DNA from: Crocinitomicaceae bacterium
GTDB taxonomy: Bacteria > Bacteroidota > Bacteroidia > Flavobacteriales_D > Crocinitomicaceae
Assembly: GCA_022447585.1 (NCBI GenBank)
Contig: JAKVAR010000006.1
Location: 372,001 to 436,000, forward strand
DNA length: 64,000 nt
Direction: 5' to 3'
The notes under the pieces: generated by a model
Told to the model about the DNA's origin: nothing
Seen by the model: only the letters and a program-made list of their open reading frames with translations
Databases searched by the model: none
Position numbers and translations under genes: made by a program
Shown: one piece after another, positions 1 to 64,000 of the stretch
Layout: each line of letters begins with the position of its first letter
How positions within the stretch are numbered: the first letter of the stretch is position 1

Positions 1-395
1 AAAGGAGCTACAGAATAGGCTACAGATTTAGCATTTACAATTAGTAACACTGGAATATCAAGTGCTTTTGAAATCTCAGCACTACTTCCTTGGCTTTTTC
101 TTGCCCCATCGAACATTCCCATCACGCCTTCAATGATTGCGGCATCAGCACCTTTTGCTTGGGTTTCCAATACTTCTTTGACATGAGTTTCCGGCATCAT
201 TATCAAATCTAAATTGTAGCTTGGATTACCCGAGGCCAATTCATGAAATTTTGGATCAATGTAATCGGGTCCGCATTTAAATGCTTGTATTTTTTCACCG
301 CGTTTCACAAGAGCGCGCATTAAACCCAAAGAAATGGAGGTTTTCCCTGCATTGCTACTTGGAGCTGCTATTATAAATCGTGCTTGTTTTCTCAT
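1..395 (-). CDS. cbiA: Cobyrinate a,c-diamide synthase CbiA/CobB (N-terminal part; cut by window edge)
   Basis: ATP- and glutamine-dependent amidation of the a and c side chains of (cobalt-)cobyrinate. The 131 residues visible from the ATG at 395 start MRKQARFIIAAPSSNAGKTS, which contains the dethiobiotin-synthetase-like P-loop of the family, followed by KCGPDYIDPKFH and EGVMGMFDG, both hallmark stretches of CbiA/CobB. The start codon overlaps the stop of cobU by four bases (ATGA), so it is translated as part of the same operon. The glutamine amidotransferase half lies outside the window. CobQ, the other amidase of the pathway, is a separate gene at 17249-18712 and is clearly different in sequence. 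The frame is open to the window edge. Confidence 0.93.
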   Translation of the reverse strand, partial: MRKQARFIIAAPSSNAGKTSISLGLMRALVKRGEKIQAFKCGPDYIDPKFHELASGNPSYNLDLIMMPETHVKEVLETQAKGADAAIIEGVMGMFDGARKSQGSSAEISKALDIPVLLIVNAKSVAYSVAP

Positions 396-907
396 TTTAC
401 TTTCATTGGTATTCCAGACACCATTAAGGTTACTTCGTCTGCTGTTTTTGCAATGTATTGATTGATTAAGCCATGGATATCTACAAAACTTCGGGTTCCT
501 TTCTCCATAGGAATTAATCCTAGTCCAATTTCATTTCCTACTACAATCACATTTATTTCCTTCTTAAGGAATTGATCCCATTGTTTTCTCGCAAAATCTA
601 AGGTTTTCGCTTGATCAAACTCAAAAGCATCAAACACATTGGTTAACCATAATGTTATGCAATCCAATAAAACTGTTTTTCCATCTAATTCTAATTTTGC
701 AATATCTTTTTCTTCTTCAATGGTTGTCCATTCTTTTCCTCTTCTTGCGATGTGAACATCAACGCGGTTTTGATATTCATTATCCCAAATTTTAGAAGTG
801 GCCAGATACACTGCTCTTGGATTTTTTTCTAACGTCACTTGTTCAGCATATTCGCTCTTACCCGAACGCTGTCCTCCTGTTATCAAATGTACTCTTGCCT
901 TTTTCAT
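392..907 (-). CDS. cobU: Adenosylcobinamide kinase / adenosylcobinamide-phosphate guanylyltransferase
   Basis: Bifunctional nucleotide-loop enzyme: phosphorylates adenosylcobinamide and then attaches GMP, giving AdoCbi-GDP for the lower-ligand attachment step. The 171 residues match the usual length. The N-terminus has the P-loop GGQRSGKS (about residues 11-18), and VVGNEIGLGLIP near residue 122 matches the conserved CobU/CobP signature. The gene overlaps the chelatase-like gene upstream by one base and cbiA downstream by four, so it sits inside the riboswitch operon. CobS and CobT, which act next, are not in view and may lie beyond the left edge. Confidence 0.95.
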   Translation of the reverse strand: MKKARVHLITGGQRSGKSEYAEQVTLEKNPRAVYLATSKIWDNEYQNRVDVHIARRGKEWTTIEEEKDIAKLELDGKTVLLDCITLWLTNVFDAFEFDQAKTLDFARKQWDQFLKKEINVIVVGNEIGLGLIPMEKGTRSFVDIHGLINQYIAKTADEVTLMVSGIPMKVK

Positions 908-2577
908 TATGTTTGAGGAATTTGAATCCTTTCGTATTCTGCACCAATCTTTTGCGCAAACGACTTCACCAGCCCAAGAGGAACTGCTCCTCTTTCGGTG
1001 TCAATCATAGTTGTTTGCGTAATTGCCTTTCCGTATATTTGAAATGCAGAAACAGCTCGTTGAATTGATCCAGGGGAAGCATCTCCGAACTTACCGTCAG
1101 TTAAGAATAGTAACTGATTTGTTGTGTTTTTTTCATTTACGGTTATCGCCTTCAATTGCTTAAAAGCAGCTACGGCATTAGTTTTACCTCCGGTTGGAAT
1201 TTCTTCTATGGATTGAATTAAAGCTCCCGCGTTCGATACTTTTTCCGCATATATTTTTGCTTGATCATGATGCATTGCAAGTAATGAGAATAGTATTCTT
1301 TTCCCTTCATTCTCAGTTACAATTCGCTCAATAAATCTTTTTCCAAAGGAAACAACTCCCTCTTTTCGCATAGATCCACTGGCGTCCAGTAAGAATAACA
1401 AATGAAGTGCCGACTTGTTTTCTTCATGTTTAGGAATTACTTCAAAATGATCCCTAGCAATGTATTGAGCTATCGTTTTCCGGGGATCAATAGTTTGACT
1501 ATTGCTTACCTCTGTTTTCTGCAATTTACCGAGAGTAGAAATTCCTTTTCTATTATTTCCTTCAAGCGATTTAGGCGTCCATTTATTTTCAGGAGTATTC
1601 GATTGGATTGGATCATCATTATTTGATCGGTTATCCATTGATTGCTTATTGGGTAATTGTGAGTTTTCTACTTCCGTCTGGTCATTCGACGATTCCTCAT
1701 CAGGAGATCTCTTACTATCTTGCTTTTTTCGATGATTCAAAACAAAGTTTGAAATCGCATTTACATCCTCTTTGGTAACAGACAGTCTGTTGTTCCAGGC
1801 TGCGTATGCACTTGCCGTCTTTATTAGTATGATATCTGCGCGCACTCCTTCTGCTCCAGAGTGGATGGCTAATTCTGCAGCAAACGTAATTACCTCTTCG
1901 GGAATATTGATCGTTTCGAGCGATGTTTTTGCTTGATCCAATCTTTGATGAAATGCATTTTCCTCCTTTTCAAAAGATTCAACAAATGCATCCGGATTGG
2001 CATCGAACGCCAATCTATTCTTTACAATCAATGCTCGTTCTTTGACTTCTGTTGGTGTTATAATATTTACACTCAATCCAAATCGATCTTTTAACTGTGG
2101 ACGTAAGTCTCCTTCTTCCGGATTCATGGAGCCAATCAGACAGAAACGGCTTGCCATTTTTTGTGAGACTCCATCTCTTTCTAATTGATAGCTTCCTGTT
2201 GCTGAAGCGTCCAGTAAACTATCCATCAGATAATCATTTAGTAGGTTAATTTCATCTACGTATAGGATTCCCTTGTTAGCCTTTGTTAACAATCCTTTCT
2301 GAATCACTTCTTTCTTTTCGTTGATAAGAGTTCCTAGTTGAATTGATCCTAATACGCGATCTTCCGAAGCTCCAATTGGTAAGTTGACAAAGGGAACTTT
2401 TTCTTTCTTCGAAAGCACAGAAGCCAACGAACGAATTAAAGTTGTTTTGCCTGTTCCTTTATCTCCAACGGCGAGAACTCCTCCAATGGTCGGTTCAATC
2501 ATAGAAAGGATCAATGCTGTTTTAAAATCATTCTGTCCTACGATCGCAGAAAACGGAAATATTAACTCTTTATTCAT
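907..2577 (-). CDS. ChlI/ChlD-like (BchI-BchD) AAA+ and VWA chelatase subunit
   Basis: A single 556-residue chain combining the two motor subunits of Mg/Co chelatases. Residues 1 to about 290 are an AAA+ domain with Walker A GDKGTGKTT, Walker B-like ILYVDEINLL and the sensor region GSMNPEEGDLRPQLKDRFG. Residues about 290-380 are a polar, low-complexity linker. Residues about 390-556 are a von Willebrand A domain with MIDAS motif DASGSM. In cobalamin clusters such proteins normally energise the large CobN chelatase, which is not in this window. The start overlaps the transporter gene by four bases and the stop overlaps cobU by one. Chlorophyll synthesis can be dismissed from the context. The role is inferred, since CbiX in the same operon could insert cobalt alone. 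Confidence 0.88.
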   Translation of the reverse strand: MNKELIFPFSAIVGQNDFKTALILSMIEPTIGGVLAVGDKGTGKTTLIRSLASVLSKKEKVPFVNLPIGASEDRVLGSIQLGTLINEKKEVIQKGLLTKANKGILYVDEINLLNDYLMDSLLDASATGSYQLERDGVSQKMASRFCLIGSMNPEEGDLRPQLKDRFGLSVNIITPTEVKERALIVKNRLAFDANPDAFVESFEKEENAFHQRLDQAKTSLETINIPEEVITFAAELAIHSGAEGVRADIILIKTASAYAAWNNRLSVTKEDVNAISNFVLNHRKKQDSKRSPDEESSNDQTEVENSQLPNKQSMDNRSNNDDPIQSNTPENKWTPKSLEGNNRKGISTLGKLQKTEVSNSQTIDPRKTIAQYIARDHFEVIPKHEENKSALHLLFLLDASGSMRKEGVVSFGKRFIERIVTENEGKRILFSLLAMHHDQAKIYAEKVSNAGALIQSIEEIPTGGKTNAVAAFKQLKAITVNEKNTTNQLLFLTDGKFGDASPGSIQRAVSAFQIYGKAITQTTMIDTERGAVPLGLVKSFAQKIGAEYERIQIPQT

Positions 2578-3287
2578 CCTATAATTGAATTATATGTCCA
2601 ATAAATTCCAATGAAAATCGAAACAGTTCCTGCGATTCCATTCATCCACTTAAAAAGCGCTAGATTCTTTTCAATAAATCTACTCATCACAAAAATCAAA
2701 GTATAGCTATAAACGCCCATTGCCACTATTATTCCAATCGACTCTATACCTAATATGATGAGTGCATCGGCTGTTGAATCAGCACTTAAAATTAATGCGG
2801 ATGTAAGAGCACCTCCCGTTCCTGCCAAACCATGCAGCATCCCAACCCAAAAAGAACGTCGAATGGGATTCATTCCTATCTCTTCTCCGGTCTTGCCGTG
2901 CAAGTGAATTGGGTTTGAGTTCGTATGGTCATGTGCTTCGATTTTTTTGTGATCTTGCATCATTTCGTTGATCTTGTAATTTCTTCGAATCGCCACAATT
3001 CCTAACCAAATCATAATTGGCCCTATAGCTACTTCTGCCCAAAAGGAAATATCGTTAATGAATAACTTAGTTGATGATTTAAACAACAAGGCGATTCCTC
3101 CAAACAAGAGCAATGTTACTGAGTGTCCCAGTGCCCATTGCGAAGCTTGAATAACCGTTTTAAAAGACGTTTTTTCTTGTGTTATTGCTTTTTCCGATGC
3201 TAACACGGAAACCGCTGTTACATGATCTGGCTCAAACGAGTGCAATACCCCGGCCATTAATGGTCGTAATAAGCTAGCAGATGTCAT
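2574..3287 (-). CDS. NicO/HupE-like nickel-cobalt transporter, probable cobalt permease
   Basis: Polytopic membrane protein of 237 residues with about six hydrophobic segments. The first helix carries HSFEPDHVTAV, which resembles the HX4DH metal-binding signature of NiCoT/NicO transporters, and HGLAGTGGAL occurs in the second half. Between them is a cytosolic-looking loop rich in histidine (DHKKIEAHDHTNSNPIHLHG, about residues 110-130), as in RcnA-type proteins. It lies between cbiD (14-nt overlap) and the chelatase-like gene (4-nt overlap), so cobalt is the likely substrate and the riboswitch would control its supply. The direction of transport (uptake or efflux) cannot be read from sequence; uptake is inferred from the operon. 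Confidence 0.82.
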   Translation of the reverse strand: MTSASLLRPLMAGVLHSFEPDHVTAVSVLASEKAITQEKTSFKTVIQASQWALGHSVTLLLFGGIALLFKSSTKLFINDISFWAEVAIGPIMIWLGIVAIRRNYKINEMMQDHKKIEAHDHTNSNPIHLHGKTGEEIGMNPIRRSFWVGMLHGLAGTGGALTSALILSADSTADALIILGIESIGIIVAMGVYSYTLIFVMSRFIEKNLALFKWMNGIAGTVSIFIGIYWTYNSIIG

Positions 3288-4374
3288 TTGTTTTATATTT
3301 AATAAACTCCCCCGTCTTCGAAATCAGATAAAAATCCAATTTGACATGAGGAATAATGTTTTTTGTAACTTGATAACAATGTTTCAACAATGCGTTATAA
3401 AATGGCTCTGACTGCTCAAATGGAAATAGTTCTGGTAACCTCCCAGCTATGTTTAAACCTGTAATTTGTTTTGTTATTTCAACATTGTATCCTTCTTTTT
3501 CCGCCAATTTCCGGATAAATTCTTTATTCCAGCTTGAAATACAGCTGTGCGTGTCTATTCTGCCTTCCGCCAGTTTCGCTGCTTTTCCAAGCATGATTCC
3601 AATCGTTGCTTTTCGAATTTCTGAACTTGAAATCTTCTTGAGAGTTTCACCAATCCAATTGCCATAATGAATAAAAGACTGCTCTGTTAATTTTGGAAAC
3701 TTTTTTCGCAGGTACTTCTCACTTCTGGCTCCAGAGTTAATGACTAATTCGTCAATTCCATTGGCCACAGCCACATCAATTCCTTGTTCTATACTTGCGA
3801 TGTAAGATGATACTGAATAGGGTTTGACGATTCCTGAAGTTCCGAGGATCGAAAGTCCCCCCATTATTCCTACCCGTTCATTCAGAGTTCGTTTTGCTAA
3901 TTTTTCTCCATTAATAGCAAATATTTCAACCTGAACTCCACATTCTAAGTCAAAATCATGGATTAACTTCTGAATAGCATTAGTCATCATCTTGCGGGGT
4001 ACAGGATTTATTGCTGGTTCTCCAACCGCCAAATCCAATCCTGGCAGGGTAACTGTTCCGATTCCTTCTCCTCCAATAAAAATAATTCCCTTTTGATTTG
4101 TCAATTGAAGGCTACAACCAATTTCAGCTCCATTTGTAACATCGGGATCATCTCCTGCGTCCTTAATCACTGAACAAATAGCCCTGTTCTCATTGAACTC
4201 ACATGAATGAACAGCAATATTCAATATTTTATCTATCGGCAAATGTACATTCACATGCGAAAAATCCTTCTGATGAATGATTGCCATTAATGCCGCCTTG
4301 GCAGCAGCTGTTGCACACGTACCAGTTGTAAATCCATTTCTAAGCGGTCCATCGGGAACTTTTCTTAAACTCAT
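3274..4374 (-). CDS. cbiD: Cobalt-precorrin-5B (C1)-methyltransferase CbiD
   Basis: SAM-dependent methylation at C1 of the contracted corrin ring in the oxygen-independent branch. The N-terminus RNGFTTGTCATAAAKAA is the family signature and 366 residues is the normal length. GGLSILGTSGIVKPYS and the C-terminal DTHSC region also fit. CbiD does not belong to the canonical tetrapyrrole methylase superfamily that includes the other methylases of this cluster. Its presence together with CbiG and CbiX, without CobF or CobG, marks the pathway as the anaerobic type. A 30-nt gap separates it from cobK upstream, and it overlaps the transporter gene by 14 nt. Confidence 0.96.
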   Translation of the reverse strand: MSLRKVPDGPLRNGFTTGTCATAAAKAALMAIIHQKDFSHVNVHLPIDKILNIAVHSCEFNENRAICSVIKDAGDDPDVTNGAEIGCSLQLTNQKGIIFIGGEGIGTVTLPGLDLAVGEPAINPVPRKMMTNAIQKLIHDFDLECGVQVEIFAINGEKLAKRTLNERVGIMGGLSILGTSGIVKPYSVSSYIASIEQGIDVAVANGIDELVINSGARSEKYLRKKFPKLTEQSFIHYGNWIGETLKKISSSEIRKATIGIMLGKAAKLAEGRIDTHSCISSWNKEFIRKLAEKEGYNVEITKQITGLNIAGRLPELFPFEQSEPFYNALLKHCYQVTKNIIPHVKLDFYLISKTGEFIKYKTNDIC

Positions 4375-4404
4375 TTTTTAATAATTTTTATGTTGTATAG
4401 TGAG

Positions 4405-5157
4405 TTATTGTTTTAGGATTATTTTGAGTTCCTCTATGTTTTGGATTTGGATAAAAGAGGGCGGTGTTATTGGCTTTTTAAGAATGATGATACGAATCTC
4501 TTTTTTCATGGCGATTTGAACTTTTTCTTCTAATTTCCCTGTTGTTCCGCTCTCCTTGGTAACAATTACGTCAATCTTAAATCGATCAATCAATTCCTCT
4601 TCGTTTCCCACCAAATTTTCTGGTTTTTTCATAATTAACTGATTTATTGGAAAATCGCTTCTTTCTGCAATATCAAGAGAAGTTTGACGGTCTAAAATTC
4701 TAAAATAACAGGTATTATCCTTCCAAAAAGGCTTGAATCTTTCAATGGATTGAACACCAGTTAGTGCTAATAAGTTCTTCCCTTGAAAATCATTTACAAG
4801 CATGCGAATAATTTCTTTATAATCATTGGCATAGGTAACAAACTCTTGTTTAATGTGTCTCGAATATATACGTTCCAATCGGAGTACCCTTATATTTAAG
4901 ATTTTAGAAGCTTTATCGATTGTTTGATGTAATTCCTGCGCGAAGGGATGCGAGGCGTTAATCACATTTTTAATTCCAGCTGAGTTTATTAGCTCTTTTA
5001 ATCCAATAAAATCGAGTGCTCCGTTTCGCTCTTTACCAAACTCTCCTAATTCCGTTTCTACCTTTGTTTTTGTAGAATAAAGAAAGGGGAGTTGCATCTC
5101 ATTCAATAATGAAATTACGCGCTTTCCTTCTGTTGTTCCTCCGAATAAGAGTATCAT
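4405..5157 (-). CDS. cobK: (Cobalt-)precorrin-6A reductase CobK/CbiJ
   Basis: NAD(P)H-dependent reduction of the macrocycle of (cobalt-)precorrin-6A. The 250-residue protein starts MILLFGGTTEGKR, the nucleotide-binding loop typical of CobK/CbiJ; NASHPFAQ and VTKESGTTG are further family stretches. It follows the CbiG-CbiF gene after a 51-nt gap, the largest spacer within this operon, and precedes cbiD by 30 nt. The spacer shows no clear terminator or promoter, so co-transcription is likely. Which cofactor is used (NADH or NADPH) cannot be decided from the sequence. Confidence 0.93.
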   Translation of the reverse strand: MILLFGGTTEGKRVISLLNEMQLPFLYSTKTKVETELGEFGKERNGALDFIGLKELINSAGIKNVINASHPFAQELHQTIDKASKILNIRVLRLERIYSRHIKQEFVTYANDYKEIIRMLVNDFQGKNLLALTGVQSIERFKPFWKDNTCYFRILDRQTSLDIAERSDFPINQLIMKKPENLVGNEEELIDRFKIDVIVTKESGTTGKLEEKVQIAMKKEIRIIILKKPITPPSFIQIQNIEELKIILKQ

Positions 5158-5208
5158 ACTATTCTTAATGCTTGAGTCTAATTATTTATATTTGCTCTAT
5201 GCTTTTTT

Positions 5209-7047
5209 CTAGTTCAAAGTAAACTTCTTTTTTGTTCTAAAGATATGTTTGTAATCAGGGCTGTAAAGCTGAGATCTATTCTTTCTCGCTCCGATTGCTT
5301 TTCCAACGACAATTAGAACGGTTCTTGTTTTCTTGCTGTCTTTAACTATTTGGGCAAGATTTTCCAGGGTTCCCTGATAGATTTCCTCATCTTTCCATGT
5401 AACCCTGTACAAAACAGCTACAGGGGTGGCGGCTTCGTAATGCTTTAACAATTGTTCTTGTACTTTTTTCGCAATTCCTGCGCTTAAGAAAATACACATT
5501 GTTGCATTCGATTTGGCCATTTGTTCCAGGTTTTCTTTCGGAGGCATTGGTGTTTTTCCTTCTCCTCTTGTTAAGAAAATAGATTGTACGACCTCTGGAA
5601 TTGTGAACTCAGACTTCAACGCTGCTGCTGCCGCGCTGTAAGCGGAGATACCTGGGATGATGAAATACTCCATCGCTAACTCTTCGAAAATACTTATTTG
5701 CTCTTGTATTGCCCCATACAAGGATGGATCACCGGATTGCAAACGAACTATCCTATTTCCCTTTTTATAGTGTTCAGTCATTAGGTCTACTTGCTCTTCC
5801 AATGTCATCATTGCTGAGTTTCTAACAATTGCGCCAGGCTTACACCATCCTGTCATTTCCTCTGGAATCAAACTTCCTGCATACAATACACATTCTGCTT
5901 CTTCTAATAACTCTTTTCCTCTCACGGAAATCAACAATGCGTCCCCAGGCCCGGCCCCCACAATTGCAACTGCTGCCGTTCTTTCAAATGCTTTATTGAG
6001 TGCTATTGCAAATGTAAATTTCTCACCATTCACTAAGCTTATTTTTTGCTTTTCAACTAGTAGTTTTGAATTGTTAGACATCAACATTGAAGCTGATTCT
6101 GAAACTCCATTTACTCCGATTTTAGCTTGAACCATTTCACTAGGATTTGGTACTTCTACTTTTTGAATTTCTTCTGAAGAATATGTTAAAAAAGGTACCT
6201 TATTTCTTTCTGCGAAATTTAAATATGCTTGCTGCTCTGCCTTGATATCAATTGACCCAAAAGTACAAATCGCTTCAAATGCAATGCCTTTCTCCATAAT
6301 TAGACTTTTCAAACGATCTTCGAAGAGTTCTCTGTCTAATTCTTTTGAACACCCAGAACCTAAATGTAAACACTTTGGATAAAATGCCCATGTTGGAATA
6401 TCTACATTAATTCTTTTATACGTAACAGCAATCAATAATTCAAATAATGTTGTATCAATATCTTCTAGGTTGTAAAAAAACTGAATAAAATCAGGCGCTG
6501 TTCTTTCCAAGAATTCAGTTCCTTCATCTCTAACCTCTAATAATACTGCTGTCGCTTTATTATTTACAAAAATGGAAATTAAATCATTTGACGTCCGGTT
6601 GGTCCAACTTGACCATGAAAATCGTTCAGCTAATAAATCTAAACTCCAGATATCTTGCAAATCGCTAGATGTTGAAATCACGGCGTATCCTCCTAACACA
6701 GAAGCGACTTTTTTTGCGAATTCATTTGCTCCACCTTGGTGTCCTCCAATTACTGACTGTGCATTCTGACCATGATCATCGACACATACGACTGCTGGAT
6801 CTTCTTGTTTTGATGTGAGCAGGGGGGCAATAATTCTTACGCAAATTCCCAGTGCACCGATAAAACAGAACCCATCTCTTTTTCCAAAATTTTCTGTAAC
6901 ATAATCCTGAACAGAATTAACAACTGAAACATTGTCGTTGTCTGATTTATGAGTTGTTATGACCAGCGATTTCGGATATTCGCGTTGCAGTAATAGTGCA
7001 TTTTTAATGCCCCGTTCCGTGAATGCTATGAATGTTACTTTTTTCAT
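5209..7047 (-). CDS. cbiGF: CbiG-CbiF fusion: cobalt-precorrin-5A hydrolase and (cobalt-)precorrin-4 C11-methyltransferase
   Basis: A 612-residue bifunctional protein. Residues 1 to about 345 are CbiG, which opens the delta-lactone ring and releases acetaldehyde after ring contraction; the conserved block FIGALGICVRIIAPLL and the IGGHQGGANEFA segment (about residues 60-115) identify it. Residues about 357-612 are a tetrapyrrole methylase with the SAM loop VGAGPGD, RLQSGDPSLYGA and IIPGISAYSAAAAAL, closest to CbiF/CobM (C11). CbiF makes precorrin-5A, which is the CbiG substrate, so the fusion joins consecutive steps. The start lies two bases after the cbiET stop. CbiG is diagnostic of the oxygen-independent route. 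Confidence 0.94.
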   Translation of the reverse strand: MKKVTFIAFTERGIKNALLLQREYPKSLVITTHKSDNDNVSVVNSVQDYVTENFGKRDGFCFIGALGICVRIIAPLLTSKQEDPAVVCVDDHGQNAQSVIGGHQGGANEFAKKVASVLGGYAVISTSSDLQDIWSLDLLAERFSWSSWTNRTSNDLISIFVNNKATAVLLEVRDEGTEFLERTAPDFIQFFYNLEDIDTTLFELLIAVTYKRINVDIPTWAFYPKCLHLGSGCSKELDRELFEDRLKSLIMEKGIAFEAICTFGSIDIKAEQQAYLNFAERNKVPFLTYSSEEIQKVEVPNPSEMVQAKIGVNGVSESASMLMSNNSKLLVEKQKISLVNGEKFTFAIALNKAFERTAAVAIVGAGPGDALLISVRGKELLEEAECVLYAGSLIPEEMTGWCKPGAIVRNSAMMTLEEQVDLMTEHYKKGNRIVRLQSGDPSLYGAIQEQISIFEELAMEYFIIPGISAYSAAAAALKSEFTIPEVVQSIFLTRGEGKTPMPPKENLEQMAKSNATMCIFLSAGIAKKVQEQLLKHYEAATPVAVLYRVTWKDEEIYQGTLENLAQIVKDSKKTRTVLIVVGKAIGARKNRSQLYSPDYKHIFRTKKKFTLN

Positions 7048-7049
7048 AC

Positions 7050-8246
7050 TTATTTTTTAGTTGCGGCCAATACATTGATCGCGTTGTATTCGTTTATATT
7101 GACAGTGAGAGGAGTATTCAATTGATACCCTAGTTTTTTTGTCATTTTGATAAACGTCTCTTTTGATGTTTTGGAAACAGTGTTCATTACCAATTTACCG
7201 TTGAGTACTAGGCTTGTATCGATGCGTTGAATCATCTCTTCCAGTCTATTTCCATGTCCACCAATGAATACTGCGTCTGGAGAACTTCCTTCGATTGTGT
7301 TTGAAAAAAAATCTCCTATTTTAACATGAATACCGGGAGTTGATGTTCTCTTTATATTCATTTGGATAATTTCTTCGCATTCTTGACGAATTTCAAAAGC
7401 AGTAACATCCAACTCTGGAAATTGCCTTTTACATTCAATTGAAACGGATGCCGTGCAGGCTCCAACGTCCCAAAAAACGGATTTATTTGATAACTCAAGC
7501 GCTTGTATTGCCAAAGCACGAAATGGTTTCTTCGTTATCATTCCCGGGCGCCCTTCTAGCGTTTGATAAAAATCATCTGAGAAACTCGTAAGATTTACTT
7601 TCTCTGCAGTTTTTCTTAAAATAACTGTATTCAAATCACCAAATGATTTTTTAGATGCTATCTTCAAATCTAAGTATGAGATCTTCTCATTAAATCCATC
7701 TAAATGTTCTCCGACAATCAATTCATAGTGATCCAATCCAACATCTAGCAAATGCTGTGCAATCAGGTTTGGCGAGTGCTTTTTATCAGTCAGGACTCCA
7801 ATTGTCCATTCATTGCGAATTAAAGCTATATCCAATCCTTTCCAACTCCTTCCGTGCAGTGTTACGTGCTTTATTTCGCTTGCATTAATTTGAGCTTTAT
7901 GACATAAACGATGAATACTGGAAAACCAAGGTGTTATAACCAATTGTGCTTCTGGAATTAAACGTTTCAAAGTATTTCCAAAACCAAAGAAAAATGGGTC
8001 TCCTGAAGTAAAGATTAATATCGGTTGATTCGAAGATTTATATTTATCCACGATCGTTTGCATTTTTCCACTTATTTCAATCCACGAATGTTCTTTAGGC
8101 AAAATTGACTTCACCAATTCGTAATGTCGCTTTCCACCAGAAAATATAGTGTGCTCGTTCAACAAGTCGCGACCAATTGGAAGCATAGCATCGACATGAT
8201 CTCCCATGCCTAATATGTTGATTATAAGCTTAGTTGAAATGTCCAC
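7050..8246 (-). CDS. cobL: (Cobalt-)precorrin-6B/6Y C5,15-methyltransferase, decarboxylating (CbiE-CbiT / CobL)
   Basis: Two fused SAM methylases of 398 residues. The N-terminal half (about 1-205) is CbiE, with LIFTSGDPFFFGFG as the tetrapyrrole-methylase GDP motif; it methylates C5. The C-terminal half (about 215-398) is CbiT, a Rossmann-type methylase that methylates C15 and decarboxylates the C12 acetate. The usual glycine-rich SAM motif of CbiT, roughly D-x-G-x-x-T-G-S, reads WDVGACTASVSIE here, so the glycine after the threonine is alanine. The downstream GGHGNRLEEM block is intact. The gene starts three bases after the bluB stop. Confidence 0.94.
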   Translation of the reverse strand: MDISTKLIINILGMGDHVDAMLPIGRDLLNEHTIFSGGKRHYELVKSILPKEHSWIEISGKMQTIVDKYKSSNQPILIFTSGDPFFFGFGNTLKRLIPEAQLVITPWFSSIHRLCHKAQINASEIKHVTLHGRSWKGLDIALIRNEWTIGVLTDKKHSPNLIAQHLLDVGLDHYELIVGEHLDGFNEKISYLDLKIASKKSFGDLNTVILRKTAEKVNLTSFSDDFYQTLEGRPGMITKKPFRALAIQALELSNKSVFWDVGACTASVSIECKRQFPELDVTAFEIRQECEEIIQMNIKRTSTPGIHVKIGDFFSNTIEGSSPDAVFIGGHGNRLEEMIQRIDTSLVLNGKLVMNTVSKTSKETFIKMTKKLGYQLNTPLTVNINEYNAINVLAATKK

Positions 8247-8249
8247 CTT

Positions 8250-8888
8250 CTAATATTTGTTTTTAAGGACTACCTCATTCTTATTTTTACGTTTTTCCCA
8301 GCTCAACCTTTCCAATTCAGGGTTTTCAAAAAAGTAATCAACATAACCCAAACAGAGGTAACCGATCAATTTTCGATCTTCTGGAGCATTCAATACTTTT
8401 TTCACCTTTTCGGGGTCAAGAATGCTTACCCAGCCCAATCCAATGTTTAAAGACCGAGCCATTAGCCACATATTTTGGATAGCGCAAACCACGCTGTATT
8501 CTCCTGCTTCTTCCATACTTGTTTGACCGAGCACAGGGTGGTCACTAGGTTTGTAAAAAACAGCAATGTTTACTGACGCTTCAGTTATGCCCTCTAGTTT
8601 TAATAAGGCATAAGCGTCAAGTTTTCCGTCCTTGAATAATGCCTTAGCCTTGTTATTTTCCTCAACGAATGTGTCTTTGACCTTTTTTTTCACTTCCTGA
8701 TCGTCTATAATAACAAACTCCCATGGTTGAGAAAAACCAACAGAAGGAGCATTCACTCCAGCAAATAAAATGTCATCGAGAGCCTCTTTAGGAATGGGGT
8801 CATCGATAAAACGATTTCCGCGCACATCTCTTCGATAGATAATAATATCCTTTAAGGTATCAACCTCTTTTTTGTTAAACTTTTTCAT
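8250..8888 (-). CDS. bluB: 5,6-dimethylbenzimidazole synthase BluB
   Basis: Flavin-destroying member of the nitroreductase fold that converts reduced FMN and O2 into 5,6-dimethylbenzimidazole, the lower ligand of B12. The 212-residue protein shows RRDVRGNRF near residue 18, the FMN-contacting NAPSVGFSQPWEF near residue 46, EAGEYSVVCAIQNMWLMAR and GLGWVSILDP, all typical of BluB and not of generic nitroreductases. It overlaps the CbiH-CbiC gene by four bases and is followed by cobL after three. Its oxygen requirement implies that the organism grows aerobically at least some of the time, although the corrin ring genes are of the oxygen-independent type. Confidence 0.95.
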   Translation of the reverse strand: MKKFNKKEVDTLKDIIIYRRDVRGNRFIDDPIPKEALDDILFAGVNAPSVGFSQPWEFVIIDDQEVKKKVKDTFVEENNKAKALFKDGKLDAYALLKLEGITEASVNIAVFYKPSDHPVLGQTSMEEAGEYSVVCAIQNMWLMARSLNIGLGWVSILDPEKVKKVLNAPEDRKLIGYLCLGYVDYFFENPELERLSWEKRKNKNEVVLKNKY

Positions 8889-10258
8889 TTGTAGTAATTG
8901 TCTGCTTCTTCTAGTGTAAACACAGCATTAACGATACTTGCGGCTAGGTTACTTCCTCCTTTATTGCCGCGAATAATTGCCCAGTCTGTTGTTTCTAACT
9001 GAGACAGTTGTTCCTTTGACTCAATAACATTAATGAAACCAACAGGGGCGCCAATAACTCCTGCGGGAGTGAAAGCTTCTTTTGTTCTAATTGATTCTGT
9101 AATTTCAAAAAGCGCTGTTGGAGCATTTCCCACAACGTATAATGCATTCGGATGTTTTTCAATCGCAATTTGCATTCCGGCCTGCGATCGTGTTAACCCT
9201 TTTTTATCAGCCACTAATGTTGTTTCATCGTCGTTTAAGTGACAGAAAATTTGATTTCCATATTTTTTAGAGAACGCCTTCGTAATTCCAGCTTTTACCA
9301 TTGTTACATCTGTCACAATATCTCCTCCTGCTCTCAAAAATTCGTTCCACTGCTCTAGTGCTTTATCGGAAACTTCAAGTAATTCTGTGTCATTTAGGTC
9401 TCCTGTAGTATGAATGACGCGTGTTAATGCCCACTTTTCAGCGACAGAACCTTTCAATGGCCTTACTTTTTCGGCCACTACGTTAAAGCTGGCTTGTTGA
9501 ATTTCTGAACCTGTTTCAGGCTTACGATTTAAATATCCTCGAGGAGTAATCAAATGTTGCTTGTATTGGAAGGTTTGAGAATTTCCAATAATTACCAAAC
9601 TGAACATATCTACCCAATCCGTGTTAAATTCACCTAATGTTGTTATGCGAATATTCTCTTCTTTTCTTGTAACCTGACGCACTATTGCAACTGGCGTACT
9701 AGGGTCCCTTTCTTCCAGGAATATTTTCTTTAATCGTCCCAGTTGCCAATGACGCTTAATACTTCTTGGATTATATAAGCTGGTTACAAAATCTCCCATT
9801 GCAGCTCCACGAATTCGCTTTTCGATTGAGTTCCATGGTGTCATTAAATCTGATAATGAGATACAACAGAAATCATGACCTAACGGCGCTCCTAACTTAC
9901 TTCCAGCTGCTAAGAAAGCAGAAATCCCAGGGAGTGTTTCTAATTCAATTTGACCCAACTCACGTTTTGCAACCATTTCATATACAATGGAGGCCATTGA
10001 ATAGATACTGGCATCGCCTGAACCAATAACCAATACATTTTTTCCCTTAAGGGCATGTTCAATCGCCACTTCTGCGCGTCCTTCCTCTTTTCCTAAAGGC
10101 ATTTCAATGCGTTCAACATCTGAAAGAAAGAACTCCTCTACAAATTGGAAATAATACGAATAGCCGATTACTACCTCCGCTATCGCCACAGCTTTATGTA
10201 CGATGGGTAAAATATATTGTTTATCTCCAGGACCAATACCTGCTACAGTAATCTTCAT
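8885..10258 (-). CDS. cbiHC: CbiH-CbiC fusion: precorrin-3B C17-methyltransferase and precorrin-8X methylmutase
   Basis: Bifunctional protein of 457 residues if started at the ATG at 10258. That start is chosen because it gives the conserved MKITVAGIGPGD N-terminus and a four-base ATGA overlap with cobI; a longer in-frame extension is possible but atypical. Residues 1 to about 245 are the ring-contracting C17 methylase (IGYSYYFQFV, VIGSGDASIYSMA, LPGISAFLAAGSKLGAPLGHDF). Residues about 270-457 are CbiC/CobH, which moves the methyl group from C11 to C12 (TVFTLEEAD-like end, VVGNAPTALFE, PAGVIGAPVGFINV). The joined steps are not consecutive in the pathway. Confidence 0.94.
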   Translation of the reverse strand: MKITVAGIGPGDKQYILPIVHKAVAIAEVVIGYSYYFQFVEEFFLSDVERIEMPLGKEEGRAEVAIEHALKGKNVLVIGSGDASIYSMASIVYEMVAKRELGQIELETLPGISAFLAAGSKLGAPLGHDFCCISLSDLMTPWNSIEKRIRGAAMGDFVTSLYNPRSIKRHWQLGRLKKIFLEERDPSTPVAIVRQVTRKEENIRITTLGEFNTDWVDMFSLVIIGNSQTFQYKQHLITPRGYLNRKPETGSEIQQASFNVVAEKVRPLKGSVAEKWALTRVIHTTGDLNDTELLEVSDKALEQWNEFLRAGGDIVTDVTMVKAGITKAFSKKYGNQIFCHLNDDETTLVADKKGLTRSQAGMQIAIEKHPNALYVVGNAPTALFEITESIRTKEAFTPAGVIGAPVGFINVIESKEQLSQLETTDWAIIRGNKGGSNLAASIVNAVFTLEEADNYYK

Positions 10259-10959
10259 TTTTGTAATATTATTAATGAGAAATATGGAATTGAACGTTCT
10301 TTTAAAACTTCCCAATCTGATGTGATAAATTCTTTTTTTGTTCCGAGTCTTTCGCAGTAAACAAATGAGCAGTTCGTTTCTTTAATGACCGACTCTATGT
10401 TATCGATTACTGATCTGATTTTCATCAACACAATAGTTTTGGAGTCCTTCATTGCTTCTTTAAGCTCGCTGGAGGATTGTACCCTTGGAATGATTGTCAT
10501 TTTTTCATTTTGTAATCCTAAAATGGTTCCAGAAATTGCTGCTCCAAGATTGTATGAGGTAATCCCAGGAATTACATCAATCTCAATATCAACGTTCTTG
10601 AAACGCTCAAGTAAATAGGAGAATGAACTATATGTGCTTGCATCTCCTTCGCTTACAACTGCTATTTTTAGGCCATTTTCCCAATCTCTCTTGATCAGTT
10701 CAAATGTTGTATCGTACACCGTATTTGCCTGTAATCGATCCAAATTCATTTCTAAATAGAAACCAATGCATTTTTTATTGTCTAGGTTATAATGAGCAAG
10801 GATTTCCTCAGAATAACTTACCTTGTTCCCTGTCGAAAAGAGCGATCCAGGAAAGTATACTTTATCTGCGTTTTTTAGTACATTTAATCCTTTGACTGTA
10901 ATCAAATCAGGATCTCCTGGCCCTAGTGAAACCGCCGTTATTCGTCCAGTGTTTGTCAT
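10255..10959 (-). CDS. cobI: (Cobalt-)precorrin-2 C20-methyltransferase CobI/CbiL
   Basis: First corrin-specific methylation, adding a methyl group at C20 of (cobalt-)precorrin-2. The 234-residue tetrapyrrole methylase has VSLGPGDPDLITVKG at the N-terminus, VSEGDASTYSSFSY as the substrate/SAM loop and IPGITSYNLGAA. The GDPDLITVKG string and the length favour CobI/CbiL over the other methylases of the operon. It overlaps cbiX by one base (TAATG) and the CbiH-CbiC gene by four. Whether the substrate contains cobalt depends on CbiX acting first, which is inferred from the neighbours. Confidence 0.93.
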   Translation of the reverse strand: MTNTGRITAVSLGPGDPDLITVKGLNVLKNADKVYFPGSLFSTGNKVSYSEEILAHYNLDNKKCIGFYLEMNLDRLQANTVYDTTFELIKRDWENGLKIAVVSEGDASTYSSFSYLLERFKNVDIEIDVIPGITSYNLGAAISGTILGLQNEKMTIIPRVQSSSELKEAMKDSKTIVLMKIRSVIDNIESVIKETNCSFVYCERLGTKKEFITSDWEVLKERSIPYFSLIILQK

Positions 10960-11891
10960 TAAATTCCTAACATTTTTTTGAATTTTCCTCCCAAACCTGG
11001 CTTTTCTCCTGGTTTTTCATCTTCTTCAAATAAAATTCCCTTCACATTTAAGTGATGTCCTACTTGTTCTTTCCCTTGTTCGTCTTCAAAACCAATAATT
11101 TGCTTTCTATATTTGCATATTTGACAGTTCATATTGGCTGTGCCATTGATAGCTTCTTCCAATCGCTCATCGAAAGCCTTAAGAATTAGTTCATCCGTTC
11201 CGAAGGAAGGCGTGTAAATGTATTCGTTTTCCGAATCTGTATTGAAACTATCGATGTTCTCATAAATTCGCTCCAATAATACTCCTGTAAAGAAAAAGAA
11301 AGGAATCACTAAGGTTCGTTTAAACCCTAGTTTATCTATCATAGGCAGCGCATCCTTTATGTTCGGGTATGCCGTGCCGCTGTAGGCAACAGTTGCAAAG
11401 CCAAAACCCATTCCATCCCAAAGCATACTGCATAATTTATGCACATCTGAATTGGCATCCGGATCTGTTGTTCCGCGCCCAATCACCACAAGACAGGTCT
11501 CTCTTCGGTCTATTGGTGCATATTCAGATTCCTTTTGTTCTAATATTTTCTTAGAGAGATCTAAAATGAAAGTATTTACACCTAGATGCTTTCCCATTTT
11601 AATTGTAAGGTCTTCATAATATCCTTGAATCGTATTTAACTCATATGGAATATCATTCTTCGCATGAGATCCCGCGAACAAAATTACGGGAAGGGCATAA
11701 ATCTCTCGAACCCCCTTTTGATATAAACGCTCCACAGAAGCTTCATATAAAGGATGATTAAATTCTAAGAAGCCATAGTCTACTTCATAATCTGAGTAAC
11801 GGTTTTTTAGTATCGCAACCAATTCCTTAAAAGATTCGGTTCCAGATTTCCTTCTCGATCCATGTCCGCAAAGTAAAATTCCTTTTTTCAT
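10959..11891 (-). CDS. cbiX: Sirohydrochlorin cobaltochelatase CbiX (long form)
   Basis: Inserts Co2+ into sirohydrochlorin, committing it to the cobalt-early route. The 310-residue two-domain form begins MKKGILLCGHGSRR with the catalytic-type HGSR motif, and FAGSHAKNDIP near residue 74 supplies a second conserved histidine. The second half repeats the fold (VVIGRGTTDPDAN). Near residue 255 the MNCQIC motif resembles the M-x-C-x-x-C iron-sulfur site reported in long CbiX proteins, but the histidine-rich stretch of some homologues is absent. It overlaps the SDR-SUMT gene by four bases and cobI by one. Ferrochelatase is less likely given the neighbours. Confidence 0.92.
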   Translation of the reverse strand: MKKGILLCGHGSRRKSGTESFKELVAILKNRYSDYEVDYGFLEFNHPLYEASVERLYQKGVREIYALPVILFAGSHAKNDIPYELNTIQGYYEDLTIKMGKHLGVNTFILDLSKKILEQKESEYAPIDRRETCLVVIGRGTTDPDANSDVHKLCSMLWDGMGFGFATVAYSGTAYPNIKDALPMIDKLGFKRTLVIPFFFFTGVLLERIYENIDSFNTDSENEYIYTPSFGTDELILKAFDERLEEAINGTANMNCQICKYRKQIIGFEDEQGKEQVGHHLNVKGILFEEDEKPGEKPGLGGKFKKMLGI

Positions 11892-13429
11892 TTTTTTTCA
11901 ATTGGTTCAACTCCAACGATAAATACTACAGGCATTTCCAATGGACTATTTTTTAAATCATTTCTAATCTCACTTAGCGATGAAGCCAACAGCTTTTCAT
12001 TTGTTCTGGATACATTCGACACTGCGCTAATAGGAATGGAAGGATCATTCGTTACGTTAATCAATTTAGGAATGAGTTTATCCAAACTTTTCAGTCCCAT
12101 GTATATCGCCAGTGAATTACCGTCCTTCAGCAATTCAGCAATTCCTTTCAATTGGTCAAATGTATAATCTGCAGTATGAGCAGTACAAATCAATAATGAG
12201 CTTGACTTACGTCGTTCTGTAACCGGCAAACTAAATCTGTTGGCCGCTGCTAGACTAGCAGAAATACCAGGAACCACTTCAAAAGGTAAGCCTTTATCCG
12301 ATAGATAACGAGCTTCTTCTGCGGCTCTTCCAAAAATATAAGGATCGCCTGATTTCAAGCGTACGACTTTTTTTCCTTGTTTATAGTTTTCTTCCATCAA
12401 CAGATTGATCTTATGTTGACGTTCGTCCTGATTTGACTTATCCCCGTATTTTCTTCCTACATAGACTCTTTCTGCGCCAGCTGCTATACTCATAATCTCT
12501 TCAGAAACTAGGTTGTCGTGCAATAGCATCTCCGCTTCTTTTAAAGCGTTAATCGCATGAACTGTTAATAAAGATGTAGCTCCTGGCCCGGCACCTACAA
12601 TTGATATTACGGGCATTTTATCTGCTTCGAAGATTTTCTCAGGGTTGGAGAATTCGTATTCGATACCTAAGAGCTCTTTCGATTTACGATTACTTACCGT
12701 TTTCCATTTTTGTTCTTCGTCTTCATCAAAAGAAGGCAATGGAAGGTTTAACGCTTTTGCGGCATTTTCATAAAAGGATCGGCGTTCTGGATGCTGATCT
12801 GAGCAACCATTAAAGACTTCACCATAACATTCTTTTTCTATCACCAGCTGCAACAGTTTAACAGCATCTTGTTGATGAATTAAGTTTACCGGAACCGAAG
12901 GGTTCTTTAAGGACTTTCTACCCGCTAAAAATCTCCCCGGATGTCTTTTGGGTCCAATTAATCCAGCCATTCGAACAACAGTTAAATTATCCCCGAAATA
13001 GTTTCGAAGAATTTCTTCTGCCGCATGAACTTCAATTCCTGATCTTCTTTGAGGGTTCGTTTCGCTCTCCTCGGTTACTTCTTTATTCTCATTTCCGTAT
13101 ACGGAAGTTGAACTTACAAAGATTACCTGTTTATCAGCAGGCGTTTGATCACAAATATGCTGCATAATCGTTCCATATGCTTCTTTGCGCTTACCTGGAG
13201 GGAAGTTGAGAACAAGTGTGTTGGAGCCTTCGATAATCGTCTCCCAATCACCAATAATGCCAGCCTCTTCTAAACGGATTTTTCCCACATAAAATGGATG
13301 ACGAGATAACCTCATCAACTTCTCATCAGATGTTGTAGTGCCTTTTACGTCATATCCATTTTGGGCTAACGAAATCCCCAAGGGTTCTCCTAGCCATCCT
13401 AAACCGATAATGGATATTTGTTTTTTCAT
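11888..13429 (-). CDS. Fusion of an extended short-chain dehydrogenase (SDR) domain with uroporphyrinogen-III C-methyltransferase
   Basis: One open frame of 513 residues. Residues 1-270 are an NAD(P)-dependent epimerase/SDR-type Rossmann domain: GLGWLGEPLG nucleotide loop, FVSSTSVYG (Ser/Tyr region), RMAGLIGPKRHPGRFL and IHQQDAVKLL, closest in style to YeeZ-like proteins. From M272 the chain is a complete SUMT (CobA): SIVGAGPG, RLKSGDPYIFGRA, VVPGISASLAAANRFSLPVT. SUMT makes precorrin-2 from uroporphyrinogen III. No separate Met8/CysG-type precorrin-2 dehydrogenase is in view, so the SDR part might act on precorrin-2, but that is only a hypothesis. It starts five bases after the upstream stop and overlaps cbiX. 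Confidence 0.9.
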   Translation of the reverse strand: MKKQISIIGLGWLGEPLGISLAQNGYDVKGTTTSDEKLMRLSRHPFYVGKIRLEEAGIIGDWETIIEGSNTLVLNFPPGKRKEAYGTIMQHICDQTPADKQVIFVSSTSVYGNENKEVTEESETNPQRRSGIEVHAAEEILRNYFGDNLTVVRMAGLIGPKRHPGRFLAGRKSLKNPSVPVNLIHQQDAVKLLQLVIEKECYGEVFNGCSDQHPERRSFYENAAKALNLPLPSFDEDEEQKWKTVSNRKSKELLGIEYEFSNPEKIFEADKMPVISIVGAGPGATSLLTVHAINALKEAEMLLHDNLVSEEIMSIAAGAERVYVGRKYGDKSNQDERQHKINLLMEENYKQGKKVVRLKSGDPYIFGRAAEEARYLSDKGLPFEVVPGISASLAAANRFSLPVTERRKSSSLLICTAHTADYTFDQLKGIAELLKDGNSLAIYMGLKSLDKLIPKLINVTNDPSIPISAVSNVSRTNEKLLASSLSEIRNDLKNSPLEMPVVFIVGVEPIEKK

Positions 13430-13434
13430 TTATT

Positions 13435-14235
13435 TTAAGCTAACTCTGTTATTCGTATTCCTCCCAATTGAATTTCTTCACAATACTTCCAAAACCTATC
13501 ACATTTAAATTCCATAGACGCGACTTTTTCTCCTATTTTGTTTTTAAAAATGATTCCTTTATTTTCTGTGTTTTCCTCAGTATAATAGAAAGTTCCTCGA
13601 ATCTTCAATCTTTGCTTTTCTGTTTTGTCGTTTGCTCCTACTGCCCCTATTAACAATGTTTCAGTGTTCCCTTCGAAATTCAATTCAATTGTAAACTCAT
13701 CTGTATAATCAATTGTCTTCAAACTAGACATTGGATGTTTTTCTCCAATTCGATTTGTAAATATTCCTTCCACTTGGCTATCACACCACTTAATAAACAA
13801 GGCATAAAGATACTGATCTGAACTCAACCCTTTGGTTATCCATCCTTTATTTCCGCTTGGTAACTCCTTGTGCTCAAAAGGCTTTATAAATGAATTAGAT
13901 CTCTCGTTTTCAGAGCATACTTTAGTCGACCCTTCTTCAAACAAAAGTGAATCAACTAATGGTTGATTGTTTTTGACGTGTGATTTTATGATGTTAACAC
14001 CAGTTTTTGAGTTTACATTTTTATACCAGTAGTTTCCGGGCTGAACAATCCAGGTTGGGGCATCCTCACAGCGACCATTGCAACGAGTCTTTATCGTATG
14101 TGTATTCTCCCAGTTTCCCGAATTCCTTATATAAGCTCGGGTATCTCTTGATGTTTGTTCTGCACGAGCCTTTCGACATGAGCCACCATCACAGGTATAA
14201 AATGTATGTTTTACTTTGGCTAAATTCTTTCCCAT
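13435..14235 (-). CDS. Thioredoxin-like [2Fe-2S] ferredoxin domain with uncharacterised C-terminal domain
   Basis: Predicted 266-residue protein starting at the ATG at 14235, two bases after the stop of the small exported gene; a 13-residue upstream extension would overlap that gene and is disfavoured. Residues about 5-65 contain HTFYTCDGGSCRKAR and later TRCNGRCEDAPT, that is C-x4-C and C-x3-C, the cysteine pattern of thioredoxin-fold [2Fe-2S] ferredoxins. The remaining 200 residues are mostly beta-type and hydrophilic, with five further cysteines, and match no family I recognise. It is the second gene after the B12 riboswitch, so a redox role in corrin synthesis or in cofactor assembly is inferred, not shown. 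Confidence 0.78.
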   Translation of the reverse strand: MGKNLAKVKHTFYTCDGGSCRKARAEQTSRDTRAYIRNSGNWENTHTIKTRCNGRCEDAPTWIVQPGNYWYKNVNSKTGVNIIKSHVKNNQPLVDSLLFEEGSTKVCSENERSNSFIKPFEHKELPSGNKGWITKGLSSDQYLYALFIKWCDSQVEGIFTNRIGEKHPMSSLKTIDYTDEFTIELNFEGNTETLLIGAVGANDKTEKQRLKIRGTFYYTEENTENKGIIFKNKIGEKVASMEFKCDRFWKYCEEIQLGGIRITELA

Positions 14236-14237
14236 AG

Positions 14238-14456
14238 TTAAAAAGAATAGATGATTGACTCTTTCATGAAACATGATTTTCCAGACGTAGAATGAAAATC
14301 ATGATTGACCATTGTTTCATTAGATAAGCTCGTCGTATGATAGAGAGCTACTTCTATCGATGTTTTATTTAAGAAACTTTGAATGTAGATAGCCGATTGA
14401 TTGTTAGCATAAATTGCGATAAAGGCTAATGTAAATATGATAAACACATTCTTCAT
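14238..14456 (-). CDS. Small exported protein of unknown function, first gene of the B12 operon
   Basis: Predicted 72-residue protein. The first 22 residues (MKNVFIIFTLAFIAIYANNQ and following) look like a signal peptide or single membrane anchor; the remainder is polar, with a single cysteine and three histidines. It lies directly downstream of the cobalamin riboswitch leader and ends two bases before the ferredoxin start, which argues that it is a real, co-transcribed gene. I recognise no family. It could be a periplasmic cobalt- or corrinoid-handling peptide, but nothing in the sequence proves this. Confidence 0.6.
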   Translation of the reverse strand: MKNVFIIFTLAFIAIYANNQSAIYIQSFLNKTSIEVALYHTTSLSNETMVNHDFHSTSGKSCFMKESIIYSF

Positions 14457-14544
14457 TTTTTCTTCTCAATTGAGGGATAAGCCAGATACAAAGATATAGT
14501 TTGACCTTTGTATATTACTTAACTTTTATCCCGAAAGTTATTAA

Positions 14545-14732
14545 TTACAATTCTCGATGTTGGCAGGTATTCTGACTCTCCTTTTGTCTCGTCTTCCCAT
14601 TCGTTTAATACAAACAGTGACTTTTATAAGACTCGTTATCACTAACGAAGGATTACAGCTGCGGGAACAGTTTTGGATTTTCACCAAATTCCCTATTAAT
14701 TCCAGAACTAACTGGAAACCAAAATCCTTGTA
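14545..14732 (-). promoter_or_regulatory. Cobalamin riboswitch (AdoCbl family)
   Basis: On the minus strand this leader has the conserved order of cobalamin riboswitch elements: GGTGAAAATCC (14685-14675), GCAGCTGTAATCC just after it, GTCACTG (14621-14615) and the 3' B12 box AGTCAGAATACCTGCC (14577-14562), which differs from the consensus AGYCAGGAGACCTGCC at only two positions. A hairpin TTTCCAGTTAGTTCTGGAA precedes the core. It lies upstream of the small exported gene at 14456 and therefore should repress the whole left operon when adenosylcobalamin is abundant. The exact ends and the P1 pairing are estimates. Confidence 0.95.
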
Positions 14733-14758
14733 AATATAGGCTTTTTAAATTAGTCAAA
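14731..14758 (-). promoter_or_regulatory. Possible promoter of the riboswitch operon
   Basis: Minus strand TTTG at 14758-14755 and TATATTTA at 14738-14731 resemble the Bacteroidota -33/-7 elements, but the spacing is 16 nt, not about 19, and the last base of the -7 element differs. It lies immediately before the riboswitch core, which is where a promoter is expected. Confidence 0.4.
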
Positions 14759-14797
14759 CCGATCATCTTTATTTAGTTTTTAATTTAAACCCAATAA

Positions 14798-15355
14798 TCA
14801 AATATTTACAGAAATACCTCTAACCTCTAATTCTTCTTTCACGAATAAGCACCTTTCTTTTACGCTGACTTTAGGGACTTCCACTAATTCAAAACCAGCG
14901 TGTGCATAGACCTTTCGGGAGATTGAATCTACAGCTATTTGATGCTCAAATGACTCTGGACGCTGTGGTTCTTGCTCGTAGATAGACTCCCATAACGGAC
15001 AATAAAAGACAATTGAATGATACGTTTCATGGCACTGTTCAAAAGGAATTTCAGGTAGTATTTCTGAATTTCGAACAACTGAATGAATGTAGTAATCGAG
15101 CAATCCTCTGTCACAAAAAGCAAATTCAGGATTCAATTTCATGTCAACCTTTGTCTTTTTAATACAGTGCTCGGAAAAAGCCTGCACATCTTTCCAAGGA
15201 AGAATATCACCATCAATTGATAACTGTTCATTGATGATTGTTCTAGAAACCTCTTTCATACAAGGGAAACCAACTTCACGTAATCCTTCAATCAGTGTTG
15301 ACTTGCCTGTCCCTGCCGCGCCTGAAATAACGATTTTTTTTTCTATTTCTACCAT
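14798..15355 (-). CDS. P-loop ATPase/kinase-like protein (AAA_28/NadR-kinase type) in the cobalamin operon
   Basis: Predicted 185-residue cytosolic protein with Walker A SGAAGTGKSTLIEGL near the N-terminus and a conserved FCDRGLLDYY block near residue 95, both typical of AAA_28 proteins, a group that includes the nicotinamide-riboside kinase domain of NadR. The start at 15355 is chosen because it overlaps the cbiB stop by seven nt, exactly as the two upstream junctions do; the 15-residue longer form would reach deep into cbiB. It is the last gene of cobQ-cobD-cbiB. The pathway needs L-threonine phosphate for CobD and no PduX-type threonine kinase is visible, so a small-molecule kinase role is attractive but unproven. 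Confidence 0.8.
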   Translation of the reverse strand: MVEIEKKIVISGAAGTGKSTLIEGLREVGFPCMKEVSRTIINEQLSIDGDILPWKDVQAFSEHCIKKTKVDMKLNPEFAFCDRGLLDYYIHSVVRNSEILPEIPFEQCHETYHSIVFYCPLWESIYEQEPQRPESFEHQIAVDSISRKVYAHAGFELVEVPKVSVKERCLFVKEELEVRGISVNI

Positions 15356-16257
15356 AAATATCCTGTAATTATGGTGATAAAAATAATTGAAGAAATCCAA
15401 TTGATTTTAGCAACTGTTTTTATTTCGTTTGATTCTATTAATCTTTTATTGATACCAATATATGGTTTATGCACAAACTCACCATGATAGTAATTAGGGC
15501 CACCAAATTGACAATCTAAGACAAATGATAGTGCGGCCTCTGGATATCCTGCATTTGGGCTTTTATGCTTTTTCCCTTCTGAAAAAACAAAGCCAATACC
15601 TTGTGGTTTTCCCCCAGCGATTATTATTAGAAATGCTGTGATTCTTGCTGGAATAAAATTGACAACATCATCTAATCGTGCGGCAAATTTTCCAAATTGC
15701 TCATATTTTTCACTCCGGTAGCCAATCATTGAGTCCAACGTATTGATCATTTTATAAGATAAAACTCCTGGAATTCCGAAGAGAGCAAAGAAAAACAAAG
15801 GCGCGATTACTCCATCGCTTAGATTTTCTGACATCGTTTCGAAAGTAGCTTGGCGAACCTGTTGTGCATTTAATCTTTTTGTTTCTCTTCCAACAATCCA
15901 AGAAAGTCGTTTTCTTCCATTTTCCAAACTTTCATCCAATGACCGAAAAACTGCATACCCCTCTTTGATTAATGTTCTATTGGCGAGACAGTAAAAAAGG
16001 AGGATTGATCCGACAGCAATAAAAGCGATGTTGAGTTTTAAAAAAGACATTAAGATCCATCCGGCGAACCAAGTAGTTACAACCAGTGTAATGGTGAGGA
16101 ACATTCCTTTTAAAAATCTTACGGATCCTTTATTTAGTAACTTTTCGCCCAATGAAATCAAATTTCCAAAACCAACAATAAGATGAGGTAATTTTCGAGG
16201 ATCACCGAATATTGAATCAAGCATAAAGGCCACAAGAAGAACAGCAATATTTACCAC
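15349..16257 (-). CDS. cbiB: Adenosylcobinamide-phosphate synthase CbiB
   Basis: Inner-membrane enzyme that joins adenosylcobyric acid with (R)-1-amino-2-propanol phosphate. The 302 residues include DSIFGDPRKLPHLIVGFG at the N-terminus and the PNAGYPEAALS signature near residue 232, with several hydrophobic segments. In the name clash of the literature this is CbiB (Salmonella) or CobD (Pseudomonas). The start codon is GTG at 16257, overlapping the stop of the upstream decarboxylase gene by seven nt; its own stop overlaps the P-loop gene by seven nt. Confidence 0.94.
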   Translation of the reverse strand: MVNIAVLLVAFMLDSIFGDPRKLPHLIVGFGNLISLGEKLLNKGSVRFLKGMFLTITLVVTTWFAGWILMSFLKLNIAFIAVGSILLFYCLANRTLIKEGYAVFRSLDESLENGRKRLSWIVGRETKRLNAQQVRQATFETMSENLSDGVIAPLFFFALFGIPGVLSYKMINTLDSMIGYRSEKYEQFGKFAARLDDVVNFIPARITAFLIIIAGGKPQGIGFVFSEGKKHKSPNAGYPEAALSFVLDCQFGGPNYYHGEFVHKPYIGINKRLIESNEIKTVAKINWISSIIFITIITGYLW

Positions 16258-17255
16258 TTGTTTAAGGCTTCTATTAAAAATTCATTTGCTTCTTTTGATT
16301 GTAAGGAGATACGGATGCATTCGCCCCTCAATTTCGTAAAATTTGTAGCATCACGAATTAATATTTTGTGTTTTTTGGCCAGATACTGTTTCAACTCAGA
16401 GGCCTTACCCTTTTTCAATCGAGCTAAAACATAAGTTGTATGTGTCGGCATCAACTCTAGATAATCTACCATAGATAGTTTGCTCAAAAAAGCTTGCATT
16501 TCTATCATGATGGATTGGATAGAAAAATGCCATCTATCGTAATTTTGAAAAATACATTCACCTGCTTTTATAGCCATTGAATTTACTGACCAAGGCATTT
16601 TACATGCTTTTAATTTTTCAATGAGTTTATCATTGGATATAACATAACCAAGTCTAATGCCTGGTATAGCAAAGACCTTTGTTAATGAACGTACAACAAT
16701 TAAGTTTTTATACTCGTTACACAAATGAACAACTGAATCAATTGTATTAGTGAATTCGATATACGCTTCATCTACAACAAGTGTAGTCTGAGTATTTTGT
16801 TTTAAGAACAGTTCAATCTTATCGATTGACACAATACTCCCGTCGGGATTATTTGGGTTACAGATAAACGCTAGGTTAGTATTTACTTGATGAAATTCAT
16901 TTCGAGTTTTCCAATCAATTTGAATTTTATGTACGTCACAAGCGCCTTCGTATTCTGCAAAGGTAGGAGCAAAAATCGTTGCCGATTGCCTATTAAAAAG
17001 TTGGGCTATTGTATAAAGGGCTTCGGTCGCACCGTTAAAAAACAAGAACTTTTTGGGGCCCATACGAAATCTTTCAGCAGCGCAAATACTCAATTCATAG
17101 GCCACAGGGGAAGGGTAATTATTTACGGCGCTTCCAACAAAGTTTTGCAACTCTTTTATTAATTCTAATCTGCATCCTTCAAAAAAGACATTTGAGCTAA
17201 AATTATATTGAATCTCTTCAAAATTATGAAGGTCATCTCCATGGCCTTTTAGCAT
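16251..17255 (-). CDS. cobD: L-threonine-O-3-phosphate decarboxylase CobD (PLP-dependent)
   Basis: Makes (R)-1-amino-2-propanol O-2-phosphate, the linker used by CbiB. The 334-residue protein is a class I/II aminotransferase-fold enzyme close to HisC but starts MLKGHGDDLHNF, the CobD-type N-terminus. NPNNPDGS and VVDEAYIEF match the PLP pocket, and RSLTKVFAIPGIRLGY carries the Schiff-base lysine. It lies between cobQ and cbiB with seven-nt overlaps on both sides. A histidinol-phosphate aminotransferase is the main alternative, but the N-terminus and the neighbours argue against it. Confidence 0.92.
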   Translation of the reverse strand: MLKGHGDDLHNFEEIQYNFSSNVFFEGCRLELIKELQNFVGSAVNNYPSPVAYELSICAAERFRMGPKKFLFFNGATEALYTIAQLFNRQSATIFAPTFAEYEGACDVHKIQIDWKTRNEFHQVNTNLAFICNPNNPDGSIVSIDKIELFLKQNTQTTLVVDEAYIEFTNTIDSVVHLCNEYKNLIVVRSLTKVFAIPGIRLGYVISNDKLIEKLKACKMPWSVNSMAIKAGECIFQNYDRWHFSIQSIMIEMQAFLSKLSMVDYLELMPTHTTYVLARLKKGKASELKQYLAKKHKILIRDATNFTKLRGECIRISLQSKEANEFLIEALNKW

Positions 17256-18712
17256 GCTTCAATGTCTTTAATGATTGCATTCATATCGAGGTGATTATCG
17301 ATATGATTGCCAAGTAAATTATAGTTTCGTTCTTTTGCTTCTTTATATGATTCTTGTGTTGCCAGTTCAACATTGATAGATTTAAACAAATCTTGAAAAA
17401 TTACGTTATTTTCAAATATTCCATGAATATAACTGCCCCAGCATTTTTCTCCATCAAAAAAACCTTCCGGTTTTCCTTCAATCAAGTTTAATGCGCTATC
17501 CTCATAAATTTCAGTTTCTCCCATATGAATTTCATATCCTTGACATTCTTCTGCATGATTCTTGAATTTAAACTTAGTTTGCACGCTATGCTTCTCTTTA
17601 CTCAAAATAGTCTTTCCCTCAAAAATACCGAGGCCAGAAATGCTTCCTAAATTACTTTCGACTTGAAAGGGGTCAGAGATTTCACTACCCATCATTTGAT
17701 AACCGCCGCAAATTCCTATGATGGGCTTTTTTCCAACTTCAGATAAAATCACTTTATCAATCCCATCTTCCTTCAAGCTTTCCAAGTCACCAATTGTATT
17801 CTTTGTTCCAGGAATAATGAGAACATCCGCACGCTTTAGATCTCTTGGATTTCTTGTGTAAAACAGATTTACCTCTTCCTGATACTCAAAGGGTTGAAAA
17901 TCTGTATAGTTCGACATATAATTTAAATGAACCACAGCAATGTTTACCTTTCCTTCAACCGGAACTTTATTTCTAATACTTAAGGCTACTGAATCCTCCT
18001 CTTCCAAATGGATATCCTTTGCAAAAGGTACTACGCCTATAACTGGCAATCCAGTGAGCTTTTCAAGCATTAATTTCCCATCTTCAAAAAGAGTCGCATC
18101 TCCTCTAAATTTATTAATGATGATCCCTTTTACGAGTGCTCTCTCCCAGTCTTCCAATAACTCTATTGATCCATATACTGAAGCAAAGACACCACCTCTA
18201 TCGATGTCAGCAATCAAATAAACACAGGCGTTTGCGGCTTCAGCCATTCGCATATTTACAATGTCTCGATGCTTCAAATTTAGTTCACTGATACTTCCTG
18301 CGCCCTCCATAACAACTGGAGAGAAATTCTCGTTTAGATAGTTAAATCCTTTTTTTGCTTCCTCGAAAAGGTGCTTTTTATCTTCACCTAAAAAATATTC
18401 TTTTGCCGTTTGAGACCCAATAGGCATTCCATTCAAAACAACTTGCGATTTATTTACAGATGATGGCTTTAAAAGTACAGGGTTCATATGATAAGAACAA
18501 GATATTCCGCACGCTTCGGCCTGAACTGCCTGAGCTCTTCCTATTTCATGGCCTGAAGGAGTCGCATAACTGTTCAACGACATATTTTGGGCCTTAAAAG
18601 GTGCTGGTTGATATTTTTTGTTTCTTAACCAACGGCAAACACCTGCAACAATCCAACTTTTCCCAACATCAGACCCAGTCCCAACGAACATAATTGGTCT
18701 TCGCTTTATCAT
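17249..18712 (-). CDS. cobQ: Cobyric acid synthase CobQ/CbiP
   Basis: Glutamine-dependent amidation of four side chains of adenosylcobyrinic acid a,c-diamide. I start the protein at the ATG at 18712 (487 residues, MIKRRPIMFVGTGSDVGKSW); an upstream TTG adds only three residues and coincides with a -7 promoter motif. N-terminal ATPase: GTGSDVGKS, PFKAQNMSLNSY, VMEGAGSISELNL. C-terminal class I amidotransferase: IIGICGGYQMMG with the nucleophilic cysteine, and SYIHGIFEN with the histidine. First gene of operon B; no riboswitch is visible in front of it, unlike operon A. Confidence 0.95.
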   Translation of the reverse strand: MIKRRPIMFVGTGSDVGKSWIVAGVCRWLRNKKYQPAPFKAQNMSLNSYATPSGHEIGRAQAVQAEACGISCSYHMNPVLLKPSSVNKSQVVLNGMPIGSQTAKEYFLGEDKKHLFEEAKKGFNYLNENFSPVVMEGAGSISELNLKHRDIVNMRMAEAANACVYLIADIDRGGVFASVYGSIELLEDWERALVKGIIINKFRGDATLFEDGKLMLEKLTGLPVIGVVPFAKDIHLEEEDSVALSIRNKVPVEGKVNIAVVHLNYMSNYTDFQPFEYQEEVNLFYTRNPRDLKRADVLIIPGTKNTIGDLESLKEDGIDKVILSEVGKKPIIGICGGYQMMGSEISDPFQVESNLGSISGLGIFEGKTILSKEKHSVQTKFKFKNHAEECQGYEIHMGETEIYEDSALNLIEGKPEGFFDGEKCWGSYIHGIFENNVIFQDLFKSINVELATQESYKEAKERNYNLLGNHIDNHLDMNAIIKDIEAC

Positions 18713-18718
18713 AGGAAT

Positions 18719-18726
18719 CAAAAATA
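18719..18726 (-). promoter_or_regulatory. -7 promoter element TATTTTTG before cobQ
   Basis: Minus strand TATTTTTG matches the Bacteroidota TAnnTTTG element and ends six bases before the cobQ ATG. A clear TTTG -33 element is missing at 19-nt spacing (TTTT there). If real, the transcript would begin at or beside the start codon. Confidence 0.45.
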
Positions 18727-19054
18727 CGAATTGAGTTGTTGTTAAAAAAGATTTGACTTCTAAATTTATCGATTATTCTTTTGAGTTTATTGAAATAATT
18801 ATTTTTCGTCTGAAAGAAAAGTTCTCTTCTAGATTTTGAAAACTGATTTATATTACACTTAAATTTCTAGGGTCATACTCATGTCTAATGCCTGTAAATA
18901 TTGACCTGTTACTAGTCCGATTCGGTAGAATCACAATGAAATTATAACTAAAATTTAAGCGACTAATACATTTTCTAAACCATTGAAATCTATGATTACT
19001 ATGCTGCGTGTTGGCTGGCGTATTTAGACTTTTTTATGAAAGTTTTAGCATAAA
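18727..19054. other. Intergenic stretch without recognisable gene
   Basis: About 330 AT-rich bases between cobQ and the repeat protein. I see no open frame with protein-like character, no B12 box and no strong hairpin. It forms part of the gene-poor accessory stretch that ends at tRNA-Arg. Confidence 0.6.
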
Positions 19055-19807
19055 TTAATGTACAGTAATACGTTCGTCTTGTCCTGTTTGCTGTTTCAAT
19101 TTTCCGACAATTTTAGCTTTCTTGTTGTTTGTAGACTCCCCATAATAGATGAATTCAATCGTGCTAATTGATTTCAATTTTCCTTTGTAGCCTTTGTCAT
19201 AATCCGTTTCATAGTAGTTTATTTTTATTGACCCAATGGAAATGAGTCTACCTACCATTCCTGCCTTTTCGCCCCAACTTGACCAACCTTCATATTTAAA
19301 TTCTTTATTTCCGAATGATTTAATTTTACCCCGGTATTTGCCCTTTTCAGTATAACCAGCATCTGTCCAATAAGTAATTTTAATGTTACCTATTTGTATT
19401 AGCTTACCTGTAACTCCTGAATTTCTATTCCAGCTATATTCTGGGGCGTAATTAAAAGTCAAATCATTAATAGACTTAATTTTTCCCAATGAACTTAAAG
19501 GAGTACTATTTGTATAATATTCAATATGAGCAACAGAATTTACAAAAATTGCTGTTTCGCCTAATTGAAATTTCTTTTTAGGAATAATACTTTTGTTTAG
19601 GGTTTGTAAATAGTTTTTTGCTAATGAATCTGAACCAAATATGTATATTTCATCAATCGTTTCAGATATCTTAAATACTTTATAATCATCTCGTATATAT
19701 ATCGTTTCGATGAAGCCTTCATTGGTATTAACGTCAAAACTAAACTCTTGACAAAAGAGAAAAGAAGGAATAAATAAAAGGATCAAAAATAAATTTTTTG
19801 TAAACAT
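19055..19807 (-). CDS. Exported repeat protein of unknown function
   Basis: Predicted 250-residue protein when started at the ATG at 19807, which gives a clear signal peptide (MFTKNLFLILLFIPSFLFCQ); a 19-residue in-frame extension upstream is unlikely. From about residue 105 onwards there are five degenerate repeats of about 23-27 residues with the pattern G-K-(L/I)-x-S-I-G-x-I-x-(I/F)-x-Y-(Y/x), rich in Tyr, Lys and Gly. Such repeats suggest a beta-rich, surface or periplasmic protein. No family is recognised. It stands alone between the B12 cluster and a decayed gene, in a gene-poor accessory region. Confidence 0.7.
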   Translation of the reverse strand: MFTKNLFLILLFIPSFLFCQEFSFDVNTNEGFIETIYIRDDYKVFKISETIDEIYIFGSDSLAKNYLQTLNKSIIPKKKFQLGETAIFVNSVAHIEYYTNSTPLSSLGKIKSINDLTFNYAPEYSWNRNSGVTGKLIQIGNIKITYWTDAGYTEKGKYRGKIKSFGNKEFKYEGWSSWGEKAGMVGRLISIGSIKINYYETDYDKGYKGKLKSISTIEFIYYGESTNNKKAKIVGKLKQQTGQDERITVH

Positions 19808-19954
19808 CTTCCGTATAATTGCTTTCCATATCTTAACCATCGTTTTGTAGCCATTCAACACCACTTATTAAAGATAAACGTATTTAAGAGAATTTGAAGA
19901 GTTATTTCGAGTTATTTATAATTTGAAGTTAGATTTAGTATGAGGTTTCGCCTT

Positions 19955-20539
19955 TTATAAAACCTCTAATTTACTACAATGAAGTTGTTTACCTCCTTGG
20001 TTAACTTGCATAAAGTAAAGGCCCTTCGAAAGGTTGTTTTTAATTTGATATGTACCACCATCCGGAGAAAGTTGGAAAGAACCGACTTTCTTACCATTGA
20101 AATCGATATTGTCACATTCTAGAACACCACCAGAGATATCTAAGGCGTTCATACAGAAAAAGAGATCTTGCCCACTTAAAACTGGGTTAGGTTAGGAGGT
20201 AAAATTGCCAGGGACATCTACAATTACTGTAGTATCTTCAATTGTTTCTGGGTAAACTTCAAAAGAGACCGTATCCCTTTCGTTACCGCAGCCATTTGCA
20301 ATTAAAGTAACCGTAAAAGGACCCTCGCCAGCATAAGTATGCGTCAAAGTGTCTATATATTCAGTTGTTTCCAATGAATCTCCATCTCCAAAATACTACT
20401 CATATGAACCAGCTTGAATGGAAGTGTCAGAAAAAACGCTATCAGGTTTTTTAATGGAGCGTTGCTTAAAATCAGACTATTCATCAGGACGAATTTTTAT
20501 ATTTTCTGGTTGAACGAATATTATAGACGCAAAAGATAA
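19955..20539 (-). pseudogene. Decayed C-terminal part of a PKD-domain protein with T9SS sorting signal
   Basis: Minus-strand reading frame whose translation stays protein-like across three in-frame stops: TAG at 20479-20477, TAG at 20398-20396 and TAA at 20194-20192. Around the second stop the text reads GSYE-stop-YFGDGDS, where PKD domains normally have WYFGDGDS, followed by HTYAGEGPFTVTLIANG. The third stop falls just before PNPVLSGQDLFF, where a T9SS type A sorting domain normally has (Y/F)PNP; the frame then ends with GLYFMQVNQGG and a lysine-containing tail. No intact start is visible upstream (TGA at 20542-20540), so the 5' part is lost. Confidence 0.8.
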
Positions 20540-20642
20540 TCATCGCGGGCCTGTTTTTGTCGATCTTTTGTGTATAAACTTAGTGTTAATCTTTAGTATA
20601 AAACTCGCTCTAAAAGATGTTGTGGGAAATACATGGGGAAAC

Positions 20643-20683
20643 AAACAAGCCAATTAATTAATTTACAATTAATTGGCTTGTTT
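20643..20683 (-). terminator. Perfect 17-bp hairpin downstream of tRNA-Arg
   Basis: AAACAAGCCAATTAATT (20643-20659) pairs perfectly with 20667-20683 across a 7-nt loop. It lies six bases beyond the 3' end of the tRNA and on the minus strand is followed by TTTGTTT-rich sequence, so it is the probable tRNA terminator. Confidence 0.8.
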
Positions 20684-20688
20684 AAATG

Positions 20689-20762
20689 TGACCCCAGCAG
20701 GATTCAAACCTGCAACCGTCAGAGCCGAAATCTGATGCGCTATTCAGTTGCGCCATGGGGCC
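20689..20762 (-). tRNA. tRNA-Arg (anticodon UCG)
   Basis: The 74-nt minus-strand sequence folds as a tRNA: acceptor GGCCCCA pairs with TGGGGTC (one G-U pair), discriminator A; D stem GCGC/GCGC; anticodon stem TCAGA/TCTGA around the loop TTTCGGC, giving anticodon TCG for codon CGA; T stem GCAGG/CCTGC around TTTGAAT. CCA is not encoded. The D loop (AACTGAATA) lacks the usual GG pair, as seen in other Bacteroidota tRNA-Arg genes. The gene-poor region to the left lies at its 3' end, but no duplicate of the tRNA end marking an att site was found. Confidence 0.96.
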
Positions 20763-20881
20763 ATTTTTGTGCCGTTGTAGTAACTAAATACTAAAAAGAG
20801 TCAGTTGTACCTTGGCCGCGATTTTTTATTTAGGTCAAATTTACAATCGTTTTTCGAATCAGCAACTATATACTACATTTG

Positions 20882-20912
20882 TTTGTACCAATGTTTAAAT
20901 CAAATATTTTTG
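20882..20912 (+). promoter_or_regulatory. Consensus Bacteroidota promoter of porZ-recO
   Basis: TTTG at 20882-20885, exactly 19 nt, then TATTTTTG at 20905-20912: a full match to TTTG-N19-TAnnTTTG. It leaves a leader of about 30 nt before the porZ ATG. Confidence 0.8.
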
Positions 20913-20947
20913 TTGTTTACCCGTTAAAGGCATAGAAATAGATACAA

Positions 20948-23260
20948 ATGCGACTACTTATATTTTTTATTTTTTGTTCAACTAGCTTGTTTTCTCAAAT
21001 CGGAACAGGTCAATGGAGACTTCACATACCTTCGGATAAGGCAATTGATATTGTCGCCAAATCTGATCGGGTTTTTACTGCATATACGAACGGACTTACC
21101 GAATATGGTTACTCTTCGAAAGAGTTGAGTGTCTGGGATGCTGTTAACGGATTATCGGATATCAGCGTAACATGCCTTGGTAATAGTATTTCAAATAACG
21201 CTGTTTTTGTGGGTTATGAAAATGGGAACCTGGATAAGATTAAAAACAATAGAGTAACTAATATTCCAGCAATTAAATTAGCCGAAGTTCAAGGTTCCAA
21301 GCGTATCAATAGTATCGTAGAGTTTGATGATCACATGTATGTGGCTACAGGTTTCGCTATAGTTAAAATCGATCCAATTAAGAATGAAGTAAGAGATACT
21401 TATTATCCTACAAATGGAAATCAAGCGATCATAGATATTGCGTTTAGAAACGATACTATTTTTGCCTTAACTGATGATAAAATGTATACAGGGTATGCTG
21501 ACAATATTGCCTTGGCTGACCCAACTCAATGGACACAAGATTCTAGAGTGCCGGAAATTTCGTCAAATGAGTATGCTGAGATAGAAACGGTGGAAGATCG
21601 TGTATTTGTTTTACTTAAAGGAGATGCTTATGGTGATGATACGGTATTTACTCTGACGCAAAATGCTTTAGTACATCAGTTAGCAGAAACCTTTAATCCC
21701 GAAATAAATGGGATCAAAGAGCTAAATGGAAAGCTGGTTGTAAATTATTTTCCTGTGACTGCAATTTACGATGAGTTATTGTTGGTTGAGCAAGTGTTAT
21801 CTTCTTATTCATTCGGGGCAAATGTAAATGCAAATGCAGTCGATTATGCCAACTCAAAATATTGGCTTGCTGATAATGATCATGGCCTGGTCAGTTATAG
21901 TAATGGAAGTTCAAACAAGATTATGTTTCAAGGTCCACCAAAAGATGACTTTTACAGTATGGACTGGGAAGATGGGAAGTTGATTGTTAATGGTGGTGCA
22001 TTGAAGGCATTAAGCGCAACAATTAATCGTGCCGGACTATATGTTTTCGAAGATGAAACGTGGTCTTTGAAAGATCAAAACAACATGAATCTTTGGAGTA
22101 ATGGAAATATCTGGGATTTTATAACGGCTTCTATTAATCCAACGAATACAAATCAGTTTGCAACAGGAACATATTCATTTACTCCGTTATCCATTGGCAC
22201 TATAGACGGACAAATTACGGATACTTTGACTCCTAATAATTCATTATTGGAGGTAGGGAGCATTGGTAACGGAATGACTTTAATTTCTGATATTAACTAT
22301 GATGAGAATGGTAATCTGTGGATTTTGAATGGTTATGCTAATGCTCCGCTTAAAGTGTATACAAAAGATGGACTTTGGTATGAATTTGATCTTGGAACTA
22401 CCGCTAAGTCAAAGTTTTCAGATAATATGGAAATCGACTATAATGGTAATAAGTGGTTGTCGATTAGAGGTGCTGGGCTATATGGTTATAAAGATAATGG
22501 TACAATTGCAGATGCCAGTGATGATGAATATGTCTTGTTGAATATAGGGGAGAATACCGGAGCCTTACCTTCAAATCAAGTAAATGCAATAGCGGTAGAT
22601 TTCGATAATGAAATCTGGATTGGAACCGATAATGGGTTTGCTGTTTTGTATAATTCTGATGGTGCGTTTGGTGCCTCATTTGGTAATTATAATGCACAAC
22701 GAATTAAGTTGGAGTTTGAAGGTAATGTTGAATATGTATTAGGTGATACTGATATTAATGATATTGCTGTGGATGGTGCAAATCGCAAATGGTTTGCAAC
22801 GTCTAACTCTGGTATCATTTTGCTTTCACCTGATGGCTTGGAAATTATTGAGCAACACACCATGGAAAACTCTCCGTTGATTTCGGATAATATTTTGGAT
22901 ATCGAAATTGATCATAGTACTGGGGAAATGTTCATTATTACCGATTTAGGATTGATGTCGTATAGAACAGACGCTTCTTATGAAGATTCTGAATACAATA
23001 ATGTAACTGTTTTTCCTAACCCAGCAAGGCCTGAACATTCGGGTCCAATTACGATTCAAGGAATTCGGTTTAATTCTGATGTGAAAATTACTGATATTGC
23101 TGGAAACCTGGTATACAAAACAACATCGAATGGTGGAACTGCAACTTGGGATGGTAAAACATTATTGGGTGAACGAGTGGCTACTGGGGTTTATTTAATT
23201 TGGACTGCCGCCAATGAAGGTAAGGGAAGAAAGGTTGGAAAAGTATTAGTTGTTAATTAA
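20948..23260 (+). CDS. porZ: Type IX secretion system protein PorZ (beta-propeller)
   Basis: Predicted 770-residue secreted protein. A signal peptide (MRLLIFFIFCSTSLFSQ) is followed by IGTGQWRLHIPSDKAIDIV, the typical mature start of PorZ-type proteins, then two-component-regulator-like propeller repeats (for example GYENGNLDKI, LDKIKNN, IWIGTDNGFAVL near residue 555) and a C-terminal T9SS sorting domain from about residue 685 (VFPNPARP, ending GVYLIWTAANEGKGRKVGKVLVVN in part). PorZ is a surface component of the attachment complex that processes T9SS cargo in Porphyromonas. It is followed seven bases later by recO. Its presence agrees with the several T9SS-tagged proteins in the window. Confidence 0.88.
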   Translation: MRLLIFFIFCSTSLFSQIGTGQWRLHIPSDKAIDIVAKSDRVFTAYTNGLTEYGYSSKELSVWDAVNGLSDISVTCLGNSISNNAVFVGYENGNLDKIKNNRVTNIPAIKLAEVQGSKRINSIVEFDDHMYVATGFAIVKIDPIKNEVRDTYYPTNGNQAIIDIAFRNDTIFALTDDKMYTGYADNIALADPTQWTQDSRVPEISSNEYAEIETVEDRVFVLLKGDAYGDDTVFTLTQNALVHQLAETFNPEINGIKELNGKLVVNYFPVTAIYDELLLVEQVLSSYSFGANVNANAVDYANSKYWLADNDHGLVSYSNGSSNKIMFQGPPKDDFYSMDWEDGKLIVNGGALKALSATINRAGLYVFEDETWSLKDQNNMNLWSNGNIWDFITASINPTNTNQFATGTYSFTPLSIGTIDGQITDTLTPNNSLLEVGSIGNGMTLISDINYDENGNLWILNGYANAPLKVYTKDGLWYEFDLGTTAKSKFSDNMEIDYNGNKWLSIRGAGLYGYKDNGTIADASDDEYVLLNIGENTGALPSNQVNAIAVDFDNEIWIGTDNGFAVLYNSDGAFGASFGNYNAQRIKLEFEGNVEYVLGDTDINDIAVDGANRKWFATSNSGIILLSPDGLEIIEQHTMENSPLISDNILDIEIDHSTGEMFIITDLGLMSYRTDASYEDSEYNNVTVFPNPARPEHSGPITIQGIRFNSDVKITDIAGNLVYKTTSNGGTATWDGKTLLGERVATGVYLIWTAANEGKGRKVGKVLVVN

Positions 23261-23267
23261 TGCCTTA

Positions 23268-23963
23268 ATGAAGTATACGGATCAGGGCGTATTTTTACAC
23301 AGAACGCCATACTCAGATTCAAGTTTAGTAGTAACTTACTATACCCGTGAAAATGGGCTCCAAAAATTTCTGTTTCGCGGTGGAAAGAAAAAAGCGCATA
23401 GTGTTTTTCCGATGGCTGTTTCTGAATTATCTTTTTATGGAAGGCCAGAATCTGAATTATTTAACTTGACCACGGTTGAATCTGAATTTTCTCAATCATT
23501 TCAATTCGATCCGATCAAATCATCGATTGCTTTTTTTATGGCGGAGACACTGCGTAAGTGCGTGCATGAGGGAGATGCAGACCTTGATGTTTTCGAGTTT
23601 ATCGTGGATTATATTAAAGAACTTGAAGCTACTAGTGATTTAATGCTTTTCCCGGTATCCTTTTTAATAGGATTTAGTGAGGTCTTGGGGTTTAAGCCAT
23701 TACTAGAATCTACCAATGCTCATGTATTTAATTTGGATGCAGGAACTTTCCAATTAGTTGGTAGTGCATCTGAAAGAACGAGAAGAGGCTTTGGAGTTGA
23801 TATTATCGCATCCCTGTTGTTCAGTGGAACATTACCATTAAACACAACAAAAGTCGCACGTGAAGATGCCTTGGAAATTATGCTGGATTATTTCATGATT
23901 CATGTCCCGCACTTTAAAGCTTTGGATTCTTATGAAATTGTGAAAGAAGTTTTACACGCATAA
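23268..23963 (+). CDS. recO: DNA repair protein RecO
   Basis: Recombination mediator that helps load RecA on SSB-coated DNA together with RecR. The 231-residue protein from the ATG at 23268 has the N-terminal OB-fold stretch MKYTDQGVFLHRTPYSDSS and LQKFLFRGGKKK, typical of Bacteroidota RecO. An in-frame TTG 18 nt upstream overlaps the porZ end and is less likely. The C-terminal half is helical and lacks the CxxC zinc finger found in some RecO proteins. It is co-transcribed with porZ and closed by a terminator at 23963-23992. Confidence 0.9.
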   Translation: MKYTDQGVFLHRTPYSDSSLVVTYYTRENGLQKFLFRGGKKKAHSVFPMAVSELSFYGRPESELFNLTTVESEFSQSFQFDPIKSSIAFFMAETLRKCVHEGDADLDVFEFIVDYIKELEATSDLMLFPVSFLIGFSEVLGFKPLLESTNAHVFNLDAGTFQLVGSASERTRRGFGVDIIASLLFSGTLPLNTTKVAREDALEIMLDYFMIHVPHFKALDSYEIVKEVLHA

Positions 23964-23992
23964 AAAAGCCAAGTCAATAGACTCGGCTTTTT
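23963..23992. terminator. Bidirectional terminator between recO and the ABC binding protein
   Basis: AAAAAGCC-A-AGTC, loop AATA, GACT-C-GGCTTTTT forms a stem with a single A/C mismatch, and has an A-run on one side and a T-run on the other, so it can serve both convergent genes. Confidence 0.88.
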
Positions 23993-24008
23993 CAATATTA
24001 ATTGTGAT

Positions 24009-25721
24009 TTATTTCCTTGGTTCTTTAATAAATACGTCTGCTATGTTCAGGCTTTCCATTGAGTTAGCATTGAAATTACGAACTCTAGCGTTAATCATTA
24101 CGATATGATCATCAGTTAGAATAGGCATCAATGCCGCTTCATCAACTACAATTTGATCACATTGAGCTAGAAGTTCCATGCGCTTCTCTGGATTTGACTC
24201 AGAAATTGCTTTTTCGAATAATGCGTCGTATTTATCACTTTTGAATTTGAATAAATTGACCATTCCAGAATTACTAATGTTACCACCATAAAACAGAGTT
24301 AAGAAGTTTTCTGGGTCTGGATAATCTGCAATCCATCCTGCTCGCCAAATCTTAGCTTCTCCGCTTTCTATAGCATCTTGGCGCTCATCCATAGTGCAAA
24401 GCTTTATGTTTAAATCAACATTTATATTCGCTTTAAGTTGTTCAGAAATTGCTTCTGCTAACTTGTGAGCTGCTGAACCTTCAATAGCATTAACATAGAA
24501 ATCAAGTGCCGGAAAGTTTTTCCCATTTGGATATCCTGCACCTGCCATTAGAGCTTTTGCCTTAATAATGTTGAATTTATGCCCTTGTATGTTTTCACTT
24601 GGATAGTTGCGCATCGAAGGCACAAACCCATTAATCGCAGCCCAACCTTCTCCTTCTAATTTAGTGTCGATAATTTCCTCGCGATTTACGGCTAGGTTAA
24701 AAGCCTTACGAACATCTACATTACTAAACTCTTCACTTTCACAAGCCATAGCAATGTAAGCCATGCTTAATGATTTTTCAGACTCTACTTTATGTTTAAC
24801 GTTCTTACCTTCTTGTGCTTCTTGAAGTGTTCCTAAAATATGCTCAATTTCATCAACGGGAATTTCTAATACTAGATCGATATCTGAATTTCTGAAAGAC
24901 ATTAATTCAGCACGTTTATCCGTTGTGTATGTCATAATAACCTTGGACATGAATGGTAATTGATTACCAAATTCATCTTTTTTCCAATAGTTGTTATTAC
25001 GTTTTAAAGTTATTTTTTCATCCGTCATTGATTCTAGAGCAAAAGGACCAGAGCCGACAGCGTGCTTGTATAAATCTTTGCCATATGTATCATATGCTTC
25101 TTTTGGATATATACCTAAACTCGCATGAGTTATAATGTTTTCAAATCCGGAGAAGGGTGTACTTAAGGTAATCTGAAGTGTATTATTGTCAATTACTTTA
25201 ATTCCAGAAACTCCTTCAGCTTGGAAAGACTTTTCGGTATTCTTATTAAATTCTTGTGCTCCTTGAATTCTATTAACCAACAGGTATTTCACATTGTTTT
25301 CTTCAAGGCCTGAACATGCCATGTCAAGAGTGAATTTGGCATCGTTTGCATCTAGCTCATGTTCTTTTCCACCAAAGCAATCGTCCTCATGAAAGAAAAT
25401 TCCTTTGCGAATTTTAAACGTATAAACCATAGCATCATTACTAACAGTGAAGCTCTCAGCAACTGAAGGCATTACTTCCATTGTTAAAGGATCCAAACGC
25501 AATAATGGCTCATAAATCTGGCTAATAATTCTTGAAGAATAATGATCCGAAGAAGAAGTTGGAGTGAGTGAGTTAATTTTTTCAGTAGACATGAACTTAA
25601 ATTCACCTCCGTATTTCTTACCACCAATAGCTACTAGTTCATTTACGTCGGTTTCAGTGTCTGAACATGATGTTATCGCCAGACCTGCAATAATCACTGA
25701 AAAGAGAAGGGTTAATCTCAT
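24009..25721 (-). CDS. ABC transporter substrate-binding lipoprotein (family 5, oligopeptide/dipeptide type)
   Basis: Predicted 570-residue lipoprotein with signal peptide and lipobox LAITSC (Cys20). The rest matches SBP family 5 (DppA/OppA): ISQIYEPLLRLDPLTMEVMPSVAESF near residue 65, YTFKIRKGIFFHED, VGSGPFALESM and VRKAFNLAVNREEI. It would capture peptides, or a related ligand, at the cell surface or in the periplasm for an ABC permease, but no permease or ATPase gene is adjacent. A TATCTTTG -7 element at 25761-25754 lies 32 nt before the start. The ligand cannot be read from sequence. Confidence 0.88.
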   Translation of the reverse strand: MRLTLLFSVIIAGLAITSCSDTETDVNELVAIGGKKYGGEFKFMSTEKINSLTPTSSSDHYSSRIISQIYEPLLRLDPLTMEVMPSVAESFTVSNDAMVYTFKIRKGIFFHEDDCFGGKEHELDANDAKFTLDMACSGLEENNVKYLLVNRIQGAQEFNKNTEKSFQAEGVSGIKVIDNNTLQITLSTPFSGFENIITHASLGIYPKEAYDTYGKDLYKHAVGSGPFALESMTDEKITLKRNNNYWKKDEFGNQLPFMSKVIMTYTTDKRAELMSFRNSDIDLVLEIPVDEIEHILGTLQEAQEGKNVKHKVESEKSLSMAYIAMACESEEFSNVDVRKAFNLAVNREEIIDTKLEGEGWAAINGFVPSMRNYPSENIQGHKFNIIKAKALMAGAGYPNGKNFPALDFYVNAIEGSAAHKLAEAISEQLKANINVDLNIKLCTMDERQDAIESGEAKIWRAGWIADYPDPENFLTLFYGGNISNSGMVNLFKFKSDKYDALFEKAISESNPEKRMELLAQCDQIVVDEAALMPILTDDHIVMINARVRNFNANSMESLNIADVFIKEPRK

Positions 25722-25785
25722 AATAAATTAATGGTTTAGTTTTAAAGCACTTGCAAAGATAAAAAAAACATATCAGATATACTCG

Positions 25786-26754
25786 TTAGTAGCCAACCTT
25801 GTTTCTAGTACGTTTTAACACTTCTTTTGCAACCAGTTTAGCCTTCGCTGCTCCAGTGTTTAAGGCCGATTCAATTTCATTTGGATTATCAATTAAATGA
25901 TTGTATTTGGTCCTTTGCTTTCCAAAAACATCTAAGATTAATTCAAAGAGGGCTTGTTTAGCATGACCATAACCATATCCACCATTGATGTAGTTCTGAC
26001 GCATTTCCTCAATTTGCTTATTGTCTGCGATTAATTTATAAAGTGCAAAACAATTGCATGTTTCTGGGTCTTTAGGTTCTTCCAATTCCTTAGAGTCTGT
26101 CTGAATACCCATGATTTGTTTTCTAAGTTTTTTCTCAGGTAAAAATATATTGATGAAGTTTTGACGAGATTTACTCATCTTCTGTCCATCAGTTCCAGGA
26201 ATTAGCTTTGTTTCTTCTTGAATTTTATCTTGTGGCAGAACAAAAGTATCTCCCATTTTATTATTAAACCTAGCGGCAACATCACGAGTCATTTCCAAGT
26301 GTTGTAATTGGTCTTTACCAACAGGCACAACTTCAGCATCATATAGTAAGATGTCTGCAGCCATCAACATGGGATATGTAAATAATCCAGCATTGATATC
26401 TTCTAAACGATCTGCTTTATCTTTAAAGCTATGAGCTAAAGTTAATCTTGAATAGGGGTAAAAGCAGGACAAATACCAAGATAACTCGGTTACCTCAGGT
26501 ATATCACTTTGTCTGTAAAAAACTGTTTTTTCTGGGTTAATTCCAAAAGCAAGCCATGTGGCAGCAGTAGACAGCGTGTTCTCTCTTAAAGTTGCACCAT
26601 CTTTAATTTGAGTTAAAGAATGCAAGTCAGCTATAAATAGAAAAGACTCATTTTCAGGATTATTGGCCATTTCAATTGCCGGAACAATTGCGCCTAAAAT
26701 ATTTCCTAAATGAGGTGTTCCAGTGCTTTGGATACCAGTTAAAATACGTGCCAT
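25786..26754 (-). CDS. trpS: Tryptophanyl-tRNA synthetase
   Basis: Class I aminoacyl-tRNA synthetase charging tRNA-Trp in the cytosol. The 322 residues are the normal bacterial length. GTPHLGNILGA is the HIGH-like motif, GQKMSKSRQNFI is the KMSKS loop, and YPMLMAADILLYDAEVVPVGKDQLQH is the tryptophan-site region. It is a single gene, divergent from plsC across 90 bases. Confidence 0.97.
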   Translation of the reverse strand: MARILTGIQSTGTPHLGNILGAIVPAIEMANNPENESFLFIADLHSLTQIKDGATLRENTLSTAATWLAFGINPEKTVFYRQSDIPEVTELSWYLSCFYPYSRLTLAHSFKDKADRLEDINAGLFTYPMLMAADILLYDAEVVPVGKDQLQHLEMTRDVAARFNNKMGDTFVLPQDKIQEETKLIPGTDGQKMSKSRQNFINIFLPEKKLRKQIMGIQTDSKELEEPKDPETCNCFALYKLIADNKQIEEMRQNYINGGYGYGHAKQALFELILDVFGKQRTKYNHLIDNPNEIESALNTGAAKAKLVAKEVLKRTRNKVGY

Positions 26755-26831
26755 GGATAAAATATTTCAAACGAAATTAGTCATTTTGATATGAATATTC
26801 ACCAAGGTTAAGGGCCAACGTTTGATTTTGT

Positions 26832-26839
26832 TATTTTTG
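26832..26839 (+). promoter_or_regulatory. -7 element TATTTTTG before plsC
   Basis: TATTTTTG ends five bases before the only plausible start codon of plsC. If used, the transcript would start at or next to the ATG. Confidence 0.45.
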
Positions 26840-26844
26840 AACGA

Positions 26845-27606
26845 ATGAGAATTATAATCGGTATAATTGGATTGATTTGGAAATTACACATTGCTGTGGT
26901 TTTCTTTATCACTGCGATTATTTTTTATCCGCTCATTGTTCCATTCCTTTTCTCACATAAAACTAGAAAATATTCGTTTAAATTCTTCGTTGCATGGAGC
27001 TGGGCAGTTCGTATTTTTTGTTTTTACTTTGTATCAAAGAAAAAGGTAAGTCCTTTACCTGATGGATCTTATATTATTGTTGCCAACCACATGTCTTATT
27101 TGGATATCTTTTTGATGCCTTCTATTTTGCCACGTGAAAGATTCCTGTTTTTGGGTAAAAGTGAAATTTTGAAATACCCGCTGATTAAGACTTATTTTAA
27201 ACGGTTGAACATTCCCGTCTACAGAGACAATCCTGTTAAAGCTGGTAAGTCATTGGTTCGCGCGAAAAAGGAATTCCGTAAAGGCTGGTCTTTGGTTATT
27301 TTTCCAGAAGGTGGTATTCCTGATCAAAATAATCCAAAAATGATTGATTTTAAAGAAGGAGCATTTCAGCTAGCCAAAAGTTGTAGAGCGCCAATTGTTC
27401 CAGTTACATATACGAATAATCACAAGTTGTTTAGTGACCCTTCAAATATATTAGGACCGGCACGTCCTGGAATTAGCGATGTATACATCCATCCATTTAT
27501 TTCGAAAGAAGAGGTGAAGGCTTTATCGCAAATGGAGTTGTCTCAAAAGTGCTTCGCTATTGTGAATGCGCCAATTTTAGAACAGTATCCTCATTTGAAG
27601 GATTAG
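26845..27606 (+). CDS. plsC: 1-acyl-sn-glycerol-3-phosphate acyltransferase (PlsC family)
   Basis: Membrane enzyme that acylates lysophosphatidic acid at sn-2 in phospholipid synthesis. Of 253 residues, the first 65 carry hydrophobic segments. The catalytic motif VANHMSYLDIF (H-x4-D) lies near residue 75, followed by FPEGGI near residue 150, both standard for the family. gatC follows after 18 nt. The acyl donor (ACP or CoA) cannot be told. A lyso-ornithine-lipid acyltransferase of the same fold is a possible alternative. Confidence 0.88.
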   Translation: MRIIIGIIGLIWKLHIAVVFFITAIIFYPLIVPFLFSHKTRKYSFKFFVAWSWAVRIFCFYFVSKKKVSPLPDGSYIIVANHMSYLDIFLMPSILPRERFLFLGKSEILKYPLIKTYFKRLNIPVYRDNPVKAGKSLVRAKKEFRKGWSLVIFPEGGIPDQNNPKMIDFKEGAFQLAKSCRAPIVPVTYTNNHKLFSDPSNILGPARPGISDVYIHPFISKEEVKALSQMELSQKCFAIVNAPILEQYPHLKD

Positions 27607-27609
27607 TAT

Positions 27610-27617
27610 TATCTTTG
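27610..27617 (+). promoter_or_regulatory. -7 element TATCTTTG before gatC
   Basis: Perfect TAnnTTTG element in the 18-nt gap between plsC and gatC, ending seven bases before the gatC ATG. It could give gatC its own short-leader transcript. Confidence 0.45.
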
Positions 27618-27624
27618 TGACATC

Positions 27625-27915
27625 ATGAAAATATCAGAAGAAACAGTTGACCATATTGCGCACTTAGCAAGGTTGGAATTTGAAGGAGAAAAGAAAGATG
27701 CTATTCGTGCAGATATGGATCGCATTGTCGACTTCATGGATAAACTTCAGGAGGTTGAAACAGGAGATGTTGAACCTTTAATCTACATGACTGAAGAAGT
27801 CAATAAACTGCGTGATGACAACCCAGTTGTTTCTCTTACTCAACAAGAAGTGTTGAAAAATGCTCCCAAAAAGGATTCTGATTATTTTAGAATACCTAAA
27901 GTTTTAGATAAATAA
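27625..27915 (+). CDS. gatC: Asp-tRNA(Asn)/Glu-tRNA(Gln) amidotransferase subunit C
   Basis: Small subunit of GatCAB, which amidates mischarged Glu-tRNA(Gln) or Asp-tRNA(Asn). The 96 residues show the classic N-terminal ISEETVDHIAHLARLEF and the central MDKLQEVETGDVEPL. GatA and GatB are not in the window, so the subunit genes are dispersed here. The gene is convergent with ppk2 with only five bases between stops. Confidence 0.94.
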   Translation: MKISEETVDHIAHLARLEFEGEKKDAIRADMDRIVDFMDKLQEVETGDVEPLIYMTEEVNKLRDDNPVVSLTQQEVLKNAPKKDSDYFRIPKVLDK

Positions 27916-27920
27916 TAGAT

Positions 27921-28700
27921 CTAATATCGATATTTTGATTTACTGTAATCTGGAGTGAATTTTTCGCTTTCAATTGCAGGGAATTGAGGATCCATTTCTT
28001 TTAGCGATTCTACAACAATACGTGCTGCTGAATATAATTTAGCCCAGTTGTGATTGCATGGAATGATGTGCCATGGAATCGCATTACATTTAGAAAAAAG
28101 TGTTTCATAAACGTGCATGAATTTATCCCAATGTACTCTGGTTTCCCAATCGCCATCACTATGTTTCCAGTGTTTTTCGGCTGTATTTATGCGTTCAAGT
28201 AGCTTTTCTTCTTGTTTATCGTACCCGACATTCAAGTAGCACTTCACAATCTTAGTTCCGTTACCTTCAAGGTATTTTTCGAAGTTGTTAATTTGTTCAT
28301 ACCTTTTGTCTATGGTTTCTAGGTCAATGTATCCATAAACCGAAGGAACTAAAATGTCTTCATAGTGAGAGCGATTAAACACAGTAATACTTCCGGCAAT
28401 TGGAGTACATTTATGTATTCTCCAAAGAAAGTCGTGCGCGAATTCTTCTTCAGTTGGCTTTTTGAAAGAATGAACATTCACCCAAGCTGGACTAACTTTT
28501 TTAAATAGAGTTCGAGTTAAACCATCTTTACCAGATGCATCCATTCCTTGAAGAATGATTAATAGACTTTGTTTATTTTCGGCATAAAGTCGTTTTGAGT
28601 ATTCATAAACTTCGTCCAATAATTTTTCAGTTTTCTTTTTAATTTCTTTTTTATCCCAATCAGATGATCCTTCAGGATTATGATTTTCTAATACTCCCAT
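27921..28700 (-). CDS. ppk2: Polyphosphate kinase 2 family protein (PPK2)
   Basis: Cytosolic phosphotransferase that uses polyphosphate to phosphorylate nucleotides. Of 259 residues, the Walker A QGMDASGKDGLTR is near residue 50 and the Walker B-like FNRSHYEDILVP near residue 108; the lid region with basic residues follows (about 145-185). Length and single-domain layout fit PPK2 class I or III; which nucleotide is used (ADP, AMP or GDP) cannot be decided. It follows the lipoprotein phosphatase-like gene after four bases, so the two are probably co-transcribed. Confidence 0.92.
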   Translation of the reverse strand: MGVLENHNPEGSSDWDKKEIKKKTEKLLDEVYEYSKRLYAENKQSLLIILQGMDASGKDGLTRTLFKKVSPAWVNVHSFKKPTEEEFAHDFLWRIHKCTPIAGSITVFNRSHYEDILVPSVYGYIDLETIDKRYEQINNFEKYLEGNGTKIVKCYLNVGYDKQEEKLLERINTAEKHWKHSDGDWETRVHWDKFMHVYETLFSKCNAIPWHIIPCNHNWAKLYSAARIVVESLKEMDPQFPAIESEKFTPDYSKSKYRY

Positions 28701-28704
28701 GCTT

Positions 28705-29769
28705 TTATTTTAATATGATGTATACAGGAAGATGATCAGAATACCCGCCGTAATATTTTCTTCCACCATATGTGGAACTTGGTTTCTGTCCGCCATCTTT
28801 ATATGTGTATACAAGTTCTTTTTTTCTAAGAATTTTCGCTCTATTTTTAACTACGCCCAGGCCTGATTTTTGGTCGTAAACTGATTGTGAAACGATGATT
28901 TGATCTAAACATGCCCATTCTCTTTGGTGAACTGAGGTACCCTCTCCATTGACATGATTATCATAAATCATATTGATCAAGTCTCCCTCATTTGCATAAC
29001 CAGACTCTTTAGCGCGCAAAATTTCTTCTACACTGTCATCGTCTGGATGGTCATTGAAATCACCAAGAACAATGATGTTTGCAGCTGGGTTATCCGCTAG
29101 AATATCATCAATCTTCGCTCGAAGTGTTTCAGCAGCTTCTAAACGCTTATGTTCAGTTTGTTTTTTTCCCTCTCTGCGAGAAGACCAATGGTTAACAAAG
29201 ATGTGAGCTTCAACACCACCTGAAAATTCTCCGAAAACATGGATAATATCACGTGTTTTGAAATTGCGATTATAGGAAAGCGTCACAGGAATCTTTTCTT
29301 TGTTTATTACGGTAAATGCATCTCTGTCGTACAACAGTCCGCAATCAATGCCCCTTCGATCTGGAGAGTTGTAATGTACGATACCGTAGTTTACATCAAC
29401 CATTCCTTTTTCATTGATGAGGTCTTCAAGCACCTTGTAATTTTCGATTTCAGAAAGACCAATAATTATGGGCTTTTCATCGATTAGATTGATCGCCTTG
29501 CTAATATGATCTAGTTTTGTTTCGTATCGATATTCATCCCACTTGTAATCTCCTAGAGGAGTAAATTCATCATCGTTTGTATGCGGATCATTTTCAGTGT
29601 CGAACAAATTTTCTACATTATAAAACACTATCGACCTTCCAGCGAACTCAGCATGAGTTTCATTTGAATCTTCTTGCTCTATCATATTTACATCGTCAAA
29701 GTCTGATTCTGTTATTTCACATCCATAAATGGATATAATTAAAACCCCAAGTATTAGAATTTTATTCAT
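28705..29769 (-). CDS. Endonuclease/exonuclease/phosphatase-family lipoprotein
   Basis: Predicted 354-residue lipoprotein started at the ATG at 29769, one base after the upstream stop, which gives the signal MNKILILGVLIISIYGC with Cys17 as lipidation site. The EEP fold motifs are complete: FYNVENLFD, GLSEIEN, NHWSSRREG, VLGDFNDHPDDDS and SDHLPVY, including the metal-binding Glu and the catalytic Asp/His residues. It would hydrolyse phosphodiester bonds (nucleic acid, or a phosphoester) outside the cytoplasm. The substrate is unknown. It is framed by the HerA-like ATPase and PPK2 in a tight operon. Confidence 0.88.
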   Translation of the reverse strand: MNKILILGVLIISIYGCEITESDFDDVNMIEQEDSNETHAEFAGRSIVFYNVENLFDTENDPHTNDDEFTPLGDYKWDEYRYETKLDHISKAINLIDEKPIIIGLSEIENYKVLEDLINEKGMVDVNYGIVHYNSPDRRGIDCGLLYDRDAFTVINKEKIPVTLSYNRNFKTRDIIHVFGEFSGGVEAHIFVNHWSSRREGKKQTEHKRLEAAETLRAKIDDILADNPAANIIVLGDFNDHPDDDSVEEILRAKESGYANEGDLINMIYDNHVNGEGTSVHQREWACLDQIIVSQSVYDQKSGLGVVKNRAKILRKKELVYTYKDGGQKPSSTYGGRKYYGGYSDHLPVYIILK

Positions 29770-29770
29770 T

Positions 29771-31435
29771 TTATTTAATTCCAAATGCGCCTAAAATCCC
29801 ACGTGTTATAGATCCAATTATACCTCCATTACGACCTTTTGTTAGGGACTCAGTAACGTCCTTAAATAATTTCTCTCTTTCTCGTTTGCTTTTTTTATCT
29901 GCCGCTATTTTTTCCTTTTTTAATCTGGCGATTTCACGTTCTTCTTCGCGAATACGTTTAGCTTCTTCCTTTTTAAGTGTTGAAAGTTCTTTTTGTCTTG
30001 CTTTAGCTTCTTTCTCAAGAAGTAATTCATCTGCTTTTTTCTGATCAGCGATTAATTTTTCTTGATGCTCTTCAGATATCGCTTTCTCGATTTTACCCGT
30101 TAATATTTCATATGCCGTTGTGCTATCAATATCCTCATTATATTTTTCAATAATTTCTGATTTAGATGTTACTTCTTTAACCTCTTCCTTTGTCAAAACA
30201 TCCATTCTCGTCAATGGTGCCCTGCAAATTGTAGCCGCTAATGGAGTTGGTATACCTTTTTCATTTAATCCTGTAATTAGTGCTTCGCCAATTCCAAGTT
30301 GTGTGATTAAGTCTTCCGTTTTGTAGTAATCAGAAATGGGATAGTTTTCAGCGGCTTTTTTAATGGATTTTCGGTCTTTTTCAGTAAACGCTCTTAAGGC
30401 ATGTTGAATCTTTAATCCTAATTGAGCCAGGATGTCATCTGGTACATCAATTGGATTTTGTGTACAGAAGAAAATACCAACTCCTTTCGAACGAATCAAT
30501 TTAACGATAATTTCTAATTGATCCAGTAAAGCTGAAGATGCCTCCTCAAAAACCAAGTGCGCCTCATCAATGAAGATACAAAGCTTAGGCTTGTCCAAGT
30601 CTCCTTCTTCAGGGAAAGAACCATAAATTTCCGCTAACAAACTCAACATGAAAGTTGAAAATAGTTTGGGTTTTGATTGAATATCCATCAAGCGAACTAT
30701 AGAGATAATTCCGTGCCCATTTTCATCTTTTCGAAGTAGATCTTGAGGTTCAAAAGAACGCTCACCAAAGAATGTACTCGCTCCTTGTTGTTCTAGTTCG
30801 ATTACCTTTCGCATAATCGTATTCACTGTCGAAGAGGCAACAGTACCATATTCTTCTTTTATTTTTTCTCTCCCTTCATTAACAACGTATTGAAGTACTT
30901 TACGTAAATCTTTTAAGTCTACTAATGGAAGTTTTTGAGTGTCACAAAAAACAAAAATCAATGAAATAACACTGCTTTGAGTATCATTTAAGCCAAGTAT
31001 TTTTGAAAGTAATACAGGCCCGAATTCTGTGACTGTAGCTTTTAACTTAACTCCATCTCTATTCGAAAGTGTCATTAACTCAACAGGTAGTGGCATGGGC
31101 TCATATGGTAATCCAATCGCTGCATGACGTTTTTCAATGAATCCGTTTGTGGCCCCCGGAGCAGCTAAACCACTTAGATCACCTTTGATATCCATTAATA
31201 ATGACGGAATACCTTTCTTGGATAGTTGTTCTGCAACGACTTGTAATGATTTCGTTTTACCTGTTCCTGTCGCACCTGAAATTAAACCATGACGATTCAT
31301 TGTTTTAAGGGCAATTTTAACAGGGGTGTTTGGAACAGCTTCTCCATCTAACATTGCACCACCAAGAGTGATGTAATCTCCTTTATACGTGTATCCAGCA
31401 TTAATATATTGCTGAAATTTTTCCAGTTTTGACAT
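29771..31435 (-). CDS. HerA-like ATPase of the DUF853/YjgR family
   Basis: Predicted 554-residue P-loop ATPase. Walker A SGATGTGKTKSLQ is near residue 55, the adjacent LLMDIKGDLSGLAAPG is the signature of the DUF853 family, and LCIFIDEAHLVFEEASSALLDQ near residue 285 is the Walker B. The last 110 residues are a Lys/Glu-rich coiled coil (about 440-530). YjgR-type proteins resemble the archaeal HerA helicase, but their role in bacteria is not settled. It is the first gene of the run to the EEP lipoprotein and PPK2; a hairpin at 31450-31475 separates it from the upstream gene. Confidence 0.88.
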   Translation of the reverse strand: MSKLEKFQQYINAGYTYKGDYITLGGAMLDGEAVPNTPVKIALKTMNRHGLISGATGTGKTKSLQVVAEQLSKKGIPSLLMDIKGDLSGLAAPGATNGFIEKRHAAIGLPYEPMPLPVELMTLSNRDGVKLKATVTEFGPVLLSKILGLNDTQSSVISLIFVFCDTQKLPLVDLKDLRKVLQYVVNEGREKIKEEYGTVASSTVNTIMRKVIELEQQGASTFFGERSFEPQDLLRKDENGHGIISIVRLMDIQSKPKLFSTFMLSLLAEIYGSFPEEGDLDKPKLCIFIDEAHLVFEEASSALLDQLEIIVKLIRSKGVGIFFCTQNPIDVPDDILAQLGLKIQHALRAFTEKDRKSIKKAAENYPISDYYKTEDLITQLGIGEALITGLNEKGIPTPLAATICRAPLTRMDVLTKEEVKEVTSKSEIIEKYNEDIDSTTAYEILTGKIEKAISEEHQEKLIADQKKADELLLEKEAKARQKELSTLKKEEAKRIREEEREIARLKKEKIAADKKSKREREKLFKDVTESLTKGRNGGIIGSITRGILGAFGIK

Positions 31436-31449
31436 AGCTAATAATATAA

Positions 31450-31475
31450 ATGAAGAGGGAGCTATCCCTCTTCAT
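31450..31475 (-). terminator. 11-bp hairpin between the DUF937-like gene and the HerA-like gene
   Basis: ATGAAGAGGGA pairs perfectly with TCCCTCTTCAT around a four-base loop. It lies downstream of the gene at 31514-31984. The T-run after it on the minus strand is weak, so partial readthrough is possible. Confidence 0.65.
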
Positions 31476-31513
31476 AAAATTAAAACAAAGTTTTTTGTCT
31501 AAATATTGAAATT

Positions 31514-31984
31514 TTATTTACCGAAAAATTTTCCGATTAATCCCCCAATACCACCACTAGATTTCTTAACGTCACCTGCGGAGTCATTGTCATCACCATC
31601 AAACATCTCAGTAATGTTGCCTAACATGCCAGCAATACCACCTTCATTATTTTGACCGTCAGCAGAGAGTTTACTAGTAACAGTATTCATTATTCCAGGA
31701 AGAGCTCCTTTAATTTGATCAGCAACATTTTCAGGTAAACCTACTTTTTTGATTAGACCATCTAAGAAGTCGTCTTCAACTTCTTTTGCCATTGCGTTAT
31801 CTGCGTCGGTGTTTTCATTTTCAGACAACAAACTCGACATTTGCTTCGGGTCTTTTTGAAATTTATTTTTGATAGAATCAACTGCAGTTCCTGCCACCGA
31901 TTTCGCTTGTTCTTCAGTTACGCCAAACTGATCTAAAACTCCTTTTACGGCATCGTTCTTTAAAATGTCATTAACATCAATCAT
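31514..31984 (-). CDS. Small acidic protein, DUF937/YidB-like
   Basis: Predicted 156-residue cytosolic protein, acidic and without membrane segments. It has an N-terminal helical part (NDILKNDAVKGVLDQFGVT), a middle part (GLIKKVGLPENVADQIKGAL) and a glycine-rich end (GGIGGLIGKFFGK), all reminiscent of DUF937/YidB-type proteins, for which no clear function is known. It is flanked by the M42 peptidase gene and the HerA-like gene and seems to be monocistronic. The family assignment is tentative. Confidence 0.7.
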   Translation of the reverse strand: MIDVNDILKNDAVKGVLDQFGVTEEQAKSVAGTAVDSIKNKFQKDPKQMSSLLSENENTDADNAMAKEVEDDFLDGLIKKVGLPENVADQIKGALPGIMNTVTSKLSADGQNNEGGIAGMLGNITEMFDGDDNDSAGDVKKSSGGIGGLIGKFFGK

Positions 31985-32048
31985 TTCTGTATTTTTTAAA
32001 TTATTGGTTGGTTATTTTTAGCACAATGAATGCGACATTCCTAATGTA

Positions 32049-33098
32049 CTAAAATTCCCAATTATAATCTGCAATGTCTGTTAAACAAGCACTTAATAAG
32101 TCAATACTCCCTTGTATATCATCTTTATGCGCCATTTCTATTACTTGGTGTAAGTGTCTCGTTGGAATTGAAACTGCCCCAGCAATTGAACCTCCTTCAG
32201 TCATTCGCTGAATACCTGCAGTATCTGTGCCACCAGCAGTTAGTATTTCTGGCTGCCATTTAATGTTGTGCTTATCAGCAGTTTGCTTCATAAATTCCAC
32301 CATTCTATAGTCGCAAATAGTGGCAGCATCCATAATTTTAATAGCGGTACCCTCTCCTAGTTTGGTAATCATTTCATGTTTAGCTGCACCAGGCAAGTCA
32401 AACGCAATTGTTGTATCTAATCCGAAACCAAAATCTGGGTTGATTCGCATGGCAGAAACATTGGCTCCTCTTATACCGACTTCTTCTTGAACTGTAAAAA
32501 CTCCGTAAACGTCGTACGGAACGTCTTTTCCTTTAAGCCCTTTTAAGGTTTCAATTAGAATAAACACAGCTAAACGGTTGTCTAAAGATTTTCCATTAAC
32601 ACAGTTACCCATTTCGATAAACTCGCGCTCTCTCGTAATTGAATCTCCGACATTCACTATATCCTTTACTTCTTCTGCCGATAAACCTGTATCAATGAAA
32701 TAATCTTTGATTTTAGCGACTTTATTTCGCTCTTCAGGAGACATTACGTGAATAGGTTTAGATGCCATTACACCAAGAACGTCTTTCTTACCATGAATGA
32801 TTACGCGCTGTGCTGTCAGTGTTTTGGGGTCAAATCCCCCTAATGTATGAAAACGAATAAATCCATTGTCGTCAATATGAGTTACAATGAACCCGATTTC
32901 ATCCATATGCGCGCCAATCATAACACGTTTGTCACCAGTTCCTCGTTTAATTGCATATACATTCCCCATGTTATCTACTTCAACTTCATCTACAAGGTCT
33001 TTTACTTCATTAATAACAAGTTCTCTTACTTTTTGTTCGAAACCTGGAGCACCTGGAGTTGTGCATATTTTATTTAGTAATTCTATATTAATTGCCAT
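32049..33098 (-). CDS. M42 family metallopeptidase (glutamyl/deblocking aminopeptidase type)
   Basis: Cytosolic di-zinc aminopeptidase that trims peptides. The 349-residue protein shows the metal ligands in IGAHMDEIGFIV (His, near residue 62), SLDNRLAVFILIE (Asp, near 175), VQEEVGIRGA (catalytic and metal Glu) and GLDTTIAFD, plus GTDTAGI and IPTRHLHQVIE (His) near the end. Length and motif order are normal. It is divergent from the SCO gene across 59 bases that hold a promoter motif for each side. Confidence 0.95.
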   Translation of the reverse strand: MAINIELLNKICTTPGAPGFEQKVRELVINEVKDLVDEVEVDNMGNVYAIKRGTGDKRVMIGAHMDEIGFIVTHIDDNGFIRFHTLGGFDPKTLTAQRVIIHGKKDVLGVMASKPIHVMSPEERNKVAKIKDYFIDTGLSAEEVKDIVNVGDSITREREFIEMGNCVNGKSLDNRLAVFILIETLKGLKGKDVPYDVYGVFTVQEEVGIRGANVSAMRINPDFGFGLDTTIAFDLPGAAKHEMITKLGEGTAIKIMDAATICDYRMVEFMKQTADKHNIKWQPEILTAGGTDTAGIQRMTEGGSIAGAVSIPTRHLHQVIEMAHKDDIQGSIDLLSACLTDIADYNWEF

Positions 33099-33117
33099 CT
33101 TATATTTCTTTGATAGC

Positions 33118-33153
33118 TAAAGTTAATAATCCTTTTTTGAATGATTAACTTTG
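33118..33153. promoter_or_regulatory. Divergent -7 elements for the M42 peptidase and SCO genes
   Basis: Minus strand TAACTTTA (33125-33118) faces the M42 gene with 19 nt to its ATG; plus strand TAACTTTG (33146-33153) ends four bases before the SCO ATG. -33 elements are not convincing. Confidence 0.45.
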
Positions 33154-33157
33154 CTTT

Positions 33158-33823
33158 ATGAGCAGATTTGTGTTTTTAGTCGTTTTTTTGGTTGTAGGAG
33201 TTTCAATTACTTATTACCTGATGATTCCTGAGGAAAAAATGTTGAAAGTGATAAACCCAATTGATCTAGACCCCCAAATGGTTGATGAATCTTTATTAAT
33301 GGACAGAAAAGGATACGGTCATACTATTGGCGAGTTTTCTTTTTTAAATCAGAATGGGGAAACTATCACACAGCAGCAAACGGATGGAAAGGTTTATGTT
33401 GCAGAATACTTTTTTACAACATGCGGGTCCATTTGTCCTATTATGAATGAGCAAATGCAGCGAATTCAGAAAGTATATTTGCGTGAACAAGACCTGAAGA
33501 TTTTAAGTTTTACAGTTTATCCAGAAGTGGATACAGTAGAACAAATGAAACGATATGCATTAGAACATGAGGCTAACGATGGTCAATGGCATTTTTTAAC
33601 AGGTAATAAAGCTGACCTATATAGTTTAGCAAGGAAATCATTTTTCGTACTGAAACCAGCTGAAGCAGAAAATTTGGGTGATGCCAATAGTGACTTCATT
33701 CATACAAATAATTTTGTGTTAGTTGACAGGAAAAGAAGAATTAGGGGGTATTATGATGGTACATCAACCGCAAGTGTTGATTCATTAATTTATGATATTG
33801 GAAGACTTCTGAAAGAAGAGTAA
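33158..33823 (+). CDS. SCO1/SenC family copper-binding thioredoxin-fold protein
   Basis: Predicted 221-residue membrane-anchored protein: residues 1-22 form an uncleaved or signal anchor, and the rest is an exported thioredoxin-fold domain. The copper site TTCGSICPIM (C-x3-C-P) lies near residue 88, with the conserved histidine in DFIHTNNFVLVD near residue 182. SCO proteins deliver copper to, or reduce, the CuA site of cytochrome c oxidase; a general thiol redox role is possible. No oxidase genes are adjacent. Confidence 0.92.
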   Translation: MSRFVFLVVFLVVGVSITYYLMIPEEKMLKVINPIDLDPQMVDESLLMDRKGYGHTIGEFSFLNQNGETITQQQTDGKVYVAEYFFTTCGSICPIMNEQMQRIQKVYLREQDLKILSFTVYPEVDTVEQMKRYALEHEANDGQWHFLTGNKADLYSLARKSFFVLKPAEAENLGDANSDFIHTNNFVLVDRKRRIRGYYDGTSTASVDSLIYDIGRLLKEE

Positions 33824-33870
33824 AATAGGGGCAATATAGTTATATCTTAACTTTAGATCTTTTGTCAAGA

Positions 33871-34074
33871 TTAATCTTCTGATTCTAGTTCTTTCAAAAT
33901 TTCATTCACATCTTCTTCTGTCGAAGTGAGTTTAGATTTACATATTTTGATTAACTCAGCTGCTCGTTTCACTTTAACGCTTAATGCATCCACAGTAATT
34001 TCACCATCTTCAATGTCTGCAACAATTTGCTGCAATTCATCAAAGGCTTCAGTATATTTTGGTTCTTTACTCAT
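33871..34074 (-). CDS. xseB: Exodeoxyribonuclease VII small subunit
   Basis: Predicted 67-residue helical subunit of exonuclease VII: KYTEAFDELQQIVADIEDGEITVDAL and the following helical pair are the family pattern. Its start overlaps the xseA stop by eight bases, so the two are translated together, in the usual large-then-small order. No terminator is obvious before the convergent SCO gene. Confidence 0.93.
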   Translation of the reverse strand: MSKEPKYTEAFDELQQIVADIEDGEITVDALSVKVKRAAELIKICKSKLTSTEEDVNEILKELESED

Positions 34075-35455
34075 TGTCTTGTGTTTTCGCTTTCACGATA
34101 GATGTAAGGATAAATGTACTGGTTTTTGTAGTTATTTCATCACCAATTTCTGCATTATTACTATTACTAACTGTTTTACCATTAATGGTTGTAATAGAGT
34201 ATCCTCGTTTTAAGACATTTATCGGATCCATTAATCTGATAGAGTGAATCATTCGCTCAATTTTCTCAGAATTTCTCAGAATCAGTTGAAATGTAGATTG
34301 AGGTATACCTGCTTTAATTCTATCTAATTTGTCATTCTTGCGCTGCAATAAATATTTACTTGAACTAATGGATTGATGTTCTAGGCGGTGTACTTTCTTT
34401 CTGTTGAAAAACAGATTTTCTCTGACTTCATTTTTTAACATTCTGCTTTTTTGAAGTAAAATGTGATTTGTACCTGTTAGGTACTGTTTTGTCATATGTT
34501 TAAAGGATTGCGAAGCAGCTCGAAATTGTAATCTTTCTTCTGCTAATTTGCTTTTTGTTCGTGTTTTAATGGTTTTGATTGCGTCATTAATCGGTGTAGA
34601 GAAATTGTGGAAAGCTTGAATTAGAAAGTCTCCCAATTCTGTTGGTGTTATTGAGTTTCTATAAGAAATCATTTCTGCAACAGTTAAGTTTGTCGAATGA
34701 CCAATCCCCGTTAGAACAGGTAATGGGAAAGATGCAATGGCCTTACAAAGTTCATAATTATTATAACATGAAAGGCCAACTTCTCCCCCTCCTCCACGAA
34801 CAATAACGATTACATCAAAATGATCACGAATCCTTTCTATAGTCTTTAATTGCTTAATGATTGAGCTTGAAGCATTGTCTCCTTGCAAGTATGCCGGAAA
34901 TAGCATGGTAAAAAACCGGTATCCCCAATTATTAGATTCAATTACTTGCATGAAATCAGATAATCCCTTACTTGAGTCTGCAGAAATCACGGCAACACGT
35001 TTTGGAAGTAATGGGAACTGAAGATGCTGATTTAGATTTATTAACCCTTCTTTTTGCAGTTTTTTAAGTGTTTCTTGTCGTTCTCTTTGTAGTTCTCCAA
35101 GTGCATAATTTGGATCAATATCCATAATTTGTAGACTCATTCCATACGTTTCATGGAAACTGACCTTCACTTGCATCAACAAGGTTGAATCTTCTTTTAA
35201 TGGCTCTTTTACGACCTGAATAAATCGCTTATTTATTCTTTCAAAATTGTGATTCCAAATACTACCACTTATTTGAGCTACAATTTTACCATCTTCCTTT
35301 TGTAAAAGCTCTGGAAAGCAGTGACCACTTGAGAAACGATTCAACTTATGCATTTCTACTTTAACCCAGTAAAGTTGTTGGTAGCGTTCTTCAATTGTCT
35401 TTCGAATTGAAGAAACAACTTGTTTTAATGTGAAGATTTTTTGATTAGTTGACAC
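34067..35455 (-). CDS. xseA: Exodeoxyribonuclease VII large subunit
   Basis: Catalytic subunit of the single-strand exonuclease VII, acting in DNA repair. Of 462 residues, the N-terminal OB-fold covers about 1-110 (YWVKVEMHKLNRFSSGH), followed by the catalytic domain with VAVISADSSKGLSDFM, VIVRGGGGEVGLSCYNNYEL and TGIGHSTNLTVAEMIS, then a long coiled coil and the C-terminal RGYSITTINGKTV. The start codon is GTG at 35455, preceded four bases upstream by TAACTTTA. It is followed by xseB. Confidence 0.95.
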   Translation of the reverse strand: MSTNQKIFTLKQVVSSIRKTIEERYQQLYWVKVEMHKLNRFSSGHCFPELLQKEDGKIVAQISGSIWNHNFERINKRFIQVVKEPLKEDSTLLMQVKVSFHETYGMSLQIMDIDPNYALGELQRERQETLKKLQKEGLINLNQHLQFPLLPKRVAVISADSSKGLSDFMQVIESNNWGYRFFTMLFPAYLQGDNASSSIIKQLKTIERIRDHFDVIVIVRGGGGEVGLSCYNNYELCKAIASFPLPVLTGIGHSTNLTVAEMISYRNSITPTELGDFLIQAFHNFSTPINDAIKTIKTRTKSKLAEERLQFRAASQSFKHMTKQYLTGTNHILLQKSRMLKNEVRENLFFNRKKVHRLEHQSISSSKYLLQRKNDKLDRIKAGIPQSTFQLILRNSEKIERMIHSIRLMDPINVLKRGYSITTINGKTVSNSNNAEIGDEITTKTSTFILTSIVKAKTQDNE

Positions 35456-35459
35456 GCTA

Positions 35460-35515
35460 TAAAGTTAATGGAATTCAAAATAGATTAAGTGATTTTTACA
35501 AAGTTGCTAACTTTG
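35460..35515. promoter_or_regulatory. Divergent -7 elements for xseA and pgk
   Basis: Minus strand TAACTTTA (35467-35460) ends four bases before the xseA GTG; plus strand TAACTTTG (35508-35515) lies 19 nt before the pgk ATG. The arrangement resembles the M42/SCO spacer. Confidence 0.45.
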
Positions 35516-35534
35516 CTCACTTAAACATCAAGAA

Positions 35535-36728
35535 ATGCAAGATATACACTCATACGATTTTAATGGAAAAAGAGCATTAATTAGGGTTGATTTCAATGTG
35601 CCTTTGGACAAAGAAACGTTAGAAGTTACTGATAATACTAGAATTAGGGCTGCTGTCCCTACAATAAAACACATCCTTGACAATGGCGGAAGTGTAGTGA
35701 TTATGTCACATTTAGGTCGGCCAAAAGATGCATCTGAACCCAAGTTTTCACTAAAAAACATTGTAGAGCATACGTCGAATGTATTAGGTGTAGAGATTAA
35801 ATTTGGTGGAGATTGTATTGGAAATGAGGCGCTTGAAATGAGTGCGAATTTGAAACCTGGAGAAGTAATGATGTTAGAAAACGTACGTTATTACAAACAA
35901 GAAACTACGGGTACTGAAAGTTTCGCTGAGACCCTTGCCAAACACGGTGATGTATATGTAAATGACGCTTTTGGAACTGCCCACCGAGCGCACGCAAGTA
36001 CGACAGTTGTAGCTAAGTTCTTCCCAAATGACAAAATGTTTGGATTCCTTATTGAAGGCGAGATTAAGAGTGCAGATAAAGTATTGAATAGTAATGAAAA
36101 ACCATTAACAGCTATAGTTGGTGGAGCTAAAGTTTCATCAAAAATTACAATCATTGAACGTTTATTAGACAAAGTGGATAATTTGATTGTTGGAGGTGGA
36201 ATGGCATATACCTTTGTTAAGGCAAACGGAGGAAAAGTTGGAAACTCATTAGTAGAAGATGATTATTTGGAAATGGCAACTCGTATCTTGAATGATGCGA
36301 AAGCAAAGGGAGTTAATTTATATATCCCTGTGGATACTGTTATTGCCGATGCATTCAATAATGATGCAAATCGAAAAGAAGTAGTAATTGGTGAAATTCC
36401 TGATGGATGGATGGGACTTGATGTTGGATCTGAAACAGCGAAAGAATGTTCTGATATTATTTCTAACTCTCGTTTAATTCTTTGGAACGGGCCAATGGGT
36501 GTTTTTGAAATGGAAAACTTCCAGGATGGAACCGTAGCTGTTGCCAATTCAATTGTTGATGCTACATCCAAAGGTGCCTTCTCTTTAATTGGTGGAGGTG
36601 ATTCAGTTGCGGCAATTAATAAATTCAATTTAGCAGATAAAGTAAGTTATGTTTCTACCGGAGGTGGAGCAATGTTAGAATACTTGGAAGGAAAAGAACT
36701 GCCTGGAATTAAGGCTATTAGAGGATAG
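35535..36728 (+). CDS. pgk: Phosphoglycerate kinase
   Basis: Glycolytic and gluconeogenic enzyme transferring phosphate between 1,3-bisphosphoglycerate and ADP. The 397 residues contain all standard blocks: [69 protein letters not shown] and the C-terminal [18 protein letters not shown]. It seems to be monocistronic; a T-rich stretch follows the stop. Nothing is unusual. Confidence 0.98.
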
Positions 36729-36786
36729 TTTTTACTTTTTTTGTGGAATAATAAAACTTAAAGCATCTCATTACTAAAATTATAGT

Positions 36787-39042
36787 ATGAGGTGTTTTTT
36801 GTTTTTAGTGAGTTTGTTTTTTATTGTAAGTACTAATGCTCAAAAAGGTGGAGTTTTTATAAAATGTCTGAATGAATTGGATGGAAAGCCAGTTTCTATT
36901 TGTATGAACGTTAAGGAAGACAGGACAATAATTCGAAATCAGTGTTCTAATGAATTGGGAGTAATCAGGTTTGAAAATTTGCCAATTGGCTCAAATCAAT
37001 TCGACCTACTTTTTGAAGGAAATCATTTTGATACACAAAACATATTCATTCAACCAAATCAAGTTTATCAGTTGGTTCTTGAGGTTAATGTAGATTATTT
37101 GATCGCGCATACATCGAAAGGGACGTCTTATCAAAGGTCGGCGAATGGAGAAAGTGAAGCTCTTCCATCTCACACTTCGTCTAGTGTCAGTCAAAATAAT
37201 CAAATGAATGCTATCTACTCCGATGGTAGTATGAATTTTGAATCTGTTAATGTCACGTCTTATAAACTTCCTTTAATTAATTATTCAGGGGGAAGTGCGA
37301 CCACACTTACAAGAGAGGATATAACTAGACTTCCATCTAGAAATGTAAGTTCAATTGTCGGAACAATAGGAGGGGTTCAATCTTCTGAAGATGGAAATAC
37401 GATAAATATTAGAGGATCAAGATCAGGTGCAACGGTCTATTATGTTGACGGAATTAGAATGCGCAATGAAATGGCAATACCTAAGGCTTATATTGAAGAG
37501 GTAAAAGTATACACTGGCGGTATTCCTGCAAATTATGGCGATGCTACAGGAGGTGTTATTTCAATTCAAACTCATGGAATAGATGGTTACAGTGAAATGA
37601 ATGGTTTAAAATCGAAACGGCGTCGAAATAAAAAAAGAACGACACCAAGTACGTATGTCTATCAAGAACCAGATTATTACAATTCTTTCGATTTAGATAA
37701 ATTCTTACCTATTTATGAAAATGATTTCTTGTCGTCAGTTGTTCACCCAAATTCTACTTTTAGCATTGATGTAGATCGCGCTTCTTGGTCTTATGTTAAA
37801 CAACGTTACAAAATTGGGTCGCGAATTAATCGAGATGCAGTTAAGATGGAGGAGATGATTAATGCTTTCAGTTATAAACAGGTTGAAGTTCCTCAAAATG
37901 AGTTAATGCATGTGGATGTCCAATATTCTGATTGCCCATGGAATGATACAACTGAATTGGTAGCAATACATTTGAAAGCTACAGACATGCCAGAAAACGT
38001 TGAAAGAAAGCCACACAATTTTGTTTTCCTCATTGATGTGTCTGGTTCTATGCAATCTGAGGATAAGCTAGGATTGTTGAAACAAGGGTTGACCGAATTT
38101 GTGCAGACTTTGAACGCTAAAGACCGAGTATCAATTGTTACTTACGCTGGAAGTTCAGGCGTTGTTTTGAAACCAACTCTTTGTAAAGACAAAAGCGCGA
38201 TATTGAACGCACTAGATGAGTTAGAAGCTGGTGGATCAACGAATGGAATAGGTGGAATTCAAACCGCATATGAGTTGGCAGAAGGAAATTACAACCCCGA
38301 ATTAAACAATAGAATTATTCTTTGTACAGATGGAGATTTTAATGTTGGAATCAGTTCAAATGGTGATTTGGAAAACTACATTTCGAAAAAACGAGGAAAA
38401 GGAATTTACTTGACAGCTTTGGGTTTTGGAATGGGGAATTATAAGAATGATATTCTAGAAACTCTGGCGGATAAAGGGGACGGAAATCACTTTTATATTA
38501 ATGATATGGCAGAGAGTAAAAGGGTTTTAGTTCTGGAGATTGGAAATTTAATGAATATTGCGCGTGATGTTAAACTGAATGTCGAATTTAATCCAAAGGA
38601 AGTGCTGAATTACCGTCTTATTGGTTACGAAAATAGATTACTTAAACCGAAAGACTTTGAGGATGACACAAAAGATGCTGGTGAAATTGGATACGGACAT
38701 AAAGTAACGGCGATTTATGAAATTACACGTGGGAAATCGTCTAAGGAGAAGACGCATTTTACTACAACGAAAGTGCGTGGTGGTGAGGATTTGGTATTTG
38801 TGAAATTGCGATATAAATCATTCGAAGATTCATCAAGTGTTGAACGAAAATATGCGCTAAAGAAGAGTCATGAAAAAACGAAGAACGAATTGTTAAATAT
38901 TGTTGCTTCGTTTGGCTTAATCTTAAGGGATTCTATGTTCAAGGGAAACATGACCCCAGCTAAATTGAAGGAAATGGCAGCAGCTTATGAAGCCAAAAAT
39001 GAAGACGAGAAGCAGTTGAAAGACATGATTTTACAGCTTTAA
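36787..39042 (+). CDS. Exported VWA (YfbK-type) protein with carboxypeptidase-like and TonB plug domains
   Basis: Predicted 751-residue protein with signal peptide (MRCFLFLVSLFFIVSTNAQ). Residues about 20-105 resemble a carboxypeptidase-regulatory-like domain, about 170-262 a TonB receptor plug (DITRLPSRNVSSIVGTIGG, IRGSRSGATVYYVDGIRM, YGDATGGVIS), then a basic linker (KSKRRRNKKRT) and a YfbK-like N-terminal region plus VWA domain with MIDAS DVSGSM near residue 420, ending in a DUF3520-like part. No beta-barrel follows the plug, so this is not a transporter. It lies alone; the stop is one base from the convergent M48 gene. Role unknown; adhesion or complex assembly is inferred from VWA. Confidence 0.88.
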   Translation: MRCFLFLVSLFFIVSTNAQKGGVFIKCLNELDGKPVSICMNVKEDRTIIRNQCSNELGVIRFENLPIGSNQFDLLFEGNHFDTQNIFIQPNQVYQLVLEVNVDYLIAHTSKGTSYQRSANGESEALPSHTSSSVSQNNQMNAIYSDGSMNFESVNVTSYKLPLINYSGGSATTLTREDITRLPSRNVSSIVGTIGGVQSSEDGNTINIRGSRSGATVYYVDGIRMRNEMAIPKAYIEEVKVYTGGIPANYGDATGGVISIQTHGIDGYSEMNGLKSKRRRNKKRTTPSTYVYQEPDYYNSFDLDKFLPIYENDFLSSVVHPNSTFSIDVDRASWSYVKQRYKIGSRINRDAVKMEEMINAFSYKQVEVPQNELMHVDVQYSDCPWNDTTELVAIHLKATDMPENVERKPHNFVFLIDVSGSMQSEDKLGLLKQGLTEFVQTLNAKDRVSIVTYAGSSGVVLKPTLCKDKSAILNALDELEAGGSTNGIGGIQTAYELAEGNYNPELNNRIILCTDGDFNVGISSNGDLENYISKKRGKGIYLTALGFGMGNYKNDILETLADKGDGNHFYINDMAESKRVLVLEIGNLMNIARDVKLNVEFNPKEVLNYRLIGYENRLLKPKDFEDDTKDAGEIGYGHKVTAIYEITRGKSSKEKTHFTTTKVRGGEDLVFVKLRYKSFEDSSSVERKYALKKSHEKTKNELLNIVASFGLILRDSMFKGNMTPAKLKEMAAAYEAKNEDEKQLKDMILQL

Positions 39043-39043
39043 G

Positions 39044-39973
39044 TTAAAGTTGTTCCAAGATTTTTATCCTTTGCTCAATTGGTGGGTGGGTTGCAAACAA
39101 GCCTGAGAAAGATGAAAATAGATTTTTTTTCTTTGATTTGCCATGCTGAATGAACATGGATTTAACATCATCGGTTTTCGTTTCTACTTCGTAATTTCTT
39201 GATATTTTTCGAAGAGCCGAAGCCATTGCCATTGGGTCTCTTGTCATTTCCACAGCACCGGCATCAGCTAGGTATTCTCGTTTTCTAGAAAGAGCAAATT
39301 TGAATAAAATGGATAGGAAGTAAACAACAACTGCAATAAGTAAGGCTACGATCATTAAACGCGGATCAGTTTTATCATCTCTTCGTCTTCCTGCGCTGCC
39401 CCATAATACAGATCGAAATAAAATTTCAACCAGAAAACCGAAAATTCCAACAAAAATTATACTGACGATGAGTAATCGAACATCTTTATTTCGAATATGT
39501 GTTAATTCATGAGCAATAACTCCTTCCAACTCTTTTTCATCAAGGGTATCAATTAATCCACGCGTCAGGGTAATGGCATATGTTTTCTCATTAATTCCAG
39601 ATGCAAAAGCATTTAATGCACTTGAATCAATGATGTAAAGCTTAGGCATCTTCATGCCGATTGACATGCATAGGTTCTCTGTCAAGTTGTAGATGGTCAT
39701 GTTGTTTTTTCGCGACAAAGATCTAGACTTAGTCGCGAAGCTAATTAATCGACTATGCATCGCATAGGCAATCGCGAACCAAGCAGCTACTCCCATAAAT
39801 ACAAAAGGAATTGTACTTATGAAGTTGGAATTAACTTCTTCCATGTTTGGTTGAAAACCAAAAAAGAAGAAGAGATACACGCCTAAAAGTATAAGCAAAG
39901 GAAAACCAATCAACAGAAGAATCGAATTCCTGTTGTTCTTATTAATTTGACTCTGTAGACCTACGTATTTCAC
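39044..39973 (-). CDS. M48 family (HtpX-like) membrane zinc metalloprotease
   Basis: Predicted 309-residue protease with two N-terminal membrane helices (about 18-38 and 50-72) and two more in the middle. The zinc motif IAHELTHIRN (HExxH) is near residue 150 and the third ligand region SRKREYLADAGAVEMTRDP near residue 228. Such proteases degrade damaged membrane proteins. It is the second gene after lemA, an established gene pair. Confidence 0.93.
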   Translation of the reverse strand: MKYVGLQSQINKNNRNSILLLIGFPLLILLGVYLFFFFGFQPNMEEVNSNFISTIPFVFMGVAAWFAIAYAMHSRLISFATKSRSLSRKNNMTIYNLTENLCMSIGMKMPKLYIIDSSALNAFASGINEKTYAITLTRGLIDTLDEKELEGVIAHELTHIRNKDVRLLIVSIIFVGIFGFLVEILFRSVLWGSAGRRRDDKTDPRLMIVALLIAVVVYFLSILFKFALSRKREYLADAGAVEMTRDPMAMASALRKISRNYEVETKTDDVKSMFIQHGKSKKKNLFSSFSGLFATHPPIEQRIKILEQL

Positions 39974-39984
39974 TTAGGTTGCAT

Positions 39985-40548
39985 TCAGAATTTTACTTCT
40001 GGGGCTTTATCAAGTTGTTCTCTTTGAGTTTCACCTAAATCGAACATTGGCTGTGTCGTCATTTTCTTTATGTTAGCCACAATGTTTGTAGGAATTGATT
40101 CGATAGCCGTGTTAAGTTCTTTTGTAGTTGAATTGAAAAAACGTCTTACAGCGGCAAGCTTATTTTCAATATCAGAAATCTCATTTTGTAATTGCAAGAA
40201 ATTTGCACTTGCTTTTAAATCGGGGTAAGCTTCTACTTGAATGTTAAACGCACTCATTGCTGCACCTAACTCATTTTCTGCATTTACCTTATCGTTAATC
40301 GACTTAGCACCCATTGCATTTGATCGGGCTTCAGTAATGCGCGTTAAAACACCACTTTCATGATCCATATAACCCTTAACTGCTCCAATCAATTGCGGAA
40401 TTAAATCGTGTCGTTGTTTTAATTGTACATCGATATCGGCAAAAGCATTTTCACGATTGTTTTTTAGCGCAACAAGTTTATTGTTTGCAGAAATGTACCA
40501 TATTACAATTATTGCTACGAGCCCTAGTATTACTAATAATGCTGTCAT
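39985..40548 (-). CDS. lemA: LemA family protein
   Basis: Predicted 187-residue protein with one N-terminal membrane helix (about residues 1-20) and a helical-bundle body: RENAFADIDVQLKQRHDLIPQLI is the family hallmark. It precedes the M48 protease gene by 11 bases, in the usual lemA-htpX arrangement. Biochemical function is not firmly known; a link to membrane stress is inferred from the protease. Confidence 0.94.
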   Translation of the reverse strand: MTALLVILGLVAIIVIWYISANNKLVALKNNRENAFADIDVQLKQRHDLIPQLIGAVKGYMDHESGVLTRITEARSNAMGAKSINDKVNAENELGAAMSAFNIQVEAYPDLKASANFLQLQNEISDIENKLAAVRRFFNSTTKELNTAIESIPTNIVANIKKMTTQPMFDLGETQREQLDKAPEVKF

Positions 40549-40643
40549 TTAATTCGATTTAATTTTAACCTAATATAACTATTTTCAATTTCTCCTGTAA
40601 CTTTTCACTAACTTGTTTGTCTTACAGGTGAAAATTAACTTAA

Positions 40644-41126
40644 ATGACTCCAAAAGAGTACAATATTGCTGTCGATCAGTTTTCGGATAATATATTCCGA
40701 TTCGCACTGAAACATCTGAGAAATGAGATGTCGGCAAAAGATATTGTGCAAGAAACATTTACAAAGGTTTGGGCAAAACATGAAGAGGTTAATGCAGAAA
40801 AGGTTAAGTCCTATTTGTTTACAACAGCATATCATACAATAATTGATTGGGTAAAAAAAGAAGGACGTTCTGGAGATATTGAAAATACACAAGAAAGGTC
40901 AGCTGATGTTTCAATTAATCATGATGTGAAAGAAGTTTTGAATGAGGCATTGGAAACGTTACCAAAAATTCAAAAATCAGTTGTCTTACTTCGTGATTAT
41001 GAAGGGTATAATTATGCAGAAATTGCAGACATAACATCTTTAAGTGAGTCTCAAGTGAAAGTGTATATATTTAGAGCACGAAAAGCATTGAAAGAATATA
41101 TAAAAAGATTAGATTTAGTTATATAA
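40644..41126 (+). CDS. ECF-type RNA polymerase sigma factor
   Basis: Predicted 160-residue sigma-70 family protein with region 2 (FRFALKHLRNEMSAKDIVQETFTKVW, then SYLFTTAYHTIIDWVKK) and region 4 (LPKIQKSVVLLRDYEGYNYAEIA, SLSESQVKVYIFRARKALK). It lacks region 3, as ECF factors do. The stop overlaps the start of the next gene by one base (TAATG), so both are translated together and the next gene is its probable anti-sigma factor. The regulon is not evident from the sequence. Confidence 0.94.
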   Translation: MTPKEYNIAVDQFSDNIFRFALKHLRNEMSAKDIVQETFTKVWAKHEEVNAEKVKSYLFTTAYHTIIDWVKKEGRSGDIENTQERSADVSINHDVKEVLNEALETLPKIQKSVVLLRDYEGYNYAEIADITSLSESQVKVYIFRARKALKEYIKRLDLVI

Positions 41127-42151
41127 TGGAAAGAATAAGCATATTTAATTACGAAGCATTTTACCTCGATTTCCTAGAAGGAAATTTAAATGAGGCAGAT
41201 GCTGTATTGCTTATGAATTTCCTTGAAGAGAATCCATCTTTGCGCATGGAAGACGAGGAATTACCATTATTTGACGTAGATACTATAGTTCTTGATGAAG
41301 AAGTCAAGAATGAGTTGCGACAACCGTTATTAACAGATAAGATTCATTTGAATAATGTGGAGTTTTTCTTAATTAGTGAAGCGGAAGGTTTGTTGCCTGA
41401 ACCTAAAATTGATGAGCTGACGTTGTTCATTTCAAACAACCAATCATTAATGTATGATAAAGGTATTTATGCGGTTGTAAAATTTGCTCCGGATATGTCA
41501 GTTGTTTATGCCAATAAAGCAGGATTAAAGCGTAAAAAAACCATTACGCTTTGGCCATACATATCGATCGCTTCTGCGGCGGCAGTTATTCTATTCTTTA
41601 TGACCTGGTCTTCAATTAACAACACTGTTATTGATTTTAATAATCCACGTTTGATTAAAGCAAATACGAAAAACCAAAACGAAACTAGCACAATTCAAAA
41701 TTCAGAACGAATGAATGATATTGTTATTCCTAACAATGATTTAAATGATGTTGTGGACAATGGATACCCAACTTATGTTGTTCAACATGTAGGTTTACCT
41801 TCAATTGAAAATCAAGGAATTAGAGTTGTAGAGGCTGGTGTTGATCAAATCAACCACCGCTCTGTTAAACCCGTTTTAACGTCAATTCAAACGGGTGAAC
41901 TTGAACCGATAACAAAGCGCATCTATGCAGAAAACAACCAAGAAAAGAGTAAAAATAATGTTCCTGAAAACGGCAACAAGGCCTTAGCTAGGTTTGTTGA
42001 CATGCAAAACCCAATTGAGCCTGTTACTTCTTTTATCGAATCTAGAACGAATAGAGAAGTTGATTTTAGAACTACAAAAAAGATTGAAGGTAAACGCAAA
42101 GGCTTTTTTCTAAAGGTTGGAAAACTGGAAATATCAAGAAAGAAACACTAA
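41126..42151 (+). CDS. Probable membrane-bound anti-sigma factor
   Basis: Predicted 341-residue protein. The N-terminus (NYEAFYLDFLEGNLNEADAV) is the pattern seen in Bacteroidota anti-sigma-like proteins; a single membrane helix lies near residues 146-165 (LWPYISIASAAAVILFFMTW) and the C-terminal 175 residues would be outside the cytoplasm, polar and disordered-looking. No ZAS zinc motif is visible. The assignment rests on the one-base overlap with the sigma gene and the topology. Its 3' end overlaps the convergent hydrolase gene by four bases. Confidence 0.75.
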   Translation: MERISIFNYEAFYLDFLEGNLNEADAVLLMNFLEENPSLRMEDEELPLFDVDTIVLDEEVKNELRQPLLTDKIHLNNVEFFLISEAEGLLPEPKIDELTLFISNNQSLMYDKGIYAVVKFAPDMSVVYANKAGLKRKKTITLWPYISIASAAAVILFFMTWSSINNTVIDFNNPRLIKANTKNQNETSTIQNSERMNDIVIPNNDLNDVVDNGYPTYVVQHVGLPSIENQGIRVVEAGVDQINHRSVKPVLTSIQTGELEPITKRIYAENNQEKSKNNVPENGNKALARFVDMQNPIEPVTSFIESRTNREVDFRTTKKIEGKRKGFFLKVGKLEISRKKH

Positions 42152-44016
42152 AGTTTTACAAAGCGTTTTTCTGAGCTAATTCCTCTCGAATAAATACGAA
42201 TTATATAAACACCTGATTCAAGTGAGGAAGTTTCTATAGAAGTGAAATTTTTTGTTTTCGTTATTAAGCTTTTTCCTTGAACGTCAATCACTTCAATCTT
42301 ATCAATGATTGTATTACCTGTTACTGTTAAAATATTACTGGTTGGATTTGGAAAGACTTTAAAAGAGTATGGTTCTAATTGTTTTTGATTAAGAAAGCCA
42401 TTGTCCCCTGGAAGAATTAGGCGTGAAGGATATGTTGCATCATGATGAATATGAACATTAGCAATATTGGTATCACCAGCAATGTACATGATTCCTCCAT
42501 TTTGTAAATTGACATCGAATCGATTAGAATTATTTCCTCCAACGTATATCTTGATTTGATGACCTGCTTTCCATGTGTAATTCGTGAATGGTAATTTAAC
42601 TTCAACATTATAAATATTTCCAGCTGTCATAAAAGCTTCGTCAGCTTGCGAATATCCTTCTCTAAATCTTATTCTCTGAATTCCATCCGTTATAAGCATT
42701 GATCTTCCATCTGGATATAAGTCAACTAATCGGATTGAAATATCAGCATCAGGTTGGTCGCATTCTACATACAGATTTGTTTTTACTCTTCCAGAAATGG
42801 AAATAGCATTGGTCAGGTTTTCTGTTTCAAAAGTGATGATATCAGTTCTTGTATCTAATGAATTTTGGTTATAAGGCCCTTGGTCTAAGTTCGTGTTTAA
42901 AGTTGGACCTCCAATTGTCGGAGACGGAGAGTGAGGGTCCGAAATAAATGGTGTAGATGAGTTTCCAGTAGTGGATATTAATTGGCCATTTTCACTGAGG
43001 TATAAGACCTCTTCATTGGCTATTTCAATATTTGATAGATTAGATGATGCCCATTGATTTTCTCCCATTTTATAATACGTGATGAGGTCCGTATTTTGCC
43101 AATTATTAGTTGAATCTAATAGGTAGTATTCAAGGAAATCCCAGGCCATATTATCTGATACAAACTCGGCATTGGGATAGTTAAGTTCCCCTTGAGCGGA
43201 ACTACCTACATAAGCGGCCCCAGAACCTCCGTGCACCCATGGGCCAACAAGTAACCATTGCTCGTCTTTTACTGATATGTCCGCTGAAGTTCTTGTTGCT
43301 TCATACCAATCCATCATAATATCAATATTATGGTCATACCAGCCACCAATTTGAAGAGTTGGAATAATAATGTCTTCAGGATACCAGGTGTTGTTCTCTG
43401 AGAATGACCAAAGTGCATTGTAATAGGTATTTGCGAGTATTAATGGAGATAAACCATAACCTAATGCGTCCAATTGTTCTAGTCTAGCCTCTTCTAAAAC
43501 TCCACCGAAGAAATAGGTGTTATAGCTTTGTTGTGGATGAGCTACCAAAGGAACAGCACATGTATGATTTGGATGTTGTTCTCGAGCTGTGTTATATTGA
43601 ACGCCTCCAAGCGCCGAAGGACCCCATGTACCAATTCGGTCTTTATGCCATGATTGCTCAGAAATCCATTCACAAACATCATATCCATCTTCTCCACGAG
43701 TAAAATTGGATAAATCTGCTCCATTGGAACCGTAAAAACCTCTCCAATCGACTATTACCCAAATGTAAGGCTGTAAATCTAAATCTGTACCTACACCCAT
43801 TGGTAAGGACCATGAATAAAAGTCTTTGTTGTAAGGTGTTTGTATGAGTATAACTTCTGCAGAATCAACCCCTGAAGGTATATAAACGTCAGCTTCTAAC
43901 AGTTCGCCATCACGCATATTAATTGTAATATCATCCAAAGTAGGAGTCATTTGAGCCAATGAAACGCAGGAAAACGCAATAATTGCGATTAGTGTAGGGA
44001 TTCTAAATATCATCAT
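42148..44016 (-). CDS. Secreted CocE/NonD-type hydrolase (S15-like) with T9SS sorting domain
   Basis: Predicted 622-residue secreted enzyme. After a signal peptide (about 1-22), residues 25-300 are the alpha/beta hydrolase: nucleophile GTWGPSALGG near residue 132, acid in GGWYDHNID near 228 and histidine in VGPWVHGGSG near 263. Residues about 330-540 are the beta jelly-roll domain of the family (GRVKTNLYVECDQPDADISI). The C-terminal 80 residues are a T9SS domain (FKVFPNPTSNILTV, ending SSEKRFVKL). It would act on ester or amide bonds outside the cell or at its surface; the substrate is not known. X-prolyl dipeptidyl peptidase, acylase and esterase are all possible. Confidence 0.9.
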   Translation of the reverse strand: MMIFRIPTLIAIIAFSCVSLAQMTPTLDDITINMRDGELLEADVYIPSGVDSAEVILIQTPYNKDFYSWSLPMGVGTDLDLQPYIWVIVDWRGFYGSNGADLSNFTRGEDGYDVCEWISEQSWHKDRIGTWGPSALGGVQYNTAREQHPNHTCAVPLVAHPQQSYNTYFFGGVLEEARLEQLDALGYGLSPLILANTYYNALWSFSENNTWYPEDIIIPTLQIGGWYDHNIDIMMDWYEATRTSADISVKDEQWLLVGPWVHGGSGAAYVGSSAQGELNYPNAEFVSDNMAWDFLEYYLLDSTNNWQNTDLITYYKMGENQWASSNLSNIEIANEEVLYLSENGQLISTTGNSSTPFISDPHSPSPTIGGPTLNTNLDQGPYNQNSLDTRTDIITFETENLTNAISISGRVKTNLYVECDQPDADISIRLVDLYPDGRSMLITDGIQRIRFREGYSQADEAFMTAGNIYNVEVKLPFTNYTWKAGHQIKIYVGGNNSNRFDVNLQNGGIMYIAGDTNIANVHIHHDATYPSRLILPGDNGFLNQKQLEPYSFKVFPNPTSNILTVTGNTIIDKIEVIDVQGKSLITKTKNFTSIETSSLESGVYIIRIYSRGISSEKRFVKL

Positions 44017-44107
44017 ATGTTTATAAATCTACGATATTTGAAGGACATCAAGGATTTTTCGTTTTGGATAATTATATTTACTACCTCCGATAAATATCAC
44101 TACACGT

Positions 44108-46027
44108 TTGAAAGAAACATCATTTATAGAGCAAAATAAAAAAAAGTGGAATCGCTTTGAAAAACTCTATGAGTCAAAATCAAACGATCCAGAGGAATTG
44201 AGTGATTTGTATATGGACATTACAGATGATTTAAGCTATGCTCAAACATTCTATAATAGGAGAACAGTAAGAGTTTATCTAAATCAGTTAGCGCAAAAAG
44301 TTTATACAGGAGTTCATAAACAAAAGGGAGAGTCGATTAAAAAGTTGATTACTGTTTGGCAAGTTTCTTTGCCTATGGAAATCTATCGTTCTCGTAAGAA
44401 TTTATTGTTCGCGTTGGTGGCTTTTGTTGTTTATGCCTTGATTGGTGTTGTAACAACTTATATTGATCCAGACTTCCCGCGTGTTGTTATGGGGGATGGA
44501 TATGTAGACATGACGCTACAAAATATTCAAGACGGAAACCCACTAAAAGTCTACGAAACCACAGACCAGATGGCCATGTTTGTGAATATTACAACAAATA
44601 ATATGAAGGTTGCATTTTTAACTTTCTTCGTTGGGTTTTTTTTTACAGTAGGAACGCATATGCTCATGTTTTATAATGGAGTAATGTTGGGTGCTTTCCA
44701 GTATTTTTTCCACGGGAAAGGACTTTTGGTTACGAGTTTTCTTGGGATCTGGATTCACGGAGCTTTTGAAATCTCAGCAATTGTTTTAGCTGCTGGAGCT
44801 GGAATAACAGCCGGAAATGGGCTGCTTTTTCCGAGAAGTTATACACGTGTTCAATCACTGCAGCTATCTACAAAACGCGGGTTAAAAATAATGATGAGCT
44901 TAGTTCCATTCATTATTGCTGCAGGGTTTTTAGAGAGTTTTGTGACAGCGAATTATCAAGATTTACCGAACTGGTCTAAGTGGATGTTAATTTTAGTCTC
45001 TTTTGGAATCATCTTGTTTTTTTATGTTTTTTATCCGATTTATGTAGCACGCAAATACCCTGAATTATTAGACAAAGAAGAGGTGGGTAATTTTAATAAA
45101 CGAGGCGATTTCAATTTTGATAAAATCCGAAGTGTTGGAGAAGTAATTTCTGATTCATTTAGAATGTATAGAACACAATTTGGAAAATTTACTCGAATAA
45201 ATGGTTTAATTGTTCTTCCTATAATTTTAGTATTAGTCGTTCTCCAGGATGTTAATCATTATAACTTGCAAAAAACTGAATATTGGTATGACTGGCAAGC
45301 TCAACTTGAATTTATGATAGGTTATGGATTTAGGAATTTTCAAGACTACATTGTCTTTGGAGCTTGGACAATTGTTTTTACTTTACTGTTTAGTTCTGTC
45401 TTTTGGAGCGTTAAGACTGCAGGAGAAGAGTTTACTTGGTCCTCTTTTTTCAATTACTTGAAATCTCATTTTTTAGGTATATGGAGTGGTAACTTAGTAT
45501 TATTGATGGTCGTATTGCTTCTTCCTTGGTATATTCTATTATTGGCAACATTTTTAATTCCTTTCTTTTATTTGATTGGGGCTTCATTTGGCTTGAGTGA
45601 TGGTACTTTTGGTGAAAAGTTCAAACGTGGGCTCAAGTATAGTAAACAACATTATGGAAAAAGCTTAATGCTGATAATGGTGTTGGTTTTAATTACTGTT
45701 TTGTTCTTGCAACCTATTGCATTTGTCTTTAGCATGCATGATGGTTGGAATAACGAACCTATAGTCCCTGATTTACTGGACATGGTTTCCAGATTTGTGA
45801 AACGTGTCGCGCAAATATTTACGGAAGACTATATGGTATGGAGTAATGCCTTCAGGCAATTGATTTATATCATTTTCATGTTAGGACTAATACCGCTTGT
45901 GGTCATCACAATGTCGCTCGGCTTCTTTTCAGAAAGGGAAAAAACCGAGGCGTTTGGTTTAAGAAAGGCATTTCAGAAGTTTGGTAAGAGAAGTCGCATA
46001 AAAGAGACAAAAATAGATTTTGATTAA
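44108..46027 (+). CDS. SpoIIM (DUF95) membrane protein fused to a second polytopic domain
   Basis: Predicted 639-residue inner-membrane protein. Residues 1 to about 330 match the SpoIIM/DUF95 family (EQNKKKWNRFEKL start, IWIHGAFEISAIVLAAGAG near 213), with several membrane helices. Residues about 340-639 form a second polytopic part of five or six helices that I do not recognise. The start is TTG at 44108: there is an in-frame stop at 44069-44071 and the next ATG is 30 codons further on and would remove the conserved start. First gene of a five-gene operon that ends with DUF58; sporulation is not implied. Confidence 0.85.
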   Translation: MKETSFIEQNKKKWNRFEKLYESKSNDPEELSDLYMDITDDLSYAQTFYNRRTVRVYLNQLAQKVYTGVHKQKGESIKKLITVWQVSLPMEIYRSRKNLLFALVAFVVYALIGVVTTYIDPDFPRVVMGDGYVDMTLQNIQDGNPLKVYETTDQMAMFVNITTNNMKVAFLTFFVGFFFTVGTHMLMFYNGVMLGAFQYFFHGKGLLVTSFLGIWIHGAFEISAIVLAAGAGITAGNGLLFPRSYTRVQSLQLSTKRGLKIMMSLVPFIIAAGFLESFVTANYQDLPNWSKWMLILVSFGIILFFYVFYPIYVARKYPELLDKEEVGNFNKRGDFNFDKIRSVGEVISDSFRMYRTQFGKFTRINGLIVLPIILVLVVLQDVNHYNLQKTEYWYDWQAQLEFMIGYGFRNFQDYIVFGAWTIVFTLLFSSVFWSVKTAGEEFTWSSFFNYLKSHFLGIWSGNLVLLMVVLLLPWYILLLATFLIPFFYLIGASFGLSDGTFGEKFKRGLKYSKQHYGKSLMLIMVLVLITVLFLQPIAFVFSMHDGWNNEPIVPDLLDMVSRFVKRVAQIFTEDYMVWSNAFRQLIYIIFMLGLIPLVVITMSLGFFSEREKTEAFGLRKAFQKFGKRSRIKETKIDFD

Positions 46028-46907
46028 GCATCTTTTATATATCGCCCTATTTCTATTTCCTATAGTTTCATTTGCTCAAGATAAAGCTACTATTTGGGAA
46101 CAGGAGAAAGACTACCTAGATTATAGAAAAGGAGAAAAATATAAAGGACCTGAGGATTGGTATGGATCGTACCCAGCCGACATGAATGAGGAAGAGGAAT
46201 ACAGTAATTACGGCGGAAACTCTAATTCTGGAAGCGGTTCTCAATATAATCAAGGAATTCAATATAGTCCTCAACAAATTCAAAAAGATCGCCAGAAAAG
46301 ATATCGAGGTTTTGATCGAGGAGGTAGTAATGGAGATTTACCTTTTGACCCTAAGGTCGAAAGGCCTGATCCAATTGAAATTCCAGATATAGATACGCCT
46401 GATATCGATCCACCCGATTTAGACCTAGATATTGATACACCAAGAATTCCTCCAGTGGTCTGGAACGTTTTATTGTTCATTTTAATTTTTGCTGTAATTC
46501 TATGGGTTGCTTATCTAATTATGAAGAATAAAGAGCCTTCAAATAAGAAAGTAATTGTTGATATCGAAAATGACTGGAACCCTGAGGTGATTACTAAAAC
46601 TGAATTGGAAAAACGTTTAGATGATGCAATGCTAGATGAAGATTATCGCGAGTGTGTAAGAATCTATTTTACTTTCATATTGAAAGAACTTATTCGCAAG
46701 TCTTGGGTTACCTGGAAAAAAGAAAAAACCAATTATCATTACGTGTTAGAAATTAATAAAAGGTCAAATGCGCAGGGCTTTAATGAATGTGTGAGGATAT
46801 ATGATCTTGTATGGTATGGAGATTATAAGATAGATAAAGAGATTTTCGAATTGTTAAAACCATCGCTAGAGGATTATTATAAATCATTGAATCCAGTAAA
46901 TGAATAA
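46020..46907 (+). CDS. DUF4129-domain membrane protein
   Basis: Predicted 295-residue protein with an N-terminal signal (MIKHLLYIALFLFPIVSFAQ), a disordered acidic, Gly/Asn/Gln- and Pro/Asp-rich segment (about 20-140), a membrane helix (about 148-168) and a C-terminal cytosolic DUF4129-like domain (RLDDAMLDEDYRECVRIYFT, VWYGDYKI). The start is TTG at 46020; it overlaps the SpoIIM gene by eight bases. The next ATG would remove the signal. Its partners in this operon are the DUF4350, MoxR and DUF58 proteins. Molecular function is not known. Confidence 0.82.
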   Translation: MIKHLLYIALFLFPIVSFAQDKATIWEQEKDYLDYRKGEKYKGPEDWYGSYPADMNEEEEYSNYGGNSNSGSGSQYNQGIQYSPQQIQKDRQKRYRGFDRGGSNGDLPFDPKVERPDPIEIPDIDTPDIDPPDLDLDIDTPRIPPVVWNVLLFILIFAVILWVAYLIMKNKEPSNKKVIVDIENDWNPEVITKTELEKRLDDAMLDEDYRECVRIYFTFILKELIRKSWVTWKKEKTNYHYVLEINKRSNAQGFNECVRIYDLVWYGDYKIDKEIFELLKPSLEDYYKSLNPVNE

Positions 46908-48594
46908 GCAAACTAAAATAGGGTTGGTTGCTGGAGTCATTTTACTCATGATACTTTTCGTTTGGATGATGAGTGGTGAAGGTGATACCAATAAACCTAA
47001 ACGGAAAGCTTACGTGTCTTCAAATTGGAGCAAACGTTTCCAAGTATTTGATAAAAAACCTTTGGGATTATACTTATTCACTTCTTTAGCGAGTGCTCAT
47101 ATTGATACATCTGAAAAGATAGTTCCTATCTCAGATTGGATTCAATATGATACATTAGTGAACCCTGTTAAGAAGGCAAAAACATTCCTGTTTGTGGGCA
47201 ACAATTTTGGATTGAAAAATTCTGAAATTGATACTATTTTGTCCGAAGTCGAGCAAGGTTCAGATCTGTTTTTGTCTTATAATGGTTTAACAGAAAATTT
47301 TGCTCCTCGACTCTTTGATCAATACGAAATTCAATTTGATTACAGTTCATCAGTTAATGTTTTTGCTGGAAAGCAGAAGCTAAAGATGATTAACCTATTT
47401 CAGAACGATACTGTTGCTGACGATTGGAAAGCATTTGGGGATATCGAAACGCATCAACCACATCGCAGTTTGTCTTCTTTTATGGAGATGAATAATTTCA
47501 TTGAAATTGAATATGGAGAAGGATCAATATTCTTACATACTACCCCAACAATGTATTTTAATTATCAGTTAAAGCGCCTAGATGGGTTTAAATATGCTGA
47601 GTATACGTTGAACCAATTAGCACGAGATCAGTCTATTTATTTATTAGAATTAGGTCGATTATCAGATAACTACGGCAATGAAGATACGGATGAAGATGAT
47701 GGGGCTGATGGTAAACGCGATGATAGCTATTTACGTTTGATTTTTGAAAACCCAACATTACTATCTGCATTATTGCTTTGTATTTTAGGTGTCATTTTAT
47801 TTGTCATTTTTAGATCGAAAAGAACTAGACCTATTGTTCCTTTTATTAAAGCCAAAAAGGATATGACGTTGGCTTTTACTGAAACGATTACGTCGATTTA
47901 CTTTTCAAAAAGAAATCCATACGGTTTACTTCAAGTTCAACGAAAGAATTTTTACTCCACTATTAGTAAGCATTTCTTCTTGGACTTACAGAAAAGAGAA
48001 GGTGACAAAACATTAGAAATTCTGGCGGAGAAGAGTAATCATTCAAAAGAGGAAATAGTTAGATTGATGAGTCGCTTAGAAACGAAAGAAGCGTTTTCTG
48101 TCTCTGAACAATATGTGGTTGAAATGCTCAAATCAATTCATACTTTTTATAAGAAAGTAGGAATCATATCGGATAAAATTACAGCTAAGGTTGCGGCGAA
48201 AGAGTTTGTTTACCGAAGAAACTTGTTTGTTCCAGCTTCTTTTGTTTTGGGTGGCTTATTCTTAGTCATTTTAGGTGTTTATTACCTTATGAGTTCAATC
48301 GGAATAGGAATTGTCCTATGGCCAATCGGAATGATTCTATTTGCATTGGGTGTAATTCGAATGTCGAAACCTTATGTGGTTGTAAACAATAAAACGATTA
48401 TACATTATTCTTCTTTTGGGAAGAAAACAATTTATAATAAAGATGACTTGCTTTCTACGAGCATGAAAAGCAGAGGAGTGATATTAGTCTTTAAAAACAA
48501 CAAAAAATTGATTATTAATTATTGGGATTTAAGTCGATTTGATCAAGCACAATTCAAACGATTTATCTCTAAATTTCATACCCAAGAACTATGA
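46900..48594 (+). CDS. DUF4350-domain membrane protein
   Basis: Predicted 564-residue membrane protein: N-terminal membrane helix (about 7-25), a periplasmic DUF4350-like domain (about 35-240; KKPLGLYLFTSLASAHID, LFVGNNFGLKNSEID), an acidic Asp/Glu-rich loop, a helix near 285-305, a helical cytosolic segment, and two further helices near 445-490 followed by a small cytosolic domain. It overlaps the DUF4129 gene by eight bases and the MoxR gene by four. Function unknown; the conserved gene neighbourhood suggests a complex with MoxR and DUF58. Confidence 0.85.
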   Translation: MNKQTKIGLVAGVILLMILFVWMMSGEGDTNKPKRKAYVSSNWSKRFQVFDKKPLGLYLFTSLASAHIDTSEKIVPISDWIQYDTLVNPVKKAKTFLFVGNNFGLKNSEIDTILSEVEQGSDLFLSYNGLTENFAPRLFDQYEIQFDYSSSVNVFAGKQKLKMINLFQNDTVADDWKAFGDIETHQPHRSLSSFMEMNNFIEIEYGEGSIFLHTTPTMYFNYQLKRLDGFKYAEYTLNQLARDQSIYLLELGRLSDNYGNEDTDEDDGADGKRDDSYLRLIFENPTLLSALLLCILGVILFVIFRSKRTRPIVPFIKAKKDMTLAFTETITSIYFSKRNPYGLLQVQRKNFYSTISKHFFLDLQKREGDKTLEILAEKSNHSKEEIVRLMSRLETKEAFSVSEQYVVEMLKSIHTFYKKVGIISDKITAKVAAKEFVYRRNLFVPASFVLGGLFLVILGVYYLMSSIGIGIVLWPIGMILFALGVIRMSKPYVVVNNKTIIHYSSFGKKTIYNKDDLLSTSMKSRGVILVFKNNKKLIINYWDLSRFDQAQFKRFISKFHTQEL

Positions 48595-49706
48595 TAAACG
48601 ACGAAGTAAACAATTCAGCAGAAGGTACTTCAGAAAATGAAGGACAAAATAACGAATCATATATGCCTAAAAATGTTGACTCAACTCTTGAGCAAAAATC
48701 AATAGATAGTCAGGATGTTGTATCTGCAACGGGTTATGGGTTTGAGAGAGAAAATAAAGAACTTTTATGGGTTTCTCAAAAAGTGAGCGATGTTCGAATA
48801 GAGTTGTCAAAATATGTAATAGGTCAGGTAGAAATGGTTGACTTACTGTTAACAGGAATTTTTTCTAACGGGCATATCCTTTTAGAAGGTGCTCCTGGTG
48901 TTGCGAAAACGCTTTCGGCAAAGGTGCTTTCCAAATCATTGAATGTTGATTTTTCCAGAATTCAATTTACACCAGATATGATGCCTTCGGATGTGATAGG
49001 TACGTCTGTTTTTAATGCAAAGGATGCGTCGTTTACTTTTAGGCAAGGTCCAATTTTTTCGAATATCGTTCTAATTGATGAGATAAATCGTGCACCTGCT
49101 AAAACACAAGCGGCACTGTTTGAAGTTATGGAAGAACGACAAATCACTTATGATGGTGAGAAGTATCCGATGTCATTTCCATTCTTAGTTATTGCAACTC
49201 AAAACCCAATTGAGCAAGAAGGAACATACAATTTGCCTGAGGCACAGCTGGATAGATTCTTATTCAAGATCAAACTGAATTACCCGGAATTACATGAAGA
49301 AGAAGAAATCCTACACCGTTACAAAAACGAAATTAAAACACCCAGTTTAGATGATATTACCGCAGTGTTTACGGCAGAAGAAATAGCTAAAATTCAAGGT
49401 GCAGTTAGTAAAGTTATTGTTGAAGATAATCTTGTTAAATATATCGCTGCAATTACACATAAAACGCGAAGTCATGGTAAAATATACTTAGGGGGGTCGC
49501 CAAGGGCGTCATTGTCCATCATTAAATCTGCAAAGGCAATCGCGGCAATTAGAGGCCGAGATTTTGTAACACCAGAAGATATTCAATTTGTTGCTGTTCA
49601 TGTATTGAATCATCGAATCATAATGACTCCAGAAGCAGAAATGGAAGGGGTTAGCCCAGAGGATGTGGTGAAAGAAATTATCAAAACTTTAGAAGTTCCT
49701 AGATAG
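48591..49706 (+). CDS. MoxR-family AAA+ ATPase
   Basis: Predicted 371-residue cytosolic ATPase. The first 55 residues are an acidic, Asn/Ser-rich extension; the AAA+ core follows with Walker A LLEGAPGVAKTLSAK near residue 99, Walker B NIVLIDEINRAPAKTQAAL, sensor IATQNPIEQEGTYNLPEAQLDRF and the C-terminal lid (GGSPRASLSIIKSAKA). MoxR ATPases act as chaperones that load or mature VWA/DUF58 partners; the next gene encodes one. It overlaps the DUF4350 gene by four bases and is followed after one base by the DUF58 gene. Confidence 0.95.
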   Translation: MINDEVNNSAEGTSENEGQNNESYMPKNVDSTLEQKSIDSQDVVSATGYGFERENKELLWVSQKVSDVRIELSKYVIGQVEMVDLLLTGIFSNGHILLEGAPGVAKTLSAKVLSKSLNVDFSRIQFTPDMMPSDVIGTSVFNAKDASFTFRQGPIFSNIVLIDEINRAPAKTQAALFEVMEERQITYDGEKYPMSFPFLVIATQNPIEQEGTYNLPEAQLDRFLFKIKLNYPELHEEEEILHRYKNEIKTPSLDDITAVFTAEEIAKIQGAVSKVIVEDNLVKYIAAITHKTRSHGKIYLGGSPRASLSIIKSAKAIAAIRGRDFVTPEDIQFVAVHVLNHRIIMTPEAEMEGVSPEDVVKEIIKTLEVPR

Positions 49707-49707
49707 T

Positions 49708-51039
49708 TTGAAGATCCTAAGAAACATATACCTCACTAAATGGTTTTTTGCACTTTTCGTAGCTGTGATTATCATGTATGTTATGGCGTATACAATGCCA
49801 TACATGGAGTTTGTTGCTAATGTGGTTCTTGCCTCATTATTCGGGTTAACGATTATTGATACTTTTTTAGTTTTCAGCAATAAAGAACCTCTGGAAGTTT
49901 CAAGGAAGGTAAATAACAGGTTGAATTTGGGCGATGACAACCCAATAATATTAACAATCACGAATAAAGGAAATCAACCAATTAACTTTTCAATGATAGA
50001 GGGTTATCCGGTTGAAATGCAAGACCGTTCTACCGTTTATTCTGGTGTGTTAAGTGTTGATGCATCGCGTGAATTTAGTTATAATTTCACACCAAAACGT
50101 AGAGGTAAATATGAGTTTGGTGATGTATTCATCATCATTCGTTCTATGTTCTTTTTAGCGTCCAGACGAATTGATTTAAAGTTGAATGAAACGGTTCATG
50201 TTTATCCTTCTGTCTTACAAATGAAGAAATACGAGTTACTTGTGTTTCAGCAACAGAAAACTAGTTCTGGTATTAAGAAAATCCGTCGTCTTGGAAATAA
50301 TAGTGAGTTCGAACAAATTAAGAACTATGTTCAAGGTGATGAAATCAAATCAATTAATTGGAAGGCAACTTCTAGACGCAATGAATTGATGGTTAATCAA
50401 TACCAGGAAGAGAAATCTCAAAGTGTCTACTGTATAATCGACAAAAGTCGAAATATGCAAATGGATTTTGACGGGCTTTCAATGTTGGATTACTCTATTA
50501 ATTCTACCCTGGTATTCTCAAATATTGCTTTAAAGAAGGGAGATAAGGCTGGATTGATAACCTATTCTGATAAAATGGGGACATTACTTCCTGCTGAACG
50601 TTCTGGGAGTCAAATGAGACGTATTCAGGAGGCGCTTTACAACCAAAGAACACAATATAAAGAATCAAGCTACGACTTGCTTTATCAATCGGTTAGAAGA
50701 ACTGTTAAATCTCGATCCTTATTGATTTTATTTACGAATTTTGAGACTGAATTCTCGATGCGAAGAGCAATTCCAATTTTGCGTAAACTAAATCAAAAAC
50801 ATGTACTTGTCGTTGTTTTCTTTCAGAATGGAGAACTTCAAGAGTTAGCTTATACACCGGCCAAAACGATTCAAGAGGTTTATCAATCTTCTGTGGCCGA
50901 GAGAATGATTTCTGTAAAATCTAGAATCGCTCAGGAATTGAATAAAAATGGAATTCAAACAGTTCTTACTTTACCAGAAGAGTTGTCGGTAAATGCGATT
51001 AACAAGTATTTGGAGCTAAAGGCAAAAGGGGCAGTCTAA
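49708..51039 (+). CDS. DUF58-domain protein
   Basis: Predicted 443-residue protein with two N-terminal membrane helices (about 10-50), a beta-type middle region and the DUF58 block GDEIKSINWKATSRRNELMVNQ near residue 210, followed by a degenerate VWA-like part (CIIDKSRNMQM in place of a full DxSxS MIDAS). The start is TTG at 49708; the next ATG would cut away the first helix. It is the last gene of the operon and the usual client of MoxR. The group is linked to envelope stress or surface assembly in other bacteria; no direct function can be read here. Confidence 0.88.
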   Translation: MKILRNIYLTKWFFALFVAVIIMYVMAYTMPYMEFVANVVLASLFGLTIIDTFLVFSNKEPLEVSRKVNNRLNLGDDNPIILTITNKGNQPINFSMIEGYPVEMQDRSTVYSGVLSVDASREFSYNFTPKRRGKYEFGDVFIIIRSMFFLASRRIDLKLNETVHVYPSVLQMKKYELLVFQQQKTSSGIKKIRRLGNNSEFEQIKNYVQGDEIKSINWKATSRRNELMVNQYQEEKSQSVYCIIDKSRNMQMDFDGLSMLDYSINSTLVFSNIALKKGDKAGLITYSDKMGTLLPAERSGSQMRRIQEALYNQRTQYKESSYDLLYQSVRRTVKSRSLLILFTNFETEFSMRRAIPILRKLNQKHVLVVVFFQNGELQELAYTPAKTIQEVYQSSVAERMISVKSRIAQELNKNGIQTVLTLPEELSVNAINKYLELKAKGAV

Positions 51040-51125
51040 AAGACAAGTTATTGTTACTGCAATGAGCACCTGAACCCTATAAAATTATACAAAATGCTAT
51101 CTTGCGGATTCTTAAAAATTAAAAG

Positions 51126-51965
51126 ATGAGTTTGCTCAAGTCGATATATTATTTTTTGTCTAAAAAGTGTCAAACCCTTCATTTAGATTACCCCGTGGAC
51201 TTCAAAACGCGATTTGGATATGGTGCTAAAAGGACAAGAAGTGCTTTGTAGCCAATCGTTGATAAGAATAGAGCATATTATAAAGAATTATTGGGTCGAT
51301 TTAATAACTATTCAGATGTTTTTCAAACAATTAAATTGTCAGAAAACCAAACAGATGAAAATGAACCGTCTTGGAACAATGATTTTTTGCCAGGTTTAGA
51401 TATTATCGCTCTTTATTCGATAGTCAGTGAATTTAAACCAAAGAATTACATTGAAATTGGATCGGGAAACTCGACAAAAGTCGTTCGTAAAGCTTTAGGA
51501 TAACGGATTAAACACAGCTGTAACTTCAATTGATCCATTCCCAAGAGCAAATATTGATCGTTAACGGATAATGTTTTGCGTTTTCCTATAGAGAATATGG
51601 AAGATCACACGATTTTTGAAGCAATGGAAAAAGAGGAGATTTTGTTTATTGACAATTCTCACCGCGCCCCACCAAACTCTGATGTAACCGTGTGCTTCTT
51701 GGAAATCCTGCCCTTGTTAAAACCTGGAGTGATTGTTCATGTGCATGATATTTACATTCCTTATAATTACCCTCAGTTTATGTGTGATAGAGCCTATTCT
51801 GAGCAGTATGTTTTAGCTGCATTTATACTTGCGAACCCTGAAAAGTACAAGACAATTATGCTTAATTTCTTTGTTAGTGAAGACAAGGAGTTAAGACAAG
51901 TGATTAGTCCGATTTGGGATTCGAAATCATTAGATAGTGTCGAAAGGCATGGAGGCTCTTTCTAG
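51126..51965 (+). pseudogene. Broken class I SAM-dependent methyltransferase (Methyltransf_24-like)
   Basis: Translation from the ATG at 51126 is protein-like (MSLLKSIYYFLSKKCQTLHL) but meets TAG at 51249-51251, at a position where a tyrosine would fit (RSAL-stop-PIVDKNRAYYKELL). It then continues through the SAM motif NYIEIGSGNSTKVVRKAL to TAA at 51501-51503. A one-base gain near 51500 moves the frame (NGLNTAVTSIDPFPRANIDR) and a one-base loss near 51559 restores it (LTDNVLRFPIENMEDHTIFE, IDNSHRAPPNSDV, HVHDIYIPYNYP). The fragments together give about 280 residues of a single family. Either the gene is dead or the sequence has local errors. Confidence 0.85.
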
Positions 51966-52021
51966 ATTGAAATTCAATAGAATTTCATAACAATCCCATT
52001 CAAAAAGTTTGAGAATAAAAT

Positions 52022-52029
52022 TATCTTTG
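52022..52029 (+). promoter_or_regulatory. -7 element TATCTTTG before the acyl-CoA carboxylase gene
   Basis: Perfect TAnnTTTG element 37 nt before the ATG. No TTTG at 19-nt spacing, so support is partial. Confidence 0.4.
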
Positions 52030-52066
52030 CCTTTAGCCTTTGGGCGATTGAATAAAACCAAGAAAT

Positions 52067-53608
52067 ATGGATAGAAATCAAGATTTAAAAGATAGAAGAG
52101 AAGCTTCCAAGTTAGGAGGCGGAGAAGCTCGGATTGATCGTCAACACGCGCAAGGTAAATTAACAGCTCGTGAGCGCGTTACGGCCTTGTTAGATGAAGG
52201 TTCATTTAATGAGATCGGTCAATTTGTTGAACACCGCTCGACTTCTTTTGGATTGGATAAGAATAAAATCCCTGGAGATGGTGTTGTAACTGGATTTGGA
52301 ACCATTCATGGAAGGTTGATTTATGTTTTTTCTCAAGATTTTACGGTACTGGGGGGTTCTTTGTCTGAGACACATGCTGAGAAGATTTGTCGTGTGATGG
52401 ATTTAGCAATGCAAAACGGTGCGCCATTAATTGGATTAAATGATTCTGGTGGGGCACGTATCCAAGAAGGGGTGGTTTCATTAGCGGGATATGCAGATAT
52501 CTTTTACAGAAACACGCGCGCTTCTGGCGTGATTCCTCAAATCAGTGTAATTATGGGCCCATGTGCTGGTGGTGCAGTTTATTCTCCAGCTTTAACTGAT
52601 TTTACGGTAATGGTTGAGGATACTTCGTACATGTTCGTAACAGGACCTAACGTTGTTAAAACTGTAACACATGAAGAAGTGACTTCTGAAGATTTAGGTG
52701 GGGCTAAAGCTCATGCTGAGAAATCTGGTGTAAATCACTTTACAGCTGGAAATGATATTGAAGCTTTACAACAAGTAAGAGACTTAATCACATTTATGCC
52801 GCAGAATGCAAATGAAGAGGCGCCAAGTCCAACAATGTTTGAGTTCAATAAATCGAAATTAGAAACAATTAAAAACATACTCCCAGAGAACAACACACTT
52901 CCTTATGATATTCGTAAGGTCGTTGATTCAGTGATTGATGATAATAGCTTTAGAGAAGTTCATGAGGACTTTGCAAAGAATATTGTGGTTGGTTTTGCAC
53001 GCATAGAAGGAAGAACGGTGGGGATTGTGGCAAATCAGCCAGCTTCAATGGCTGGTGTGTTAGACATCGACTCATCAAGAAAAGGTGCTAGATTCGTTCG
53101 TTTCTGTGATTCATTCAATATTCCTTTATTGGTTTTTGAAGATGTTCCAGGATTTTTACCGGGTACTGATCAAGAGTGGAGAGGTATTATCACACACGGT
53201 GCTAAGTTGCTTTATGCTTTTGCTGAGGCTACTGTTCCCAGAATTACGGTAATTACGCGTAAGGCTTATGGTGGTGCATTTGATGTAATGAACTCTAAGA
53301 GTATCGGTGCAGATTTGAACTTTGCGTGGCCAACTGCTGAAATCGCGGTAATGGGAGCAAAAGGAGCAGCCGAAATTATTTTCAAACGTGAAATTGCTGC
53401 TGCTGAAAATTCGGAAGAAAAATGGTTAGAGAAAGAAGCTGAGTATGCTGAAATGTTCGCTAACCCATACAGAGCTGCTGAACGCGGTATTGTCGATGAT
53501 GTTATTCTTCCGGAAGAAACAAGAGCGAAAGTAATCGCTGGTTTCAAAATGTTAGAGAATAAAGCAGAAACATTACCGAAAAAGAAACACGGAAATATTC
53601 CTTTATAA
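52067..53608 (+). CDS. Acyl-CoA carboxylase beta (carboxyltransferase) subunit, propionyl-CoA type
   Basis: Predicted 513-residue carboxyltransferase that moves CO2 from carboxybiotin to an acyl-CoA, most probably propionyl-CoA, giving methylmalonyl-CoA. Blocks include [61 protein letters not shown] and, in the second half, [23 protein letters not shown]. The biotin carboxylase and carrier subunits are not adjacent. Methylmalonyl-CoA is the substrate of the B12-dependent mutase, so this enzyme may feed a user of the cobalamin made by the left half of the window; the mutase itself is not seen. Confidence 0.92.
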
Positions 53609-53682
53609 TAAAGGGTTAACAATAAAAGATACTCGCGAATAATAGGAAATAGACTACCTTCGCGCTCGAATAATTTTATATC

Positions 53683-55428
53683 ATGTATAGATCACATACT
53701 TGCGGCGAATTACGCCCTTCGCACATCGGTTCGACAGTTACACTTTCTGGCTGGATTCAAAAATCAAGAGACCTTGGTGGAATGACTTTCGTAGATTTGA
53801 GAGACCGTTATGGCATAACTCAACTGGCATTCAATTTAGATGATGCTAAAGAATTAACGGAAAAAGCGCGTAAATTGGGGCGTGAGTTTGTTGTTCGCAT
53901 TGAAGGTGAAGTTATAGAAAGGTCTAGCAAAAATAAGAACATTCCTACAGGTGAAGTTGAAATAAAAGTAACTTCTTTGGAAGTTTTAAATGGTTCAAAA
54001 ATACCTCCATTTACTATTGAAGATGATACTGATGGAGGTGAAGAATTGCGCGCTAAATATCGTTATTTAGATTTACGCCGTAATCCTGTTCAGGATAAAT
54101 TGAGATTAAGAAATAAGGTTTCTTTGGAGACTAGAAAGTTCTTAGATTCCCAAGATTTTTTAGATGTTGAAACTCCAGTTTTAATTAAGTCTACTCCTGA
54201 AGGGGCAAGAGATTTCGTTGTTCCAAGTAGAATGAATGAAGGACAATTTTATGCTTTACCGCAATCTCCTCAAACATTCAAACAATTATTGATGGTTTCT
54301 GGGTTTGACCGTTACTACCAGATCGTGAAGTGTTTTAGAGATGAAGATTTAAGAGCTGACCGTCAACCTGAGTTTACGCAAATAGATTGCGAAATGGCCT
54401 TTGTTGAACAAGAAGATATCTTGAACACATTCGAAGGAATGATTCAACATTTATTTAGAGAGGTTAGAGGGGTTGAATTAGACGCTAAGTTCCCTAGAAT
54501 GACATATGATGAAGCAATGGAACGTTATGGTTCTGATAAGCCAGATATCCGTTTTGGTCTTGAGTTCGTTGATATGAACGCCGTAACAAAGAATAAAGGG
54601 TTTTCAATTTTTGACGATGCAGAACAAGTTTTAGCAATTAATGCTAAGGATTGTGCTGGATATACCAGGAAACAACTAGATAAACTTACAGATTGGGTGC
54701 GTAGACCTCAAATTGGATGTAAAGGTTTAGTTTACTTAAAGTGCAATGCAGATGGTTCTTATAAATCTTCAGTTGATAAATTCTACTCACAAGAAGATTT
54801 GGCGGAATGGGCGAAAGCTGCAAATGCTGAACCAGGAGATTTATTATTGATAATCAGTGGGGATTTAGATAAAACACGTAAGCAAATGAATGAACTTCGT
54901 TTGCATATGGGAGATGAGTTAGGTTTGAGAAATCCAAACGTATTTAAACCGTTATGGGTTATTGACTTTCCTCTTTTGGAATGGGATGAAGAGTCTAATC
55001 GTTACCATGCAATGCATCATCCGTTTACTTCACCGAAACCTGAAGACATGCATTTAATTGATACAGACCCAGGCAAAGTGCGCGCGAATGCATATGACCT
55101 TGCTATGAACGGTGTAGAATTAGGTGGTGGATCAATTCGTATTCATGATCGCGATGTACAATCTAGAATGTTTGATTTATTAGGATTCACTAAAGAAGAG
55201 GCAGAAGCACAATTCGGATTTTTAATGTCTGCATTTGAGTATGGAGCTCCTCCTCATGGTGGTTTGGCATTCGGTTTGGACCGATTGGTGGCTACAATGG
55301 GTGGATCAGATTCTATACGTGATTATATAGCATTTCCTAAAAACAACAGTGGACGTGATGTGATGATTGACGCGCCTTCGCCTTTGAACAATGAACAAAT
55401 GAAAGAGTTGGGGATCAAACTTCAATAA
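53683..55428 (+). CDS. aspS: Aspartyl-tRNA synthetase
   Basis: Class IIb synthetase charging tRNA-Asp. The 581 residues begin [24 protein letters not shown] (N-terminal anticodon-binding OB fold), followed by the class II motifs ([52 protein letters not shown]) and the bacterial GAD insertion domain in the middle. Length and order are standard for bacterial AspS. A near-consensus -7 element (TACCTTCG) is 20 nt upstream of the ATG. Confidence 0.97.
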
Positions 55429-55473
55429 TTTCAAAGCTGGATATTCTTTTGCGAACACATAACTAATCAGCTA

Positions 55474-55704
55474 ATGGATGACTACACAGAATACGTGGGT
55501 TATGCCGCGTCATTGTTTGTACTTATTTCTTTTGTTATGAAAAAAATGATGCAACTTAGAGTCGTTAATATTATAGGTTGTGGATTTTTTATTTGGTACG
55601 GTTTTCTATTAGTGTCTTGGCCTATTATTATTACGAATTCTGCGATTGTAGTCGTTAATATTTTTTACATCACTAAAATGGTTTTAGTTCTGAAGAAAAA
55701 GTGA
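55474..55704 (+). CDS. Small membrane protein, YgjV/SemiSWEET-like
   Basis: Predicted 76-residue protein with three hydrophobic segments (about 7-24, 29-48 and 51-70) separated by short loops. The pattern YVGYAASLFVLISFVMKKM plus a trailing basic end resembles three-helix half-transporters of the PQ-loop/SemiSWEET type and the YgjV-like inner-membrane proteins. There is no decisive motif, so the family is tentative. It lies 45 bases after aspS and could be co-transcribed or independent. Confidence 0.65.
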   Translation: MDDYTEYVGYAASLFVLISFVMKKMMQLRVVNIIGCGFFIWYGFLLVSWPIIITNSAIVVVNIFYITKMVLVLKKK

Positions 55705-55761
55705 TGTAACGGACATGTAATTAATATTGAGTAACTTGCTTGATATATAATACTGTTGCGC

Positions 55762-58700
55762 ATGTTAAAGCTTATAGCCACTTTTTTTATATTATTGACA
55801 CTTTGCTCTAATTCATTTTCTCAAAATAATTCTGAAGCGAGAGAATGGAATGAATTAATTCTTGAAGCAATACGAAATGATTTTGCAAGACCAACAGTTC
55901 ATGCGCGCAATCTTTTTCATCATTCTATCATCTGTTATGATGCTTGGGCTGCCTATGATGCTTCGAAAAAAACATATTTTTTAGGAGATACAATCAACGG
56001 ATTTGTTTGCGCTTTTGATGGAGTTGGATATCCCTCGAATATAGAAGAGGCAAGAAATAAAACGATTGCGTATGCATCCTATCGCTTTATCAAAAATAGA
56101 TACTCAGATTCTCCAGATTATCAAGAAACCTTTTATTTAATTAACGACTTAATGAGTCAAAAGGGATACGACACCTCTATTTCATCTACACAATACAATT
56201 CCGGTGGTGCGGCTGAATTAGGGAATTATTTGGCAGAACAAATTCAATTGTTTGGTTATACAGATGGGTCAAATGAACAAAATGATTTTGGCAATATGTT
56301 TTACGCTCAAGTTAATGCGCCTTTAGTTATGGCACAACCGGGAAATCCAGACATTATTGATCCGAATAGGTGGCAACCGATAAGCTTAACACAATCAATT
56401 GATCAATCTGGAAATATAGTCTCGAGTACACCTGACCACCTCACTCCTGAATGGGGAGCAGTCCTTCCTTTTTCATTGGATACTACGATGTATACTGACC
56501 TGGTTAGAGATGGTCATACCTATCATGTTTATGCTGACACTAATATGCCTGCTTTCTTGAATTTAATGGATTCTTCTTCTTGGAATTCGTTCTACAAGTG
56601 GAATCATTCTCTCGTGTCTATTTGGCAATCTCATCTAGACCCTTCTGATGGAGTAATGTGGGATATTTCTCCTGCGTCTATTGGAAACAATTCTTGGTAT
56701 CCTTCCGATAGTTCTGATTATGCATCATTTTATAATTTAATTGATGGTGGGGATCCCGGAATGGGACACGCTCTTAATCCTGTAACAGGTTTACCTTATG
56801 CACCGCAACTAGTTCCAAGAGGAGATTATGCGCGTGTTTTAGCAGAATTTTGGGCAGACGGAATTGACTCCGAAACTCCGCCTGGTCACTGGTTTGAAAT
56901 TTATCATTATGTAACTGACCAACCTTCATTTCAACGAAACTGGGAGGGAGTAGGACCAATTCTTTCGAAGTTGGAATATGATGTTAAAGCATATCTTGCT
57001 CTTTCGGGTGCAATGCATGATGCCGCTATTTGTGCTTGGAGTTTGAAAGGGTATTATGATTATATTCGACCGGTATCTTCCATAAGATATATGACAGACA
57101 TGGGGCAGAGTTCAGATACTACTTTGTTAAACTATAGCCCTCATGGAATTCCATTACTTCCTGGATATATAGAAGTTGTCGAAATTGGTGATGCTCTAGC
57201 TGGTACATGGAATGAACATGTTGGAAAGATTAAGGTTTATACATGGAAAGGACATGACTATATTGTAAATACAAGTACTGATGTGGCTGGTGTGGGTTGG
57301 ATTCTTGCCGAAAATTGGTGGCCATATCAAAGACCAACATTTGTAACACCGCCTTTTGCTGGTTATGTTTCAGGTCACTCCACTTTTTCTAGAGCAGGCG
57401 CTCAAATTTTGGAATTTATAACAGGTTCTGAGTTTTTTCCTGGTGGCTTAGGCACTTTTCATGCTGAACAAAATGAGTATTTGAAGTTTGAGAATGGTCC
57501 TAGTGTATCAATAGATCTTCAATGGGCGACCTATCGAGATGCTTCGGACCAATGCAGTTTATCTAGAATTTGGGGTGGAATTCACCCCCCAATTGATGAT
57601 ATTCCAGGACGTATGATTGGAGAACAAGTCGGTATTTATGCTTTTGACTTGGCTGATTCAATTTTTAATCTTGAATATCCTGCTTTGATTCACGCTTCAG
57701 TGAGTGATTCAATTATATCTATTTCTGATATTGGTAATACTTTTGTGGTTAGTTTAACCTTTAATGAAGAAATGGATACTTCCGTTGTATTTAGTAATCA
57801 GGCTTTACCATTAGCTTTGAGCTCATCGATTTCTTTAGGGCAAATAAATTGGATTGATGAATACAATGTTGATATCACTTATGATATCATGGTAAATTCG
57901 GCCGAAATTTTACATACAAGTTTAGTTTTTAATGGTTTGTTTACTGAGTCTGGTTCATTATTACCGTCTATAGCATTGACAGACTTCTTTATTATTGATA
58001 CTAAAAGACCACAGATTGAATCAATTCAAATTAATTATGATGTTGTTAATGATTTTGTTACTTCTCAGCATATTATATTAAACCTTGAATTTGATGAACC
58101 GTGCGATACAATGGCTACACCAACGATAGAGTTTGAGTCTATTGGTTTAGTTAATCCAACGATCAATGAAGACATAAGTTTGTCTCACTGGATGAACGAT
58201 TCGATTTTTATTGGTTACTATACGAGCGTTGATTTCAATGAAATTGTTGAGCAAATTGATACTAAGGTTTATAATGTTAATGATGCTTATCAAAATAGCC
58301 TGGACACTTTGCATCAATCAGGGTTATTTGTTATAGACACCAAGAATCCTCAGATGTTGAATGTTGTTACGACTGATAGTGTAATTACGCAAGCCGATTT
58401 AAGTTCACCACAATTTAATGTCATGATTACATTTGATAAAGTCATGAATACAGCTATTTCTCCTGTTGTGAGTTTAAACTCTTTTGGGGTCCCATTTGGT
58501 TCAATAATTCAAAATTATGCTCAAACTGACTGGATTGATAGCCTTAACTTAAGTGTACAATTTTTAGTATATCCAAGTTTAAATAATTCATTGTACTTAG
58601 ACTTCATTTGTTCTAATTTAGAAGATTTTAATGGCAATCCATTAATAGACTCTATCGTTCATTCCTTGATCATGTGCGATATGAAGTCTCCGGAGGTATT

Positions 58701-59625
58701 GTTTGTTGAATTAAGTAACCCAATAATTTCAGATAGTCTTATCGGTTTGGATGAATATTTTATAGATGTTCATTTTGATGAAAAAATGGACACCATCATT
58801 AAACCACTTGTTATGCATACGGCAAATCAGAACATAACAAATTCTATTCAGTATAGTTTTAATTCAAGTTTTTTCATAGATACGGTTACTTATAGAGCCT
58901 TTTTTAATGTTTTAGATGATAATATTGAGGTTGATTCAATAGATGTTGAGGTTGATTATGGATACGATTTTCAAGGAAATAATCTCAACTCTTTTTCTGA
59001 TGTTAATAGAACATCGATTGACACAAAGAATCCTAAGGTAATCGGCTTATATGCAAATACATATAGTTTGAATGAGGTTTTTGATTCCCTTAAAATTGTA
59101 ACCTTATTTGATGAGGAAATGCTAGAATCACAATTGTGTGATATCGTGTTTGATCCAACTTTGTCATCGCCAGTAGTTCTAAGTCTACAAGAGAGAATGT
59201 GGTTAAACAGTAATTCTCATTCATCAACGTTTTTGCTACAAAACGGACCCATCCAATGGACTTCTTATGGGATTAATTTGAATTCTGGAGTTGATCTTGC
59301 GGGAAATATAAGTATTCCAATGGTTCAAGAAGATTTTGTTTCAATTGATCCAGTGTTGAATTTGAGCGAAATAAGTTTAGATGAGGTTATTATTTACCCA
59401 AGTATTCTGTCTAATGGTAATTCATTAAATATTGTTGGTTTAACTGCGAATAATCATAATCAAGAAAAAATTGAATGCACGTTAGTGAATACGCAAGGTA
59501 AAGTTTTGAATGATTTAGTTTTTTTAAAAGAAGGGAATAAATATAAATCAGATCCCATTTTTTACACTGCTGGAATGTACTATTTAAAGGTGGATAATAA
59601 ATTATTTAAACTCATCATACGGTAA
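55762..59625 (+). CDS. Large secreted vanadium-dependent haloperoxidase-like (PAP2) protein with Ig-like repeats and T9SS domain
   Basis: Predicted 1287-residue protein started at the ATG at 55762 (signal peptide MLKLIATFFILLTLCSNSFS). Residues about 25-640 are a PAP2/haloperoxidase-like domain with the full vanadate signature: K-x6-R-P (KGYYDYIRP near 428), SGHS (near 536) and S-R-x5-H-x3-D (SRIWGGIHPPID near 602). Then come about five Ig-like repeats of roughly 105 residues, each ending near IDTK-x-P, and a C-terminal T9SS domain ending KLFKLIIR. Bromo- or iodoperoxidase activity is possible; a phosphatase role of the same fold cannot be excluded. It overlaps the next gene by one base. Confidence 0.87.
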   Translation: MLKLIATFFILLTLCSNSFSQNNSEAREWNELILEAIRNDFARPTVHARNLFHHSIICYDAWAAYDASKKTYFLGDTINGFVCAFDGVGYPSNIEEARNKTIAYASYRFIKNRYSDSPDYQETFYLINDLMSQKGYDTSISSTQYNSGGAAELGNYLAEQIQLFGYTDGSNEQNDFGNMFYAQVNAPLVMAQPGNPDIIDPNRWQPISLTQSIDQSGNIVSSTPDHLTPEWGAVLPFSLDTTMYTDLVRDGHTYHVYADTNMPAFLNLMDSSSWNSFYKWNHSLVSIWQSHLDPSDGVMWDISPASIGNNSWYPSDSSDYASFYNLIDGGDPGMGHALNPVTGLPYAPQLVPRGDYARVLAEFWADGIDSETPPGHWFEIYHYVTDQPSFQRNWEGVGPILSKLEYDVKAYLALSGAMHDAAICAWSLKGYYDYIRPVSSIRYMTDMGQSSDTTLLNYSPHGIPLLPGYIEVVEIGDALAGTWNEHVGKIKVYTWKGHDYIVNTSTDVAGVGWILAENWWPYQRPTFVTPPFAGYVSGHSTFSRAGAQILEFITGSEFFPGGLGTFHAEQNEYLKFENGPSVSIDLQWATYRDASDQCSLSRIWGGIHPPIDDIPGRMIGEQVGIYAFDLADSIFNLEYPALIHASVSDSIISISDIGNTFVVSLTFNEEMDTSVVFSNQALPLALSSSISLGQINWIDEYNVDITYDIMVNSAEILHTSLVFNGLFTESGSLLPSIALTDFFIIDTKRPQIESIQINYDVVNDFVTSQHIILNLEFDEPCDTMATPTIEFESIGLVNPTINEDISLSHWMNDSIFIGYYTSVDFNEIVEQIDTKVYNVNDAYQNSLDTLHQSGLFVIDTKNPQMLNVVTTDSVITQADLSSPQFNVMITFDKVMNTAISPVVSLNSFGVPFGSIIQNYAQTDWIDSLNLSVQFLVYPSLNNSLYLDFICSNLEDFNGNPLIDSIVHSLIMCDMKSPEVLFVELSNPIISDSLIGLDEYFIDVHFDEKMDTIIKPLVMHTANQNITNSIQYSFNSSFFIDTVTYRAFFNVLDDNIEVDSIDVEVDYGYDFQGNNLNSFSDVNRTSIDTKNPKVIGLYANTYSLNEVFDSLKIVTLFDEEMLESQLCDIVFDPTLSSPVVLSLQERMWLNSNSHSSTFLLQNGPIQWTSYGINLNSGVDLAGNISIPMVQEDFVSIDPVLNLSEISLDEVIIYPSILSNGNSLNIVGLTANNHNQEKIECTLVNTQGKVLNDLVFLKEGNKYKSDPIFYTAGMYYLKVDNKLFKLIIR

Positions 59626-62030
59626 TGAAAAGAATACTTATTGCCATATTCATTGTTGTACTTCCTCTTCTGTGTTTTTCTCAGTCATTTACAGACTTGG
59701 CTGCAATTCAAGGAGTCCACGTCATCCAACAATCTGAGGGGCATGATGGTAATGGCATGTCATTTTACGATTTTGATAATGATGGCTGGGATGATCTAAC
59801 TTTTCCAACCCAAAATGATTCAATTTCTTTTTTTCGAAATATAAATGGTTCTTTTATGGAAATAGGATCTTATTTATATGCGCCAGGATCTATTCGACAA
59901 TTACTTTGGGTTGATTTAACGAACGATGAAGTTTTAGATTTATGCATTTCTTATGCTGATTTAGGCGTGAGGTTGTATGAAAATGATGGTAATTTTAATT
60001 TTAGCGACATTACTGCAAATTCAGGTATTTCTATGATGCCAACTTCTACTTATGGTATTAGTTGTGCTGATCCCGATCTGGATGGAGATTTAGACTTGTA
60101 TGTTTGTAATTATTCATTTTTAGCCACCAATAAATTCTATGAAAATCAAGGAAATGGTGTTTTCATTGAGTCTAGCCTATTATATGGCATTGACAATCAG
60201 CTTAATACTTCTTTCATGTCTACTTGGTTTGATTTTGATAATGATAATGACATTGATTTACATGTAATTAACGACAAATTAGCTTCGGCAGATGCACTAT
60301 TTGAAAATCTGGGCAATGGTAATTTTGTTGATGAAGCGGTTAATTTGGGTGTTTTAAATGATGGGCATCACCCAATGTCATCTAGTATCTCTGATTATAA
60401 TAATGATGGATTTCAGGATGTGTTCGTTTCAGATTTGGCCAATGGGAACATAATTAATGGTGTTACTACTGATTATAAATTATTTCAAAATCAAAATGGC
60501 AACAATTTTATAAATGTGGCACCTCAAATGGAAATTGATACAAGTTTACTCGCTTGGGGAGCACTTTGGGTCGATTACAATAACGATTGTTTTGAAGACT
60601 TATACATAGCCACTTCCAGAATCAATGTTAACGCAAATCCAGATGAAACATCTCTTCTTTTTAAAAATAACGCGGGATTAGGTTTTGAATTGATGAATGA
60701 TTCTGTTTTTGCCGATATTATAAATTCTGCGTATTGTCCAGTTAAGGGTGATATTAATAATGATGGGTTTTATGATATTGTCGTATTAACTGATTCAATT
60801 GATCCTAATGTGCTGTTGAATAGTGGAAATAATGGTAATGGGTATATAAAAATTACACCTATAGGGACGGTATCAAATAAGCAAGCTATTGGCACTAAAA
60901 TTAAGGTGCATGCCGCGGGTCAATCTCAATTACAAACTGTTTTTTGTGGAACTGCACTATGTGCCCAGTATTCTCAACACATGATTTTTGGAGTCAATAA
61001 TGCTACACTTGTTGATTCGGTTGAAATTATTTTTCCTAGCGGTGTTGTAGTTAAGGAGTACAATCTTCCGATTAATTCGAGTTACACTATTCTGGAACAA
61101 GTTTTCAATCAAGTGGAACTTGCTGCTGGTGCCGATACGGTTTATTTATGTCAAGATGAATCCCTAGTAATTGGAATAGATGGATACTATAATTACTCAT
61201 GGAGTAACGGAAGTAATGATTCTTTAATCGTGGTAAATAGCCCAGGTGTTTATTCTTTCGAAGCAACGACTATTTTAACGGACACCGTCTTTCAATCCAA
61301 TGAACTTACTGTACTCTGGGAGGAGTTTTCGAATGTACAGGAAGTTGTTTTGCAACCAGCTTGTGGTATAGAAAATTTAGGGTCAATTGAGGTTTTATTA
61401 AGTAATGCAAATGATTCAAATAGTACAATTCTTTGGAGTAATGGCGCTCAAGAATTTGTCTTAGATAGTTTATCCGAGGGGCTATATAATTATGAAATAA
61501 CAACGCCGAATAATTGTTCCGTTATTGGTTCCGTTAATTTAGTGGAAGGAGAACGATTGAATGTTCAGTTTAATACATTTCCTGAAACAGATATTCAACT
61601 AGGTTCCGTACAGTTTTTTGTTTTTGGAGGTGTGCCTGACTACACATATACTATGAATGGACTTGAGGAAAGCAGTTTTATTGACAGCCTAACAGCTGGA
61701 ACATATCAAGTGTCTATTCAAGACACTAATGGTTGTGAAGTAATTGTTGAATTTACAATTAATAATGCATCTACTGCCTCATTAGGAAAGGAAGAAACAA
61801 CTTCTGTTAATGTGAGATTTATTGAAGGAGCAATAACAATTTGTTCTAACAAAACAATTGAAAGAGGGAGTATTAGTTTATTTGATTTTAATGGAAGAAA
61901 CATCGATTTGCAAGATTGGAATGAAAAAGAGAACTGCTTAGTTAATTATGTATCGGTTGCTCAAGGTTTTTATCAGGTTAACTTTGTTATTAATGAAAAG
62001 GAATATTCAGAGTTAATATTTATTCATTAA
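59625..62030 (+). CDS. Secreted FG-GAP/VCBS and ASPIC/UnbV (CRTAC1-like) protein with T9SS-type end
   Basis: Predicted 801-residue secreted protein (signal MKRILIAIFIVVLPLLCFSQ). Seven calcium-binding-type repeats with D-x-D/N-x-D/N-G-x-x-D occur between about 40 and 400 (DFDNDGWDDL, DPDLDGDLDLYV, DYNNDGFQDVFV, DINNDGFYDIVV). An ASPIC/UnbV domain follows (about 405-490), then Ig-like segments and a C-terminal sorting-like region (ITICSNKTIERGSISLFDFN). It starts in the last base of the haloperoxidase-like gene (TAATG), so the two are translationally coupled. A carbohydrate-binding or scaffold role is plausible; none is shown. Confidence 0.85.
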   Translation: MKRILIAIFIVVLPLLCFSQSFTDLAAIQGVHVIQQSEGHDGNGMSFYDFDNDGWDDLTFPTQNDSISFFRNINGSFMEIGSYLYAPGSIRQLLWVDLTNDEVLDLCISYADLGVRLYENDGNFNFSDITANSGISMMPTSTYGISCADPDLDGDLDLYVCNYSFLATNKFYENQGNGVFIESSLLYGIDNQLNTSFMSTWFDFDNDNDIDLHVINDKLASADALFENLGNGNFVDEAVNLGVLNDGHHPMSSSISDYNNDGFQDVFVSDLANGNIINGVTTDYKLFQNQNGNNFINVAPQMEIDTSLLAWGALWVDYNNDCFEDLYIATSRINVNANPDETSLLFKNNAGLGFELMNDSVFADIINSAYCPVKGDINNDGFYDIVVLTDSIDPNVLLNSGNNGNGYIKITPIGTVSNKQAIGTKIKVHAAGQSQLQTVFCGTALCAQYSQHMIFGVNNATLVDSVEIIFPSGVVVKEYNLPINSSYTILEQVFNQVELAAGADTVYLCQDESLVIGIDGYYNYSWSNGSNDSLIVVNSPGVYSFEATTILTDTVFQSNELTVLWEEFSNVQEVVLQPACGIENLGSIEVLLSNANDSNSTILWSNGAQEFVLDSLSEGLYNYEITTPNNCSVIGSVNLVEGERLNVQFNTFPETDIQLGSVQFFVFGGVPDYTYTMNGLEESSFIDSLTAGTYQVSIQDTNGCEVIVEFTINNASTASLGKEETTSVNVRFIEGAITICSNKTIERGSISLFDFNGRNIDLQDWNEKENCLVNYVSVAQGFYQVNFVINEKEYSELIFIH

Positions 62031-62294
62031 TCTATGTTTGGATGCGATGAATAGTTAATCATGGAGCTATATCGTATGTGTTTGCTTTCGTTTGAAACAA
62101 AGCGTATTCGTGTCGCAAGTATCAAAATGGAAGACGTTTATAAGTAGATCACGCAATAAAAAACTTATTCTTTCGTGATAATAATTAATTAAAATCAATT
62201 TTATTTGAACCTTTTAAAGTTTAAATTGTAGATTTTAAAGTGGACTGATATTTTATCGGTACCGGATATTATTTAACTTATTAAACAAAAAAAA

Positions 62295-62933
62295 ATGAAA
62301 TCACTCTCCATCTTAATTTTATCAATTGCATCAATCTGGTTTGCTTTAACTTCTTCTATCAACCCAGTATCGTCTAAAAAAAACGGGAAACAATCTGCTG
62401 CCATTTATGGCTTAAGTATAAACGTTAGTTCTGAACTTACAACTGAAGGAAGTATTGGGGCCGTTAGTTGGTCCTCCAGTATTACTGAGGAACAAATTGA
62501 AAGGATGAGAAAATTTGCAGAAAGTGCTTGTAGCGAAAAGCTTGATGCTGATGTTAGGTGCGTTTATAAATATAATAAAAAAGGGAAAAAGCTTGCTACA
62601 CTTGGAAATGGCAATATTGCTGGTATGCCAACAAACTCCTTTAAAAATGCCGTTGAAAGTAACGATGATGACTTATTTATTAGTATTCAAATGCACATGA
62701 CTAATGATGGGAAACCACTTAAGGTTGGAAAGAAGAAAAGTACAATACAGCCCAAGGCTTCAGGATTTATAAGAATCTTTGACCGAGAAAAGACCTTGAT
62801 TAAGAAAGGAAAATGGTCACAGAGTCTACTTGAGGGTATTGTTAGTCTTGAAGATAAAGACGATGTTCTGACTCCTAACGACATTGAAACGATCTATAAA
62901 TATATGATTGAAAATATGATTAAAGATATGTAG
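62295..62933 (+). CDS. Exported protein of unknown function
   Basis: Predicted 212-residue protein with an N-terminal signal (MKSLSILILSIASIWFALTS) and a basic, helix/strand mixed body. The segment QIERMRKFAESACSEKLDAD and the Lys-rich KKKSTIQPKASGFIRIFDRE are notable, but I recognise no family. It may be periplasmic. A perfect 14-bp hairpin ends the transcript ten bases after the stop. Confidence 0.75.
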   Translation: MKSLSILILSIASIWFALTSSINPVSSKKNGKQSAAIYGLSINVSSELTTEGSIGAVSWSSSITEEQIERMRKFAESACSEKLDADVRCVYKYNKKGKKLATLGNGNIAGMPTNSFKNAVESNDDDLFISIQMHMTNDGKPLKVGKKKSTIQPKASGFIRIFDREKTLIKKGKWSQSLLEGIVSLEDKDDVLTPNDIETIYKYMIENMIKDM

Positions 62934-62942
62934 TTATTCATT

Positions 62943-62982
62943 GATAGTGAAAAGGAGATCATCAGATTTCCTTTTCACTATC
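62943..62982 (+). terminator. Perfect 14-bp hairpin after the 62295 gene
   Basis: GATAGTGAAAAGGA (62943-62956) pairs with TCCTTTTCACTATC (62969-62982) around a 12-nt loop. The T-run that follows is weak. Confidence 0.65.
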
Positions 62983-63270
62983 GATTCAAATTGAGTTTTG
63001 ATTACCTGTTTATCAGTGAGTTTGGCTCCTGTTTTTCGTAAATAATGTTGCTTTGAATTAAAGGAAATAAGTACAGGTTCAATGGTTTTAGTTTTATGAA
63101 TCAAGGATGTAGTTTATTTTAGAACGGTTCCTTTTTTCTTAAAATGGAGTAAATTTTGAAACAATCGAAGCTAAATTGTTTCGCTATCTTAACTTTTTTA
63201 ACGCTTGAATTATATTTTTCTCAATTCGATAATTAAATGATAAAATAGATGAAATCTTGATTCGTTGTTT
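62983..63270. other. Intergenic stretch, no gene seen
   Basis: About 290 AT-rich bases between the hairpin and the DUF5993-dsbB promoter. No protein-like frame, repeat or RNA motif is visible. Confidence 0.6.
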
Positions 63271-63301
63271 TTTGACGTCTGAATCAAAAAGGCTATCTTA
63301 A
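63271..63301 (+). promoter_or_regulatory. Probable promoter of DUF5993-dsbB
   Basis: TTTG at 63271-63274, exactly 19 nt, then TATCTTAA at 63294-63301, two bases off TAnnTTTG. It lies 16 nt before the ATG of the DUF5993 gene. Confidence 0.55.
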
Positions 63302-63317
63302 AGAAAATTAATTCATT

Positions 63318-63470
63318 ATGAGTCTAATATTTTTGGCATATGGGATTTCATTTGTAATGCTTTTAAAGCAAGATAAAAGAAAATCATACATTTTTTTCGC
63401 AATTGCTAGTATCGCAAGTTTAGGCATGTTTTTTTACCATACCGATTCCACACTAAATTTAAGCTTCTAA
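63318..63470 (+). CDS. DUF5993 small membrane protein
   Basis: Predicted 50-residue protein too short for usual gene calls. It has two hydrophobic segments (about 3-16 and 24-40), a basic stretch KQDKRK between them, and ends FYHTDSTLNLSF, which matches the end of DUF5993 proteins (H-x-x-D-x-L-N-hydrophobic). These are known neighbours of dsbB genes, and here dsbB starts four bases after the stop. Function unknown; a link to disulfide bond formation is inferred. Confidence 0.8.
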   Translation: MSLIFLAYGISFVMLLKQDKRKSYIFFAIASIASLGMFFYHTDSTLNLSF

Positions 63471-63474
63471 ACCT

Positions 63475-64000
63475 ATGAAACTATTAAAATACTTGAATAG
63501 TGCATGTATACTTATAGTTTGTAGTATTTTACTTGGCGCGCTTTATTTTCAGTTCGGACTTAGTGAAGATCCGTGCCCATTATGTCTTTTGCAACGTATG
63601 GGTATGATAGGTGTTATTTTTGGGCTTTCACTCAATGTATTTTTTGGGTTCGATGCAAAACACTTCAGTGTAGTAATTGTTTCAGCACTTATTGGCATAT
63701 TATTTTCTGGCAGGCAAGTACTTTTACATATTTGTCCAGTAGATGGTGACACGGGATACGGAACACCGTTTTTTGGAATGCATTTATACTCTTGGGGCGT
63801 ACTTATCTTTGTAGCCAGTATTTTGGGCTCCGCTTTGTTTTTGCTATTTCATGAAAGGTTTAAAAGGGAATCGAATCCTACTCCGCTAAACTTTGAAAGG
63901 TATTCAGTCTATTTAGCGACTTTAATTATTTTCGTAAATGTAATTGCTACAGTTTTTGAATGTCAACTTGGACCTTGTTGCGAAAACGGACCTTGTACAT
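63475..64000 (+). CDS. dsbB: Disulfide bond formation protein B (DsbB; cut by window edge)
   Basis: Inner-membrane quinone-linked protein that reoxidises the thiol oxidase DsbA. The 175 residues in view contain four or more membrane helices, the first active-site pair in EDPCPLCLLQRMGM (C-x2-C, near residue 35) and a second-loop cysteine in LLHICPVDGD (near 87). Towards the edge the chain ends FECQLGPCCENGPCT, a cysteine-rich stretch not found in Escherichia coli DsbB. The gene lies four bases after the DUF5993 gene, so both are co-transcribed. The C-terminus is outside the window. Confidence 0.9.
   Translation, partial: MKLLKYLNSACILIVCSILLGALYFQFGLSEDPCPLCLLQRMGMIGVIFGLSLNVFFGFDAKHFSVVIVSALIGILFSGRQVLLHICPVDGDTGYGTPFFGMHLYSWGVLIFVASILGSALFLLFHERFKRESNPTPLNFERYSVYLATLIIFVNVIATVFECQLGPCCENGPCT

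Follow-up and report, generated by a model that had tools for sequence, protein, structure and literature searches.

The 64,000-nucleotide stretch of Crocinitomicaceae DNA analyzed here (the window) carries an anaerobic-type B12 cluster transcribed throughout from the minus strand, in the order CobQ, CobC, CobD, an AAA_28 ATPase, a ferredoxin-like gene, a fusion gene, CbiX, CbiL, CbiHC, a BluB-like gene, CbiET, CbiGF, CbiJ, and CbiD. We named CobQ, CobC, CobD, and the BluB-like gene by eye and the other cluster genes mostly by profile. The fusion gene (positions 11888 to 13429; 513 amino acids) joins an SDR-fold domain to a uroporphyrinogen-III C-methyltransferase (SUMT). Its end overlaps by 4 bases the gene for the cobaltochelatase CbiX (10959 to 11891), whose motif MNCQIC at amino acid 254 fits MXCXXC, reportedly named as an iron-sulfur motif in the title of one study. 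Further downstream lie the C20-methyltransferase CbiL/CobI (10255 to 10959; NCBIfam profile), a CbiH-CbiC fusion (8885 to 10315; profiles), the BluB-like nitroreductase (8250 to 8888), a CbiE-CbiT fusion (7050 to 8246; profile), a CbiG-CbiF fusion (5209 to 7047; profiles), the precorrin-6A reductase CbiJ (4405 to 5157; Pfam profile), and CbiD (3274 to 4374; profiles). The cluster continues past the window edge with CbiA, a CobO-type gene, a CobW-type GTPase, CobN, CobT, and CobS, all assigned by eye except CobN, which shares 56% identity with a PF02514 protein from the sampled genome G186 (G000 denotes the window's own genome and other G numbers denote sampled genomes).

The gene immediately upstream of the fusion (13435 to 14274, minus strand) has a weak 2Fe-2S-ferredoxin-like match (21.2 bits against a cut-off of 150), and its product has no Pfam match. 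A relative stands directly before the SDR gene on contig C40 of the same assembly and in G023, G186, and Fluviicola sp. NORP8, but not in Reichenbachiella versicolor. The product is a possible electron carrier for the B12 pathway.

A single reading frame joins two domains

The first-pass annotation had described one continuous frame across M272 that places an SDR-type domain ahead of SUMT, and both points hold: the open reading frame starts with ATG and contains no internal stop over its 513 codons, and each half matches the expected profiles. The C-terminal part (amino acids 272 to 513; 11888 to 12616) matched TIGR01469 (cobA_cysG_Cterm) at 223 bits against a cut-off of 185 over amino acids 275 to 506 in an NCBIfam profile search, NF004790 at 217 bits against 198, and TP_methylase at 1.8e-42; by TIGR01469, the protein has the C-terminal SUMT of the CysG architecture. 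The N-terminal part (amino acids 1 to 270; 12620 to 13429) is, by profile and predicted structure, an extended-SDR-fold domain, proposed here as a candidate precorrin-2 dehydrogenase. It matched Pfam Epimerase (PF01370) at 25.4 bits against a cut-off of 20.9, best over amino acids 98 to 168, and six in-cluster relatives that we scanned scored 19.8 to 33.7, on both sides of that cut-off. The family of the known dehydrogenases was absent from both lists of matches: PF13241 is not among the three Pfam families matching the full protein (up to E 0.001), nor is TIGR01470 among the 15 NCBIfam models matching amino acids 1 to 270 (up to E 1).

A general arrangement as two separate genes, the second starting unnoticed at M272, is unlikely. 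Within the 40 codons that precede the GAGPG motif of the methyltransferase, the C40 fusion has no ATG, GTG, or TTG, and the G023 fusion has a GTG at codon 248 as its sole possible start. The window fusion does have an ATG at codon 272 (12614 to 12616), which could act as an extra internal start in this copy.

The fusion recurs in B12 clusters and is under purifying selection

We sought the two-domain architecture in Bacteroidota and found it again on C40, in G023, in the Fluviicola sp. NORP8 MAG, and in R. versicolor, giving at least five clusters with the window's own. These counts rest on samples of hundreds of Bacteroidota genomes, among which related genomes are not independent. In the family sample, 2 of 100 genomes had a full-length match: G000, with the window and C40 copies, and G023. 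The phylum sample (395 genomes) contains the fusion in at least one genome (G000), a lower bound because at most three candidates were scored per genome; in G186, the same two parts are adjacent genes. A wider contig scan with two SDR peptides as queries returned at least two more fusions, those of NORP8 (85% identity) and R. versicolor (53%), and in each the genes from CbiX to CbiD come next in unchanged order. The C40 fusion is 56% identical to that of the window. Because the fusion is kept in five clusters, a chance or artifactual reading frame is ruled out. Both halves are under purifying selection: between the window and NORP8, dN is 0.10 for the SDR half, with a saturated dS of 2.6, and 0.07 for the SUMT half, for which dS is not computable; between C40 and G023, dN and dS are 0.20 and 2.3 for the SDR half and 0.09 and 2.7 for the SUMT half.

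In all five clusters, the fusion precedes CbiX. The SDR is a separate gene in G186 and G185, where it stands directly before SUMT and CbiX, and in G104, where the order is SDR-BluB-SUMT-CbiX; a CbiX relative is present in all eight SDR-bearing clusters. The SDR half could instead serve another corrin step (for example, ring or cobalt reduction) as a reductase that uses NAD(P)H, or as a dehydrogenase, and be fused to SUMT for co-production only. Its location in a corrin operon is compatible with this role, as are the many reductases that share the fold and the G104 arrangement, in which BluB and not SUMT adjoins the SDR. However, SUMT is the partner in seven of the eight clusters (fused in five and a direct neighbor in two), and the cluster already encodes the pathway's known ring reductase, CbiJ; we consider a role in another corrin step improbable.

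Contig C40 (L033; 15.8 kb) gives the window's assembly another B12 cluster, one that has diverged and lies nearer to G023 than to the window, with 72 to 79% DNA identity to the G023 cluster. Given this resemblance and the 6.08% contamination of the assembly (99.98% complete), C40 may be foreign; it may be a contaminant or a second copy.

The N-terminal half has a predicted extended-SDR fold

We built an AlphaFold2 model from 14 sequences (mean pLDDT, 72.7). The SDR half was modeled with means of 80 to 97 in 22 of its 27 ten-residue blocks, and part of the SUMT half fell below 50. In VIA-align comparisons, the solved structure closest to modeled amino acids 1 to 276 was 3ius (Z 27.2; 2.6 Å over 260 residues), followed by 3gpi (Z 26.5) and then by epimerases and other SDRs; the best 50 entries were SDR-superfamily chains, as judged by title or by eye, covering approximately amino acids 1 to 276 at Z 23.5 to 27.2. 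Foldseek also placed 3ius first. The model therefore predicts an extended-SDR fold for the N-terminal half, in line with the first-pass annotation. The nearest solved sequences were the same two, 3ius (4.5e-8; "uncharacterized conserved protein") and 3gpi (0.0012). Although these offer the best likeness in both sequence and fold, they are single-domain chains of 273 to 286 residues that lack SUMT and whose function is unknown or putative. CysG structures also appeared in the Foldseek list, at TMq 0.23 to 0.26 across almost the entire model, which we did not read as a likeness between the dehydrogenase parts.

The glycine-rich dinucleotide-binding motif GLGWLG is intact at amino acids 9 to 14 (13388 to 13405, minus strand), as placed by alignment, and its residues G9, G11, W12, L13, and G14 are invariant in all 14 aligned proteins. 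SDRs usually use a catalytic Tyr-x-x-x-Lys pair; by eye, alignments of the window protein show no such pair, and RRSGIEVHAAEE stands at the expected place. NmrA-like sensors are likewise not known to have the pair, and the SDR half might accordingly be imagined as a catalytically dead domain that senses NAD(H) or channels substrate and so regulates SUMT. We regard this as very unlikely: the SDR is a separate protein in G186, G185, and G104, and by eye the pair is also missing from its standalone relatives, so that its loss is not linked to fusion. Nor need the missing pair prevent precorrin-2 oxidation, since SirC is said, in the accessible text of PMC7018833, to proceed without a nearby base and to rely on NAD+ alone. 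A comparison of alignments gave no convincing residues that separate in-cluster SDRs from other SDRs.

No Met8/CysG-type dehydrogenase is found in the genome

The first-pass annotation had seen no Met8/CysG-type dehydrogenase in the cluster and had named a Met8 elsewhere in the genome as the finding that would speak against its proposal. We looked for one in the window's genome (99.98% complete) and found none; searched with TIGR01470 and PF13241, the genome as assembled extends the absence seen in the cluster. TIGR01470 had no match, and the two PF13241 matches look by eye like S-adenosylhomocysteinase and another Rossmann protein. G104 and G185 likewise have no TIGR01470 match. Across these three genomes, the best PF13241 match reaches at most 29.9 bits, whereas the Met8-type proteins in G023 and G709 score 86 bits; the strongest matches of G104 and G185 resemble other proteins (by eye), and weaker ones there score 23 to 25 bits. 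This PF13241 back-up covers G000, G104, and G185 only, and the absence of TIGR01470 by itself can mislead, as two control genomes, Synechococcus elongatus and Bacteroides ihuae, have no TIGR01470 match despite a CbiD match.

TIGR01470 scored above its cut-off in 18 of 24 CbiD genomes (23 of the phylum sample plus G023). Of the six genomes without it, G000, G104, and G185 carry an SDR in the B12 cluster, joined to SUMT in G000, beside it in G185, and nearby in G104. The only SUMT matches of G328 and G445 are methyltransferase domains within CbiGF or CbiHC, and these two genomes therefore probably make no precorrin-2 themselves. The exception is G336: besides CbiD, it has a SUMT-like gene that lies in a locus of the uptake type, with a TonB receptor and FecC/FecE-type genes as neighbors (by eye), and it matches neither the SDR nor TIGR01470. 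A class sample (395 genomes) added little power, as only G709 was new among its six CbiD genomes. Met8 is also present in four of the seven genomes with an in-cluster SDR, including the closest relative, Fluviicola NORP8, and two genomes with SDR-free B12 clusters, G252 and G709, have a Met8-type gene elsewhere.

Met8 and siroheme-type reductases (PF01077) agree in presence or absence in all eight genomes tested, both being present in G023, G186, G252, G493, and G494 and both absent from G000, G104, and G185; within this set, Met8 thus follows siroheme. In G023, G186, G493, and G494, Met8 comes with a second SUMT beside a siroheme-type reductase. The family f18 has Met8 in all 15 of its CbiD genomes. 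The four f18 clusters that we read (G204, G397, G200, and G119) contain a CbiK-like chelatase (by eye) and no SDR that we could see; in ten others, which together with these four cover every f18 CbiD genome but G219, the best SDR is on a different contig or at a distance of over 80 kb from the SUMT of the cluster. The same pattern appears in the Chlorobium gene list (cysG, sirC, cbiK) in the accessible part of PMC8620254, which describes an anaerobic B12 cluster of the form cysG, sirC, cbiK, cbiL, cbiHC, and so on. That cluster shares the CbiHC, CbiET, and CbiFG fusions with the window's but uses CbiK and sirC where the window has CbiX and the SDR.

SDRs appear to have been recruited into B12 clusters twice

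In a tree of 84 SDRs, in which several rows have long branches, the five fused SDR domains form one clade, with a support of only 89/62, and the SDRs that genus g12 carries as standalone genes are placed next to it (96/93). The in-cluster SDRs of G104 and G185 form a clade beside standalone f18 SDRs, and the G186 SDR pairs with that of G410 (100/100). A single origin of all eight in-cluster SDRs was rejected (p-AU 2.2e-61), as was a clade of the fused and G104/G185 SDRs (p-AU 5.7e-35), a subgroup chosen after the tree had been seen. Uniting the fused SDRs with those of G186 and G410 gave a p of 0.010, which rose to 0.27 with the g12 standalone SDRs added; we therefore claim two origins and not three. 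Together, these sequence comparisons argue firmly for two independent recruitments of an SDR into B12 clusters.

G410 and G186 belong to one genus (L084 versus L082 and L154). G186 has the whole B12 cluster; G410 keeps the SDR, near the same flavohemoglobin- and galE-type neighbors (by eye), and has no CbiD match.

Six g12 standalone SDRs are 44 to 49% identical to the window SDR, and SUMT matches are missing from all eight g12 genomes that we sampled, so the older function of the family lies elsewhere and the family is not tied to the precorrin-2 step. A separate standalone SDR is also present in G000, G023, G104, G185, and G493; up to E 1e-3, G186 showed none, and G494 showed just a match of 55 residues. 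The SDR half may have a general, non-B12 role and may owe its place in the cluster to chance or co-expression, with precorrin-2 oxidized by air or by Met8 or with cobalt inserted late via CobN. Such a role would fit the wide distribution of standalone family members, the SDR of the CbiD-less G410, the lack of B12-specific residues, and the CobN and CobW-type genes of the same cluster. It fits poorly with two independent entries into SUMT/CbiX clusters, with a fusion that persists to 53% identity, and with the standalone paralogue of the window genome (35% identity), which is available for any housekeeping role. We judge a general role to be unlikely, if deserving of serious consideration.

CobN, a CobW-type GTPase, and a ChlI/ChlD-like protein occur together in the window's CbiX-type (early cobalt) cluster, at 907 to 2577 and upstream (L227:3607-8453), and G252 and G186 contain similar sets. 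CobN therefore does not track the SDR. Late cobalt insertion is the usual association of all three, and CobW is given as a mark of it in the accessible text of PMC10206600. These three genes may indicate late insertion here; as that route would not need sirohydrochlorin, they count against a precorrin-2 dehydrogenase.

Standalone SDRs adjoin a gene that by eye resembles heme A synthase (CtaA) in G000, G062, G037, and G493 (L047, L043, L051, and L226), and G121 has heme-type genes 3 to 7 kb from its standalone SDR. A tblastn search with six heme-gene references gave no further case among the loci searched, a good number of them no longer than about 3 kb.

Discussion

Precorrin-2 is converted to sirohydrochlorin by NAD+-dependent dehydrogenation. 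As no enzyme of the usual kind was found in this genome, the dinucleotide-binding domain that precedes SUMT in the fusion is a natural candidate for this step, and our best explanation of the locus is that the SDR half oxidizes precorrin-2 to sirohydrochlorin for CbiX as a nonhomologous counterpart of the CysG dehydrogenase, an explanation for which we see an even balance of confidence and doubt. In this scheme, the SUMT half would convert uroporphyrinogen III to precorrin-2, the SDR half would bind NAD(P)+ and remove two electrons and two protons to yield sirohydrochlorin, and CbiX, encoded by the next gene, would load the product with cobalt; sirohydrochlorin is given as the CbiX substrate in the accessible text of PMC7242693. 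We infer the use of NAD(P), precorrin-2 as the substrate, and the direction of the reaction from this context.

The first-pass suggestion of a nonhomologous precorrin-2 dehydrogenase accordingly stands in part. Sequence evidence favors it through the SUMT fusion, the position before CbiX, the genome without a detected Met8, and the second recruitment in Met8-less genomes; the close relatives in SUMT-less genomes and the Met8 genes in four of seven SDR genomes weigh against it. So does the chemistry, as precorrin-2 is described as very air sensitive (accessible text of PMC7018833) and may therefore oxidize without an enzyme. The wider proposition is that an SDR-fold enzyme unrelated to CysG, Met8, and SirC serves as a precorrin-2 dehydrogenase, that CbiX-type B12 operons of Bacteroidota acquired it from a housekeeping SDR on two or more occasions, and that its fusion to SUMT in one lineage recreated the CysG architecture with a different dehydrogenase; we find this plausible, with the scales tipped slightly toward doubt.

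The whole protein would then be a CysG-like bifunctional enzyme of independent origin. CysG (the siroheme synthase of Salmonella and E. coli) likewise combines an N-terminal NAD-binding dehydrogenase-type domain with a C-terminal SUMT, and its SUMT half is homologous to ours (NF007922, 221 bits over amino acids 213 to 506, below the cut-off of 400). In contrast, the CysG dehydrogenase belongs to the PF13241/TIGR01470 type and has a helical domain, whereas the window protein has a predicted extended-SDR fold matching neither profile; the CysG gene lies with sulfite reductase, and the fusion lies in a B12 cluster. The SirC and Met8 precorrin-2 dehydrogenases catalyze the reaction proposed for the SDR half, which has no profile match to their family. 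In the accessible text of PMC7242693 and PMC7018833, CysG, Met8, and SirC are the enzymes named for precorrin-2 dehydrogenation, a single family for the reaction with which the siroheme and anaerobic B12 branches begin, and we recognized no SDR-type precorrin-2 dehydrogenase in the literature searched, which included few subscription papers. If the proposal is correct, a second, unrelated enzyme would represent a clear nonhomologous replacement and a convergent domain fusion and could supply a missing step in the B12 pathways predicted from Met8-less genomes. It would also give a candidate function to a widespread Bacteroidota SDR family.

A SUMT-like gene of a distinct type stands next to a TonB-receptor-like gene (by eye) in G336 (L217:8103-8846), G104 (L219:6996-7796), and G119 (L155:12229-13131), with FecC/FecE-type transporter genes beside it in G336 and G104. 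This arrangement raises the question of whether the methyltransferase is tied to corrinoid or heme uptake.
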